Shown here piece after piece: positions 1 to 51,085 of a stretch of 51,085 nucleotides of DNA; the first letter of the stretch is position 1, and every line of letters begins with the position of its first letter. The notes beneath the pieces were generated by a model, which ran no database searches, was not told where the DNA came from, and saw only the letters and a list, made by a program, of their open reading frames with translations. Source of the stretch: Patescibacteria group bacterium. Its GTDB lineage: Bacteria > Patescibacteriota > Patescibacteriia > 2-12-FULL-60-25. The stretch lies in assembly GCA_029210915.1 (NCBI GenBank), contig JARGGJ010000010.1, positions 1 through 51,085 on the forward strand, in the 5' to 3' direction. The position numbers and the translations under genes were made by a program.

Positions 1-13
1 GTGATTGGCATAG

Positions 14-60
14 ATCGGTATCTTACCTGAGTTCCTGAGGAATCTCGGGTTGTTACCGAT
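14..60. other. Imperfect hairpin at the window edge
   Basis: ATCGGTA (14-20) pairs with TACCGAT (54-60), and inside it CCTGAG (26-31) pairs with CTCGGG (44-49) through one G-U pair. No T-run follows, so it is not a standard terminator. It could be part of a structured leader of the RNA ligase gene or the end of a feature cut by the window edge. Confidence 0.35.
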
Positions 61-135
61 GTGTCTCATCAAGTGCACCCTTGTAAGGTAAAAGCTTGAT
101 TATTACTGTACTTTATGGCTAAATACGCGCACAAA

Positions 136-150
136 TCGAGCTTGGCTCGA
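136..150. repeat. Short palindrome TCGAGCTTGGCTCGA
   Basis: One of three copies of TCGAGCTYRGCTCGA in the window. The others are inside tsaD (1601-1615) and just before the cyclase gene (34830-34844). This copy lies 24 bp upstream of the RNA ligase start and could form a small hairpin in its leader. Confidence 0.6.
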
Positions 151-173
151 CGTACCTTCAAAAGGAGTAGAAC

Positions 174-1292
174 GTGGATAAGCACAGTGCGCTTGTAATG
201 TTACAGCAGTTTGTGGTTGAGATGGGAATCGCGGGGATTGATACGAAACAGGATTTTAAGCTTTGGGCAAAAGATCAAGAAGATATTTTAGAGGAATTGT
301 TCGATTATGAGCGAGGGGCTGATATGCCCAAGGTGAGTACGCTTGTATCGCCGTTTTTTCACAAAGACCTGCCTCTTGTTGGATTAAATTATTCGCAAGT
401 TGCTCACAATGTGTTGTACAAATGCCCGCAGGGTTGGACAACGCAACTAAGAATGTGCCGGGGGATAGTTTTTGATCGTGCCGGTGAGTTGGTTGCGTTG
501 CCTTTGCATAAATTTTTTAACGCGGGAGAGAATCCGGAGACGAAACGTCTTCCGGGTAAGCCTATGGAAACTTTGGAAAAGATGGATGGACACTTGGGCA
601 TCATCTTTTGGTTTAACGGATGTTTTCATCTTACAACCCGCGGATCGTTTTATAGTAAAACGGCTGTATTTGCGGGAGAGATGTTGCAAGAGATGGTAGA
701 GAGGAATAACTGGCATGAAGCCGAAGTTGACCATCTAACAATCATGCCCGAAGTTATTCATCCGGATACGCAGGTGATTTGCGATTATGGAGGTGAAAGA
801 AATTTTACACTTATTGCCGTAAACGATATAAGAACGCTTGAAACACTATCACATGATGAAATCTTAAAGCTTGGTAAGAAATTGGGCTTACGAGTTGTAA
901 CGCGTTGGCCGTTTACATTAACAGAGCAGATTTTGGATCAAATTAAAGATCCGGGTGTGAAGAATCGTGAGGGCTATGTTGTGCGCTACGCGGATGGCAG
1001 AACTGTGAAGTTTAAGTTCCAGACTTACTTGGCGGAAATGCGGGCGCGAAAACTTTCATATTCTTACTTGATGCTTCGTTTTATGGATGGGCGAATCGAC
1101 GAGGTTATGCGAATGTTTCCGGAGGAGATTTTACCGGAAGCCGAGAAAATGCTTGCTGACCTCAAAAAAGCTCGCAGGATGCGCAGGAACATTAAGCTAA
1201 GGCGAAAGTATCTTTACGATTTGGTGCCACCCGAACAATCCACTCCATACTACAGAACCGTATGCCGCAATTTTTTGCGGTATAAAAAATAG
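174..1292 (+). CDS. T4 Rnl1-like ATP-dependent RNA ligase
   Basis: Probably seals RNA ends by the covalent nucleotidyltransferase mechanism: lysine adenylation, transfer of AMP to the RNA 5'-phosphate, then joining. The motif I signature KMDG is at residues 136-139, so Lys136 is the likely AMP acceptor. TTRGSF follows as motif Ia, an ICDYGGERNFTLIAV stretch matches motif III, REGYVVRY motif IV and VKFKF motif V. The length, 372 aa, is close to T4 Rnl1. The start is a GTG with a strong AAAGGAG Shine-Dalgarno 7-8 nt upstream, unlike most neighbours, which lack one. In phage T4 this family repairs tRNA cut by an anticodon nuclease; no nuclease partner is visible here. The class is well supported; the substrate is unknown. 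Confidence 0.85.
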   Translation: MDKHSALVMLQQFVVEMGIAGIDTKQDFKLWAKDQEDILEELFDYERGADMPKVSTLVSPFFHKDLPLVGLNYSQVAHNVLYKCPQGWTTQLRMCRGIVFDRAGELVALPLHKFFNAGENPETKRLPGKPMETLEKMDGHLGIIFWFNGCFHLTTRGSFYSKTAVFAGEMLQEMVERNNWHEAEVDHLTIMPEVIHPDTQVICDYGGERNFTLIAVNDIRTLETLSHDEILKLGKKLGLRVVTRWPFTLTEQILDQIKDPGVKNREGYVVRYADGRTVKFKFQTYLAEMRARKLSYSYLMLRFMDGRIDEVMRMFPEEILPEAEKMLADLKKARRMRRNIKLRRKYLYDLVPPEQSTPYYRTVCRNFLRYKK

Positions 1293-1408
1293 ACCTCGTT
1301 TTTGGCAGTAAAAAATCATCGATCGGCAAAATTGATAAGCTTGATCGGGCCTGCTCTTAGGGTCTTTTTTTAAATGGTTGGTTTATTTTTTCGATTGGAT
1401 TAATGTGA

Positions 1409-1436
1409 TTGACAAAGCCCCAAAATTAGCTATAAT
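1409..1436 (+). promoter_or_regulatory. tsaD promoter, near-leaderless transcript
   Basis: TTGACA (1409-1414) and TATAAT (1431-1436) are separated by 16 bp. The predicted transcription start is only about 5-7 nt before the ATG at 1449, leaving no room for a Shine-Dalgarno sequence. Confidence 0.75.
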
Positions 1437-1448
1437 TACAATCATTAT

Positions 1449-2639
1449 ATGGGTAAAGAGCTTGCCAAGCAAAAAGAAATAAAGATACTGGGAATAGAGA
1501 CGAGTTGTGACGAAACGTCCGTGGCGCTTTTAACTGTGCGCAACGGAAATATTTCCAAACATAATCAAATATTATCAAATAAAACCAAAAGCGTAGTTCG
1601 TCGAGCTCAGCTCGATCCAAGTTCACAGTTTGAAGTTCGTTTAGTAAAGCATTATATTGCGACGCAGATTCCGATTCATGCGCGGTATGGCGGGGTTGTG
1701 CCCGAGGTGGCGGCGAGGACTCATGTTGCAGAGCTTGTATCGCTTTTGGATAAGACTCTCAGCTTGTCGTCGTCGCACGTCGTACGTCCTAATCGTCCCA
1801 CGTCAAAAGTTGATTTTGATGCGATTGCGGTGACACAGGGGCCGGGGCTGGCGACTGCATTAAGAGTCGGGATTGAGGCGGGGAAGGTTTTGGCTTGGAG
1901 CCTTGATAAACCTTTGATTGCTGTGAATCACCTGGAGGGGCATTTGGCATCGGCTTGGCTGGAACCGGCTAATCGTAAGAATTGGGAGTTTCCGATTTTG
2001 TTTTTACTTGTTTCAGGCGGACATACGGAACTTGTTTTGATGACGGATTTTGGGAAGTATAAAATTTTGAGCAGAACCAGGGATGATGCGGCGGGGGAGG
2101 CGTTTGATAAAACGGCGAAGATGTTGGGGCTGGAGTATCCGGGCGGTCCCAAGCTATCAAAACTTGCAGAAGAAGGAAATCCGACGGCATATGATTTGCC
2201 ACGGCCGATGATACATGATGCTTCGCTTGATTTTAGTTTCTCGGGTTTGAAGACTGCTGTGAGGGTTCTTTTACAAGAACGGTTCATGATTAAAGATAAA
2301 GGATTAAAGATAAAACCAACGCAACTAAACGATCTTTGTGCGTCGATACAGGCGGCTATTGTGGAGGTGCTTGTCGCAAAGACGGTGAAGGCGGCTTTAC
2401 AATCAAAGCCAAAGGCTTTTGCTGTTGTTGGTGGAGTATCGGCTAATAAAATGTTGCAGGTGGAGTTGAAGAGCGCTTTGAGGAAAAAGTGCCCAGAAAT
2501 AAAGTTTTTAAAACCTGCCAAGGGTTTGCATACGGATAATGGGGCGATGATTGCGGCGGCCGGATTGTGGAACATCATCGCCAACAAAAAACTTCCAAAG
2601 TGGGAGAAAGTGGATGCTAAGCCGGAGCTTGATCTATAG
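1449..2639 (+). CDS. tsaD: tRNA t6A37 threonylcarbamoyltransferase TsaD
   Basis: Transfers the threonylcarbamoyl group to A37 of ANN-decoding tRNAs, working with TsaE, TsaB and TsaC. The N-terminal IETSCDET signature, the metal-binding HLEGH pair (His161, His165), SGGHT, DDAAGEAFDK, FSFSGLKT and the C-terminal TDNGAMIA motif are all intact. Compared with E. coli TsaD it has two extra stretches: about 28 residues at 45-72, between ILSN and TQIPIHARYGG, and about 8-15 residues at 104-119. Both are encoded by DNA resembling intergenic repeats of this genome. Fold-critical motifs are untouched, so the protein is probably functional. It is followed by tsaE on the same strand after a repeat-filled 94-bp gap. 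Confidence 0.97.
   Translation: MGKELAKQKEIKILGIETSCDETSVALLTVRNGNISKHNQILSNKTKSVVRRAQLDPSSQFEVRLVKHYIATQIPIHARYGGVVPEVAARTHVAELVSLLDKTLSLSSSHVVRPNRPTSKVDFDAIAVTQGPGLATALRVGIEAGKVLAWSLDKPLIAVNHLEGHLASAWLEPANRKNWEFPILFLLVSGGHTELVLMTDFGKYKILSRTRDDAAGEAFDKTAKMLGLEYPGGPKLSKLAEEGNPTAYDLPRPMIHDASLDFSFSGLKTAVRVLLQERFMIKDKGLKIKPTQLNDLCASIQAAIVEVLVAKTVKAALQSKPKAFAVVGGVSANKMLQVELKSALRKKCPEIKFLKPAKGLHTDNGAMIAAAGLWNIIANKKLPKWEKVDAKPELDL
1591..1660 (+). repeat. Repeat-derived in-frame insertion in tsaD (first)
   Basis: This DNA encodes most of the extra stretch at TsaD residues 45-72. It contains the palindrome TCGAGCTCAGCTCGA (1601-1615), found between genes at 136-150 and 34830-34844, and a GAAGTTCG element like those of the CGAACATCGAA repeat family. 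The reading frame is kept open through it. Confidence 0.6.
1754..1806 (+). repeat. Repeat-derived in-frame insertion in tsaD (second)
   Basis: Contains CGTCCCACGTC, the reverse complement of the GACGTGGGACG repeat seen three times inside tsaE, and encodes the Ser/Arg/Pro-rich residues 104-119 that E. coli TsaD lacks. Confidence 0.5.
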
Positions 2640-2645
2640 GAAGAA

Positions 2646-2724
2646 GTATTTTGTATTTGGTATTTTGTATTTGGCAGATTAATAAGTTGTTAGAGCCATA
2701 TACCAAATACTAAATACCAAATAC
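2646..2724. repeat. Inverted repeat of the TATTTGGTATTTTG family
   Basis: Copies of GTATTTTGTATTTGG (2646-2675) are inverted as TACCAAATACTAAATACC (2701 onward), making a long AT-rich hairpin between tsaD and tsaE. Related copies lie near 13150-13195, 34745-34790 and 42298-42422. Confidence 0.7.
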
Positions 2725-2733
2725 GAATATATT

Positions 2734-3207
2734 ATGCCTCGTAAAGTTACAATAAATTATAGAAAAACACGGAAAATCATCAAGGTTGATGACATGAGTG
2801 ACTGGGAAATAGTTGCGGAGTTTTTGATATCTAAAATGAAGCCGGGAATGATAGTTACTCTGCAGGGCGATTTGGGTGCGGGAAAGACGACGTTGACTCA
2901 ATATATCGCGAAGCAACTTGGAGTGACTAAGCGAGCACTTAGCCCTACCTTTGCACTTATTCGAAGCTATGACGTGGGATCCCTCCTTTCGCGAAAGGAG
3001 GGAGGACGTGGGACGGGCGACGTGGGACGTTTGGTTCATTTAGATGCTTATCGGATTGAGGATGAGAGAGATCTGTTGGCGCTTGATTTGGATGAGGAGT
3101 TGATGGAGCCGGGGACTGTGATGATTATTGAGTGGCCGGAGAGGATTGATAACTGGATCGCGAAGCAGGAAGAACTTTTGAAAACAAAAATAGAAATTAT
3201 GAATTAA
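2734..3207 (+). CDS. tsaE: tRNA t6A biosynthesis ATPase TsaE
   Basis: P-loop ATPase that drives the TsaB-TsaD cycle in t6A synthesis. Walker A GDLGAGKT is at residues 45-52, followed by SPTFALI and the HLDAYR box and by IIEWPER, all diagnostic of the family. Between SYDV and RLVHLDAYR it has about 14-17 residues that E. coli TsaE lacks (residues 82-98). They are encoded by a perfect 24-bp palindrome and GACGTGGGA direct repeats. The 157-aa length is near normal apart from this. No Shine-Dalgarno is visible at the ATG. It is convergent with pilB across a shared terminator. Confidence 0.95.
   Translation: MPRKVTINYRKTRKIIKVDDMSDWEIVAEFLISKMKPGMIVTLQGDLGAGKTTLTQYIAKQLGVTKRALSPTFALIRSYDVGSLLSRKEGGRGTGDVGRLVHLDAYRIEDERDLLALDLDEELMEPGTVMIIEWPERIDNWIAKQEELLKTKIEIMN
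2971..3033 (+). repeat. Palindromic element inserted in frame in tsaE
   Basis: Positions 2980-3003 are a perfect 24-bp palindrome with half-site TCCCTCCTTTCG. It is flanked by GACGTGGGA copies at 2971 and near 3005, with a third copy near 3018. The palindrome resembles the intergenic CCCCCTTT..AAAGGGGG elements of this window (3264, 6564, 37919, 41786). Confidence 0.75.
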
Positions 3208-3263
3208 GAATGCACGATGCCTTCGGCATTATTTCTTTCAACCATGGTTACAAAATTTACAAA

Positions 3264-3334
3264 GCCCCCTTTACGAAAGGGGGATGATTATTAAAAAAAA
3301 GACTCATGGGTCTTTTTTTTAATAATCAGGGGGA
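3264..3334. terminator. Bidirectional terminator nested in a CCCCC/GGGGG repeat
   Basis: A CCCCCTTTACGAAAGGGGG palindrome (3265-3283) is followed by a long hairpin, AAAAAAAAGAC paired with GTCTTTTTTTT (3286-3327), then GGGGGAAT. It serves the convergent tsaE and pilB genes. The same composite recurs at 6564-6632. Confidence 0.85.
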
Positions 3335-3337
3335 ATG

Positions 3338-5209
3338 CTACTCTTCCTTGCGTTGCTCTTCAATCTCTTCATCATCCGCATCTTCGATTGTGGCTTCGAT
3401 GCCGGCTACGCGGAGGACTTCTTCGACAGAGGTTATGCCGTCTAAAGCTTTTAAGATTCCATCTTGGGCCATGGTTATCATGCCGTGCTTTTGGGCTACG
3501 TCGAGCATGTCATATTCTGATACATTGGAATCTAAAATCATGCGTTCTATCTCTTTGTTCATGGTGAAAATTTCGTAGATACCCATACGGCCACTGTAGC
3601 CTAAGCCGTTGCAAGTTTTACAAGTCTTTGTTTTTTCACTTGGTCCGTAGAATTGCAGGTTGTTTAGATCCAATTTAATATTGGCACTTTCGGGGATTGT
3701 TTTTAGAGTGTTTTGAACTTCCGCCATGAGAGCATCATCCAGTTTTATTGGAGCTTTGCAATCGGCGCAAAGGCGGCGGACAAGGCGTTGGCCGATGACA
3801 CAGTTTAGAGCCGGTGCCAGAAAGAATGGTTTGACTCCCATGGAAAGGAAACGGGGGATGGCGCCGGCGGCATTGTTGGTGTGGATGGTGGAGATAACCA
3901 AGTGGCCGGTTAGGGCGGCTTGGGTGGCAATTTCGGCTGTTTCCGTATCGCGGATTTCTCCGACCATCACGATATCAGGGTCTTGGCGGAGGATGGAGCG
4001 GAGGCCTTTGCCAAAGGTATAGTTTTTGGAGTGATCGATTTGGCTTTGATTGATGCCTGCGAGTTTATACTCGACAGGATCTTCGAGAGTTATGATTTTG
4101 ACCTCCGGGGTGTTTAGGCGCTTTAGGATGGCGTAAAGTGTGGTTGTTTTACCGGAACCTGTGGGGCCTGTGGTTACAATCATGCCATTTGGGCGCTCTA
4201 TTTCGGCTTTTAAACGCTCCCAGGCTAATCCGCGGACACCTAGCTCCTCGAAATCCAGAGAAATTGATTTTGGCCTAAGCAAGCGCATAACAACGGATTC
4301 TCCATAAGCTGTAGGCAAAGTTGAGACGCGAATTTCGATTTTTTCGCTGGACAGGTAAATTGTTATACGGCCATCTTGAGGTACTGAAGTTATATTGATT
4401 TTCATTCCGGCCAAAAGCTTAATGCGAGAGATGATTAGCTTCCATTTATCTTTGTTGATGCTGGCAGCTTCGTGCAAAATACCATCTACGCGAAGGCGGA
4501 TTTTGATGGATTCTTCCTCGGCTTCGATGTGAATGTCGGATGCTCCGCCTTTTAGGGCGGCGGCTAAAATAAGACTGACTAAATCTGTTGTGGTTGATGC
4601 TTCAAGCCTTTCTTGGAGTTCTTTAAAATTTGCTATCGCACTTTCAAATTCTTTTAGTTTATCCGATTCGATAGTGACTCCGCCGGTGCTTTCGATTATT
4701 TTTGGAAGAGTTTTATACAGATCCAGCCCATATGCCATGCTTTGTTCCGAGCAAAAATAAACTTGTACGTCGGATAAGTGGGCTTTGGCCAGGCGCTCGG
4801 CGATTTTGTTTACCTCATCGCTTGGTTTGCTGGTTGCGATACGTATATCTTCGGATAATTTAGCAAATGCCAGTACACTGTATTTTTTAGCTTCTTCCTC
4901 ATCGATTAAAATCAGAGCTTCGGGTGAAACCGGGAATCCGCGCAAGTTTATAAATGGCAAACCTTTTTGTGAGGCCTCTGATTCCGCTCTTTTTTCGATA
5001 TCAGAAGTTTGGATTTCTTTTTGTTTAAAATCCAAAAGCTCCACCTGAGACATTTCGGATGGGCTTTTTTGTTTTTTTTCGGATTTTTTAACGCTAGGCG
5101 CCCCTTTTATGTAGCCCGGTTTACCTGTTTTTGCTACAGGTGTTTGCGCCGCCTTTTTTTTAAAGAGATCCTCTATAGACGGTGTTTTGGGTTGTTTAAG
5201 TGTCGCCAT
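3338..5209 (-). CDS. pilB: Type IV pilus assembly ATPase PilB (GspE/PulE family)
   Basis: Hexameric ATPase that powers pilin polymerisation at the inner membrane. The order is a Lys/Ser-rich N-terminus (1-60), an N-terminal MshEN-like region (about 85-165), then the ATPase core with GASDIHIE, Walker A GPTGSGKT (348-355), the Asp-box region ITLEDPVEY, Walker B DPDIVMVGEIRD and the His-box GHLVISTIHTN. The tetracysteine zinc site is present as CADC and CKTC. The 623-aa length is slightly long because of the basic N-terminus and an acidic C-terminal tail. No other pilus gene lies in the window, so its partners are elsewhere. A TATATT about 13 nt before the ATG suggests a short leader. Confidence 0.93.
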   Translation of the reverse strand: MATLKQPKTPSIEDLFKKKAAQTPVAKTGKPGYIKGAPSVKKSEKKQKSPSEMSQVELLDFKQKEIQTSDIEKRAESEASQKGLPFINLRGFPVSPEALILIDEEEAKKYSVLAFAKLSEDIRIATSKPSDEVNKIAERLAKAHLSDVQVYFCSEQSMAYGLDLYKTLPKIIESTGGVTIESDKLKEFESAIANFKELQERLEASTTTDLVSLILAAALKGGASDIHIEAEEESIKIRLRVDGILHEAASINKDKWKLIISRIKLLAGMKINITSVPQDGRITIYLSSEKIEIRVSTLPTAYGESVVMRLLRPKSISLDFEELGVRGLAWERLKAEIERPNGMIVTTGPTGSGKTTTLYAILKRLNTPEVKIITLEDPVEYKLAGINQSQIDHSKNYTFGKGLRSILRQDPDIVMVGEIRDTETAEIATQAALTGHLVISTIHTNNAAGAIPRFLSMGVKPFFLAPALNCVIGQRLVRRLCADCKAPIKLDDALMAEVQNTLKTIPESANIKLDLNNLQFYGPSEKTKTCKTCNGLGYSGRMGIYEIFTMNKEIERMILDSNVSEYDMLDVAQKHGMITMAQDGILKALDGITSVEEVLRVAGIEATIEDADDEEIEEQRKEE

Positions 5210-5230
5210 AAGTACAGTAAATATATTCCC

Positions 5231-6241
5231 CTATGATTTTTTAGAAAGCTTTTTGAGTAATCTGTGCAGTTTTGGAATGGCTACACCTTCTCCAAATTTG
5301 TGGAACATCATTGTCCAGGTTGCGTATTGGAAGGCTACCGTAAAACCGGTTGTGAATATTGCCAAAAGTATGGTCACCGCAAAGAAAATTCCCAAACTTA
5401 GTTGGAACATGAGCATGTTTCCATTTAAGAAAGCGAATACAAACAGAATTGTTGCAGGGAAAGTAAGAATTATTCCGGCCAAAATAACAACTAAGGTTAG
5501 AATGATAATTACAAATGATTGGACAACGATTGTTTCTATGGTTACCAACCAGTGTTCGCGTATTAATTTCCAACCGCGTTCCAGAGCTTTTGCCAGAGTG
5601 GCTTTTTGTAAAATAATGGCATTTAAGGCATATATCTGTAAAACACCTAAACCCAAGGTTAGAGCAGCAAATATAATAAATGAAACTATATATACTGCTG
5701 AAAATAATGGGTTGTTGTTGCCAAGTGCAATAGCCAATGGAAAAGAAACGGCAAAGCGTGCTATCCAGATAAAAATTATAAGCATTAGGTTTAAAACCGC
5801 GATTGGGAAAATAGCCCGGCTTCCAATGGTGAGTGCGGTTCTAAGAGATTTCTTTTTATTTTCTTTGTAGGTTCCGATGGCGTTTACGAGAGCGCCTTGA
5901 GATGTGCATGAAAAGGCCAGTACTGCGATTATAATTACAGCTAAAAATATTATGGCCAACAAACCTTTTATATAACCAAACCAAGGAATTGTGGTTGATG
6001 ATATTTGTGCCGCGTACCATAGGCGATCCACGGATCTGCCCAGAAAAATTACGTTGCCTTGGCTTTGTATGGCGCTATAGAATTTCCAAAAAATATCTAA
6101 AGCACCGCCGGAGAATAAGATTGCCGCAAAAATGCCAAGTACCCAATGAGTTGGGTGTGTCCAGGCAAAGCGGAGCGCGTGGGGGATAACCTCGCGAAAT
6201 ACGGGTTTATCGTTTGGGATAAAAGTTTTCTTTTTTAACAT
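5231..6241 (-). CDS. Polytopic membrane protein, GPDP-membrane-domain-like
   Basis: 336-aa integral membrane protein of unknown role with about six hydrophobic segments. The pattern, with a segment containing ALERGWKLIREHWLVTIE between helices, resembles the glycerophosphodiester phosphodiesterase membrane domain and related families. The start is placed at the ATG at 6241 because TATAAT lies about 11 nt upstream and the longer in-frame extension runs into repeat DNA. It resembles the 235-aa membrane protein at 44985-45692 in layout, and both have the same repeat module upstream. Confidence 0.7.
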   Translation of the reverse strand: MLKKKTFIPNDKPVFREVIPHALRFAWTHPTHWVLGIFAAILFSGGALDIFWKFYSAIQSQGNVIFLGRSVDRLWYAAQISSTTIPWFGYIKGLLAIIFLAVIIIAVLAFSCTSQGALVNAIGTYKENKKKSLRTALTIGSRAIFPIAVLNLMLIIFIWIARFAVSFPLAIALGNNNPLFSAVYIVSFIIFAALTLGLGVLQIYALNAIILQKATLAKALERGWKLIREHWLVTIETIVVQSFVIIILTLVVILAGIILTFPATILFVFAFLNGNMLMFQLSLGIFFAVTILLAIFTTGFTVAFQYATWTMMFHKFGEGVAIPKLHRLLKKLSKKS

Positions 6242-6294
6242 ATCTACATTATTATAGCATACTAAAATAACATGGAACATGGAACTACGAGTCG

Positions 6295-6430
6295 TAAATA
6301 ACAAATTACAACCCACTTCGCTAAAGCTACGAGGGTCAAGAATAATAAAGAACGAACTAGGTACTAGGTACTAGGTACTAGGTACTAGGTACTAGGTACT
6401 AGGTACTAGGTACTAGGTACTAGGTACTAG
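6295..6430. repeat. Repeat module ending in a ten-unit GTACTAG tandem array
   Basis: A module containing GGGTCAAGAATAATAAAGAA (about 6333-6352) is followed by ten perfect copies of the 7-mer GTACTAG (6361-6430). The same module occurs at 45733-45786, followed by a different tandem array. Confidence 0.9.
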
Positions 6431-6477
6431 GATAAGAATCTGTGAATCTGAGCTGATTGAATTGTATTATCGGATAA

Positions 6478-6632
6478 CGCCCCCTCGTCTCCTCCAAAGG
6501 CGGATCCGCCTCTGGCGGAAAAGGCGGATAATTACACGAGGTGTAATTTGGGGGATTTCTGCAAGCCCCCTTTATGAAAGGGGGATGATTATAAAAAAAA
6601 GACCAATGGGTCTTTTTTTATAATCCGGGGGA
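6478..6632. repeat. Nested palindromic repeats and ftsH terminator
   Basis: Contains a GGCGGATCCGCCTCTGGCGG palindrome (about 6500-6520), a small palindrome ATTACACGAGGTGTAAT, TTGGGGGATTT, a CCCCCTTTATGAAAGGGGG palindrome, and finally a long hairpin with AAAAAAAAGACC paired with GGTCTTTTTTT (6587-6625). The last hairpin is the probable ftsH terminator. The rest shows repeats inserted in repeats. Confidence 0.8.
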
Positions 6633-6633
6633 A

Positions 6634-8496
6634 TTATTCCGTTACTTCTTTCTTTTCTTTTTTAAGGACATTGTTTGGGTTGGCCGGCGGTATAGCTACC
6701 ACTTCCATAAAAGCTTCGCGTTCCAGAGTTTCGACTTCGAGGAGTTTGAGGGAGACTCGATCCATAGCGTCGCGATTATCTGTAATGATGTCTTTGGCTC
6801 TCTGTAAAGCTTCGCTGATAAGTTTGTCTATTTCATCGTCAATTTTTTCGGCGACTTTTTCGGAGTAATCGCGGTTTTCGTGGATATCACGGCCCAAGAA
6901 AATCATGTCTTCTCTCTCTCCATAAACACGAGGGCCCATTAAAGTGCTCATGCCCCATTGAGTAACCATGTTGCGCGCTAAGCCGGTTGTTTCTTTCATG
7001 TCGGAAGATGCGCCTGTGGTTACGTCGCCAAAAATTATTTGTTCCGCGGCGTAACCGCCAAGCATCATGGAAAGTTCTTCTACGTATTCGGCACGGCGGC
7101 GCATTTTTCTGTCTGTGGTTGGAGTTTTGATGGTATAACCTGCCGCGCGTCCGCGAGAAATTATGCTGACTTTTTGGATTGGGTCAGAATGTGGTAGTAA
7201 ATGTGCAACTAAAGCATGTCCAACTTCGTGATATGCTGTAATTTTCTTTTCATCTTCGTCTAAAACGTGGCTCTTGCGCTCTGGTCCCAGCATGACTTTT
7301 TCGATTGATTCCAATAGTTCTTCTTCCGTAACAGAGGTTTTGTTGCGACGCACCGCTAAAATTGCGGCTTCGTTCATGAGATTGGCAAGATCCGCGCCCG
7401 AGAATCCGGGGGTACGCTCGGCGAGTTTGCGTATGGATGCGTTTTTAGATAAAGGTTTCTTTTTTGCATGAATTTTTAAGATGGCTTCGCGGTCGTTGAT
7501 GTCGGGTGGGTCTAAAACAATGCGACGGTCGAAACGACCGGGACGAAGTAAAGCAGGATCCAGAACATCCGGGCGGTTTGTGGCCGCGATGACGATAACG
7601 CCGGCATTAGGCTCGAAACCATCCATCTCTACCAAGATTTGGTTTAGAGTTTGTTCGCGTTCATCGTGTGAGCCACCCATGCCGGATCCGCGCTGGCGGC
7701 CAACAGCATCGATTTCGTCAATGAAGACTATGCATGGCGCGCTTTTTTTAGCACGTACAAATAGATCGCGAACACGTGAGGCACCTACACCTACAAACAT
7801 TTCTACAAATTCGGAACCGCTAATGTGGAAGAAGGGAACATCCGCTTCACCGGCGACAGCGCGTGCAAGTAATGTTTTACCTGTGCCGGGAGATCCCATT
7901 AGTAATGCGCCTTTGGGGATTTTGGCACCGAATTTTGTAAATTTATCCGGATGTTTTAGAAAATCCACCACTTCCAATAATTCTTCTTTAGCCTCTTTTA
8001 CACCGGCGACATCTTTAAATGTAACTTTGTCTTTGGCATCTTTTTGAATCTCGTGGCCGGCTGATTGGCCAAATTGCATGGCTTTGTTATTTTGGCCTTG
8101 GACTTGGCGGAAGATAAACCAAAATAAAACACCCAAGAGTAATATTGGTAACAAGTTAGGGATGATTAGTGATGCCCAATAAGAAAAACCACTTGGTTCT
8201 TTAACTTCGGTTGGAATTGAGCGGAGCTTTTCGGGGTCCACACCGTAATTGCTGAAAACCGTAGAGAGCGAATCGCCCGGCTCTTTGGTTACTTTGTTGG
8301 TACTTCCATCGGTAAAAACAGCTTCCACTTCGTCACCGCGAATTGTTAGCGATGTAACCTCGTTGCTTTGTACTCGATTGGCCAAAGTGGCTAAATCGGT
8401 TTGGTCGGTTGTTTCCAAGTTAATGGTTGCCAAAAGACCACCCATGATAACAAAGGCTGCAATGAAGATGATTATGTTTCGAGTTGTTTGGGTCAT
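6634..8496 (-). CDS. ftsH: ATP-dependent zinc metalloprotease FtsH
   Basis: Membrane-bound AAA+ protease that degrades misfolded membrane proteins and short-lived regulators. TM1 lies at about 7-25 and TM2 at 108-130, with a short extracytoplasmic domain between. Walker A is GSPGTGKT (201-208), Walker B IVFIDEID, the second region of homology is [18 protein letters not shown], and the zinc site is HEVGH (423-427). The 620-aa length is typical. It is read toward the repeat-borne terminator at 6587-6625. The promoter region carries the AACGTCTTAACGTC repeat, so the exact start of transcription is unclear. Confidence 0.98.
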
Positions 8497-8503
8497 AATT
8501 TAA

Positions 8504-8590
8504 TGTCTTAACGTCTTAATGTCTTAACGTCTTAACGGTTTGTTTTAGTTATTTCGTTATGACGTTATGACGTTTACCGTTATGACTTCT
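8504..8590. repeat. AACGTCTTAACGTC repeat family, copy 1
   Basis: Tandem and inverted copies of GTCTTAACGTCTTAA and CGTTATGACGTTATGACG form a large hairpin between ftsH and the S1 gene. Other copies lie at 25099-25190, 41307-41340, 43639-43665, 49248-49276 and 50468-50533. Confidence 0.85.
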
Positions 8591-8644
8591 AGTGTTGTGT
8601 AATACGCCTAATATAACGGGTTTATTGTATTTTGTCGAGTAATT

Positions 8645-8674
8645 AAAACCGCCGAGTTTGGCTCGGCGGTTTTT
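8645..8674. terminator. Terminator of the S1-repeat gene
   Basis: ACCGCCGAG and CTCGGCGGT form a nine-pair stem bounded by A- and T-runs. It lies 16 bp past the stop of the minus-strand S1 gene and would work in both directions. Confidence 0.9.
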
Positions 8675-8689
8675 GGATTTTTATTTGCT

Positions 8690-9793
8690 TTACGCATCGG
8701 TTTTTTCTTCTTCTTTGGCTTTTTCTTGCTTAAGAGAAAGGCCTAGGCGGTGATTATCCGGATCGATGGATACAATGCGGAATTCGATTTCATCGCCTGT
8801 GCGCGCGATCTCGTTTACATCTTTAACGGGTTTATCGGCCAATTCGCTAATGTGTGCCAAGCCGTGGATGTCCGGGTCAAGTTCTACGAATAAACCAAAT
8901 GGATTGATTTTGAGAACACGTCCTTTAACCCATTGATTGATTTTGTATTTCTCGCCAACTTCTTGCCATGGATCTGTCATTAATTTTTTCATGGAGAGGA
9001 AAATTTTGGATCCTTCGATGTTTAAGATTTCGGCACGCACGCGGTCACCGACTTTGAGGACATCGCGAGGATCATCGATTCTTTGCCAGGCGATTTCGCT
9101 GATGTGAACCAAGCCTTCCAGGTTAGTATCAAACTTAACGAAAGCACCAAAATCTGTAACGGCTGTGATGTTGCCTTCTACGTGGTCGCCAACTTTATAT
9201 TTGGAGATTACCGATTCTTGGCGAGTTTCCCAAACAGCTTTTTCGGAGACAATGTATTTGCCCTCTTCTTCGTTTGCGTCGATAACTTTTACATCCAAAT
9301 CTCCGCCAACAAGTTCTTTAAGTTTTTCCAGAATTTTTGTCTTTTCACCGCCTTGTACGCGTGGATAGTGCTCGGGGGAAAGTTGAGATACGGGTAAAAA
9401 GCCGGAGAGACCTTCGAGACGGATTATTAAGCCGCCTTTATTGGCTTCGAGTACGCGAACCGGAGTAACAACACCGCTTGTGAAAAGCTCTTTGATTTTA
9501 TCCCAAGTCTTTTTGCGTCCTGCGCCTTTAAGGGAAAGTTCCAGTTCACCGAATTCGTTATCCAAATCTATAACGGTTGCGTCGATTTCATCGCCAACGG
9601 TTAAAAGCATGTTTGGGTCGAGCTCTGGCCCGCGGACAATACCCATGGCCAAGCCACCGATATCGGCGCGTATTTCGTTGCGTCCTACACTGATAACAGT
9701 GCCGTGGACAACATCGCCTTTGTGAGGGTAATTGGTGTAGTTACCCTCTTCGATCAATTTTTTTAATTCTTCTTGTTTGGTTTCGGTCGTCAT
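8690..9793 (-). CDS. rpsA: S1 RNA-binding repeat protein (ribosomal protein S1-like)
   Basis: 367-aa protein with four S1 (OB-fold) repeats, at roughly residues 20-90, 105-180, 195-265 and 280-355. The third and fourth carry the clearest signatures: GDHVEGNITAVTDFGAFVKF with GLVHISEIAW, and GRVLKINPFGLFVELD with GLAHISEL. Bacterial S1 recruits mRNA to the 30S subunit. This form has four repeats, as in several non-proteobacterial lineages, against six in E. coli. The C-terminus is Glu/Lys-rich. The ATG has no Shine-Dalgarno, which is notable for a gene whose product helps non-SD initiation. Confidence 0.9.
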   Translation of the reverse strand: MTTETKQEELKKLIEEGNYTNYPHKGDVVHGTVISVGRNEIRADIGGLAMGIVRGPELDPNMLLTVGDEIDATVIDLDNEFGELELSLKGAGRKKTWDKIKELFTSGVVTPVRVLEANKGGLIIRLEGLSGFLPVSQLSPEHYPRVQGGEKTKILEKLKELVGGDLDVKVIDANEEEGKYIVSEKAVWETRQESVISKYKVGDHVEGNITAVTDFGAFVKFDTNLEGLVHISEIAWQRIDDPRDVLKVGDRVRAEILNIEGSKIFLSMKKLMTDPWQEVGEKYKINQWVKGRVLKINPFGLFVELDPDIHGLAHISELADKPVKDVNEIARTGDEIEFRIVSIDPDNHRLGLSLKQEKAKEEEKTDA

Positions 9794-9845
9794 ATAAACA
9801 GTTTATGATTAACCCATGTCGCCGGGCCGGACCTTTGGCGGGGCG

Positions 9846-9900
9846 AGCGAGCCATCTAAATCGAACATCGAATTTCGAACCTCGAACATCGAATCTGATA
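9846..9900. repeat. TCGAACATCGAA-family repeat
   Basis: Tandem variants ATCGAACATCGAATTTCGAA and CCTCGAACATCGAATC lie upstream of the S1 gene. The same family is found in frame inside the glycosyltransferase gene at 21104-21146 and, in part, inside tsaD. Confidence 0.75.
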
Positions 9901-9964
9901 AAGATGTTTATTTATTTAAGTATGCAAAGGGTACAGGAAAATGGGGAAATTGGCAAGACGGAAT

Positions 9965-10109
9965 CATGTAACATGTATCATGTAACATATAGCAAGGAGT
10001 ATTTGAGTTGAAAATGGCTAATTTTAGAGAAATATTAATATCTCCGAAGAAATCCAAACTGATAAAAAAGGTCTGTAAATGTTACATGTTACATGATACA
10101 TGTTACATG
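9965..10109. repeat. MITE-like element with 24-bp inverted ends
   Basis: A 24-bp sequence starting CATGTAACATGTATC (9965-9988) is repeated exactly inverted at 10086-10109. The 97-bp interior holds a possible mini-ORF (TTG start at about 10008, with an AAGGAG 8 nt upstream; about 36 codons running into the right end). The right end supplies the -35 region of the next gene. Too short to encode a transposase. Confidence 0.75.
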
Positions 10110-10116
10110 CTATAAT
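10088..10116 (+). promoter_or_regulatory. Promoter built in part from the inverted repeat
   Basis: GTTACA (10088-10093), lying inside the right arm of the inverted repeat, and TATAAT (10111-10116) are 17 bp apart. The ATG at 10126 follows only 9 nt after the -10, so the mRNA would be essentially leaderless. Confidence 0.6.
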
Positions 10117-10125
10117 CTGTACATT

Positions 10126-10800
10126 ATGGAGGATTTATATTTAAATTTGTCAGATAAAACCGAGGGAATAAATTTTTTATCCAGATGGATAGCTTTTTCT
10201 TCGGGTAAAATTAAAAGCCACGCGGATTCTTACATAACGGATTATGACGATGGCAAGCAAGTGGATGCGGTGGAACTCGCGAATTTTGTGAGCGAATTCG
10301 CTCGCGATGTTTACCCTGCCCGTTTTGCTTTGGATAAATTTTTTAATGAGTCCGGGGCATCAAAAGAATGGACCAGCGTAGAAAAGGCGGTTCGCAGATC
10401 CACGGCGCATCTTATGAGCAGATTCAAATCAGCCTCGGGAATAGATTCCATAGATGAGCTTTTTGTACATGATGATTTTGATATGACTTTTGGCGATGAA
10501 GAGAAGATGGAGATCGAGCAAGTAAGGCATCACGTAAGAGAGGATTATTGGGGTGCGAATAAAAATTCCTTGCAATCATTTGTTGATGAGGGTGAGGCGA
10601 GTTTGAAGCAATTTGAAGACATCATCACGAAACTTCGAGATTGTGCCGGGTCTTTGCCATCATTGTTGCAAGAAGAGTTGTATTCAAAAATTACACGTTA
10701 TGAGGACAGGGTTTTGTATCAGGGAGAAGTTTTGGATGAGGAAGTGCTAAGCGAAGAGCTGGCTTATTATAAGGATCAGGAGGAACTACCTATTAATTAA
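10126..10800 (+). CDS. Conserved-looking cytoplasmic protein of unknown function
   Basis: 224-aa acidic, probably helical, soluble protein without a signal peptide or recognisable domain. The start is placed at the ATG at 10126 (MEDLYLNLSDK) because TATAAT sits 9 nt upstream; a longer in-frame version would be encoded by the inverted repeat. A stretch with many Asp/Glu residues (HDDFDMTFGDEEKMEIEQ) lies mid-protein. It stands alone, between repeat blocks. I do not recognise a family. Confidence 0.7.
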   Translation: MEDLYLNLSDKTEGINFLSRWIAFSSGKIKSHADSYITDYDDGKQVDAVELANFVSEFARDVYPARFALDKFFNESGASKEWTSVEKAVRRSTAHLMSRFKSASGIDSIDELFVHDDFDMTFGDEEKMEIEQVRHHVREDYWGANKNSLQSFVDEGEASLKQFEDIITKLRDCAGSLPSLLQEELYSKITRYEDRVLYQGEVLDEEVLSEELAYYKDQEELPIN

Positions 10801-11184
10801 CAAATAATAAATAACAAATAACAAAGTTTGTAGGGTGCGAACCTGGTGTTCGCCCGTACTGACGACGAAGGCGGAACTGAATAACAAATTACAAATAACA
10901 ATAAATTCAGTTTATAAAGTTCATAAAGTTTTTAAAGTGGTTATTGGGTTGGGTGGCTTTATGAACTTTAAAAACTTTTTACTTTATAAACTAGTATAAA
11001 CAATAAATAATAAAGAACTGTAGCGCGCGAATCTGGCGGTGCCCCTCGAAGTCGGATGACGAAGTGGGGTATTAGCCCGTTCTGGCGACGAAGGCGGAAC
11101 TGGAAATGTCGCTTGAAACCAGCAGAGTGGAGTGGGGTAAGTTTACGTGTAAATTGAGTTTAAAATGTTTTTCTAGATACTTTT
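10801..11184. repeat. Gene-free stretch with two related repeats and a hairpin
   Basis: Two copies of a repeat ending GACGAAGGCGGAACTG lie at 10832-10878 and 11022-11103. The second has an extra block beginning CCCCTCGAAGTCGG and ending GAAGTGGGG, itself a palindromic insert. Between them, 10909-10993 is a large hairpin (GTTTATAAAGTTCATAAAG against CTTTATGAACTTTAAAAAC), related to 12624-12700. Confidence 0.75.
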
Positions 11185-11382
11185 ATGTATAACATTATTT
11201 TTTCAATAGTCGTTTTACTGTTAATTGTTTTTTCGGCATGGGCTTTGGTGGATATTTTAAAAAATAGAAGGGAGAATAAAAAAATGCTTCTTTTTGTCCC
11301 CTTAATAGTCATTTTTCTAATTACTATTTTGTATTATTCATTTTACTGGTTTAGGTTTGCATTTACAGGCATTACGCCATGA
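11185..11382 (+). CDS. Small two-helix membrane protein
   Basis: 65 aa with two hydrophobic segments (about 3-23 and 35-57) joined by a basic loop (KNRRENKK). The WALVDILKN stretch resembles the N-terminal membrane anchor of PLD/cardiolipin synthase-type proteins, but no catalytic domain follows. No strong Shine-Dalgarno is visible. The function is unknown and the gene is only moderately supported. Confidence 0.5.
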   Translation: MYNIIFSIVVLLLIVFSAWALVDILKNRRENKKMLLFVPLIVIFLITILYYSFYWFRFAFTGITP

Positions 11383-11474
11383 AGAATTTTAAATATAAGC
11401 CAACCAAATATAATCGCCATTAAAACATCCTTCATCCGCAAACGTTAAGCGTTGAAACTTTGTTTTTTATACTC

Positions 11475-12569
11475 TTAAGGTTGGAAAAAAGTTAGGCTGG
11501 GGGTGATTTTGTCTTTGCTTTTGTATCCGGACATGAGTACGGATCCGTTTTTGCCATAGCCTACATCGAGAATGTTGGTTTCTGAATCGGGCAAGAGTTT
11601 GGGTTTTTGATTTTGATTCCAAACTGCTAATTTTTTAGTGCTGTTTGTAAAAATCCAGGAATTGCCCGACCAAGTGATTTTGGCTTGATTTAAAAAATAT
11701 TGTGAATTAACAGGAATAAAATCGGGAATCAAATCTTTAATGTGTCCGCTTACGTTAGTAACATTTACGCCATCGGAAAGATAAGCATTGTAGATTATTT
11801 TATCAGTGTCGATATAGGCACCAAGTACAAGTATATTGGATCCGTTGGTACCAATTGTTGAATGATTGCTGATGTTGCCAAAAAGTGATGTTAGTTCTTG
11901 AAAGTTTAACCCATCAAAAAAGAAGAAACGTCGATCCATTATATCGCGCCCCATGGCAATGCTTTTGGGTCCGTTTTTTTGTTCAAAATTCAGTATCCAT
12001 CCATTTGCAACTGGTGATATGCCAATGGCGGATGTGCGCGGTTCTCTAAAACTCTCCGGAAGAGATATGACTGCGGATTCGCTGAGCGCACTATGCCAAG
12101 CGTAAAGATTTTTATCTGTAACTATGTACCAGATTCCTTGTTTGCCCGCAATTTCACCAATCCATTCGGATGCGGGGATTGTGCGAATAATTTGGCTGAC
12201 GTTGTTCCAATATTTACCATCGTAATGCATCACGATATCGGGTTTGGTTTGCCAGGTTTTTTGGTCGCCGATGATAAGCCAGCCGCTGCCGTCGGTGGCG
12301 ATTTGCCGGATATCACTCATGCCAAAGCTTTGAAGATCGGGCGTGAGGTCTAATATGCGATCGGGCATGACGTGAAAAAGTTGGTTTGGGTTGCCGGCGA
12401 GCCAATCGTTGCCGCGGCTTTTTACAAAAGAGATATAGGGAATGTTAATATGTGTATCTAAAACAGTTTCCGGGATTTGGGAGGATTTGTCTTGCCAGGA
12501 GGGTGTCGCGCGTAAACCTGAGGGAAGGCCAAGGCTAAGTAGGCAAATTAATGCGAACAATTTCTTCAT
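11475..12569 (-). CDS. Secreted beta-propeller-like protein
   Basis: 364-aa protein with a signal peptide (MKKLFALICLLSLGLPSGLRA) and repeated short motifs such as GSGWLIIGD, GIWYIVTDKNLYAW and GNSWIFTNSTKKLAVW, spaced like the blades of a beta-propeller. It resembles the N-terminal half of the 1058-aa protein at 13231-16407 (WLIVGDKKLFRL, GIWMIVTNQGNIYRW), so the two are probably paralogous modules. Probably exported to the cell surface. No enzyme motif is seen. Confidence 0.75.
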   Translation of the reverse strand: MKKLFALICLLSLGLPSGLRATPSWQDKSSQIPETVLDTHINIPYISFVKSRGNDWLAGNPNQLFHVMPDRILDLTPDLQSFGMSDIRQIATDGSGWLIIGDQKTWQTKPDIVMHYDGKYWNNVSQIIRTIPASEWIGEIAGKQGIWYIVTDKNLYAWHSALSESAVISLPESFREPRTSAIGISPVANGWILNFEQKNGPKSIAMGRDIMDRRFFFFDGLNFQELTSLFGNISNHSTIGTNGSNILVLGAYIDTDKIIYNAYLSDGVNVTNVSGHIKDLIPDFIPVNSQYFLNQAKITWSGNSWIFTNSTKKLAVWNQNQKPKLLPDSETNILDVGYGKNGSVLMSGYKSKDKITPSLTFFQP

Positions 12570-12806
12570 ATGGCAATACCTTTATATAAAGCTTAAAGTC
12601 CGTCAAGTCTGTCGAGTTGCAGTTCATAAAGTTTATAAAGTTTGTAAAGTGGTTATTATTGCACTTGATAGACTCTAAACTTTATGAACTTGATGAACTT
12701 GTTTGGTAGCACAAAACCCCGCTTGCGCGAGGCTTTATGTTTCTCTCCTGACGTTGCAAGGTTGAGGCCTTGCGGAGCCGGGATTATTTTGAGGCGAGGA
12801 GGTTTG

Positions 12807-12914
12807 ATGCATGGTTACCCAAATCGTGTAAGCGGATATGCGAGTAACACTCGAGGAGTGCACCGTACATCAAGCCCCAACGAAATATTTGGGAAAACAT
12901 ACAATTTTAAATAA
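12807..12914 (+). CDS. Possible 35-aa peptide starting MHGYP
   Basis: A 35-codon ORF preceded by GAGGAGG 4 nt before the ATG. The peptide is Gly/Ser/Tyr/Asn/Arg-rich and starts MHGYPNR. A second mini-gene, at 18790, starts MAHGYPDG, also with a Shine-Dalgarno. The shared HGYP start and strong SD are the only support, so this is a weak call. Confidence 0.35.
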   Translation: MHGYPNRVSGYASNTRGVHRTSSPNEIFGKTYNFK

Positions 12915-13116
12915 CAAATAATAAATAACAAATAATAAATTTTGTTATCGCTTCCCTCGACTTCGCTCGGGACGAGTCGCGATTTTTATCTTTATATATT
13001 TTACTACGAACTGATTTGAGGAGCAAAGAAGTTGGTTTTTTTTGTGGCGCGAAGTCTGGGGAAACGTTAGCAGGAAAATGGGGAAATGTCAAGGGTGGTG
13101 AGTGGTGTTTTGTAAC

Positions 13117-13146
13117 AAAAAACCGCTTTGTAAAGCGGTTTTTTGA
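13117..13146. terminator. Terminator of the large surface-protein gene
   Basis: AAAAAACCGCTT and AAGCGGTTTTTT form a symmetrical hairpin about 85 bp beyond the stop of the minus-strand 1058-aa gene. It is also oriented to stop plus-strand transcripts. Confidence 0.9.
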
Positions 13147-13230
13147 ATACCATGTAGTAGTATTTTGTATTTGGTATTTGGTATCTGGCAGTTAATTTTT
13201 GCTAGATATTAGATACTGGTTGCCAGATGC

Positions 13231-16200
13231 TTATTTCTTGTAGATTGTTTTGTAGCCTGTCCAGGTGCGGTTGCCTAAGTTGTCGTAGAGGTTGGCGCCG
13301 TAACTGACGGTTTCGGTATTGTATGGGCCGCCAACGTAGGAACAGGTGGATGCGCCGTTACAAGTTTTTACAACCTGGGCATTAACCAAGATTTCGATCT
13401 TGTTGATGCCATTGCTATCAGAGCCGTTGGCTGTGAAGGTAATTTGGTCGTAGTTGGTGTAACCGCTGTCGCGATTGCTTGTGATGGTTAAGTTGCCATC
13501 TACATTTGTTTGATTGTCGTTATTGTTATCACTTGTACCGGTGACGTAAACATTTTGTGATGATGTCTGTGTCATACGGCCATTGTAATCGTAAGCGCGG
13601 GCAAAGATGCTGATGTTGCGATTTGCGGAAAAGCTGTTTCCATAGATTGCAACCGAACATTCTTGGTTTCCGTATGCGCGATTATAAGTACAAGTTTTCT
13701 TTAAACCACCATCTGCGTAGATTTCGATTTTTTGTAAACCGGAATCAGCGGATGCGCCAACATTTACAGTCTTAGTTTCGTTTTGATCTAAGTTGCTATC
13801 TGATGGGTCGAGCCACATCCAAGCGTAAACTTGGGTACCGGTGTTATTGTTGTTTGAACCATTGCGGTAGAGCGACATTGTGTCGGTTACATCGGTACGG
13901 CCGGAATAATCGGTAGCTCGTGCGTAAATGTTGATTGTGGAGTTTGCGTTATAGTTGTTAGCGTAGATTGTGACCTCACAGTTTTGAGTTCCGTATGCAC
14001 GGCTGTAATTACAAGTTTTGATTAAGCTGTTATTGGCGTAGACTTCGATTTTGCTCAAACCATTATCCGCAGCAGCTTGAACTTTGATTGTTGAGCTTTC
14101 ACCATCTGAGAAATTTGTATCGGATGGTTCGAACCACATCCATGAGTTTACGTAATTACCATCGTTGTTTGATCCATCATTTTGGATGGTAAAGCTGATA
14201 GAACCGGACCAGTTCTGGTAACCATCGCGGTCGGTAGCTTTGACTTTTAACGTTACGGTTTGACCGGCATTGAAGTTGTTGCCGTAGACTGTTTTGGAAC
14301 AGGTTTTATCACCGGTTGCATCGTTAAAGTAACAAGTACCAATGATGCTGTTATTTGCGTAAAGCTCTAATTTTTCTAAACCACGGTTGGCATTACCATA
14401 GAAGGTGATGTTGCGTGATTCGTTGCGTCCAAGAGTTGTTTTGCTAACGTTGCCATCGAACCAAGCGGCCACGGAACTGTCGTAGTTGCCGTTGTTGTTA
14501 TCATCCCAGTAGCCATCTCTATAGATGTATTGCGTGCTGGTTTGGATTTGGCGGCCGTAGTTATCGTAGGCTTTTACGTAGACTTTGATTTTGTCGTAAT
14601 TGGTGTACTGATTGCTATAAATTGAGTAATTACAGTTTTGATCGCCGTAGACGGTGCTGAACGAACAACTGCGTTTTAAGCTATCGTTTACGTAGATTTC
14701 CAGTTTTTTCAAGCCATCTTGTGCATTGGCGTGAGCTTGAATTACCTTGTAATCATCGCCATACATTTGGTTGCCGGAAGGGGAGAAATCAAACCAAACT
14801 GAAAGACGGCCATCGCTGTTGTAATAGTTATTGTTATTATTATTGTAATTGTTATCGTAGTAGCCATCCACCGGAACGTAATACTCACCTAGCCATGTCC
14901 AGGCTTCTTGGCCTTTGGTGTCTACTGCGCGGGCGTTAAAGGAAACCGCGCTTCCTTTGGTGTAGGAATTGCCATAGATTGTGTAATCACAATTTGATGT
15001 GTAGCAGGTTTTTACGATGTTACCGTTCAACCAAATTTCGACACGGCTGATTCCATTTTTGGATCCGGAGTTGATTGTGATGTTGGATGACTGGCCATGG
15101 TAAAGCTCGTGATTGTTATTGCTAACACTCATGCTAGCCCAAACATCGCCGTTTGTATTTACAACCGGATTGTTATTTACATAGCCGGTGCCTTCATCAA
15201 CGCGGACAAGTTTGGCGGTGAGAGGGGAGGTTGGGTTTTGGTTACCAAGTGCGGAAACGACGCCTCCCAATAAAAATGTTCCGTTACCGTTGCCGGAGAT
15301 GGTTACAAAGTAGTCGCGGGTTTCGCCGTAATAAACAACTTGATTGTTATCCAAACGGAATAATTTTTTATCGCCAACAATCAACCATGATTTACCGTTA
15401 TGACCGATGACGGAGTTATTGATTTTAATACTACCTAACTCGTTATTTGCAGAAACGTTGGTTACAGTGTTGCCATCATATTTTTTGATGTAACCATTTT
15501 GGTAAGTGTTTAAATATACACCATGTTGGCCTGTTTGATGGTTGTAGACAAGTATAGCTTCGCTACCATTTGATGCTACTTTTACAGGCGGTGTGTAGTT
15601 GGTGTTAAATTTGTAGGTAACATCTGTAAAGTTATAGCTATTATATTGATAATAGACAGCTTTGTATTCGCTCGAGCCATTATCTACACGAGCTAAGAGC
15701 AGCCAATTGTTATTGCTTAGTGGTAAAATTTCGAGGAAGTTAGAAATATCCAAGCTGCTAATATTAGAATGATTTGCCGGCGAACCATGATTGACGTTAT
15801 AAATCAGTGAAGAATTATAAGTGTTGAATTTAAGGTTATTCTTTATTTCGCTTGGAAGAGAAAGCCTGACAAATTCATTTCCATTTTGTTTCCAGCGATA
15901 GATGTTCCCTTGGTTGGTTACAATCATCCAAATACCATCTTTTCCATTTATAGATAAGATTGCTTCATTGCTGTACATGCTGTTGCGCCAAGTGTTGGCA
16001 GGGTAACCCCAGGTGCCATCTTTGTAAGTTAAAATTTCGTAGTTGTTTGTGTTGGAAACTACGTTTTTTAGAAATATGATTGTTTGACCATCGGTGACGA
16101 TGTCGTCGACGCGGTTAAGACCTGCGTTTCTAACTTCGAGTGTGATGTCTGTCATGACTGATCCATCAGTCTTCCAGACGTGTCCGCCGGTGTAGAGCTC

Positions 16201-16407
16201 TTGGCCATCGGTAAGGTACCAATAAGGGTGCGCGAAGGCGCTGGCCCAAACCGGGCGGTTCTCGCGGGGGCTTATTTTGTCGGAAATATCCGACCACTGC
16301 CAAGGGCCGGTATCGGCGGAGGCAGCGCTAACAACCGCAACCATACCCAAGGCAAGCATTACCATGAGCGCGATCGCAGTTAACAAACGATTGTATAGAT
16401 GTGTCAT
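13231..16407 (-). CDS. Large secreted surface protein with six Ig-like repeats
   Basis: 1058 aa with a signal peptide (about 8-32, ending SAASA). The N-terminal half (35-430) has beta-propeller-like motifs shared with the protein at 11475-12569. The C-terminal part holds six repeats of about 95-100 aa. Most share the pattern W.W(F/L).PS, a central KIE(I/V)YA(N/D), a Cys pair about 12-14 residues apart (TCNYSRAYGTQNC, TCTYNRAYGNQEC), a YGN..NA segment and a final ARA.DY.GR. Asn-rich linkers join them, including a run of Tyr/Asn near residue 530. The paired cysteines suggest one disulfide per repeat, outside the cytoplasm. An adhesin or cell-wall role is plausible; no LPXTG or other anchor is seen. 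The protein is expensive for a small genome. Confidence 0.85.
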   Translation of the reverse strand: MTHLYNRLLTAIALMVMLALGMVAVVSAASADTGPWQWSDISDKISPRENRPVWASAFAHPYWYLTDGQELYTGGHVWKTDGSVMTDITLEVRNAGLNRVDDIVTDGQTIIFLKNVVSNTNNYEILTYKDGTWGYPANTWRNSMYSNEAILSINGKDGIWMIVTNQGNIYRWKQNGNEFVRLSLPSEIKNNLKFNTYNSSLIYNVNHGSPANHSNISSLDISNFLEILPLSNNNWLLLARVDNGSSEYKAVYYQYNSYNFTDVTYKFNTNYTPPVKVASNGSEAILVYNHQTGQHGVYLNTYQNGYIKKYDGNTVTNVSANNELGSIKINNSVIGHNGKSWLIVGDKKLFRLDNNQVVYYGETRDYFVTISGNGNGTFLLGGVVSALGNQNPTSPLTAKLVRVDEGTGYVNNNPVVNTNGDVWASMSVSNNNHELYHGQSSNITINSGSKNGISRVEIWLNGNIVKTCYTSNCDYTIYGNSYTKGSAVSFNARAVDTKGQEAWTWLGEYYVPVDGYYDNNYNNNNNNYYNSDGRLSVWFDFSPSGNQMYGDDYKVIQAHANAQDGLKKLEIYVNDSLKRSCSFSTVYGDQNCNYSIYSNQYTNYDKIKVYVKAYDNYGRQIQTSTQYIYRDGYWDDNNNGNYDSSVAAWFDGNVSKTTLGRNESRNITFYGNANRGLEKLELYANNSIIGTCYFNDATGDKTCSKTVYGNNFNAGQTVTLKVKATDRDGYQNWSGSISFTIQNDGSNNDGNYVNSWMWFEPSDTNFSDGESSTIKVQAAADNGLSKIEVYANNSLIKTCNYSRAYGTQNCEVTIYANNYNANSTINIYARATDYSGRTDVTDTMSLYRNGSNNNNTGTQVYAWMWLDPSDSNLDQNETKTVNVGASADSGLQKIEIYADGGLKKTCTYNRAYGNQECSVAIYGNSFSANRNISIFARAYDYNGRMTQTSSQNVYVTGTSDNNNDNQTNVDGNLTITSNRDSGYTNYDQITFTANGSDSNGINKIEILVNAQVVKTCNGASTCSYVGGPYNTETVSYGANLYDNLGNRTWTGYKTIYKK

Positions 16408-16693
16408 ATATTGGCTAAAATTAGCTTAATTTTGCAAAATTAGGTTGTGTCTCTTAGTATTTGAACACGAACTGATTAATGCGTCAATATAGCAGATTTT
16501 GGGGATTTTGTCAATGATGTGCGTTTACTATTTACTTTGCATATTATAGTAATTGATTTTAGAGGATTGACGAAATTGATTTATAAATATACCTTAGATA
16601 AGGAATTAGTATTCATCTTTAAGATGTTTGTCGATTCCCTATTAAGGGCAAAATAAGCCTTTATTAGTTCCGTACCTTCGAAAGGATGGCATA
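16408..16693 (+). promoter_or_regulatory. Leader and promoter region of the graspetide cassette
   Basis: TTGACG (16567-16572) with a TATACC 15 bp later, or TATAGT near 16548, are the best promoter candidates; neither is ideal. The precursor gene has AAAGGA (16681-16686) 7 nt before its ATG. The stretch CGTACCTTCGAAAGGA (16671-16686) nearly matches the leader of the RNA ligase gene (151-166). Its CCTT could pair with the AAGG of the Shine-Dalgarno. Confidence 0.4.
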
Positions 16694-16858
16694 ATGCAAC
16701 AAAATAATGATGATACAAAACAACAGGCTGAGATGGGAGAGGCAAGGCAAACGTCCGTTCAAGCGTTTATCCTCAAATTCACTGAGGAGCGACGTGGAGC
16801 GATCAATCCTACAACTTCGGGTACTTGGGAGTGTCCCGACGGTTCCGACTTTTCTTAA
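16694..16858 (+). CDS. Putative graspetide (omega-ester/amide RiPP) precursor peptide
   Basis: A 54-aa ORF ending 75 bp before a MvdD-like ATP-grasp ligase, with a good Shine-Dalgarno. The polar N-terminus (1-20) leads into VQAFILKFTEE (22-32), which matches the amphipathic PFFARFLE-type recognition helix of microviridin leaders. The C-terminal segment from Asn38 (NPTTSGTWECPDGSDFS) has Thr40, Thr41, Ser42, Thr44, Ser51 and Ser54 as possible hydroxyl donors and Glu46, Asp49 and Asp52 as acid partners for ring closure. There is no Lys in the core, so ester rather than amide links would be expected. One Cys (47) is unusual. Codon use is less AT-rich than the neighbours. The pairing is inferred from context and composition; it has not been shown. 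Confidence 0.75.
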   Translation: MQQNNDDTKQQAEMGEARQTSVQAFILKFTEERRGAINPTTSGTWECPDGSDFS

Positions 16859-16867
16859 GCGGTAAAA

Positions 16868-16919
16868 GCGCAAAAGTCTATTGCGCAACCCACAGGGATT
16901 CTTATCAGAATCCTTTTTT
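16868..16919 (+). terminator. Attenuator between precursor and ATP-grasp genes
   Basis: A first hairpin GCGCAA..TTGCGC (16868-16886) is followed by GGATTC-ttatca-GAATCC and six T (16896-16919), a classic intrinsic terminator. The ligase gene starts 15 bp later. Partial readthrough would give more precursor than enzyme, as is common in RiPP operons. Confidence 0.85.
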
Positions 16920-16933
16920 CATGGAGAAGAAAA

Positions 16934-17899
16934 ATGATTCTAACGATTGGCAACTCCAGTACTTACGAGTTTGAGGCATACAGTTCTGTGAAACAAGCCT
17001 TAGAGTTGAAAGGCCAGACAGCGGTGCTTTTTAGGCAAGATCTATGCCTAGAATCAGATTATTTAAGTTTTATCGTTACTGGAAACGGATGTAAGTATAA
17101 AATTGTTATAGATGGAGTGGTTTACGATTTGGATGATTTTGATGCGGTTTGGTATCTTAAACCACATTTACCGCCCGAACTCTTGGAGTATGATCCTGCT
17201 AAGCATCGTCAATTTGTTCATAGGCAATTTTTTGCTTTACGTGAGGGGCTGTGGTCATTGTGTCACGACAAAAGATGGCTCAATGATCCATGGTTGATGC
17301 ACGAAGCAGAAAATAAGTTATTGCAAATGCAAGTTGCATCAAAGGTTGGATTTGATTTACCTGACACTGTAATAACATCAGATCCCGATCAAGTAAGAAG
17401 TTTTTATAATTCTTGCGATCGGCAGATGATTGTTAAGATACTATCTTCCAGCCCGATACTTGGTAACGTAATTTATACTAATAGAGTTACCGAAGCAGAT
17501 ATCCGGCAAATTGATTCGGTGCGTTGGGCACCGGCAATTTTTCAAGAATTGGTTGCCAAGAAACATGAACTTCGGATTACGGTTGTTGATGAACAAATTT
17601 TTTCAGTAAAAATTCACTCCCAAGAGGATGAGGCGACTGCATTAGATTGGAGACGAAAACCAAAATTGAATGACTATACAGTGAAAATGGAACCTACAAC
17701 CATCCCAAAAATCATTAAGGATAAAATTAGACACTTCATGAGGTTGTTGGGCTTACGATACGGCACGATTGATATAATAGTTACTCCTGATGATAGGTAT
17801 CTTTTTTTAGAGATAAATCCCAATGGTCAATGGTATTTTGTGCAAGTTAAGACAGGCTTGCAGATCGCACATGCTATTGCGGATGTTCTTTCACCTTGA
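16934..17899 (+). CDS. MvdD-like ATP-grasp ligase, graspetide macrocyclase
   Basis: 321-aa ATP-grasp enzyme of the microviridin ligase type, which phosphorylates an acidic side chain of a precursor core and closes an ester or amide ring with Thr/Ser/Lys. The diagnostic C-terminal motif FLEINPNGQW is at 291-300; Glu and Asn there bind magnesium. MIVKILSS (about residues 164-171) carries the ATP-binding Lys, and the N-terminal part (1-120) with FDAVWYLKP matches the family's pre-ATP-grasp region. Length is normal (about 320-330 aa). It has its own Shine-Dalgarno (GGAGAAG) and follows the precursor and attenuator on the same strand. No second ligase, acetyltransferase or ABC transporter is nearby, so the pathway is minimal. 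Confidence 0.9.
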   Translation: MILTIGNSSTYEFEAYSSVKQALELKGQTAVLFRQDLCLESDYLSFIVTGNGCKYKIVIDGVVYDLDDFDAVWYLKPHLPPELLEYDPAKHRQFVHRQFFALREGLWSLCHDKRWLNDPWLMHEAENKLLQMQVASKVGFDLPDTVITSDPDQVRSFYNSCDRQMIVKILSSSPILGNVIYTNRVTEADIRQIDSVRWAPAIFQELVAKKHELRITVVDEQIFSVKIHSQEDEATALDWRRKPKLNDYTVKMEPTTIPKIIKDKIRHFMRLLGLRYGTIDIIVTPDDRYLFLEINPNGQWYFVQVKTGLQIAHAIADVLSP

Positions 17900-17911
17900 A
17901 ATTATTCTAAC

Positions 17912-17937
17912 GCCCGTTGACATACTGGGCCTTTTTT
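17912..17937 (+). terminator. Weak terminator after the ATP-grasp gene
   Basis: GCCC (17912-17915) and GGGC (17927-17930) close an 11-nt loop, followed by a T-run. The stem is short. Confidence 0.5.
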
Positions 17938-17982
17938 AATTATAGTCAGGAAAGTATTAAATAAATAAAATTTGATTCTAAT

Positions 17983-18456
17983 ATGCAAAATTTTGATTTT
18001 TTAAAAAAATTGATTAAAGATATGTTAAAGGTTGATCAGGGTTTACGCATGTATCCGAATACCAATGAAATATTACCAGTAAACGAACAAGGCTTAACTT
18101 TGAGTAACTATTCCATTTACTTGGCAGATGCTTGTCATAATTATAGAATTCATAGGTTGATTGAAGATTTTGGATATCCTAAACAAGAGACTGTTGGGCC
18201 AGAGGTGATGAAAGATTTTTGGTTACTGGTTCAACACCAAGATTACGATTTAAAGTTACAACAGAATTGTTTAGAAAATTGTGATTTTGAGCCATCACAA
18301 AAAGCTTATTTGATAGATAGAACTCGTATGCAGCAAGGCTTACCTCAGATATATGGCACTCAATATATAATGATTAATGGAGAAAGAAAATTATATAAAG
18401 TTGAAGACCCTGATAATCTTGCTGTACGTAAAAAAGAGGTGGGGATTGAAGATTAA
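17983..18456 (+). CDS. DUF6624-domain protein
   Basis: 157-aa soluble protein with the marks of DUF6624: an N-terminal DQGLR, IHRLIEDFGYP, a central WLLVQHQDYD, AYLIDRTRM and the terminal PQIYGTQY with a DPDNLAVRKKEVGI end. The biochemical role of the family is not established. It lies 83 bp past the ATP-grasp gene on the same strand but after a terminator, so joint work with the graspetide genes is possible and unproven. The region is AT-rich and no Shine-Dalgarno is visible. Confidence 0.75.
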   Translation: MQNFDFLKKLIKDMLKVDQGLRMYPNTNEILPVNEQGLTLSNYSIYLADACHNYRIHRLIEDFGYPKQETVGPEVMKDFWLLVQHQDYDLKLQQNCLENCDFEPSQKAYLIDRTRMQQGLPQIYGTQYIMINGERKLYKVEDPDNLAVRKKEVGIED

Positions 18457-18789
18457 TTTTTTTTAGAAGTATAAAAGATAGATTTTGTTATTAATAATAG
18501 TTTAATTAACAGGAAAACTCTTGAGAGGACACATAAGATTATTGCTATAACATTTTTACTCTCGCTTATATTAATGAAGTCTTCTAATTAAAATTATACT
18601 TAAGTCTCCCAATCCGACGCGTGGCGTCGAATGTCCCTCTTTGCTAAAGAGGGTAGACGGAGGCGGAGTTATAAACGTGAATAAATCAATATGTAGAAGA
18701 TTATCATACCTGTATTTCATTCTTTTGATATGAAAATTGGTTTGTTATTTACTTATTGAGTCCTGACATACATGTTAAGGATGTTTATC
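18457..18789. other. AT-rich intergenic region with one composite palindrome
   Basis: Holds a composite repeat at about 18602-18665: TCTCCCAA, a small palindrome CCGACGCGTGGCGTCG, TGTCCCTCTTTGCTAAAGAG and GGTAGACGGAGG. The same parts lie next to the DUF559 gene at 20113-20172. No gene is seen. Confidence 0.8.
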
Positions 18790-18941
18790 ATGGCGCATGG
18801 ATACCCGGACGGTAAGTATCGTGGCGGCAAGAAGGATCGCAAGAGCTGACCGGGCAAGAACTTTCAACATGGTTACGGAGGTCACCACTCACAAAATCCA
18901 AGGGCAATCCCAAGTCCAAGGGCGGAAGCGGGAAATGGTAA
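18790..18941 (+). pseudogene. Broken Gly/Lys/His-rich mini-gene starting MAHGYPDG
   Basis: The ATG has AAGGATG 8 nt upstream. The first 19 codons read MAHGYPDGKYRGGKKDRKS, then TGA. In the same frame translation would resume PGKNFQHGYGGHHS, and after a shift at about 18890-18895 it continues KSKGNPKSKGGSGKW to a TAA at 18939-18941. The parts match in composition and repeat the HGY motif, which suggests a former gene of about 50 codons broken by one stop (TGG to TGA would fit) and one frameshift. Its GC-richer codons contrast with the AT-rich DNA around it. The 19-aa form could also be the real product. Confidence 0.5.
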
Positions 18942-18962
18942 CCCGCAACTGATCGACTCACA

Positions 18963-18991
18963 CCCTCTTGTTCATAGAGGGCTTTCTATTT
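18963..18991 (+). terminator. Terminator after the HGYP mini-gene
   Basis: CCCTCT-tgttcat-AGAGGG followed by CTTTCTATTT. It separates the mini-gene transcript from the M16 gene at 19020. Confidence 0.8.
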
Positions 18992-19019
18992 ATGTAAAAA
19001 TGCTGTATTTTTTATATAT

Positions 19020-20111
19020 ATGATTAACCACATTAAAAATGGATGGAAAAATAATTGTGGATTTATACTTACATTTAGTAATGGAAGTTTTTTTGAGTCG
19101 TCAAAGACAAATGGTTTTACGCATATTGCAGAACATTTGATGTTTAGTGGAACAAAAAATATTCCCAAAATAGAATTGGATAAAATATTTGTAAATACAT
19201 TGCATGATTTGGAAGCTGTTACATCAAGGGAAGCGCTTTCTGTTTTTTGTTATTTTAACTTGAATGATTTTGAAATTGCAGTAAAAACAATTTATGATTT
19301 TATTTACAACTGGGAATGTACAGCTGATCAATTTAAAGATGAAAAATCGCAATTAGTTGATGAGTCACAAGAATATTTTTCATCTTTTGATTATAAAAAA
19401 AGAAAATATGTTTACCCGTCCTTGCCAATACACCAATCTGAACCTTTGGGGTCACTTAAATTATTAAAATCTTTAAAATTTGATGATGTAAAAGCCATAA
19501 AAAGTTATTGGAATGTTTTTGTAAAAAAATCGAATATTGATATTATTGTAATGACGGGGAATATCTCCAATAATCAAAAGAAACTTGTTAATAAATTATT
19601 TGCTAAAATACAAAATAAAACAGTTTATGATAAAGCGAAAAAATCGGTATCAGGAAAAATAGAATTAAAAAGGTCCGGAGGATTTTATTTTAGTGGAAAT
19701 GGATATAATCCAAAATCATTATTGTTAAATGAAATTTACAAGAATCGCTGGATGTTTGAGGATAAATTTGATTTTGATTATGATTTTGTCCAAATTGATA
19801 ATGTAACCGCTTTCTTTGTTTTTCATATTAAGGAAAATATAGATGGGGATTTATTAAAAGAATTTTTTTACAAAATTATTACAAAATCTGAATTTGATAC
19901 TGCTAAAAAAAGTTTTTTGAAGAAATTTAACGAACGTATAGATTCTGTAAATATTGTTGATAGCTTGAGGTGGTTTGCCGGTTTTCAGAGTCGTAATTAT
20001 TTGGAAATAGAAGGTATTAAAGATAACCCTGAGAAACTTTATAGATATTTTGAAAAAATAGATTATAAAGAAATGCTGAATTTTGCTAAGAGTATACAAA
20101 AATGTAATTAA
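19020..20111 (+). CDS. M16 (insulinase/pitrilysin)-like zinc peptidase
   Basis: 363 aa. The inverted zinc motif HIAEH is at residues 35-39, within GFTHIAEHLMFSGTKN, which matches the family's G.aH..EH..F.GT signature. A downstream KDEKSQLVDES block fits the region of the third (Glu) ligand, so the active site looks intact. At 363 aa it is one M16 unit, shorter than the usual 400-450, with a shortened first strand. M16 enzymes degrade or mature peptides, including in PQQ and some RiPP pathways. It lies on the same strand as the graspetide genes, 1.1 kb downstream, and directly after the HGYP mini-gene. Low GC and many Lys/Asn/Ile codons. No signal peptide. Confidence 0.85.
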   Translation: MINHIKNGWKNNCGFILTFSNGSFFESSKTNGFTHIAEHLMFSGTKNIPKIELDKIFVNTLHDLEAVTSREALSVFCYFNLNDFEIAVKTIYDFIYNWECTADQFKDEKSQLVDESQEYFSSFDYKKRKYVYPSLPIHQSEPLGSLKLLKSLKFDDVKAIKSYWNVFVKKSNIDIIVMTGNISNNQKKLVNKLFAKIQNKTVYDKAKKSVSGKIELKRSGGFYFSGNGYNPKSLLLNEIYKNRWMFEDKFDFDYDFVQIDNVTAFFVFHIKENIDGDLLKEFFYKIITKSEFDTAKKSFLKKFNERIDSVNIVDSLRWFAGFQSRNYLEIEGIKDNPEKLYRYFEKIDYKEMLNFAKSIQKCN

Positions 20112-20112
20112 A

Positions 20113-20172
20113 GAATTTCCCAAATTGCGCTTTGCGCAATTGTCCCTCTTTGCTAAAGAGGGTAGACGGAGG
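20113..20172. repeat. Composite palindrome, left flank of the DUF559 gene
   Basis: TTTCCCAA, a small palindrome ATTGCGCTTTGCGCAAT, then TGTCCCTCTTTGCTAAAGAG and GGTAGACGGAGG. It matches the copy at 18602-18665 except for the small palindrome, which differs. Its reading frame runs open into the DUF559 gene. Confidence 0.85.
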
Positions 20173-20199
20173 TGTGATAAAATATTTGGTCTGGGGAAA

Positions 20200-20571
20200 A
20201 TGATATGTAACGGGCGGCATATTCCTTATGATCAAGATCTTAAGGAGTTGTCTCAGCAATTGAGGAACAATGCTACACCGCAGGAAAAGAAATTGTGGTA
20301 TCAGTTTTTGAAATTTCAAAAATTACATTTTTATCGTCAAAAACCGTTGGACGGATATATCGTCGATTTTTATTGTCCGAAGTTGAAATTGGTAATTGAA
20401 ATAGACGGAGTTCAGCATTTAGAGGAGGGAAGTGTGGAATATGATAATGAGAGAACCTTAGTACTTGCTAACTACGGCTTACAGGTAATTCGTTTCACGA
20501 ATTACCAAATCGATTTCGAATTCGACTCCGTCTGCACTAAAATCACCAGGTTTTTACAATACCCTCTTTAA
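20200..20571 (+). CDS. DUF559 (Vsr/PD-(D/E)xK-like) endonuclease
   Basis: 123 aa with the full DUF559 signature: LKELSQQLRNNATPQEKKLW, FYRQKPLDGYIVDFYCP, KLVIEIDGVQH and VIRFTNYQI. VDFYCP..LKLVIEIDG holds the PD-(D/E)xK-type catalytic residues of very-short-patch-repair-like nucleases. The ATG at 20200 is preferred, because the open frame further upstream is encoded by the flanking palindromic repeat. The C-terminal codons and stop at 20571 lie inside the right-hand repeat. The gene is therefore framed on both sides by the same repeat family, a configuration also common for DUF559 genes in other bacteria. The biological role of the family is not settled. Confidence 0.9.
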   Translation: MICNGRHIPYDQDLKELSQQLRNNATPQEKKLWYQFLKFQKLHFYRQKPLDGYIVDFYCPKLKLVIEIDGVQHLEEGSVEYDNERTLVLANYGLQVIRFTNYQIDFEFDSVCTKITRFLQYPL

Positions 20572-20670
20572 TAAAGAGGGATATCAACACAAAGTGTTGA
20601 TTGGGAGATTTCCGAAACCCTCTTTAATAAAGAGGGATATCAACACAAAGTGTTGATTGGGAGATTTCAG
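20558..20670. repeat. Two tandem composite palindromes, right flank of DUF559 gene
   Basis: Two direct copies (about 20560-20609 and 20617-20668), each with CCCTCTTTAATAAAGAGGG, a small palindrome ATCAACACAAAGTGTTGAT and TGGGAGATTT, joined by CCGAAA. They are inverted relative to the left flank, so the DUF559 gene sits between inverted elements. The right copy runs up to the 3' end of the next gene. Confidence 0.9.
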
Positions 20671-21698
20671 TTTAAGTTGAGTTGGGAGATTTGTATCGCA
20701 GAGATCCACTCACTAACCTTCGCTGGATTACAAAGAATTGTATTTGGTGGCGCAGTTTCGCTTAGTGCGCCTCCGGTGGATGCGATGATGGGTTTGTTAA
20801 AATGATGCGCTTCATGAAGAGGTAAACCAAAACCTTCGTACCAGGAGGGGTAGAGTAGAACTGATGAGTTTTGATAGAGCCAAGATAATTCTTCGTCGCT
20901 GATAAAGCCCGGAGCCTCTACGTAGGAAATGTTGTGTTCGCCAAAGTTAAATTTAACTTTGCCTCCGAGGATTACCGGAGTTAGATAGTTTTGCGGATTT
21001 TTAACGTTAAATTCGGCGATAGCTTTTAATGCGGTTTTTATGTTTTTGCGGGGGTCGGAGCCGCCTAGCATTAGAGCTATGCGGGTTGCTGTGGGGGGGA
21101 GCCAAGCAGGGCGAACTACGAGCATCGAACTACGAACCTCGATTTTAGGATCGAACAAGAAAGTGTGACACTTGGTATCTAGAGCATCTAATAGTTTGAT
21201 TACATCGGATTTGGTTTGGTTGCTGACGTAGTGGATTTGGTCGGCGTTTTTTATGCGACGGTCAGCTTTAACATATTTGTGCCAGAGGCGACGGCGGAAG
21301 TTGAACCATCTGGGTTCGATTAAGAAGGAGAGATCATGGACCAGGATGTGATAGTGGCGATAAATGGCGCCGGTGTAGGCGATGTTGGGGAGGAGGAATA
21401 GGTCAATTGGGTTTTTAAGTTTTTTTTCGGCGCTTAGAATCAAAGAAAAAAGATTCAGATGGCAAAAAAGAGTCCAGAGTTTGTTGGGGACTTTAATGTG
21501 TAGATAGTTGAAGTTATTTTCATCGCAAAAACGTTTAACTTCGGTTGATGCTTTTAAGCCGGTTGTGACACAGGTGCAATCTTGTGACTGAAAGTTTTTG
21601 GTTTGATCTAAAATCCAAAGCCGAGCTACTCGGTTTATACCTCCACAGTGGCTATCGGCGACAGCGCGGGCATCAATTAAGATACGGGGCATAGGCAT
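20667..21698 (-). CDS. GT4-like glycosyltransferase
   Basis: 343-aa protein of the GT-B fold, GT4 type: an N-terminal half with HCGGINR, and a C-terminal Rossmann half with MLGGSDPRKN, PGFISDEELSWLYQNSSVLLYPSWYEGFGLPLHEA and the nucleotide-sugar ExxGxxxxE-type motif there. Probably adds a sugar to a cell-surface glycan. A stretch at residues 186-199 (EVRSSMLVVRPAW), just before the second domain, is encoded by a TCGAAC-type intergenic repeat kept in frame. Its start overlaps the end of the upstream glycosyltransferase by 26 bp, which implies coupled expression. Confidence 0.85.
   Translation of the reverse strand: MPMPRILIDARAVADSHCGGINRVARLWILDQTKNFQSQDCTCVTTGLKASTEVKRFCDENNFNYLHIKVPNKLWTLFCHLNLFSLILSAEKKLKNPIDLFLLPNIAYTGAIYRHYHILVHDLSFLIEPRWFNFRRRLWHKYVKADRRIKNADQIHYVSNQTKSDVIKLLDALDTKCHTFLFDPKIEVRSSMLVVRPAWLPPTATRIALMLGGSDPRKNIKTALKAIAEFNVKNPQNYLTPVILGGKVKFNFGEHNISYVEAPGFISDEELSWLYQNSSVLLYPSWYEGFGLPLHEAHHFNKPIIASTGGALSETAPPNTILCNPAKVSEWISAIQISQLNLN
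21104..21146 (-). repeat. TTCGAGGTTCG-type repeat inside the glycosyltransferase
   Basis: The plus strand reads GGCGAACTACGAGCATCGAA then CTACGAACCTCGAT, the same family as the intergenic repeat at 9857-9895. The insert is in frame and lies in the linker between the two GT-B domains. Confidence 0.65.
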
Positions 21699-22863
21699 CT
21701 TCTATCAAAGCGAGTTCTTCCTCGATAGGATCTTCCAACTTTAAACCGGCAGCTATGGCTTGGAGGAGTTTTTTTTCAAAATTTTCGTGGCTGAAACTTT
21801 CGGCGAAATTGCGGATTTCTTTGGGGTTATAATCTGCGGTTTTATGACGGATGATGGCGTCGCCGATATCCTCCCAAGTTTGATGCTCGATAAATTTGCC
21901 GGTTTTATTTGGCAGAACGGTTTCTGCGGCTCCGCCGACTCCGTAGGCAATAACCGGGCGGCCGGCGGCCATCGCTTCAACGGCGGTGATGCCAAAGTCT
22001 TCGATTTGGGGATTTATGAAACCTTTTGCTCGGCGATAGAGGCGGGATTTTTCTTCGTCGTTTATGGCACCGACGAATTTGGTTTTTTTACCGGCCATCT
22101 TTTTAAGTTTGCTGAGCTCGGGACCGGTGCCAAAGATTATCAGTGGAATGTTGAGTTTGGAAAAAGCTTTTACAACCAAATCGAAACGTTTGTACGCAAC
22201 AAGGCGGCCTCCGGCTAACCAGTAATCACCTTCGTGGCGAGAGAAGGGGATGTGTTCCGTATCGACAGGCGGGTGAATTACTTGAGCGTCGCGATTGTAG
22301 TAGCGCATGATACGGCGCCGGCTGGTTTGGGAGTTGGTTATCATTGTGTCGGCGCGTTCGGAGGCTTGTTTGTCCCAACTGCGCATGCGATGCAAAAGCC
22401 AGGGGAGACCGGCGCGGATAAAAGCGGGGTGAGGGAGATCGGCTAAGTAATTGATGCGGTTTTCCCAGAGGAAGCGTGTGGGAGTGTGTAGATAGCAGAT
22501 GTGTTTTGCATGCGCGGGGACGATAATCCCTTTGGCGAATGAGCTGGAAGATGAAATTACCAGGTCGTAATTGGAAAAATCCAAGTGCTCTGTCGCGAGA
22601 GGCATGAATGGCAAATACCACTGATAGTATCTTTTAGCAAATGGCCATTTTTGCAAAAAGGAAGTATGGATTTTTTTATCATTAAAATCTTTATGCGATT
22701 TTTTGGGATTGTAGATGAGAACATGGGCATCCGCATTTGGGAAGATTTTGTTAAATGCAGAGAAGACTCTTTCGGCTCCGCCATCTTGCACCAGGTAATC
22801 ATGAACAAGGGCGATTCTAAGGTCGCTTAATTTTTCTTTGATATTTTGTGTCACATCTGCCAT
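21673..22863 (-). CDS. GT4 glycosyltransferase
   Basis: 396 aa with a typical GT4 layout: IALVHDYLVQDGGAERVF at the N-terminus (acceptor domain, glycine loop), then GGRLVAYKRFDLVVKAF, LIIFGTGPEL and EDFGITAVEAMAAGRPVIAYG holding the catalytic Ex7E motif. The N-terminal motif is shared by mannosyltransferases of O-antigen and exopolysaccharide clusters. First gene of a two-gene minus-strand unit with 20667-21698. The donor and acceptor are not readable from sequence. Confidence 0.92.
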   Translation of the reverse strand: MADVTQNIKEKLSDLRIALVHDYLVQDGGAERVFSAFNKIFPNADAHVLIYNPKKSHKDFNDKKIHTSFLQKWPFAKRYYQWYLPFMPLATEHLDFSNYDLVISSSSSFAKGIIVPAHAKHICYLHTPTRFLWENRINYLADLPHPAFIRAGLPWLLHRMRSWDKQASERADTMITNSQTSRRRIMRYYNRDAQVIHPPVDTEHIPFSRHEGDYWLAGGRLVAYKRFDLVVKAFSKLNIPLIIFGTGPELSKLKKMAGKKTKFVGAINDEEKSRLYRRAKGFINPQIEDFGITAVEAMAAGRPVIAYGVGGAAETVLPNKTGKFIEHQTWEDIGDAIIRHKTADYNPKEIRNFAESFSHENFEKKLLQAIAAGLKLEDPIEEELALIEDAYAPYLN

Positions 22864-23155
22864 TTGCTTAGCTTAAATGATGCGCAACAAAAAGTGGACA
22901 GATAGTCAAGAACCATTGTCTTGAACCTTGATTCGCTTGATTAAAGGATTAGCATGATTATTATATTGTCTGAACCTTGATTCACGGGATTATCGCTCAA
23001 ATTTTCTTGATTACTACATGTAGAGTTTCGTCATATAAAATTCCATCGAAATCGATGGAATTGTTTGTATATAATCATAATCAAGTTAATCGGAATAATC
23101 GTGCGAATCAAGGTTCAAGACAAAAAAATCGCATATAGCGGTGGGAAGGAAACAT
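22864..23155. repeat. GAACCTTGATTCGC repeat region
   Basis: Copies of TTGAACCTTGATTCGC (near 22920 and 22973) and their inverse GAATCAAGGTTCAAGACA (23105-23122) enclose a hairpin AATTCCATCG..CGATGGAATT followed by GTTTGTATAT. Closely related to 23551-23668. No gene is seen. Confidence 0.8.
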
Positions 23156-23476
23156 CTACTTTTTGGATTTCGAAGCAACGACCAGATGATTGGCGAATTT
23201 AGAGAGAAGGTCTTCTAGTGCTGAACACATACCTTCTGTAGATGAAAGAAGAAGAAGAGCTTCCCAACAAGCACCAGCGTCATCGATGACGTCCAGCGGA
23301 TTGCCCTCTTTGTAATTTTTTGGATCCTGGAATGGAATTTCAACAAAAAGCATCAATTCACCCGCAGATTCTCCCATCTCTTTCTCGTACTCCTCCCTGG
23401 TTATACTTCCAAGTAAATTGACTGTGAGCTCGCCGTTGTAATTATGAACAGCGACTTTGAAAGGACTTGTGACCAT
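23156..23476 (-). CDS. 106-aa protein of unknown function
   Basis: Small soluble acidic protein (MVTSPFKVAVHNYNG...) with no recognised domain. It has a strong Shine-Dalgarno (GGGGAGAG) and a good promoter upstream, and is bracketed by two inverted copies of a long repeat, so it could be a cassette. Codon use is less AT-rich than in the glycan genes beside it. Confidence 0.6.
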   Translation of the reverse strand: MVTSPFKVAVHNYNGELTVNLLGSITREEYEKEMGESAGELMLFVEIPFQDPKNYKEGNPLDVIDDAGACWEALLLLSSTEGMCSALEDLLSKFANHLVVASKSKK

Positions 23477-23509
23477 CTTGATCTCTCCCCGTGAAAAGGT
23501 TGCGTGATT

Positions 23510-23538
23510 TTAGTATCATGAAAAAAGATTAATGTCAA
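23510..23538 (-). promoter_or_regulatory. Promoter of the 106-aa gene
   Basis: On the minus strand TTGACA (23533-23538) and TACTAA (23510-23515) are 17 bp apart, giving a leader of about 25-30 nt that includes the Shine-Dalgarno. Confidence 0.7.
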
Positions 23539-23550
23539 CACGGTGTACAG

Positions 23551-23668
23551 TTAAAATCCCACCGACTTCGGTGGGATTGTTTGTATATGATGATAATCAA
23601 GTTTCAGCCAGAGGTTGATCCGCCTATGGTGGAAATCGGATTAATCGCGTGAATCAAGGTTCAGACAA
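23551..23668. repeat. Hairpin plus GAATCAAGGTTCAGACA repeat with nested insert
   Basis: AATCCCACCGACTTCGGTGG hairpin, GTTTGTATATGATGATAATC, then GAATCAAGGTTCAGACA. Against the copy at 23036-23125 it has an extra block near 23600-23635 resembling the GCCAGAGGCGGATCCGCC palindrome family. The initial hairpin with its T-rich tail may also stop transcription. Confidence 0.8.
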
Positions 23669-25093
23669 TCAATACGCTCCTGTCTTCTGTATCACTGCAA
23701 ATGGCGTCTTTAATAGAATATAGAGATCAAGTAGTGGCGACCAGTTTTCGATGTACCAGATATCGAGACGAGCTTCTTCTTCCCAGGTGAGATCGGAGCG
23801 ACCGCTGATTTGAGCCAGGCCGGTTACCCCGGGTTTGATTGTGAGTACACGGCGTTCTTCGTCGGAGTATTTTTCGACTTCGCGGGGTTGGTGAGGGCGA
23901 GGGCCAACAAGCGACATATCGCCGTTTAGGACGCTGATAAAGTTGGGGAATTCGTCGATAGACCATCTTCGTAAGAAATGACCGGTTTTCATGATGCGCG
24001 GGTCGTTTGCGATTTTGTAGATAGCTCCTTTTTTGATGCTGTTTTCTTTGATGAGTTTTTGTTCGAGCTCGAGATTCTTTTTGGCATCTTTAAATTGGGG
24101 GCCGATGGAATATTTTTTAAACATACTGCGGAGTTTGTAGGTAACAAAAGGCCGGCCTTTTTCTCCGATGCGTTCGCTTTTATAAATGATGGGGAAGCCA
24201 TCTTCCAAAAGAACGAGGATGGATCCGATAATCCAGAGAGGGGAGCTGATGATTAGAATGATGATAGAAAAGAGAATGTCTTCGACGCGTTTGGCTATAC
24301 GACCCCAGCCATCTAAGGGCGTTGGTTTAACTTCGATAAGCGGGATTCCGCCCGGGGTGCTGATTGCGATGTTGGTGAAGCGCGCGGCAAAAACATCGGC
24401 TGCGTACCAAAAATGGAGGTGATGTTTATTGGCGAAGCCTATGATGTGCAATGAATCTGTTTTTGGCATATCCGGGTCGGCTAACACTATGCCCGAGATT
24501 TGGCCTTTTTCGATCATCCTTTTTAGTGTTTGCTTGGAATCGTTGCCCCATTTGTTAATTTGTTTAAGTACGGAAAAGCCGAGGATGGGAAGGTTGGTAA
24601 AAGTTTCGGTGAGTTTATCGGCCATTTCACTTTTGCCGATTACTACAATATTATCGTGGCCGATTTTCATTCTTAAAAGTTGATGTTGTATTGTGCGGAG
24701 TGCCAAACGACCAAAGAAAACGAAAAAGACGGAAAGGCCCCAGATGGCGATGATGATAAAGCGGGATTGTGTGAGTTCGCGGCGGAAAAAGATGGAAGCG
24801 ATGAGGATCATTACACCTGCGGTACAGGCAAGAATTATACGGCCAAACTCATCCCAAGCTTTGCGCTGGCGGGCGGAGTAGAGGCCGGCGATGATGAATA
24901 CCAAGATGTAGATGGCTATAAAAGTTAACGATGTTTGGATGTAGGTGGCGGGAGCGATGTCTTGCAAGATTGGGCGGATTTCCGTGGCGAACCTTGAGTA
25001 ACGAAGCAGATACGCAAAAGCCGCGGCACAAGCAAGAGCGGCAGTATCGACAGGCAGGCGCAGAGCGGTAAAGGTTAGCTGGAATTTGTTCAT
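23669..25093 (-). CDS. Polyprenyl-phosphate sugar-1-phosphate transferase (WcaJ/WbaP type)
   Basis: 474-aa initiating enzyme of surface glycan synthesis, moving a sugar-1-phosphate from UDP-sugar to undecaprenyl phosphate. It has four to five N-terminal TM helices (about 10-130), a CoA-binding-like domain (140-250), one more TM (about 275-295) and the C-terminal bacterial sugar transferase domain with YKLRSM, LRRWSIDEFPNF, GDMSLVGPRP and KPGVTGLAQISGR. All catalytic blocks are present. It heads the minus-strand glycan region shared with two glycosyltransferases. Confidence 0.95.
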   Translation of the reverse strand: MNKFQLTFTALRLPVDTAALACAAAFAYLLRYSRFATEIRPILQDIAPATYIQTSLTFIAIYILVFIIAGLYSARQRKAWDEFGRIILACTAGVMILIASIFFRRELTQSRFIIIAIWGLSVFFVFFGRLALRTIQHQLLRMKIGHDNIVVIGKSEMADKLTETFTNLPILGFSVLKQINKWGNDSKQTLKRMIEKGQISGIVLADPDMPKTDSLHIIGFANKHHLHFWYAADVFAARFTNIAISTPGGIPLIEVKPTPLDGWGRIAKRVEDILFSIIILIISSPLWIIGSILVLLEDGFPIIYKSERIGEKGRPFVTYKLRSMFKKYSIGPQFKDAKKNLELEQKLIKENSIKKGAIYKIANDPRIMKTGHFLRRWSIDEFPNFISVLNGDMSLVGPRPHQPREVEKYSDEERRVLTIKPGVTGLAQISGRSDLTWEEEARLDIWYIENWSPLLDLYILLKTPFAVIQKTGAY

Positions 25094-25190
25094 GACTGTA
25101 GTCGTAACGGCTTAAAGTCGTAACGTCGTAACGTGATAACTAAATATTGCTCCGTTATGACGTTAAGACGTTATAAACGTTATGACTGTT
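25094..25190. repeat. AACGTC repeat family, copy 2
   Basis: AAAGTCGTAACGTCGTAACG on one side and CGTTATGACGTTAAGACG on the other form a large hairpin between the sugar transferase gene and rnpB. Confidence 0.85.
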
Positions 25191-25206
25191 TAATAGTAGT
25201 ATATCA

Positions 25207-25236
25207 TAAAACAAAAGCTTCGGGGTTAGCGAAGCG
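25207..25236 (-). terminator. Terminator of rnpB
   Basis: On the minus strand GCTTCG-ctaaccc-CGAAGC is followed by TTTTGTTTT, about 15 nt after the RNA's P1 helix. Confidence 0.8.
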
Positions 25237-25250
25237 ATTGTGTGTTTAAG

Positions 25251-25788
25251 GATTCGGGCGAAACGATAAGCCGAATTTTGTACCCCACGTCACATTTCCT
25301 TGGATGTTCTGTGGGGCGATGACTATCTATCTAGCCTTGCAATTGCTTGTAAGATCTTGCGAGCGACCAGTGCGCGACTCAAATGAGAGTATTGCGCTCT
25401 TGCTCTTGCACCGGAGAGGGTTTACCACCGTACCATGTCACCATGGCAGGAGAAATGTAGCAGTGCGTTGGTTCCCGTCGCATAAAGCTTTGGGGACATG
25501 ACCACATCATTTCACTTTTCACGCTTTGTCCCCGTCGCTAAAGCTATGGGGACTAGTATTGTCTCTGTGGCTTCCGCGTCGCATAAAGCTATGCGGAACC
25601 CCTTGCGGGGACTTTCCCTGGGTTTTCCGGTCATTCAACCGGATTTTATTACGATCGAATTGCCGTTTATGTCCCGGTCGTCGTTAGCGACTCTCTTTTT
25701 CGATTTACATTGCTGCAAACCGGGTGTCCGGACTTTCCTCTCCCCAGAGCTTTATGCGGCGGGGAGCAGTCATCTGTAATGCCCGATG
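25251..25788 (-). ncRNA. rnpB: RNase P RNA, enlarged by repeated hairpins
   Basis: Catalytic RNA that trims tRNA 5' leaders. On the minus strand the P4 5' block GAGGAAAGTCCGGACACC and the 3' block ACAAAATTCGGCTTATCG are canonical, CCACAGAGACA and GGTGCAAGAGCAAG match other conserved core segments, and P1 is formed by TCGGGC at the 5' end and GCCCGA at the 3' end. At about 538 nt it is longer than the usual 350-420 nt. The extra length contains four hairpins with nearly the same loop (GTCGCATAAAGCT on the plus strand) and different stems: 25471-25497, 25528-25553, 25572-25598 and 25742-25764. Ends are estimated from P1 and the promoter. Confidence 0.95.
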
Positions 25789-25794
25789 GAGTGG

Positions 25795-25823
25795 AGAATA
25801 GCAAAAATCAGCTAAAAAGTCAA
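25795..25823 (-). promoter_or_regulatory. rnpB promoter
   Basis: On the minus strand TTGACT (25818-25823) and TATTCT (25795-25800) are 17 bp apart and put the start just before P1. It is divergent from, and adjacent to, the TATAAT (25836-25841) of the plus-strand giant gene. Confidence 0.75.
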
Positions 25824-25850
25824 GCGTGAATGTGGTATAATGTTTGTTAT

Positions 25851-28800
25851 ATGAGTAATCCATTTGAAGGGCTTCCCAGACAGGAGGCAAAGAGGCAGAT
25901 GATTGATGATTCTATTGAAAGTAATAGAAAAATGGATTTGGAGGATAACGATTACGAAGAAATATATGAAGCTTTAATGCATGGTGGATATACTGATCGT
26001 GTTGATCAAATTTTTAAAAGAAATAGATTAAGCTCTGATGAATGGAACTCTGATCCTAAATTAGATGAAATAAGAAAAGAGATTTTAAAGGAAGCTATAT
26101 CGCAGGGTAGTGATATTAGTTATATAGATTATTTTTTATCTTTTACAAAATTCAATCCCAAATGGGAAGAGTTTGAATCTCTAATAACGTGGAGGTATTG
26201 TCAGATGATTGAAAATGCTGCTACTGCTCAAGAATTGAAAGCCGAATACGAATATTTTGGTGTGCCGATTGATTGGAATAATAAAAATATAAAAGAATCT
26301 CTTTTTAAAGCATATAACGAATGTTTTGCGCAGGAACGGATTGAGCAATTTATGTCGTTGATAGCGTTATCGGGTATAAGGCCGGATTGGGAGGGTGAAT
26401 GGAAAGATAGGGTGACTGATAAAATAATCGAAATTTTGGATGATTTTTATGAATCAGATGTAAGAATGACGCCACTAATCGAACTAACTGAAGGAGAAAT
26501 TGATTGGGAGGGGAGATTGAAACCGGCGGTTAATAATAAGTTTATAAGTTTTTTTGATAGAAACATGAGTATTGAGATAGGCTGGTTGGAAGAGATAAGC
26601 GGTATCAAGCCGGATTGGGAAGGTGAGTTAAAGCAAGAGGTCTATGGCTTGATCAGTTTGGATTTAAAAAGTCATTCGTTAAGCCGTCTTGAAAAATGTT
26701 TAGAGATTTTGGATTACAGACCGGATTTTGAAAATGAATTGAGAGATGATGTTATTGAAGCGTATAAAAGAATACTGACAGAGAGACCGTTTGACATGTA
26801 TAAAAAGTTAGAGGAATTGCATCAAGTTGTTGGGTTTTTGCCTGATTTTCAGAGAGAATTGCCGACGGTTTGCGGAGAATATTTAATTGGTATTTTTAAA
26901 AACATATTATATAAATCGAATGTAGATAAAGTGAAAGAATTTATTGAATATATAGGTTATAGACCGAAAGGGGTTAAATTATTGGATGAGGTAATCAAAA
27001 AAAGTATAGCCAGTAGTATTGAATACGGTAATTATTCTATCTTGCTTGATTTGCATGAGGTTTGGAATATTGGTGAATACTTTGGAGATCCTGATTTAAA
27101 AAAAGTTTTAAATGAAAACTTTATTAAGTGTTTGGATTCTGCAAAAGATGAAGAGGTGATAAAACGTATTAATATACTCGAAAAAGTAAGCGGTATACCA
27201 CCTGATTGGCAGGGTGAATTACATGATGAGCTTAAATCCAAAATGCAAAGCGCGTTTGTTAAAAATAATTGGAATGAGCTAAAAAGATTGCAAGAAGTAA
27301 CGGGGGTGAGTTTTGTGTCGGACGATGAAACACGTAAGAAAGTATTAGACGGTTTAAACTCTTGTTTTGAGCATCGAGAATTGAAGAGGGCGTTGACCAT
27401 GCAAGAGGTCACGGGAGTCAGTTTAGACTACACGGGTGAAAAATACGAAGAAGTACAGCGTTTATATAGAAGTTATTTGGGTTTAGGTGAATCTGGTTTT
27501 AGAATATTTGATTTTTATAATACTTTACATGAACTTTCCGGAGTAGAATTAGCGCAGTTAAATAAGCAGGAATCGGCAGAGGTTCTTAAAAAAATAGAAT
27601 CAGATTTGGAAACAGCTAATATAAAAAACTTGAAACAAATGATCGAAGCAACAAAATTTGATTTTAATTGGAAGGAATATGAGGAAAGTGTTGATAAAGC
27701 TTATATAAAATTATTAAAAAAGCAAGATTTTACCGAGATTTCAGATTTAAAAAAGATATCCGGTTTTGTTCCGGATTGGAATGGAAAATTGCGTGATGAG
27801 GTAATGGATTTATATATATATTTAATAAGTTCAGGTCGGCAATCTTTTACGGATTTAGAAAAAATACAAGAATTTACATCTGTTGCTCCGGATTGGGAAG
27901 GCGAACTTAAATCTAAGGTTGAGGATATCTATGGAGGTTATGTAAGTAAGGGTTATTTTGTCGGCCTTCAAAGATTGCAAAAATTATCAGGGATAGAGCC
28001 TAATTGGGAGGGTGAGTTAAAACCAAAAGTGATCGATTATTATACCCAGTGCGCTGAGGGAGGTAGTTACCAATCACTTAAAATATTGCAAGATTTATCA
28101 AGAGTGCAACCTGATTGGGAGGGTAAGCTAAAACCCATGGTAATGAAAAGTTATGGTAAATATATTAGTCAAGGGAGTTTTGATAAGATTCAAGAATTGC
28201 AAGATTTATCAAGAGTGCAACCTGATTGGGAGGGCGAGCTTAGACCTTTGGTGATTGGAACATATTTTCAGAAAGCCGCCGGCAATAGAAGTAAAGAATC
28301 TTTTATCAAGTTGGAGGAGGTAACGGGTATATCTTATAATGAAGCAATAAAAGATGCAGAGTTTTGGAATTTAGTAATTACAAATATTAATCAAACCATC
28401 ATAGAACAGTTAGTTATTAGACCCGAACAAGTAGATCCGGAAATTCATGGCGCTTTTGAAAGGAGTTTAAAACGACATTATGAAATATTATTAAATCTAA
28501 GTGCGGAGTCTAAAAAGTATTTTGATTTTGTTGAGTTTTGCATTATAAAATTTGGGATAAAACCGTTGCCGGAACAATTTGTAAATTTAGTACAAAAAGC
28601 ATTAAATGATTCGGGTGTATTTAATAAATTGAATATATTGTTAAAATTGTGTAATTATAGAGGCGCTATTAAGTTTAAGACCGCTGATGTAAAAGGGAAA
28701 GCTTTTAATGCAAGGCAAATCGCTTTGATGTATGCCTTGGATATGCTTCCTAAAGAAGAAGAAGCTCGGAGAGAATTTGAAACACAGTTAGAAAGTCAGA

Positions 28801-31163
28801 ACAATAATGCGGGATTGGTTAAAGCTTTAATAAACGCAAGAGGAGTACCCAGCCCGTCAAATAGAGATGAATATTGCCCTTGGAAAAATGAGTTACAGCC
28901 ATTGCTTTTAAAACTTAATAATAAGTTTGTTGTTGATTCAGCTTATAATGTTCCCGCCATGGTAGATTATGTTCAGCGTTTTGGCATGAAGAATTTGCCG
29001 GTTATAGCGGACATCTCTATGGATTTGTATGCTCTTAAAGAGAAGCTAGCGGATAAAACGCTAAACGAAGAAAAAATAAAAGAATTAATGTTAAGATTTT
29101 CAGGGACGGAAAATGGAATTAAATTACACCAATTCTTGGAAGTGTATGGTTTTGAAATACACTTGTCTCAAGTAAAAACAGTTAGAGATATCGATAAAAT
29201 ATATAATCTACTGGAAAGAGTGGCAAGAGAATTAAAAGAAGCTGTATTGGAAGATCGGATGCCGAATGTTTTAGAACAATCACCCATAACCATGGAATTG
29301 TTTAATGCGGTTATGGTTAGATCGGGTCGTTGGGCTGTTAGCGATCATGGTTATACAAGAGAAGTGTTGATGGCAAAATGGAGAAAGTTTAAAGATAGCG
29401 GTAAAGCGGAACTGCCAACTTTTTATAGATCAAGAACATATCAATTAAAGTGTAAACAGCAAGCATCACTGGATATGCTATTTGCAGGTGGAGAGATTGC
29501 TGATCAAGAAATCAGAATAACTAAGTTAAAAGAAACAAAGAAAGAGGAAAAAGAGGCTATCTATGGAAGAGATGAGTATAATGCGTATTTAGCACCTTTT
29601 TATAATACGTTATCAGAAATTGATAGATTGGGTGAAGGCCTTGGCGGCGAGCTGATGGTTTTAGCGAATGCCATCGCAACTCTGAAAACAAAGTTGGACG
29701 CGCAAAGAGTGTTGATAGAGCAAATAGGGGGCGATCCCAAACAGCAGAAGAAAAAACTGGGTATGCAAAAAGGTTTGGAAAAACAGGAGGAGTTGTTGCA
29801 AAAGATCGGAGCTCTTGGAGAGAGGGAGAATATTTTTACTGTACTTAGAAGTGAGCGTGAAGATTTACGGGTAAAGATTGATGAACTTAATATTGATCAA
29901 GAAAAAGCCAAGCAAGAATTACCGGATTTGGAAAATTATTTAGAAAAATTAAATGATCAATTAGTATCCGAAGGCGAGACGAAAGACCTAAAGAAACAAA
30001 AGAAAGATTTACAGAAAGAAATACAAAAATTAAAATCCAAAATTAACCAGTCAGGGGAGGGGTGGAGAAAGGACTTAGAGAGGTTGAACGGTTTGTTGCA
30101 AACAGGTGAGGATGGTTTAACCAATGAAGCAAGGGAGTATTTACAACATCAAAGGATGTTAACCGCTATCGCATGTTCGTTTGATCAAAAAATTTTATTA
30201 AGCCAATTGGGCGATTCTGTGAGAATGTTAACTTTGAGAATGGCTGAATTGGAATCTCAAGGTCATGTTGAGGCAATAAGGGAAGCGCATAAGATGAGTG
30301 ATAAAGAGGGCGAATTTAAAGCCTGGAAAGCTTTTTTTCAAGAAGAGCTGTTAGAGCACTTTATAGATCCGGATTATGTGGATGAATCGAGGAGAGTGGC
30401 TATGACATCGCAAGCTAATGCTCTTTTGGAAACTGTATGGAGGCTTAATAATATTAGACAAAAGAGTATTGAAGCCATGGGAGGTGATAAAAAGAAAGTG
30501 GTTAAGCATCCGTTTGTTAAAGCTGTGTGGGATGTCGCTAAAATTGATGCGGAAATTAAAGCATTGGAAGAAGGAGGTGTGGATGCTTTGGCAGAGAATG
30601 TGGAGGTAACTTACAGCCCTTGCCAAGGCTTGGGTAGGATTTTTGCCGGTGATGTTGGCGATGCTTGTTATACAAGTTATAGACATGCGTTTGCTGATGG
30701 TGATTATCCAAATTTACACGCACTCATATTGTCTAAAAAGGAAAAGGGGACGGATGATATTAAATTATTGGGATCGGTATTGTTGATCGATGGAATGAAT
30801 ATTAAAGGTAAGAAGTATTTATTTGCCAGAGCTGTTAACCCGATGGATACCGTTTTGAAACGCGAGATTAAGGCTGAGGAGTTTTTACAAGGTTTGCTGG
30901 ATTATTTACAAACTACAGCGGATGAAGCGGGTTTTGATGAAGCTGTTTTATGTGTTGATACGCAAGCGACAGCTTCCGGATCAAACAGACAAGAGATGTT
31001 TGACGCTATGGTTAAAGCAGCGAAAGATAACAAGTGGCCAATAGCTGATGAATTGGAGCGGACACCGGAAACCAATTTTAAGTACCGTGTTTGGAATACG
31101 CGCAGCACAAGGGTTTACAGAATTTGGCAACGGGAACCCTTCAATATAGAAAATGTAAAATAG
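25851..31163 (+). CDS. Giant helical-repeat protein of unknown function
   Basis: 1770 aa. The start is placed at MSNPFEGLPRQ because TATAAT lies 9 nt upstream of its ATG. The first half (about 40-850) is a chain of degenerate units of about 60 aa, each with a short core like LSGI.PDWEGELK..V...Y; the best copies have PDWEGEL. They are probably alpha-alpha hairpins forming a solenoid. Residues 1200-1430 are charged and coiled-coil-like. The C-terminal 200 residues form a distinct globular domain with GLGRIFAGDVGDACYTS, VLLIDG and EAVLCVDTQATASGSNR, whose family I do not recognise. No signal peptide. The N-terminal NPF is shared by two neighbours (MENPF, KLLNPF). First gene of a five-gene run. 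Confidence 0.85.
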   Translation: MSNPFEGLPRQEAKRQMIDDSIESNRKMDLEDNDYEEIYEALMHGGYTDRVDQIFKRNRLSSDEWNSDPKLDEIRKEILKEAISQGSDISYIDYFLSFTKFNPKWEEFESLITWRYCQMIENAATAQELKAEYEYFGVPIDWNNKNIKESLFKAYNECFAQERIEQFMSLIALSGIRPDWEGEWKDRVTDKIIEILDDFYESDVRMTPLIELTEGEIDWEGRLKPAVNNKFISFFDRNMSIEIGWLEEISGIKPDWEGELKQEVYGLISLDLKSHSLSRLEKCLEILDYRPDFENELRDDVIEAYKRILTERPFDMYKKLEELHQVVGFLPDFQRELPTVCGEYLIGIFKNILYKSNVDKVKEFIEYIGYRPKGVKLLDEVIKKSIASSIEYGNYSILLDLHEVWNIGEYFGDPDLKKVLNENFIKCLDSAKDEEVIKRINILEKVSGIPPDWQGELHDELKSKMQSAFVKNNWNELKRLQEVTGVSFVSDDETRKKVLDGLNSCFEHRELKRALTMQEVTGVSLDYTGEKYEEVQRLYRSYLGLGESGFRIFDFYNTLHELSGVELAQLNKQESAEVLKKIESDLETANIKNLKQMIEATKFDFNWKEYEESVDKAYIKLLKKQDFTEISDLKKISGFVPDWNGKLRDEVMDLYIYLISSGRQSFTDLEKIQEFTSVAPDWEGELKSKVEDIYGGYVSKGYFVGLQRLQKLSGIEPNWEGELKPKVIDYYTQCAEGGSYQSLKILQDLSRVQPDWEGKLKPMVMKSYGKYISQGSFDKIQELQDLSRVQPDWEGELRPLVIGTYFQKAAGNRSKESFIKLEEVTGISYNEAIKDAEFWNLVITNINQTIIEQLVIRPEQVDPEIHGAFERSLKRHYEILLNLSAESKKYFDFVEFCIIKFGIKPLPEQFVNLVQKALNDSGVFNKLNILLKLCNYRGAIKFKTADVKGKAFNARQIALMYALDMLPKEEEARREFETQLESQNNNAGLVKALINARGVPSPSNRDEYCPWKNELQPLLLKLNNKFVVDSAYNVPAMVDYVQRFGMKNLPVIADISMDLYALKEKLADKTLNEEKIKELMLRFSGTENGIKLHQFLEVYGFEIHLSQVKTVRDIDKIYNLLERVARELKEAVLEDRMPNVLEQSPITMELFNAVMVRSGRWAVSDHGYTREVLMAKWRKFKDSGKAELPTFYRSRTYQLKCKQQASLDMLFAGGEIADQEIRITKLKETKKEEKEAIYGRDEYNAYLAPFYNTLSEIDRLGEGLGGELMVLANAIATLKTKLDAQRVLIEQIGGDPKQQKKKLGMQKGLEKQEELLQKIGALGERENIFTVLRSEREDLRVKIDELNIDQEKAKQELPDLENYLEKLNDQLVSEGETKDLKKQKKDLQKEIQKLKSKINQSGEGWRKDLERLNGLLQTGEDGLTNEAREYLQHQRMLTAIACSFDQKILLSQLGDSVRMLTLRMAELESQGHVEAIREAHKMSDKEGEFKAWKAFFQEELLEHFIDPDYVDESRRVAMTSQANALLETVWRLNNIRQKSIEAMGGDKKKVVKHPFVKAVWDVAKIDAEIKALEEGGVDALAENVEVTYSPCQGLGRIFAGDVGDACYTSYRHAFADGDYPNLHALILSKKEKGTDDIKLLGSVLLIDGMNIKGKKYLFARAVNPMDTVLKREIKAEEFLQGLLDYLQTTADEAGFDEAVLCVDTQATASGSNRQEMFDAMVKAAKDNKWPIADELERTPETNFKYRVWNTRSTRVYRIWQREPFNIENVK

Positions 31164-31174
31164 AAATCATAATT

Positions 31175-32587
31175 ATGGAAAATCCCTTCCGCCAAGAATA
31201 TTACAAAAATATTCCCGATGAAAAAATAGAACAGGTTTATCGCAATCCGAGGTTAAAATTACCTTTTGACCCTAAAGATTTGGTTATGTTTTTGGATAGG
31301 GGTGCAGAGGGTACTCCGGAGGATAAAGCTCGACGTCTTAGAACTATTCCTTATCACCATCGTAGTGCGGATTTAGGTATAACAACACCAATAAACGAAT
31401 ATTTTCCCACAAAAGATGGAAAGCCGGGGGTTCATCATGTTTATACGCAGTTTGATATCAAGGGAAGCGGGTTTGTGCACCCCGAAGAACATGAATCAAA
31501 AAAACATGGATTGATTGCAGGCGAATTGGCGGGTAGCTCGGAAGCGGTTTTTGTGCCGGAATCGGTTGAAACTCCGATGGGATATGATATTTTGGGCTTG
31601 CTTGATGCAGGCATGATACAAACAACGATAGAGAAATCACGTTATTTGGCGGCAAAAGGAATGCGTACGGAGGCGGTTGCCGGAGTTTACGGAATAGATG
31701 TGATAAGAATGGATGGAAAAGATATTTCAGTTAAAGAATTTAAAAAAGAAGCGATTTTGATTTTACAAGAACAACTTAAAGAACTTGTTCGAGGAGAGCA
31801 TGACACTGAAATCGAGACTATTAAAGAAAAAATTAAAGGGTTAAAGTCCGAGGATGGATTTAGGCCGGCGATAGAAGTGCGTTGTATGCGCAGTGTTTTA
31901 AGATTGCGAGATTTGAAAGACGCACCTGCTGAATTACGCTTGGAATTGATAAGGGAAGCGGTTAAAAGTTTGAATATTGAAATGCAATACTTGGGTTTAG
32001 ATAAAAAGTTTACGGCGGAAACGGCAGAAGGACGGAAAGAATGGATTGAGTTTATTAGTTATTGGATAGGGAAGGATGTTGGGATAATGCATGGTCAAGG
32101 ATTGGTGCATTTGTTTTTACATATGGGCAATCTAACATTAGCGGGTGAAGTGGTGGATTTAGATTCAGTGGAGCCTGTGTTGCGTAAAGGAAAAGGAGAG
32201 GGTAGGGAATATAAAGACAATCCTTATTACAAAAGGGTTGGCGATGGTTATGTATGTGTGAATGTAGGAACCGAAGAATTTAGGATTCCTCATACCGGAT
32301 ATGGCTTGCCGGTGTGCCTGGTAAAGGATTTAAGAGACAGTTGTTTTTCGATTAGAATGTTACTTAAGAATATGCCGGAATTGAAATCAGAGGTTTCGTT
32401 AAAAGTTATATCAGATAAAATTACACAGGGTTATTTAGATGGTTTGGGCGATGAGAATGTTTTTGAGGATATAAACATCACTAAAGAACGATTATCAATG
32501 GTCATGAAAGAGATTTCTGAGAAAGTAATCGAGCGCAACGAAAAGTTTGAGTCATTTCAGAAAAAGTTAACAGAAAGTACTAAATAA
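31175..32587 (+). CDS. SelO/kinase-fold-like protein
   Basis: 470 aa from the ATG at 31175 (MENPFRQEY), 12 bp after the previous stop. Two regions recall SelO-type protein adenylyltransferases: FDIKGSGFVHPEE, like the family's KG.G...PFSR loop, followed about 75 residues later by SRYLAAKGMRTEAVAGVYG, like SEAMHALGIPTTRALA; and MHGQGLVHLFLHMGNLTLAGEVVDLDS, like the HG..NTDN....IDYGP catalytic and metal-binding loops. Most spacing and several residues differ, so activity (AMP transfer, phosphotransfer or none) is open. Translationally linked to its neighbours. Confidence 0.5.
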   Translation: MENPFRQEYYKNIPDEKIEQVYRNPRLKLPFDPKDLVMFLDRGAEGTPEDKARRLRTIPYHHRSADLGITTPINEYFPTKDGKPGVHHVYTQFDIKGSGFVHPEEHESKKHGLIAGELAGSSEAVFVPESVETPMGYDILGLLDAGMIQTTIEKSRYLAAKGMRTEAVAGVYGIDVIRMDGKDISVKEFKKEAILILQEQLKELVRGEHDTEIETIKEKIKGLKSEDGFRPAIEVRCMRSVLRLRDLKDAPAELRLELIREAVKSLNIEMQYLGLDKKFTAETAEGRKEWIEFISYWIGKDVGIMHGQGLVHLFLHMGNLTLAGEVVDLDSVEPVLRKGKGEGREYKDNPYYKRVGDGYVCVNVGTEEFRIPHTGYGLPVCLVKDLRDSCFSIRMLLKNMPELKSEVSLKVISDKITQGYLDGLGDENVFEDINITKERLSMVMKEISEKVIERNEKFESFQKKLTESTK

Positions 32588-32624
32588 CTTGGCTAACTTC
32601 ACTTACCTTGCTATCATACAAGAT

Positions 32625-34730
32625 ATGAAAAAGGCTCGTATTATTGTTTTTGTATTGCTAGGAATAGCGGTAATTTTGGGATTGCTTGGTTGGTGGTTTT
32701 GGTCGCTTGGGAGTATCGCTACAGCGGAAAAACCCGTTTTACGATTAGTTGTTGAGCAGGGTAATGTTTTTATCTCCAATAAAGGCACGGCCATGGAGGA
32801 GCCGGCAAAAAGCGGTACAGAGGTTTTTGCGGGAGATGTTATTCGTACCGGGAACGGTTCGAGAGCCAGTATTGTAGCCACAGGCAGATCGGATTTGCGA
32901 TTGTCGGAAAATACCGAGGTGGAGATTGATGATGTAAATTTAAGTTGGTCCAATGATTATATTTTTAGATTTAAATTAAAAACCGGCAGAGTTTGGTCGC
33001 GGGTTATGCGTTTGTTGGATTTAGGCAGTGTGTATGAGGGGCAAACGGATAATGTTGTGGCTACAGTGCGCGGAACTGCGTTTGCCATGCAGGAAACCGG
33101 TGAAGAAACTCAATTATTTGTAGATCATTCAGCTGTGGGCACACCACTTCATAATGGAATGGGAGAAAATGTTTTTACAATAGGGGAGTGGGGCAATTTT
33201 GATTTTGAGGGCAGGGTTATGTTAAGGGGTGATATGTCATCAAGTACATGGCCCGAAAGATCTTGGATAGATGAAGAGCGCTTGGCGGATGAAAGGTTTG
33301 CCAGGGCCGCGCAAAAAATATTATTAGAAACTTTTGGAGAAGATGGTGCCGTAGCTATGGATAATTGGGCGTATGGGTTATCCAGATCCAGTGAAAATTT
33401 TCATTTGCGATTCAGCGGGGATGAATGCAAGGACCTGACAGTTAGGTATATGGGCCGGCAGATGTATGGAGTTTATGATTTGATGAAACGCGGAAAATCG
33501 GGTTTGGCTTTTCAGTTTTTAGCTGATTTGGAAAAAGAGATAGTAGACAAATCGAATAACGGTAAATGTACGGATAAAGTGGATTTTGCAGAACCGGTTG
33601 GCAAAATGTTGCTTATACTTTCCGATGTGACTCCGGAGAACGAGATGTATAAGCTAAAATTAAGGTTTGAGGAAATATATGTAGCTATACACGCAGAAAA
33701 TTCACCCGAAGCATATTGGGCGCGGGCTTTGGCGCTCGATGCCAGGTTGGATGAGCTGGAGCGCTTTGGTTGCAGGCCGGATTTTCTAAAGCCCATGGAA
33801 AATGCCATGGATGCCGTAGAGCAAGGCTTAGCAAGGCAAGATAAAGATTTTGAGTCATTGCCCGCAGGCTTGGAAGAAGATATTTTAGTTCTTTTATCCA
33901 ATAAAACTCATGTACAGCATGTAAGATTAGAGAGGTTTATGGAGAAGTTGGATCAATGCAAGTTTGAGGATTTAAATCCGAATGTTGATGATTTAATGGC
34001 TACTTCCACAACTTCTACCGATATGGAGGCAACAACATCAACAGAAGATGTTGTAGATGATGTTGATCAAAATAATACAACAAATGATGCGAGTGTTTTG
34101 GATAATAATTTGCCACCGGTTACAGATATAGAGCCAAGGCCGGATCTTACAGAACCAAGCGTGTTGGACTTATCACGTATTCAACTTTACGCTCAGCCGA
34201 ATCCAATTAATGTAGGGGAAGCTTCGGATTTATACGTGAAAGGAATTAAAAAAGATGGCAATGAGATAGATGTAACCGGATATGCTTCTTTTGAACAGAT
34301 TGGTAATTTAGGCACGATCTCCGGCACAAAATATTTTTCTCGAGAATCAGGCTCTGTTACACTTGTCGCGAGAGTTAATGATAATGGTCAAGAATATAGT
34401 TCGCAGGTTTCGCTTAAAATAAATAGCCCCATGGTTTTATCGTATTTGGAAATAATCGGAGGTAATTATCAAGTCTTTCAGGGTACATCAAGGCAATTAA
34501 GCGTTATAGCGCATTATACTAACGGTGAGGTTAGGGATGTTACATCGGCATCTACATTTTCAGTATCAAATTCGAATATAGGTATAATGCGGGGCTCAAC
34601 ATTTGTTGCTGGTGCTAACGCATTGGGAGTTGTAACGGTTATAGCGCAATATTCCGAGGGGGGATTTACAAATCAAGATGAAATTAATTTTGAAGTAGTC
34701 GCAAACACCGGTTATATAACAACGCCTTAA
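32625..34730 (+). CDS. FecR-domain membrane-anchored protein
   Basis: 701 aa from MKKARIIVF, with one N-terminal TM (about 6-26) and the rest outside. Residues about 40-165 are a FecR domain (VVEQGNVFISNKGT, SGTEVFAGDVIRTGNGSRASI, TVRGTAFAMQ). A helical middle region (205-450) follows, then a Thr/Ser/Asp-rich linker and two Ig-like/Big_2-like domains (about 530-700). FecR-domain proteins are often encoded next to CHASE2 cyclases, as here, suggesting a common envelope-sensing role. No TonB receptor or sigma factor is present. Confidence 0.85.
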   Translation: MKKARIIVFVLLGIAVILGLLGWWFWSLGSIATAEKPVLRLVVEQGNVFISNKGTAMEEPAKSGTEVFAGDVIRTGNGSRASIVATGRSDLRLSENTEVEIDDVNLSWSNDYIFRFKLKTGRVWSRVMRLLDLGSVYEGQTDNVVATVRGTAFAMQETGEETQLFVDHSAVGTPLHNGMGENVFTIGEWGNFDFEGRVMLRGDMSSSTWPERSWIDEERLADERFARAAQKILLETFGEDGAVAMDNWAYGLSRSSENFHLRFSGDECKDLTVRYMGRQMYGVYDLMKRGKSGLAFQFLADLEKEIVDKSNNGKCTDKVDFAEPVGKMLLILSDVTPENEMYKLKLRFEEIYVAIHAENSPEAYWARALALDARLDELERFGCRPDFLKPMENAMDAVEQGLARQDKDFESLPAGLEEDILVLLSNKTHVQHVRLERFMEKLDQCKFEDLNPNVDDLMATSTTSTDMEATTSTEDVVDDVDQNNTTNDASVLDNNLPPVTDIEPRPDLTEPSVLDLSRIQLYAQPNPINVGEASDLYVKGIKKDGNEIDVTGYASFEQIGNLGTISGTKYFSRESGSVTLVARVNDNGQEYSSQVSLKINSPMVLSYLEIIGGNYQVFQGTSRQLSVIAHYTNGEVRDVTSASTFSVSNSNIGIMRGSTFVAGANALGVVTVIAQYSEGGFTNQDEINFEVVANTGYITTP

Positions 34731-34860
34731 ACAAGGTAGAATTAAGTACCTGTTATCTAGTATCTTGTATCTGGCGGTATATTTCTAGATGATAAAAAAA
34801 CTAGTAAACCAATTAACCACTAGATAGAATCGAGCTTAGCTCGAAGAGTTAAAAAGTCAT
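34731..34860. repeat. Repeat-filled gap before the cyclase gene
   Basis: Contains CTAGTATCTTGTATCTGGC (a relative of the TATTTGG family) and the TCGAGCTTAGCTCGA palindrome (34830-34844). No clear promoter or Shine-Dalgarno before the ATG at 34861. Confidence 0.6.
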
Positions 34861-36867
34861 ATGAAAAAAACATCTTTGCGTATTAATGGTATTAAAGATT
34901 TGACGCGTCCGGTTTTGGTGGCTCTGACAATCGGTTTGCTTTGCGCTTCAGCTTTTTTATTTGGGATGCTTGAAACATGGAGCAGGCGCATATCGGATAG
35001 GTTGTATTTGCCGTATACCGCAGACTCACGAATTGTTCTTGTGGCAATTGATGATGCTTCCATGGCAAGGCTTGGAAGATGGCCGTGGGATAGGGCTGTT
35101 CACGGTGAATTGATGAATAGGATTGCTTCCGCCGGACCTTTAGCGATAGGTTATGATGTAAATTTTCCGGAAACATCGGATGCGGAGAATGACGGTGCTT
35201 TGGCTTTAGCGATTCAACAAGCGGGGAAAGTGGTTTTACCGGTTGAGTTGGAATTATCGCTTTCAAGCGGTAAAGACGGTTATACTGCTACAAAATTTTT
35301 ACCGCCAATTTCGCAAATCGCAGTTTCGGCAGCCAGGATTGGCCATACAAATACTCCGCAAGATGCCGATGGCGTTGTAAGAAGGATCCCTTTGTATGCG
35401 AGTTTGGCTGATTCCGGGGTTATACCGGCGTTTGCATACAGAATCTTGGAGGTTGCCGGCATAGAAGCTTCTTTAAGTGATGGAGCGGATAATGCCAATA
35501 GAGTAATTGTTCATTATGCGGATAAACCGGGAGCGGCTTTTCCAATTTATTCAGCCGCGGAGGTGATGGATGATTTGGAGGTAAGGAAGTTGTTAAAAAA
35601 TAGAATAGTATTGGTTGGAGCAACTGCGCCGGATTTGCACGACAATCAGCGCGTGCCAACTTCCATAACTCAACCAATGAACGGGGTAGAGATTCATGCA
35701 TCTTTGCTAAATACACTTTTACAGAAAAAGTTTTTATATGAATTACCGGGATGGATTTTGGCTTTGTGGATTTTAGGTATTGCCTTGTTATTGGGAATAA
35801 TAATACCCTTGGTAAGAGCCAGATGGAGTGTGCCGATGGCGTTTTTGTTATGGATAGGATCTGTGATTGCGGCTTTTATTTGTTTTGATAAAGGTTGGAT
35901 AGTGGATATTTTATGGATTACCATAAGCATTATAATAACTTTTTCGGCTGTCATGTTGGAGCGCAGGGTTGCCTCGGAAAAACAAAAGCGTGAGATTAGG
36001 CATGCATTTTCTCATTATGTATCTTCGTCGGTCGTTGATTCGATTTTAGAGAATCCGGCTCAGTTGCAACTCGGTGGTGTTAGAAAGGATATGACTGTGA
36101 TGTTTTCGGATGTGCGCGGGTTTACAACCATATCCGAAGGATTAAGCCCTGACGCGCTAGTGAAACTCATGAATACCTATTTAACCCGCATGACGGAAAT
36201 AGTTTTTAAGCATGAGGGTGTTTTGGATAAATACATTGGGGATGCTGTTATGGCTTTTTGGAACGCGCCCTTGGACCAAGAAGATCATGCCAAGCGTGCG
36301 GTTGATACGGCGCTCGAGATGTTGAGTGAGCTCCGTAAGATGAATGAGGAAAAATTGTTTGGTGATTTGGAAATTAAGATTGGAGTTGGTATAAATTCGG
36401 GCGAGATGGTGGTTGGGAATATGGGGTCGACGGATAGATTTGATTACACTGTTATTGGCGACAATGTTAATTTGGGATCGCGTATGGAGGGTTTGACCAA
36501 GCAGTATGGAATTGCGCTTTTGATAAGTGAATCTACAAAGAATGAATTGCCGGAGGGTGAATATTTGATTCGTCCGATTGATTTAGTGGCTGTGAAAGGA
36601 AAGAGTAAGCCGATAAAAATGTATGAAGTTATAAAAAAGGTTGCGGATGCAACTGATGATGAGAAGTATATGGTAGAAAAATATACCGAAGCATTGCAAG
36701 CGTATTTTGCTAAAGACTTTTTCACTGCCGCGCAATTGACCGATCAGCTAACTTCGCAATTTCCTGCAGATGGACCTTCAAAAACTTTAAAAGAACGTGT
36801 AGAGTATTTTGCTAAAGAACCGCCAGCGGAAGATTGGGATGGTGCTTGGGTGATGAAGACGAAATAA
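34861..36867 (+). CDS. CHASE2-sensor class III adenylate/guanylate cyclase
   Basis: 668 aa. An N-terminal TM (about 18-38) is followed by an extracellular CHASE2 domain (40-290; DSRIVLVAIDDASMARLGRW, GVVRRIPLY), three TM helices (about 295-365) and a class III cyclase domain (about 400-590). Metal-binding Asp residues are in MFSDVRGFT and KYIGDAVMAFW, and the transition-state Asn and Arg in NLGSRMEG. The Lys of DKYIGDA and Thr of DYTVIGD match the pattern of many ATP-using bacterial enzymes, so cAMP is the more likely product. The C-terminal 80 aa look helical. A signalling cyclase is uncommon in very small genomes; no cAMP receptor is in the window. Confidence 0.93.
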   Translation: MKKTSLRINGIKDLTRPVLVALTIGLLCASAFLFGMLETWSRRISDRLYLPYTADSRIVLVAIDDASMARLGRWPWDRAVHGELMNRIASAGPLAIGYDVNFPETSDAENDGALALAIQQAGKVVLPVELELSLSSGKDGYTATKFLPPISQIAVSAARIGHTNTPQDADGVVRRIPLYASLADSGVIPAFAYRILEVAGIEASLSDGADNANRVIVHYADKPGAAFPIYSAAEVMDDLEVRKLLKNRIVLVGATAPDLHDNQRVPTSITQPMNGVEIHASLLNTLLQKKFLYELPGWILALWILGIALLLGIIIPLVRARWSVPMAFLLWIGSVIAAFICFDKGWIVDILWITISIIITFSAVMLERRVASEKQKREIRHAFSHYVSSSVVDSILENPAQLQLGGVRKDMTVMFSDVRGFTTISEGLSPDALVKLMNTYLTRMTEIVFKHEGVLDKYIGDAVMAFWNAPLDQEDHAKRAVDTALEMLSELRKMNEEKLFGDLEIKIGVGINSGEMVVGNMGSTDRFDYTVIGDNVNLGSRMEGLTKQYGIALLISESTKNELPEGEYLIRPIDLVAVKGKSKPIKMYEVIKKVADATDDEKYMVEKYTEALQAYFAKDFFTAAQLTDQLTSQFPADGPSKTLKERVEYFAKEPPAEDWDGAWVMKTK

Positions 36868-36871
36868 TTAT

Positions 36872-37864
36872 ATGAATGAAAAATTATTGAATCCGTTCAA
36901 ATCAGAGCCTGAAAATCTTATCGATGATCCTCGACGGAAGGATTTTTTGTCCGATGAAGATATCGAAACCATTAAAGATGGTATGGAGAAATTTTGGAAA
37001 AAATATCAAGAACGGTCACCTGAAGAGTTGCCAACCGCGGTTATTTTTACAGAAACCTCCGCGCGTCCGTTCGCGTATTTATTTAAACCGATTTTAGAAA
37101 AATTATATTCATCTAAAGGTATTAAACCACCGGGTTTGGGTTTTATTTTAACTCATCAAGATATGGATTTGGCGATAGCTATGCATCGCGAAGATTTTGA
37201 TTGGGAATCTTGGTCGCAAGAATATATATCGGAAAAGACGGAAGGTCTTACCAGGAGAATCGAGGGATACAAGGTTAGATTGCGGCAAAATGATGATACG
37301 CAAAATAGGGAAAGTGAGAGGGGTTCACAATCTCAAGAGAGAATGAAAAAACAAATAGATGATTTGCAAAAAGACTTGGATAGTTTGGCGGATAAGGTAA
37401 AGAATAAGAAAGAAGCTTGGGAGTTAATTGTTTCTAAAGTAAAAAGTGAGGCGGAACGTTTGATAGAGCAAGGTAAAGCACCGCATGTGTTATTTGTTGA
37501 TGAGCAAGTATATCATGGCGGGACTATCCGATTTTTAGAAAAAGCATTTCAAGAAGTTAAAAAAGTTTATTCGGAATTTGAAGTGGAATTTTTTACATTT
37601 AAAGACGCTGCACTTGATAAAGCTGATTCTGGTGGTGATTTTGGTTTTAGATCCGGATTAGGTGATCGTTATTTGGTTGCGGATTATAGTTTTGATGAAT
37701 TTGCATTCCGTGAAAATGACTTAAAAAGTTCTACTATTGGTTTAACAAAAGAGTTAGGCGGGGAACGTGTCCGAAAATCTGCTGATGCAGACCAGGAAAG
37801 AATGCATTATTTTAGAAATTTACTTAAACAAATTGGGGAGGAGATGGCAGAGGAGTTGGGTTGA
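36872..37864 (+). CDS. Phosphoribosyltransferase-like protein with coiled-coil insert
   Basis: 330 aa, starting 4 bp after the cyclase stop, so surely co-transcribed. PTAVIFTETSARPFAYLFKPIL and VLFVDEQVYHGGTIRFLEKAF resemble the two halves of a type I PRTase fold; the second has the look of the PRPP loop, with DE and GGT in place of DD and TG.T. Between them lies a charged coiled coil (about 125-200). The N-terminus KLLNPFKSEP recalls the NPF start of the first two genes in the run. Substrate unknown; it may be a non-enzymatic PRTase relative. Confidence 0.55.
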   Translation: MNEKLLNPFKSEPENLIDDPRRKDFLSDEDIETIKDGMEKFWKKYQERSPEELPTAVIFTETSARPFAYLFKPILEKLYSSKGIKPPGLGFILTHQDMDLAIAMHREDFDWESWSQEYISEKTEGLTRRIEGYKVRLRQNDDTQNRESERGSQSQERMKKQIDDLQKDLDSLADKVKNKKEAWELIVSKVKSEAERLIEQGKAPHVLFVDEQVYHGGTIRFLEKAFQEVKKVYSEFEVEFFTFKDAALDKADSGGDFGFRSGLGDRYLVADYSFDEFAFRENDLKSSTIGLTKELGGERVRKSADADQERMHYFRNLLKQIGEEMAEELG

Positions 37865-37911
37865 TGTGTTGGTATTTCTGTAGGGATGACCAGTAGAAAA
37901 AACTCATTAAA

Positions 37912-37970
37912 CAAAAACCCCCTTTAGCAAAGGGGGATATTTTTCACCTTGGTGCAAAATTGGGGGATTA
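37912..37970. repeat. Composite CCCCC/GGGGG palindrome near trpS 3' end
   Basis: CCCCCTTTAGCAAAGGGGG, ATATTTT, a small palindrome TCACCTTGGTGCA, then ATTGGGGGATTA. Same three-part layout as at 20560-20668 with different stems. It ends at the trpS stop codon. Confidence 0.85.
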
Positions 37971-38960
37971 CCGTGCTAAACCCATCTTATCTTTAACAGC
38001 TCTTACCTTCTTTTCTGCAATTGGGTGAGCTTTCTCAAAGCCTTCGTCCAAAATCTTGTTTAACTCTTTGGGATTCTTGAGGTATTCGTTAATTTTGGTG
38101 CGGATGGGGGAGAGGTGGGCGATTAGGACTTCCGCAAGGGCTTTTTTGAAATCGCCGTAGCCTTTGCCTCCGAAATCATCTTCTATCTTTTTCATTGTGT
38201 CGCCGGTAACGTGATGATAGATGCTCATGAGATTAGATACGGCGGGTTTTTTTTCGGGGTCGTAGGAGATGCCGGCTGTGGAGTCTGTGACTGCGCGCAT
38301 TATTTTTTTCTGGATCACATCATCTTCGTCTGTGAGCATTATTGTGCCGGCGCCGGATTCATCGCTTTTAGACATTTTTTTGGAAGGATCTTTAAGGCTC
38401 ATGATACGGGCGCCGACTTTTTGGATGAGGGGCTGGGGTAGTACAAAAGTTTGACCAAATTTTTCGTTGAATCGGCGCGCTAAAAATCTTGTGAATTCGA
38501 TATGTTGCATTTGGTCGTGACCAACCGGGACTTTGTTGGTGTCGTAGAGCAATATATCGGCAGCCATTAGAACCGGGTATGCAAATAAACCAACGCCCGC
38601 AGATTCTGAACCGGTTTTTTTGGATTTATCTTTATATTGCGTCATGCGCGAAAGTTCGCCCATTTTGGTTTGGGTCATGAGCAACCAACCAAGTTCCGTA
38701 TGCTGGGCGACGTCACTCTGTAGGAAAAGGGTAGATTTTTTAGGGTCGATGCCAACCGCGAGATATGTTGCGGCAATAGCATAGATTTGCTCACGAAGCA
38801 TTTTTGGGTCTTGTGGGACGGTGATGGCGTGATCGTCGACGATGCAGTAATAACAGTTATAATCTTTTTGGAGCTCCACCCATTGGCGCAAAGCGCCGAT
38901 ATAGTTGCCGATATGGGGGATAGAGGTGGGCTTTACGCCGGAGAATACGGTTTCTTTCAT
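37968..38960 (-). CDS. trpS: Tryptophanyl-tRNA synthetase
   Basis: 330-aa class Ic synthetase charging tRNA-Trp. The HIGH-type motif is PHIGNY (15-20) and KMSKS lies near residue 204. GLFAYPVLMAADILLY and PVGHDQMQHIEF are family-typical. The length is normal for bacterial TrpS. On the minus strand TATAAT (38969-38974) ends 8 nt before the ATG, so the transcript is probably leaderless. Confidence 0.97.
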   Translation of the reverse strand: MKETVFSGVKPTSIPHIGNYIGALRQWVELQKDYNCYYCIVDDHAITVPQDPKMLREQIYAIAATYLAVGIDPKKSTLFLQSDVAQHTELGWLLMTQTKMGELSRMTQYKDKSKKTGSESAGVGLFAYPVLMAADILLYDTNKVPVGHDQMQHIEFTRFLARRFNEKFGQTFVLPQPLIQKVGARIMSLKDPSKKMSKSDESGAGTIMLTDEDDVIQKKIMRAVTDSTAGISYDPEKKPAVSNLMSIYHHVTGDTMKKIEDDFGGKGYGDFKKALAEVLIAHLSPIRTKINEYLKNPKELNKILDEGFEKAHPIAEKKVRAVKDKMGLAR

Positions 38961-39062
38961 ATAATCCCATTATAGTCTGTCATGTCCGTCAAGTCTACAA
39001 AGCCCGTCAAGCGTAATGGGGATTAAGGATAAACGATTAAAGATAAAGGTTTAGGGGTAAAC

Positions 39063-39088
39063 AAAAAAGGCGCATGGAGCGCTTTTTT
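39063..39088 (-). terminator. Terminator of rnj
   Basis: AAAAAAGGCGC and GCGCTTTTTT form a hairpin about 40 bp past the rnj stop, usable in both directions. Confidence 0.88.
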
Positions 39089-39125
39089 GCTTTAAGCTTT
39101 CAGCTTTTGACTTTCAGCTGTTAAG

Positions 39126-41285
39126 TTACACCTCTATCACAAGCGTCAGAATCATTGGTCGTCTCCCCGTCTTATCGAAGAGAAGTTGGCCCAGTTGTTC
39201 GCGGACTTTATCTTTGAGATATTGGCCGTTGGCACTGGAGCGCGAGTCTTCATCTTTTAATACTTCTGCGACTTTACGCCTTGCATAGGGAATTAATTCC
39301 TCGTGCTGGCGAATGTAAACAAAGCCGCGGGTAATAATATCGGGTAAGCGTAAGAGCTTGCCTGTTTGGGCGGAGACAACGGCCATAACAATGGCAACGC
39401 CGTCTTGTGAAAGCTCTACGCGGTCGCGAAGGACAATGTGGTTAGTGTCACCAACACCTAAGCCATCTACAAATACATATTCGGTTGGGACTTTCTTGTT
39501 GGTGAGTTGGCCATTCCTTTTTTTATCGAATTCTATGATTTGTCCGTTATCCGCTATAAAAATGTTTTCGGCCGGGAAACCGTTTTCGACTGCAGCTTTC
39601 GCGTGCATTCTTAAAAAGGAGTGATTGCCTTCGATAGGAATCAGATATTTTGGTTTAATCCAATCATGCACGTTTTTAAGGTCTTCCTGACAAGCGTGGC
39701 CTCCGGCGTGCACATCCATCATTTGGTAGTGAACAACTTCTGCGCCTTCGCGATACAAAGTATCTTTTAAGCGTTGAACGGAGCGTTCGTTACCCGGAAT
39801 GACAGATGAAGAAAATACAACAGTATCTCCTTCTTGAATATGAACTTTTTGATGTTCGCCATTGGCGATGCGCATAAGCACGGCGCGGTCTTCGCCTTGG
39901 GCGCCGGTGCAGATTATTACGACTTGGTTATCGGGAAGTTTTAAGGCGTCTTTTACATCTATAATTGTGTTTTTGCCTACTTTCATGTAACCAAGCGCTT
40001 GAGCGATTTTGACATTGGATTTCATGCTGAAACCTTCTACCGCAACTTTGCGCCCCATTCTTTCACAAGCCTGAACGATTTGGTAAATACGGCCAAGCAT
40101 GGAGGCGAAAGTACCAATAATTACACGGCCTTTGGCGTTACCAATGATGTCATCAATATTATGTTGAATATCACCCTCGGTGAGCTGGTGGCCTTCTTTG
40201 GGGGCATTTGTTGAGTCGGCCATTAGTGCCAGTACATTTTTTTTGCCGAGTGCTTTAATTTTTTCGATTTCCGTTGGCAGATCGCCTGATGGGTTAGGAT
40301 CGATTTTAAAGTCACCGGTATGAACAATGATGCCTGCCGGAGTGTGGATGACTACGCCGAATGAATCCGGAATGTTGTGGGAAACTCGAAAGAATTCAAC
40401 TTTGAAAACTCCGAGTTGCAAAACATCATCGGAACGGATGATTGTTATGTTGAGTTTGGGAAAACCCTTAAAATCATCTTGGCGTTTTTTAACGATACCC
40501 GCGGTAAGCGGATTCATGAAAAGCGGGGGGTTGCCAAGTTTCTTTTGCAAGTGAGGAATGGCGCCGATATGGTCGTAGTGGCCGTGGGTGATAATTGCAC
40601 CGCGAATATTTTTTAGTTTTGAGTTTAGATAGCTGGTATTGGGAATAATATAATCCACGCCGGGCATATCCTCTTCGGGGAATTGCAACCCCATGTCGAT
40701 TATAATGATATCATCTTTATATTCGATCAAGGTCATGTTACGGCCAACTTCTTCGTTGCCTCCCAAAACGATGACTTTAACACGTTCATTGCCTACAAGA
40801 TTATCTTTATCGGAACCTGTTTTTAGGCGAGGCTTGTTTTTGTAAGTGTGTAAGCGAGGTTCGTCGGATTTGAACTGGGGTTTACCACCGCCACGACTTT
40901 TACTTGCTGATTTTCTGGTATCATTAAAAGTACTTTTTCCTTTTTGGGAAGCTGTGCTTTTTTGCGGACCTCTTTGTTGGGATCCGGTTTTTTGCAAAGT
41001 TTTACCGGATACTTTTTGAGGATAATTGGTTTGTTTTCCCGAAAGTTTGCCGGTTTTAAAATCACGTTCCGTAGCTTTTGATCTAAAATGATCACTTTTT
41101 TCGGAAGCGTGTTTAATTGCTTTGGCAATCAAATCTTTATTGTCGGCCCTTTTATCTTGTGTATTTTGTGTTCCTTTACCGGAAGATGAAGGGCGCGGTG
41201 AATTTTTGGCAAGGCCTGTGCGAACAGGTCTGCCTGTGCGAGCCGGTTTTTTTGAGCTCGGTATGTATTTGTGAAACGGTTGCAT
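39126..41285 (-). CDS. rnj: Ribonuclease J
   Basis: 719-aa metallo-beta-lactamase/beta-CASP RNase with 5'-3' exo- and endonuclease activity on mRNA. The core begins near residue 168 (VKVIVLGGNEEVGRNM), with the zinc motif HGHYDH at 234-239, HTGDFKID, a beta-CASP region with GTFASMLGRIYQ, SSSVIPGNE, HAGGHACQEDL and PIEGNHSFL. The first 165 residues are Lys/Ser/Gln-rich and disordered-looking, perhaps RNA-binding; such extensions are common on RNase J of this kind of genome but vary between species. Confidence 0.95.
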   Translation of the reverse strand: MQPFHKYIPSSKKPARTGRPVRTGLAKNSPRPSSSGKGTQNTQDKRADNKDLIAKAIKHASEKSDHFRSKATERDFKTGKLSGKQTNYPQKVSGKTLQKTGSQQRGPQKSTASQKGKSTFNDTRKSASKSRGGGKPQFKSDEPRLHTYKNKPRLKTGSDKDNLVGNERVKVIVLGGNEEVGRNMTLIEYKDDIIIIDMGLQFPEEDMPGVDYIIPNTSYLNSKLKNIRGAIITHGHYDHIGAIPHLQKKLGNPPLFMNPLTAGIVKKRQDDFKGFPKLNITIIRSDDVLQLGVFKVEFFRVSHNIPDSFGVVIHTPAGIIVHTGDFKIDPNPSGDLPTEIEKIKALGKKNVLALMADSTNAPKEGHQLTEGDIQHNIDDIIGNAKGRVIIGTFASMLGRIYQIVQACERMGRKVAVEGFSMKSNVKIAQALGYMKVGKNTIIDVKDALKLPDNQVVIICTGAQGEDRAVLMRIANGEHQKVHIQEGDTVVFSSSVIPGNERSVQRLKDTLYREGAEVVHYQMMDVHAGGHACQEDLKNVHDWIKPKYLIPIEGNHSFLRMHAKAAVENGFPAENIFIADNGQIIEFDKKRNGQLTNKKVPTEYVFVDGLGVGDTNHIVLRDRVELSQDGVAIVMAVVSAQTGKLLRLPDIITRGFVYIRQHEELIPYARRKVAEVLKDEDSRSSANGQYLKDKVREQLGQLLFDKTGRRPMILTLVIEV

Positions 41286-41821
41286 ATTACATTAACTATT
41301 GCTCAAGTCTTAACGTCTTAACGTCATAACGTCGTAACGCGTAGGGGAGTTGAGGTTAGTTGTTTTAAGTTGGATATCTAAATTTGGCAAACACTTTGGT
41401 TTGCATGATTTTATAGATTAGTTTGTACGGGTGTCGCCTGATTTTGAGGCGCAAAACATACGGTTAAATTATTAATAATCGAGGATCCCGAACTTAAATT
41501 AAGTAGAGGGATTGTAAATCGAAAGTTGTATTCAAAATGAGTCTATAACACCCAAAAAAACGCTTTGAGTGTATTTATATGATCTTTTTTTGGAATCACT
41601 ATCTTTGAAATTTGGCTATACTTAGCGGAAATCAGCAAAGAGAGTCATTGAACTATGAACATATAGTAACATGGATACGGTTTGGTGTCAATTGATCTAA
41701 TGAATAATGCATTATGCATGATGTATAGATCTGATGTCGAGCGGAATTGGTCAATGAAACAAATGGATCAAATGTTTAATTCAAAAACCCCCCTTTAGCA
41801 AAGGGGGAATAAAAGGGGGAT
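41286..41821. other. Gene-free 536-bp region
   Basis: Starts with an AACGTC repeat (41307-41340) and ends with a CCCCCCTTTAGCAAAGGGGG palindrome plus AGGGGGATTT (41786-41820). Between them is AT-rich DNA with a short inverted repeat CACCC..GAGTG near 41550-41573 and small ATGCATTATG-type repeats near 41705. I see no gene or known RNA. Confidence 0.7.
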
Positions 41822-42217
41822 TTAACTCAAGTACCCAAAATGTTTCAAAGTTGGAATGATGTTGGGAGCGAGGTCGTCTGGGAGGTTGTTTACATCTAAC
41901 CATTCGACTTCGCGGATGTCGACGCCGGGTTTTACCTCGCCAACTCTGTTGGCTAAGAAGTGGACTAGGAGTACGTCGATGTCACCGTCAGCGGTTTTTT
42001 TGACTGTGTGCATTACAAAAGGTTCGGCGTCTACGAAATCAAGATCGATACCAACTTCTTCCTTGGCTTCGCGGACGGCTGCTTCTTTGAGGGTGATGTC
42101 GAAGGTTTCGACTTTACCACCGCAGAATTTCCAAAAGGGCGTGTCGCCGTGCTTGTTAAGGAGAACTTTGCCATTTTCAACGATAACCGGCCCGGAGGCG
42201 ATGATGATCTTATTCAT
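41822..42217 (-). CDS. NUDIX hydrolase
   Basis: 131 aa from MNKIIIASGPVIVENGK; a longer frame upstream is repeat DNA and is rejected. The Nudix box is recognisable as GGKVETF..TLKEAAVREAKEEVGI, with the catalytic REAKEEVG block complete and a one-residue difference in the spacing to the glycine. These enzymes hydrolyse nucleoside diphosphates linked to another group; the substrate cannot be told from sequence. Its 3' end abuts a composite palindrome. Confidence 0.85.
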   Translation of the reverse strand: MNKIIIASGPVIVENGKVLLNKHGDTPFWKFCGGKVETFDITLKEAAVREAKEEVGIDLDFVDAEPFVMHTVKKTADGDIDVLLVHFLANRVGEVKPGVDIREVEWLDVNNLPDDLAPNIIPTLKHFGYLS

Positions 42218-42485
42218 AATGTAGAATGTATGATGAATAATGCATGATGTCAAACTGGGAACGGGGATAAGAATCTGAGAATCTAAGCCGATTGAACTGC
42301 CAAATACCAAATACAAAATACCAAATACTGGCACTGGGAACTGGGATAAGAATCTGAGAAGCTGAAATCAGAGAATCTAAGCTAAATTTTACTGCCAAAT
42401 ACCAAATACAAAATACCAAATACTGGAGTTAGGAATGTCTGATTGTAATCTATAATATTGAAAGCAGAGAAAAGGCGAGGGATTA
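42218..42485. repeat. Tandem mixed repeats between NUDIX and DUF3795 genes
   Basis: Two copies of a block with GGGATAAGAATCTGAGAA and ACCAAATACAAAATACC (about 42260-42338 and 42338-42425). The GATAAGAATCTG element also follows the GTACTAG array at 6431-6445. Confidence 0.75.
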
Positions 42486-42902
42486 CTATCTCGCTTCGCC
42501 GCATTCCAAACAAAAATTTCTGTGAACGCAAAGTAATTTTTTGCATTTTTGGCATTTCCATCTATCTTGTTCATTTTTAACAAACTTTCTTATCCCTTGT
42601 TTTTTAATATTATTCAAATTTTCGAGCATGCTCATGCCGTATTTTGTTTTGTATCTTTTATCAAGATTTTTTAATCTTGCGCAGGGGAATTTTTCGCATT
42701 TATTGGAACAAAAAATCATTTTATTCTTTTTGAGAAACTCACAAGTACTTATGGTGCATTTTCTGCATGAAGTTGGTTTATCCGCGGATTCGTCTCGGCA
42801 CCCCAAGCATTTGTTCTTGTCTCTAAGGTGCGCTATACAGATTGCGCAATTCATTCCGCAGGGAGCAATTAGTTTAGCGGTGATTGAGGATTTGGTTGCC
42901 AT
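42486..42902 (-). CDS. DUF3795 Cys-rich zinc-binding-like protein
   Basis: 138 aa with about 16 cysteines. The N-terminal CGMNCAIC, CLGC, SCRKC, CEFL and CEKFPC series is the DUF3795 pattern; a C-terminal CQKCKKLLCVHRNFCLECG looks like an added zinc ribbon. It probably binds zinc or another metal; its function is not known. A TATAAA about 8 nt before the ATG on the minus strand suggests a leaderless message. Confidence 0.85.
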   Translation of the reverse strand: MATKSSITAKLIAPCGMNCAICIAHLRDKNKCLGCRDESADKPTSCRKCTISTCEFLKKNKMIFCSNKCEKFPCARLKNLDKRYKTKYGMSMLENLNNIKKQGIRKFVKNEQDRWKCQKCKKLLCVHRNFCLECGEAR

Positions 42903-43325
42903 AGATTTTTATAATTTGTTTTTGAATTGTTGGATTTTTTTTGCTTTAACGAAATGATAAATAAAATTTAGGTTTTTTATTTGCATAATCTTTTACTAGT
43001 TGGAATTTCGTACAACGTTTCGGGCTAATGTGAAGACCGTGTTTAGCGGCTTTGAGTGAGCGTCCTGATACGCTTCAGCTACCTAAATACTAGCAAAACC
43101 GTCACGAGCCGCATAGCCTGTGTTAGGTGAAGTGTTCCTTTTCTTTTTCCCGTTGATAATTGGGATTATTTTACGGAATTTTCAAATTTTTTTCCGGGTT
43201 GGATTCTGACGGGGCACAAGAGGGGAAATAAAGGGGTGAATCGCACTCCGTCAATCAGTCATTTAACTTTTAAAATGTATTATATATGGTTTTTTAACTC
43301 TTTAACTTGGGGACGGCCTCTGCAC
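42903..43325. other. Gene-free region with a structured element
   Basis: At 43022-43119, GGGCTA pairs with TAGCCT, GCGGCT (43046-43051) with AGCCGC (43107-43112), and inside them TGAGCGT with ACGCTTCA (43057-43076). A T-rich stretch (CCTTTTCTTTTTCCC) follows. This could be a small RNA or an old recombination site. I could not match it to a known family. The rest (43140-43325) shows nothing. Confidence 0.4.
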
Positions 43326-43573
43326 TGTACAGTTAACCTTCAAGGGTGACTCTTTTTAACTGGCTATCACGATTTCTAAGGTATTGATTAAATCTTTCAT
43401 ACGGAGTCATCCCATGCATGTTCTTGCCAAGATGAATCCGTTTTTTGTTATACCAACTTGTATATTCTGATATTGTATTCCATGGTTTGGTTTTGTTTAA
43501 ATAATATTCAGGCTTAGTTAACCTTAGTTACCCTTAGATGCCTAGATAGTTACCCTTAGAGGTTAACTGTACA
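43326..43573 (-). mobile_element. IS481/IS3-type remnant with both terminal repeats
   Basis: TGTACAGTTAACC at 43326 and GGTTAACTGTACA ending at 43573 are inverted ends with the TGT..ACA form typical of IS481. Inside are further TTAACC and CCCTTAG repeats and only the last 61 codons of the transposase. The 5' two thirds are lost, giving a 248-bp MITE-like relic. No clear target duplication is seen. Confidence 0.8.
43333..43515 (-). pseudogene. Transposase 3' fragment (rve/DDE integrase C-terminus)
   Basis: Minus-strand translation gives KPWNTISEYTSWYNKKRIHL and then GMTPYERFNQYLRNRDSQLK before a stop. The W(Y)N..R.H..L....TP...F pattern is the end of IS3/IS481 integrase-type transposases. The DDE core is missing, so it is inactive. 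Confidence 0.85.
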
Positions 43574-43787
43574 ATATCTTGACAAAAAGCACAAAATAAA
43601 GTATAGTTCAGCAATTAATCACTTAAGTAATCGTTAAAAGTCTTAACGTCTTAACGTCTTAACTTAACCTACGGACAGGAGTCCAAGAGGTTGTAGCGAA
43701 AATTTCCGCCAGAGGCGGATGCGCGTAGCGCTGATGTTCGATGTTAGTCCCTGTTATTAGACGGGGCAAGTGTTCGACGATATATGT
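43574..43787. repeat. AACGTC and GCCAGAGGCGGA repeats before the CxxC gene
   Basis: GTCTTAACGTCTTAACGTC (43639-43659) and the palindrome TCCGCCAGAGGCGGA (43705-43719), followed by GATGTTCGATGTTAG. It has no gene. Confidence 0.7.
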
Positions 43788-44375
43788 ATGAAACAATTTC
43801 AAAGAGGTGGCGGGTACGATAGAGGCGGTCGAGGTGACCGTGGGTTTGGTGGAGGCGGAGGCGGTCGAGGTGACCGTGGGTTCGACAAGCAGATGTTCCC
43901 GGCAACATGTGCCGAATGTGGTAACAGATGCGAAGTTCCATTTAAACCAACAAATAATAAACCTGTGTTATGTAACGATTGCTTCCGCGGAAGTGACCGT
44001 GCTAACGACAGAGGCGGAAGACCGGAGCGCAGAAATGACCGCTTCAGCCGTGACGAAAGACCGGCTCGTCATGACAGACCGGTACAAACTGATAACACTC
44101 GTGAACAGTTTGAACAGTTGAATGTTAAGCTTGATATGATCATAAAAGAGATCGACAAGCTAAAACAGGTTAACAAGATTCATACTGTAGAATCATATGA
44201 CGGTTTGGATTTATCAGATGTTAAACCGGCTAAAAAAGATAAAAAGGCTAAGAAGGAATCCAAGGAAGAAGCTCTTGAAGTAGCAACCGAAGAAACTTCT
44301 GCGCCAAAAGCCGCGAAGAGCAAGAAAGCAGAGAAAAAACCGGCTAAAAAGGCTGCGAAGAAAACAAAGAAATAA
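43788..44375 (+). CDS. CxxC-x17-CxxC zinc-binding protein with basic tail
   Basis: 195 aa from MKQFQRGGG; an upstream GTG is less likely. A Gly/Arg-rich N-terminus (RGG-like) is followed by MFPATCAECGNRCEVPFKPT and a second pair CNDC exactly 17 residues after the first CxxC. This single zinc site is typical of a small family common in candidate phyla. An Arg/Asp-rich stretch, a short coiled coil (about 110-135) and a Lys/Ala-rich histone-H1-like tail follow. RGG and Lys-rich tails suggest nucleic-acid binding. Exact role unknown. Confidence 0.85.
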   Translation: MKQFQRGGGYDRGGRGDRGFGGGGGGRGDRGFDKQMFPATCAECGNRCEVPFKPTNNKPVLCNDCFRGSDRANDRGGRPERRNDRFSRDERPARHDRPVQTDNTREQFEQLNVKLDMIIKEIDKLKQVNKIHTVESYDGLDLSDVKPAKKDKKAKKESKEEALEVATEETSAPKAAKSKKAEKKPAKKAAKKTKK

Positions 44376-44376
44376 T

Positions 44377-44427
44377 CTCCCAAATTACGCTTTGCGTAAT
44401 TGTTCCTCTTTATTAAAGAGGGTGGGT
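44377..44427. repeat. Composite CCTCTTT/AAAGAGG palindrome
   Basis: TCTCCCAA, a small palindrome ATTACGCTTTGCGTAAT, then TGTTCCTCTTTATTAAAGAG and GGTGGG. Same layout as the copies at 18602 and 20113. It directly follows the CxxC gene stop. Confidence 0.85.
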
Positions 44428-44460
44428 AAAATCAGACTCTTATGAGTCTGATTTTTTTAT
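44428..44460. terminator. Bidirectional terminator
   Basis: AAATCAGACTC-ttat-GAGTCTGATTTTTTT. It lies between the convergent CxxC gene and the minus-strand gene at 44457, overlapping the latter's last codon. Confidence 0.92.
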
Positions 44461-44981
44461 ATCTTCCGGCTGTCATACGCCCAGTGCAAAAGTGCTTGAC
44501 GTTGTTTACGGCGACAATCCATGTCCCCTGTTTTACAATTTTTCTTGACTTGGGCAGAGTGACGGCGAATCGCCTTCCAGCGTTTGATTTGACGTTCGTC
44601 ATCGGCACCGCGACGGCCCATGTAGTAGCGACAGTACCATTCGAACCAGCCGTGAGGATCTTGTTTGTTTATCCAGCCTTTGGCTCGCCAATACGCAAGC
44701 GGCATGCTGGCGCGGATGCCAAAGAAATTCAAATCGGCGTGCTTTTCGTGATCCGGAGAAAGATTGATGCCGATAAACCAAGATTTGGGATATTCTTTGG
44801 GGATCAGATTTTTGACACCGATAAAATATGCCCCGCCAAAGACTCCCAGCTTTAGCATCTCTTGCGGAGTTAGATCCGGTTTAAAGATAGGATCGAAATT
44901 ACGCCCAATTGGTTCGGTTAGATGATAGATGTATTTTTTTTGAAATCTGTTACTGACGGTTACTTTTTTACCTGCCCGCAT
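44457..44981 (-). CDS. Conserved hypothetical protein, aromatic-rich
   Basis: 174 aa with many Trp, Tyr and basic residues: GGAYFIGVKNLIPKEYPKSW, DPHGWFEWYCRYYMGRR and DERQIKRWKAIRRHSAQVKK. The DPHGWF.WYCR(Y/F)Y.GRR..DE.QI.RW pattern is familiar from uncharacterised proteins of wide spread, but I know no function or fold for it. No signal peptide or TM. Its stop is 3 bp from the next minus-strand gene, so the two are probably one unit. Confidence 0.75.
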   Translation of the reverse strand: MRAGKKVTVSNRFQKKYIYHLTEPIGRNFDPIFKPDLTPQEMLKLGVFGGAYFIGVKNLIPKEYPKSWFIGINLSPDHEKHADLNFFGIRASMPLAYWRAKGWINKQDPHGWFEWYCRYYMGRRGADDERQIKRWKAIRRHSAQVKKNCKTGDMDCRRKQRQALLHWAYDSRKI

Positions 44982-44984
44982 AAG

Positions 44985-45692
44985 CTAATTTGCTATGGAT
45001 TTTGCCGGTGTTTCTATTTTCGAAGAATCCCAAGCTAAGTAAAAGACCGCGCCCAAGACGCTAAAGAAGGATACAACAATATCGATAATAAGATCGCCAA
45101 AAACTAAGAACGGGAGCGAATCGGGAAGAAATATTAAAGGAATACCCGCAGCGGCCGCAACAATAAGGGTGATTATTCCAAATAAAATTGCAAATCCCAA
45201 TGTTTTCCACCAACGATTTTGTACAACTTCTTTGCTATATTTCATTGCCTGCATGCCCCACTTATCTGAAAATATAACAATGTAGATTATGAAATACCAA
45301 TAAAAGGAATAGATAATTCCCGGCACAATCAATAGTAAAAATAAGCCTACTAAAAGTATGCCTGCGATAAGGTTTGTGCCAATTACCAGCGGCCATTTAT
45401 TGATTGCCAACTTTAAAGATTCCTGCCAGCTTATTGGTTTGTTTTCAATTACAGCTTTGGTTAATAAAGCTATAGCTATAGTGGCTAAAATTCCGAACAG
45501 CCCCTCCAATAATTGCATGGCTCTAAAATACATCATTATTCCTTCCATGGAGTCGTCTGTTGGCAGAACTTCTAAAACAATATTAAGTGGAATATAGATA
45601 ATTAGAGTTATTATGATTATTGCCTTTATATTACTTTGAAATATCTCCCATGATTGGGATAGGATATTTTTGATTGTAGGTTCGATATACAT
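44985..45692 (-). CDS. Polytopic membrane protein (GPDP-membrane-domain-like)
   Basis: 235 aa with about six hydrophobic segments (20-42, 55-78, 103-150 as two, 165-190, 200-222). The pattern with SWEIFQSNIKAIIIITLIIY and a YSKEVVQNRWWKTLGFAILF turn is typical of the broad YciC/DUF975-like group. It is similar in plan to the protein at 5231-6241. It sits directly upstream of the conserved hypothetical at 44457, with which it probably forms an operon. Function unknown. Confidence 0.7.
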   Translation of the reverse strand: MYIEPTIKNILSQSWEIFQSNIKAIIIITLIIYIPLNIVLEVLPTDDSMEGIMMYFRAMQLLEGLFGILATIAIALLTKAVIENKPISWQESLKLAINKWPLVIGTNLIAGILLVGLFLLLIVPGIIYSFYWYFIIYIVIFSDKWGMQAMKYSKEVVQNRWWKTLGFAILFGIITLIVAAAAGIPLIFLPDSLPFLVFGDLIIDIVVSFFSVLGAVFYLAWDSSKIETPAKSIAN

Positions 45693-45732
45693 ATGATTGT
45701 TAAGTTGATAATATCATACAATATAAATAATA

Positions 45733-45820
45733 AATAACAACCCATTACGCTCTACGAGCTACGAGGGTCAAGAATAATAAAGAACGCGGTCGTAGTGCTT
45801 AGTCGTAGTCGTAGTTACGG
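45733..45820. repeat. Repeat module with a GTCGTA tandem array
   Basis: Contains CTACGAGGGTCAAGAATAAT and AAAGAACG, as at 6331-6355, followed by short GTCGTA-type tandem repeats instead of GTACTAG. Like the first copy, it lies just upstream of a polytopic membrane-protein gene. Confidence 0.85.
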
Positions 45821-45828
45821 AAAAGAAT

Positions 45829-46179
45829 ATGATGTATAAAATGAAATTGATGAATAAGCCATTTGAATTGATTTCGATAGGAAAAAAGACGATTGAGATC
45901 AGATTAAATGATGAAAAACGCCAAAAGTTAACCATTGGTGATGAAATTGAGTTTACAAAGTTATCAAATCCTGATGAGAAGTTGCATGTAAAAATTATAG
46001 ACCTACTTAGATATTCATCTTTTAAAGAATTAATAGATGAGTATGGTATGGAATTTTACGGATATCCGGCGGATGAAGATGTTGAAGATTTTATACAAAG
46101 CATTTATACAATTTATACCCCTGAAGATGAGAAGAAATACGAAGTATTGGGAATAAGGATAGAATTAATAACTAAATAA
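45829..46179 (+). CDS. ASCH-domain protein
   Basis: 116 aa with the ASCH core: a beta strand with ELISIGKKTIEIRLNDEKR, then LTIGDEIEFTKL, and a C-terminal segment ending YEVLGIRIELI. ASCH folds resemble PUA and are thought to bind RNA; some members are nucleoside or acetylcytidine hydrolases. No catalytic residues can be assigned with confidence. Single gene between repeat blocks. The start could be the first or second of two adjacent ATGs. Confidence 0.85.
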   Translation: MMYKMKLMNKPFELISIGKKTIEIRLNDEKRQKLTIGDEIEFTKLSNPDEKLHVKIIDLLRYSSFKELIDEYGMEFYGYPADEDVEDFIQSIYTIYTPEDEKKYEVLGIRIELITK

Positions 46180-46236
46180 ACTATAAGACTGATCTCCATA
46201 ATGGGACTTAGACATTGAAAGTGATCATCTTTTTAC

Positions 46237-46262
46237 AAAAAAACGGCTAAAGCCGTTTATTT
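46237..46262 (-). terminator. Terminator of the sdpRI operon
   Basis: AAACGGCT and AGCCGTTT hairpin with A/T flanks, next to the sdpI stop. Confidence 0.85.
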
Positions 46263-46918
46263 TATTTGCGTGAAATCCAGTAGGAGTAGAACATCGGGAT
46301 GATTACAATTGCAAGGATGATGGCTATGAAGAACGGCCAGATGTATTGCATCCAAAAGAATGCCATTAATAGAACCAGTAAACCGGCGGCTACAAATATC
46401 CAGCCAGCGAGGCGATGAGTTTTTTGCCAGACTTCGGGATCAGCTAAAGTCCATGGAGTTTTGATACCTACAAAATAGTTGTGGCGGATTTTACCCATGT
46501 AGTTGCCGAGGATAATGAACATAACGCCTAGGCCAAGCATTACGAGCCTACCAACCAGATATGATTTGTCCACATTCAATGCGACATATGAAGTGATTGC
46601 ATACATGTAGGCCAAAAAACCGATGATGGTGATTTGAAAAACCTCCCAGGTTTTAGCAAATTTATCGTAATTTTTACTTTCCGGGTCTATTTTGCGCAAA
46701 AGTGGGAATAGAATTGTAAAAATAAGTGCCATGCCCGGTATCAGCCAAGCTCCGTAGATTTTGGGAGTCCAGCCATCTATTTGGTTGTTTACGTTCCAAT
46801 GAGTCGGAATCATATCAGGCAGGTATGAGTACAATAAAGCACCCGCCAAAAACATTATGGCGACCAATACCCACTGAGTTACGCGCAAAAGTGATAATTT
46901 AGTGTTTGCGATTTTCAT
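46262..46918 (-). CDS. sdpI: SdpI family integral membrane protein
   Basis: 218 aa with about six TM helices. The DUF1648 signature YLPDMIPTHWNVNNQIDGW comes after TM1 and the SdpI signature NYMGKIRHNYFVGIKTPWTL with EVWQKTHRLAGW in the second half. In Bacillus subtilis SdpI protects against the SdpC toxin and relays it to SdpR. Here it overlaps the regulator gene by 20 bp, as a two-gene operon. No SdpC toxin gene is in the window, so a general envelope role or protection against a foreign toxin is possible. Confidence 0.92.
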   Translation of the reverse strand: MKIANTKLSLLRVTQWVLVAIMFLAGALLYSYLPDMIPTHWNVNNQIDGWTPKIYGAWLIPGMALIFTILFPLLRKIDPESKNYDKFAKTWEVFQITIIGFLAYMYAITSYVALNVDKSYLVGRLVMLGLGVMFIILGNYMGKIRHNYFVGIKTPWTLADPEVWQKTHRLAGWIFVAAGLLVLLMAFFWMQYIWPFFIAIILAIVIIPMFYSYWISRK

Positions 46919-47171
46919 ATTGAAATAAATTAAACATGGCTTTAGAAATTTCCTCGAAAACGGAAAGGTTTAATGAGTAAAAGATGAACTGGCCCTGGCG
47001 CTCTGTGATTACCAAGTTGGCACGCTTTAGAATATCCAAGTGATGAGATAGCGAGGCTTGGGTAAAATCGAAATGCTCTAAAAGATCGGTTACAGACATA
47101 CTGCGCTTTTTAAGAAGCTCCAAGATTTTACGTCGATTTGGGTCGGCTAAGGCTTTAAATACGTTTTCCAT
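46899..47171 (-). CDS. sdpR: ArsR-type autorepressor, SdpR-like
   Basis: 90-aa winged-helix regulator: ALADPNRRKILELL, then a recognition helix in FTQASLSHHLDILKRANLV and a wing in ITERQGQFIFYSLN. No metal-binding CxC is present, in keeping with the SdpR branch, which is controlled by sequestration at SdpI. A dyad beside its start is a good candidate for its own operator. Confidence 0.92.
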   Translation of the reverse strand: MENVFKALADPNRRKILELLKKRSMSVTDLLEHFDFTQASLSHHLDILKRANLVITERQGQFIFYSLNLSVFEEISKAMFNLFQYENRKH

Positions 47172-47174
47172 AAG

Positions 47175-47221
47175 ATATAGATGTTTGTCTATATATTAAT
47201 ATACTCCCCTATTTTTGTCAA
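47175..47221 (-). promoter_or_regulatory. sdpR promoter with likely operator dyad
   Basis: On the minus strand TTGACA (47216-47221) and TAATAT (47193-47198) are 17 bp apart. A perfect dyad, ATATAGA-N6-TCTATAT (47175-47194), overlaps the end of the -10 and the start site, where a bound repressor would block transcription. Confidence 0.8.
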
Positions 47222-47277
47222 GCGGACTCCTCAAAACGCTAAAAATATACTATAATAAGATAAGTTAACTATATTGT

Positions 47278-47688
47278 ATGAGTATCATTACCTTTTACTT
47301 ATTATCTCTACTGGCATGGTTATCATTGGTTTTTTTGGCCATTATTAATGGCAGTATCAGAAACTATATTTATGAGCCAATTGTTGGAAATTTGGCAGCT
47401 CATCAAATAAGTTCCGTGTTTTTTATTTTAGTTATTTTTTTAGTGAGTTATCTTTTTTTACTTTTCACCAAACCGAATTTTCCCAGTTACCATCTTTTAA
47501 TTATAGGTTTGATTTGGCTCTTACTGACCTTGGCTTTTGAATTTCTTTTTGGTCATTTCGTAGCGGGCCACTCTTGGGCAAAACTGTTTGCAGACTATAA
47601 TATTCTTAAAGGCAGAATTTGGTCTTTGGTAATTATTACAACACTAATCGCACCATTTATTATTAATAAATTTATATTTAAAAAATAA
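47278..47688 (+). CDS. Conserved four-helix membrane protein
   Basis: 136 aa with four hydrophobic segments. Conserved-looking motifs are LAIINGSIRN near the N-terminus, AAHQIS at the start of helix 2 and GHFVAGHSWAKLFADYNILK before helix 4. I recognise this pattern from uncharacterised bacterial membrane proteins but know no function. TATAAT lies 22 nt upstream of the ATG. Followed 16 bp later by a lipoprotein gene. Confidence 0.7.
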   Translation: MSIITFYLLSLLAWLSLVFLAIINGSIRNYIYEPIVGNLAAHQISSVFFILVIFLVSYLFLLFTKPNFPSYHLLIIGLIWLLLTLAFEFLFGHFVAGHSWAKLFADYNILKGRIWSLVIITTLIAPFIINKFIFKK

Positions 47689-47703
47689 ATTAGTTTTCCT
47701 CTT

Positions 47704-48219
47704 ATGAAAAAATATATTCCTTTTGTTTCTTTGTTGGTTTTGCCATTAGTTTTCTCAGGATGTGGAGTTGTTGGGTCCATTGAGGAGCTGGGATGCGGTT
47801 TTATGGGCGGTAAGGATCAGGATCATTGTTACCAAGACGCGGCCAAGAGGAAAGAGAGTTTTGAAACCTGCGCAAAGATCAAAGCAGAGACTTTTAGCGC
47901 ACTTGAAGGTCCAGCAACACGCGATAAATGTTATTTACAAGTCGCAGAGCAAAAGCGGGATCCATCAGGTTGTGAGAAAATCGAAGGCGGCATGATAAGC
48001 TACACACAAGAAGAATGCGTGAACTCGATATTTGAAAAAGATATAGCAACTTTGCAAGAAAATATTGATGCAGCTAAAGACAATCCGGAATTGGAAACTC
48101 AAGTAACAAAAGAACAACAAGAGTTAGCCGATAAAATGCAAAAATTTTATCAGTTGTTGAGTGATACCAACAAATCTCAATACGATATGCAAAATAGTGC
48201 TGTCAAGAATCTTAGATAA
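47704..48219 (+). CDS. Cys-rich lipoprotein of unknown function
   Basis: 171 aa. The signal peptide ends in the lipobox VFSGC, with Cys20 the lipidated residue. The mature part has Cys at fairly regular places (GCGFMGG, HCYQDAAKR, TCAKIKAE, KCYLQVAEQ, GCEKIEGG, ECVNSIF), giving short C-x(n)-C helix repeats, then a coiled-coil tail. Probably anchored on the outer face of the membrane. Followed 9 bp later by another lipoprotein gene. Confidence 0.75.
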   Translation: MKKYIPFVSLLVLPLVFSGCGVVGSIEELGCGFMGGKDQDHCYQDAAKRKESFETCAKIKAETFSALEGPATRDKCYLQVAEQKRDPSGCEKIEGGMISYTQEECVNSIFEKDIATLQENIDAAKDNPELETQVTKEQQELADKMQKFYQLLSDTNKSQYDMQNSAVKNLR

Positions 48220-48228
48220 TTAGAGACC

Positions 48229-48636
48229 ATGAAGAAATTATCATTTTTATTAATAGCTATTTTTCTATTTGGTTTTGGATGCAACAAAATTAAATCGCAG
48301 GAAACAGAGAGTGTTGGCAGCGACAAGGGCAAGAGTGATTATGTTATGGTAGTAGATGAAAAATTAAGCAATGTTAACTTTTCAGAAATGGGAAATATCA
48401 CAAATTGGGATGTATCAACGGGTAAATATGTTGATGATTGGGCGCTGACTTATGAAAAACCCGGGTCCCCTGCTGTTAGGGTTGATCTTATTTTGGACGA
48501 TAAAAGTGTTTGCGTGGTCGCGAATGAAGAGTACGATTGCCGAGAGGTTTTGACGAATGAGTTTAATGGTAAGAGGTTGTATGTGCAGGGAGTGAGAGAC
48601 GGGGATGTGGTAACAGTTAAAAGAATTACTTTTTAA
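48229..48636 (+). CDS. Small lipoprotein of unknown function
   Basis: 135 aa with a signal peptide and lipobox FGFGC (Cys18). The mature domain is short and beta-rich, with a Cys pair in KSVCVVANEEYDCRE, and resembles an OB-like or small barrel domain at best. It lies in a run with the previous lipoprotein and the small gene at 48641. Confidence 0.7.
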   Translation: MKKLSFLLIAIFLFGFGCNKIKSQETESVGSDKGKSDYVMVVDEKLSNVNFSEMGNITNWDVSTGKYVDDWALTYEKPGSPAVRVDLILDDKSVCVVANEEYDCREVLTNEFNGKRLYVQGVRDGDVVTVKRITF

Positions 48637-48640
48637 AAAT

Positions 48641-48817
48641 ATGAGCCAAGAAAATTCATGCGCAAACTGTCCGTTGCGCAAAAACTACGATGAAAATCCA
48701 AATTCATTTAAAGGTAGATTTTGGAAATGGCATATAAAATGGTGCCCCGGCTGGAAATCGTATTTAAAATCCTTACCGGACGATGAAAGACATACCGTTA
48801 TTGAAAAGTATAAATGA
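48641..48817 (+). CDS. Conserved 58-aa Cys/Trp-rich protein
   Basis: 58 aa, beginning MSQENSCANCPLRKNYDENP. CANCPLR, GRFWKWHIKWCPGWKSYLKS and LPDDERH fit a small uncharacterised family I recognise by its C..CPLR..YD..P.S..GR.W.WH...CPGWK.Y..SLP pattern. Three Cys and His suggest a metal site. The ATG is 5 bp after the lipoprotein stop, so it is the last gene of the unit, ahead of a terminator. Confidence 0.8.
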   Translation: MSQENSCANCPLRKNYDENPNSFKGRFWKWHIKWCPGWKSYLKSLPDDERHTVIEKYK

Positions 48818-48819
48818 AA

Positions 48820-48844
48820 ATATCCCCGAAAAATCGGGGATATT
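48820..48844. terminator. Hairpin terminator
   Basis: ATATCCCC-gaaaaatc-GGGGATAT, followed by TAATTTAT. It closes the plus-strand lipoprotein unit and, in the other direction, the minus-strand gene at 48869. Confidence 0.75.
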
Positions 48845-48868
48845 AATTTATAAGTTAAACAGTCTAGT

Positions 48869-49084
48869 TTACTTTTTTGATTTGAGGCCTATGGCGCTGA
48901 TAATTAGCACTATGGTATACATTATAAAACCATAAACACAGGCTGGGATGGATGCAACCGCTGTGCAACCACCGTTGATTGGGCAGACTTGGGAGAAAAG
49001 TTCGCCGTAAGAGAGGTAGCCTGAGAAGAGCATGCCGGCGATTGCGATAATGAGGATGATTTTGAGGGAGAGTTGTTTGTTCAT
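48869..49084 (-). CDS. Small membrane protein, VKOR-like Cys pattern
   Basis: 71 aa from MNKQLSLK, with two TM helices. LFSGYLSYGELFSQVCPINGGC and PACVYGFIMYTIV resemble one half of vitamin K epoxide reductase-type proteins: a Cys pair in a loop, then a Cys near a second helix. It is too short for a full VKOR. A redox role is possible but unproven. A longer start upstream lies in non-coding DNA. Confidence 0.6.
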   Translation of the reverse strand: MNKQLSLKIILIIAIAGMLFSGYLSYGELFSQVCPINGGCTAVASIPACVYGFIMYTIVLIISAIGLKSKK

Positions 49085-49287
49085 ATTGATTATTAAATGA
49101 ATTATACCATAATATTGAAACCCGTAACTTGCAGTATGTATCAAACACTCGTTCAATATATAACGCAGAGTTTGACTCATGGCAGAAAAAATTAAAAAAA
49201 TCCCCCGCGATTGCGAGGGAGAGTTTACCTAAGCATGACTACATAACTCGTTATAAACGTTATGAACGTTATAAACGAATCCAGAAT
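49085..49287. repeat. Short repeat region
   Basis: CTCGTTATAAACGTTATGAACGTTATAAACG at about 49246-49276 belongs to the AACGTC/CGTTATGACG repeat group, and AATCCCCCGCGATTGCGAGG near 49198-49218 may form a terminator-like hairpin. No gene. Confidence 0.6.
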
Positions 49288-50193
49288 TTAGAGCGGAAGC
49301 CTGAAAGCGCTGAACGAACCTTCCACATCGTTGCCCGCGATGATGAGACCGTTCGCTTCTGATCCCGAATTTTCCACCGTGCGAAACTCGAGTTCTTCCC
49401 AATAGAAATCCATCTGTTTCTCGTAGATGGTTCCTTGGCCATAATTGTCGACGCGAAGGAATCTGCCATCTTGCTCGATGCTTAGAGTTTGGCAATCAAC
49501 ACCGGGATCGGGCTGGAAGAGGTTGTTACCGCTAAAGCACCACGAGCCTTGCATGTTTGCCACGGCGTAGACAGGGAGCGATCGGCATAGCGCGGGGTGA
49601 GATTTATTCATCCAACCCTGCTTGGGCTCGACGCAGACTGTGAGCGTGGTACGCGGTTCTTGCGTGAGGCTCACCGAAGAAAAAATGTCGGAATGAGATT
49701 CCAGCTCTACGAATGAGTTGTGCTTCGCAGACTCATCACCGATGATTTTGGCAATGGACTCATCCGCGACGCTCCACGTGAAGTTGGTATCCAGGTAAGT
49801 GATTCCTTCTGAATCCGCGTAGATGGCAAAAGCGCTAACTTTGTGGCATTCTTTGCCATCTTCGACATTCAGAGGAACCGCAACTTCATCCGGGTCGGGT
49901 TCGCAGGTTTCCAAGATGATGCTGTTTGGTTCTTTAATGAGCGGATGAGGATTTTTGACCGCAGGTACCAGAGCTATACTTTGAATAAAGTTTTTATTCT
50001 TCGACAAAGATGGCGACACCTTAGTCGAATCCGGCATTTTGTCCATACTTTCTGTGGCCACATCACCGGATGTTTCGTTTTGCGATGCCTCGGCCATGGT
50101 GAACGGCTCACCTTCGAGTACACAACCGAACTCTCCGACAAAGATGATGACTCCGAAGAACGTGGCAACCAACCAATGCGACATACGTTTCAT
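49288..50193 (-). CDS. Secreted lipoprotein-like protein with Ig-like region
   Basis: 301 aa with a signal peptide ending in EFGC (Cys24), so probably a lipoprotein. A Ser/Asp-rich linker (35-75) is followed by a beta-rich domain with EVAVPLNVEDGKECHKVSAF and WSVADESIAKI, resembling a bacterial Ig-like (Big_2) domain, and a C-terminal GSWCFSGN..EQDGRFLRVDN part, resembling a small beta-barrel. It has a very strong Shine-Dalgarno (GGGAGGAAAAG) and GC-richer codons than its neighbours, suggesting later arrival. Function unknown. Confidence 0.7.
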   Translation of the reverse strand: MKRMSHWLVATFFGVIIFVGEFGCVLEGEPFTMAEASQNETSGDVATESMDKMPDSTKVSPSLSKNKNFIQSIALVPAVKNPHPLIKEPNSIILETCEPDPDEVAVPLNVEDGKECHKVSAFAIYADSEGITYLDTNFTWSVADESIAKIIGDESAKHNSFVELESHSDIFSSVSLTQEPRTTLTVCVEPKQGWMNKSHPALCRSLPVYAVANMQGSWCFSGNNLFQPDPGVDCQTLSIEQDGRFLRVDNYGQGTIYEKQMDFYWEELEFRTVENSGSEANGLIIAGNDVEGSFSAFRLPL

Positions 50194-50510
50194 CTTTTCC
50201 TCCCAAGGATATAAAAAGAGCGACGAAAGTTACAAACCTTCGCCGCCCTACACCTAATTATTAGTGTGACGGAATTTGAAAAAATGTCAAGGGGATAAAT
50301 CCCGCGAAGCAGGAAACACCAAACATTTACAAGAAACTATTCGACTCGATAAATCTCGCTCATAGCCTTCGGCAAGATACAAACAAATACCAACAACCAA
50401 ATTTAAATTGCCAGTAAAAGTAAATATAGATATTTCATATAAATCAATAAAAATAAATAATTAGGTGAACGTCATAAAGTCCTAACGTCTTAACGCCATA
50501 AACCAAGAAA
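50194..50510 (-). promoter_or_regulatory. Leader, possible attenuator and repeats
   Basis: On the minus strand TTGACA at about 50287-50292 is the likely -35. A hairpin GCGGCGAAG..CTTTCGTCGC followed by TCTTTTTATAT (50210-50250) lies between it and the Shine-Dalgarno of the 301-aa gene and looks like an attenuator. 50468-50533 holds the AACGTCTTAACG repeat. The rest shows nothing. Confidence 0.55.
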
Positions 50511-50996
50511 CTACGTTAAGACGTTAAGACGATATATCCCAATTATACGCCTTTTTGGCTTGCCGGCTTTCGTGCCAAAAGTGAAATGATGTTTTACGGG
50601 GTGCCCTTTAGTTGTGCTGTTACTAATTGCTTTATTATTACCGAGATAAAACCCTACATGCAAGTGCCGAGAACCATCTCCGGTCTGGTCGATCGCTTCC
50701 CAAAACAATACATCCCCTATTTTTAGACTGCGTGATTTTTTCCAACCCGATGCTTCCATGTCTTTTAAGAGCTCAATGACGGTTGCGTGGGGTTTTTTGA
50801 TTAGTTCGAAGCTTTGTAGAATTATTGAGACAAAGATTGCGCAAGATAATGAGCCATTATCTAAAATATCTCGCTCTTTGCCATCCACTTTGGCGTAGAG
50901 ATTACGGAACATTTTTGATCCGATGCTATTTTTGATTCTGGCCAGGTAACTTTTGAGAAGGTTGACCTCGACTTTGGGTTGGGTGGACATACTCAC
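50511..50996 (-). CDS. NlpC/P60-like cysteine hydrolase
   Basis: 161 aa. GSLSCAIFVS carries a candidate catalytic Cys at the start of a helix, SLKIGDVLFWEA the strand before the His, and HLHVGFYLGNNKAISNS the candidate His; this order (Cys, GD..F, H.G.Y.G) is that of NlpC/P60-type peptidoglycan hydrolases. No signal peptide or SH3 domain is seen, so it may act inside or need another exporter. Its first 60 bases downstream carry repeat DNA. Confidence 0.65.
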   Translation of the reverse strand: MSMSTQPKVEVNLLKSYLARIKNSIGSKMFRNLYAKVDGKERDILDNGSLSCAIFVSIILQSFELIKKPHATVIELLKDMEASGWKKSRSLKIGDVLFWEAIDQTGDGSRHLHVGFYLGNNKAISNSTTKGHPVKHHFTFGTKAGKPKRRIIGIYRLNVLT

Positions 50997-51085
50997 ATTA
51001 TAAATGGCAAGGCTCTAGACTAGCAAACTAATGATTTAAGTACCATTTAATAATATGCCATAACTCCTTCATTAAGTCATTCGGC

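Follow-up and report, generated by a model that had tools for sequence, protein, structure and literature searches.

Very few secreted molecules are known from CPR bacteria, which themselves rank among the most poorly understood bacteria. Among described graspetides, plesiocin (PsnA/PsnB) has neighbouring Thr-Thr residues as donors, with two acceptors in each unit. Graspetide synthetases phosphorylate Asp or Glu residues, which are then attacked by Thr, Ser or Lys, as set out in the portion of Carter 2026 drawn on here (PMC13097080). Fuscimiditide (ThfA/ThfB) carries nested Thr-to-Asp esters with TxxxT and DxxxD spacing (PMC12291112). Closest in host range are the graspetide loci reported from two CPR branches in a dataset dating from March 2016, in which a short precursor gene lies beside an ATP-grasp ligase gene (Makarova 2022, PMC8939145). 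The excerpts of that paper used here give a leader motif, Phhx(1,2)h, and a core signature, TxxxTx(6-10)Dx(1-4)D, found in most, not all, branch 1 precursors, and describe nearby metallopeptidases as well as uncharacterised proteins ('cluster 23') in which His and Arg are conserved. In the portion of Carter 2026 drawn on here, groups 27 and 42 have many candidate-phylum members, and DUF6624 occurs at high frequency in group 42 (PMC13097080).

A locus of this kind lies in the window, i.e., the whole stretch of 51,085 nucleotides analysed here, from a Patescibacteria group bacterium. Judging from sequence comparison, we estimate a probability of about 85% that it is a graspetide biosynthetic cassette, with a short ORF as the leader-core precursor. 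Its features are:

16680..16688, + strand, Shine-Dalgarno-like purine run preceding the precursor start (letters read directly)
16694..16858, + strand, putative graspetide precursor, 54 aa, leader with AFILKFTEE, core TTSGTWECPDGSDFS (ORF and ten-locus alignment)
16894..16915, + strand, predicted hairpin with T-run, attenuator/terminator-like, between precursor and ligase (fold prediction)
16934..17899, + strand, predicted graspetide synthetase (ATP-grasp ligase), 321 aa (NCBIfam, PDB 5ig8 and predicted-structure matches)
17983..18456, + strand, DUF6624 protein, 157 aa (PF20329, 32.1 bits, cut-off 27)
19020..20111, + strand, M16-family metallopeptidase with HxxEH, candidate leader peptidase (PF00675, E 1e-14)

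An earlier sequence-only reading of this DNA had proposed that a CPR-like genome carries a graspetide-type pair of precursor and ligase, naming the 54-aa ORF with its Shine-Dalgarno, FILKF segment and Thr/Ser/Glu/Asp-rich tail, the hairpin with T-run and the FLEINPNGQW ligase. All of these were found where it had placed them, and the proposed pair is upheld by the ligase family matches and by its retention in related genomes. Its description of the cassette as minimal was too narrow, as the DUF6624 and M16 peptidase genes continue it and DUF6624 or metallopeptidase genes recur near the relatives. Its suggestion of a new class loses force, since the published excerpts used here already describe CPR graspetides (PMC8939145) and DUF6624-associated candidate-phylum groups (PMC13097080).

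The cassette is best counted with the CPR graspetides already reported, sharing with the loci excerpted from Makarova 2022 the CPR hosts, a precursor beside an ATP-grasp ligase, a related core signature and nearby metallopeptidases. The branch 1 precursor clusters of that excerpt have no identifiable mutual similarity, whereas the ten precursors compared here align throughout. The window's core does not follow the branch 1 signature, reading TxxxTx4Dx2D with no later Asp; three related loci (L011, L012 and L014) fit it. The candidate-phylum host and DUF6624 neighbour agree with group 42 as it appears in the portion of Carter 2026 drawn on here, features that are necessary but not sufficient for membership.

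Microviridin MdnA with MdnB/MdnC has a homologous ligase (28–29% identity in the structural match) and a hydrophobic leader helix, but the locus described here has one ligase rather than two, no Lys, no lactam and another core. The label 'microviridin-type' given in the sequence-only reading therefore suits the leader logic and the enzyme family, and not the core; that reading had itself pointed out that the core has no Lys and departs from the microviridin T.K.PSD..E pattern, and Lys, PSD and the TxKxPSD pattern are absent from all ten cores. The nested TxxxT/DxxxD rings of fuscimiditide are a known parallel, although the core here is shorter and spaced DxxD, and no methyltransferase or aspartimide enzyme like those of fuscimiditide was seen at the cassette. 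PsnB of plesiocin is matched by fold, but here the core is single, the acceptors would be Asp and the ligase is more distant.

Close relatives of the ligase (47–60% identity) were found at nine more loci, in eight CPR MAGs and one phage genome. The ten ligases group in one fully supported clade (100/100), the branch of which is 1.84 changes per column long, and family-profile scores exceed 500 bits for the whole-genome members and are about 215 bits for the next homologues. The window's own genome (1.46 Mb, 98% complete) has a single ligase copy, and no ligase was found in eight other genomes of its genus. A short ORF lies directly upstream of the ligase in all ten loci. The sequence-only reading had staked its case on the 54-aa ORF being conserved beside ligase homologues, and it is kept in the nine other loci. 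On the alignments, the precursor/ligase pair is genuine, and it is kept in distantly related CPR bacteria as well as on one phage.

The precursor ORF starts with ATG, ends with TAA and is preceded by the Shine-Dalgarno-like run AAAGGATGG; it has AFILKF as its leader segment and TTSGTWECPDGSDFS as its tail. The general plan of the ten precursors is PFILLFLE, a few residues, and then TTSGT-x4-D-x2-D close to the C terminus. F25, L27, T40, G43, D49 and D52 are invariant, and position 41 is Thr or Ser throughout, while Thr44 is replaced by Ala in L010 and by His in L044. The leader reads PFIL or PFVL in the other nine loci and AFIL in the window, and because of this Ala for Pro the literal Phh motif is missed. 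Thus the window has a short precursor beside the ligase with the conserved leader helix motif (Ala at the Pro position), and the core has conserved Thr/Ser residues as candidate donors (T40, T/S41) and Asp residues as candidate acceptors (D49, D52).

The ligase carries FLEINPNGQW and keeps all 34 invariant columns of a 14-row alignment, including the E.NP.GQW motif. It is matched over most of its length, at 207–213 bits, by NCBIfam TIGR04185/04187/04184 (the peptide-maturase MvdC, SAV_5884 and MvdD models), and by MdnB (PDB 5ig8) at an E-value of 5e-45. It belongs to the graspetide-synthetase family of ATP-grasp ligases, with NCBIfam scores that stay below each named subfamily's trusted cut-off. 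A read-through model of precursor fused to ligase gave low confidence for the precursor part (pLDDT 32–53) and no confident docking; it was built from a ligase-only alignment, as precursors added to the alignment came out misplaced.

Each of the ten loci has a strong predicted hairpin in the spacer between precursor and ligase (z −2.3 to −4.7), although the spacer sequences are unrelated. For nine of the ten, folding is better than in 93% or more of the windows of equal length taken from their own locus, while the spacer of the window studied here is only within the best 13%. A T-run follows the hairpin in some loci only, so 'attenuator' is an interpretive label. Positions 12000–24000 of the window gave no Rfam match to a known RNA element, and the hairpin is therefore treated as terminator-like.

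In six of the ten loci, a DUF6624 gene lies directly downstream of the ligase gene. A sample of 381 genomes of the class has the ligase in 12 (a count that takes in distant graspetide-type ligases), DUF6624 in 18 and both in six, against 0.57 expected (Fisher p 3.6e-6, which is approximate because the genomes are related and not independent). DUF6624 is probably a pathway partner of the cassette. Its AF2 model is all-helical (pLDDT 92), and H85, D112, R113, Q122 and G125 are invariant across 22 CPR members. A Foldseek search of PDB and BFVD for fold relatives gave nothing below E 0.47, and VIA-align Z-scores of up to 7.0 are within background for helical proteins; the lack of a solved match is not by itself evidence for a new fold.

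DUF6624 is present also in genomes without a detected ligase (L076 and L100). The solo copy at L100 (5605–6090), from genome G004 of the same genus, is 57% identical to that of the window and sits between a methyltransferase-like gene and a ribosomal-protein-like gene; no ligase was found in G004. At L070 (1417–3381), the neighbours of DUF6624 are an HExxH metalloprotein and a cysteine-rich ORF similar to the C-terminal portion of a radical-SAM/SPASM maturase, with no ATP-grasp ligase in the fetched stretch, and this is perhaps another CPR RiPP locus. The DUF6624 slot directly downstream of the ligase is filled in L010 (2625–3050) and L055 (288–710) by a family of 141–142 aa without a Pfam match, the pair being 51% identical; profile comparison of the 142-aa ORF of L010 with DUF6624 revealed no link.

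The M16 gene starts 563 nt after DUF6624 in the window and 23 nt after it in L011, the only two of the ten loci in which one was seen. Related HExxH proteins are encoded near the cassette in L010, L012 and L015, and an HEIIH protein in L055. Leader removal by M16B peptidases has precedent in class III lanthipeptides (PMC8960859). No C39 peptidase was found in the window's own 98%-complete genome, which fits a leader peptidase of another kind, and no exporter is visible within the operon. The shared DUF6624 and metallopeptidase neighbours are concrete candidates for the tailoring and leader-removal steps.

On the favoured reading, the short ORF is translated into a precursor made up of leader and core, and the leader's amphipathic FILKF/PFILLF helix would dock on the ATP-grasp ligase. 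The ligase would phosphorylate core Asp side chains, and attack by Thr/Ser hydroxyls would yield omega-ester macrolactones. With two invariant Asp and no core Lys, two omega-esters are the simplest reading, and we infer two rings that would link Asp49 and Asp52 to Thr40 and Thr/Ser41 (Thr44 being an alternative where it occurs), with a predicted loss of 36 Da; the assignment of donors is unsure because of the Ala and His found at position 44. The intergenic hairpin probably serves to hold precursor levels above those of the enzyme, DUF6624 would be an accessory enzyme or a partner, and a metallopeptidase, M16 here and HExxH types in sister loci, may remove the leader. The compact, conserved precursor/ligase pair is of a size that allows synthesis and co-expression, making the role of a CPR graspetide directly testable.

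The ligase could instead add amino acids to the peptide or otherwise ligate it, in the manner of RimK or a peptide aminoacyl ligase, with no esters formed. The ATP-grasp fold is common to RimK, Pfam RimK matches with an E-value of 9e-9, and the PHROG match of the ligase is named ribosomal S6 glutaminyl transferase. Yet the 32 best PDB chains for the predicted ligase model are all graspetide synthetases (AMdnB, CdnC, MdnC, MdnB, PruB and PsnB), with RimK ranking only after them; the NCBIfam rimK_fam model scores 62 bits on the window ligase against 213 for the peptide-maturase models; and the invariants of the core are Thr and Asp, as cross-linking needs. RimK-like ligation is accordingly improbable. 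Even less credible is a chance origin of the 54-aa ORF, with something else as the substrate of the ligase, a view that its short length and deviating leader might encourage. Orthologous ORFs occupy the same place in nine other loci, and mismatches by codon position in the ten-locus set (0.35/0.30/0.63) indicate that purifying selection acts on the precursor protein. A regular expression for the precursor, run over 557 kb of fetched sequence in which cassette loci are over-represented, matched at known sites only; being derived from the same sequences, it checks for strays and is not a means of discovery. A chance ORF was rejected on these codon-position mismatches and the lack of stray matches.

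The same enzyme superfamily and a similar leader logic (PFFARFL versus PFILLFL) might suggest a true microviridin with a lactam, but its likelihood is negligible: microviridin proper was rejected on the core sequences described above, and without a core Lys a lactam is excluded. The cassette might also be a mobile gene set in decay or of recent arrival, the product of which is no longer made here. The lack of a detected ligase in the other genomes of the genus, the solo DUF6624 in G004, repeat elements around the downstream gap and the loss of the leader Pro would all agree with this, but every ORF is intact, the invariant ligase columns are complete and the core Thr and Asp are kept, so that decay is unlikely.

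The graspetide cassette favoured here is not confined to bacterial genomes. The same precursor-ligase cassette is carried by IMGVR_UViG_3300029811_000049 (L044, L102 and L103), an IMG/VR phage genome of 38.5 kb that has a terminal direct repeat of 59 nt and clear genes for terminase, portal, capsid (major head) and tail. The phage ligase shares 83% identity with the ligase of a Parcubacteria MAG, and a shortened ORF that is DUF6624-like, or derived from DUF6624, is also present. A terminase search for the phage host across 287 genomes of the phylum gave no match and is uninformative. The copy on the phage suggests one way in which the cassette may spread, gives a clue to its function and, with the patchy distribution, fits a role for the product in interaction or competition. 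A bolder and rather doubtful proposal is that a graspetide lineage specific to CPR bacteria is exchanged between these hosts and their phages, with the peptide serving phage/host competition (e.g., superinfection exclusion) and DUF6624 being a new kind of tailoring enzyme with a helical fold unseen in solved structures. A defence system was also considered, and was set aside as there was no PADLOC match.

Several other sequence elements lie around the cassette. An imperfect palindrome of 32 nt (CCCTCTTTGCTAAAGAGGG) occurs in identical copies at 18632–18663 and 20141–20172, flanking the M16 gene, and a tandem 56-nt pair at 20553–20664, beside the same gene, contains a palindrome similar to CCCTCTTTGCTAAAGAGGG. 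The stretch at 18790–18940 is G+C-richer and single copy in the genome; it reads MAHGYPDGKYRGGKKDRKS and then stops, while a Gly/Lys-rich reading goes on in another frame. Divergent from the cassette, positions 13231–16407 (− strand) encode a secreted-looking protein of 1058 aa with repeated Big_7 immunoglobulin-like domains.
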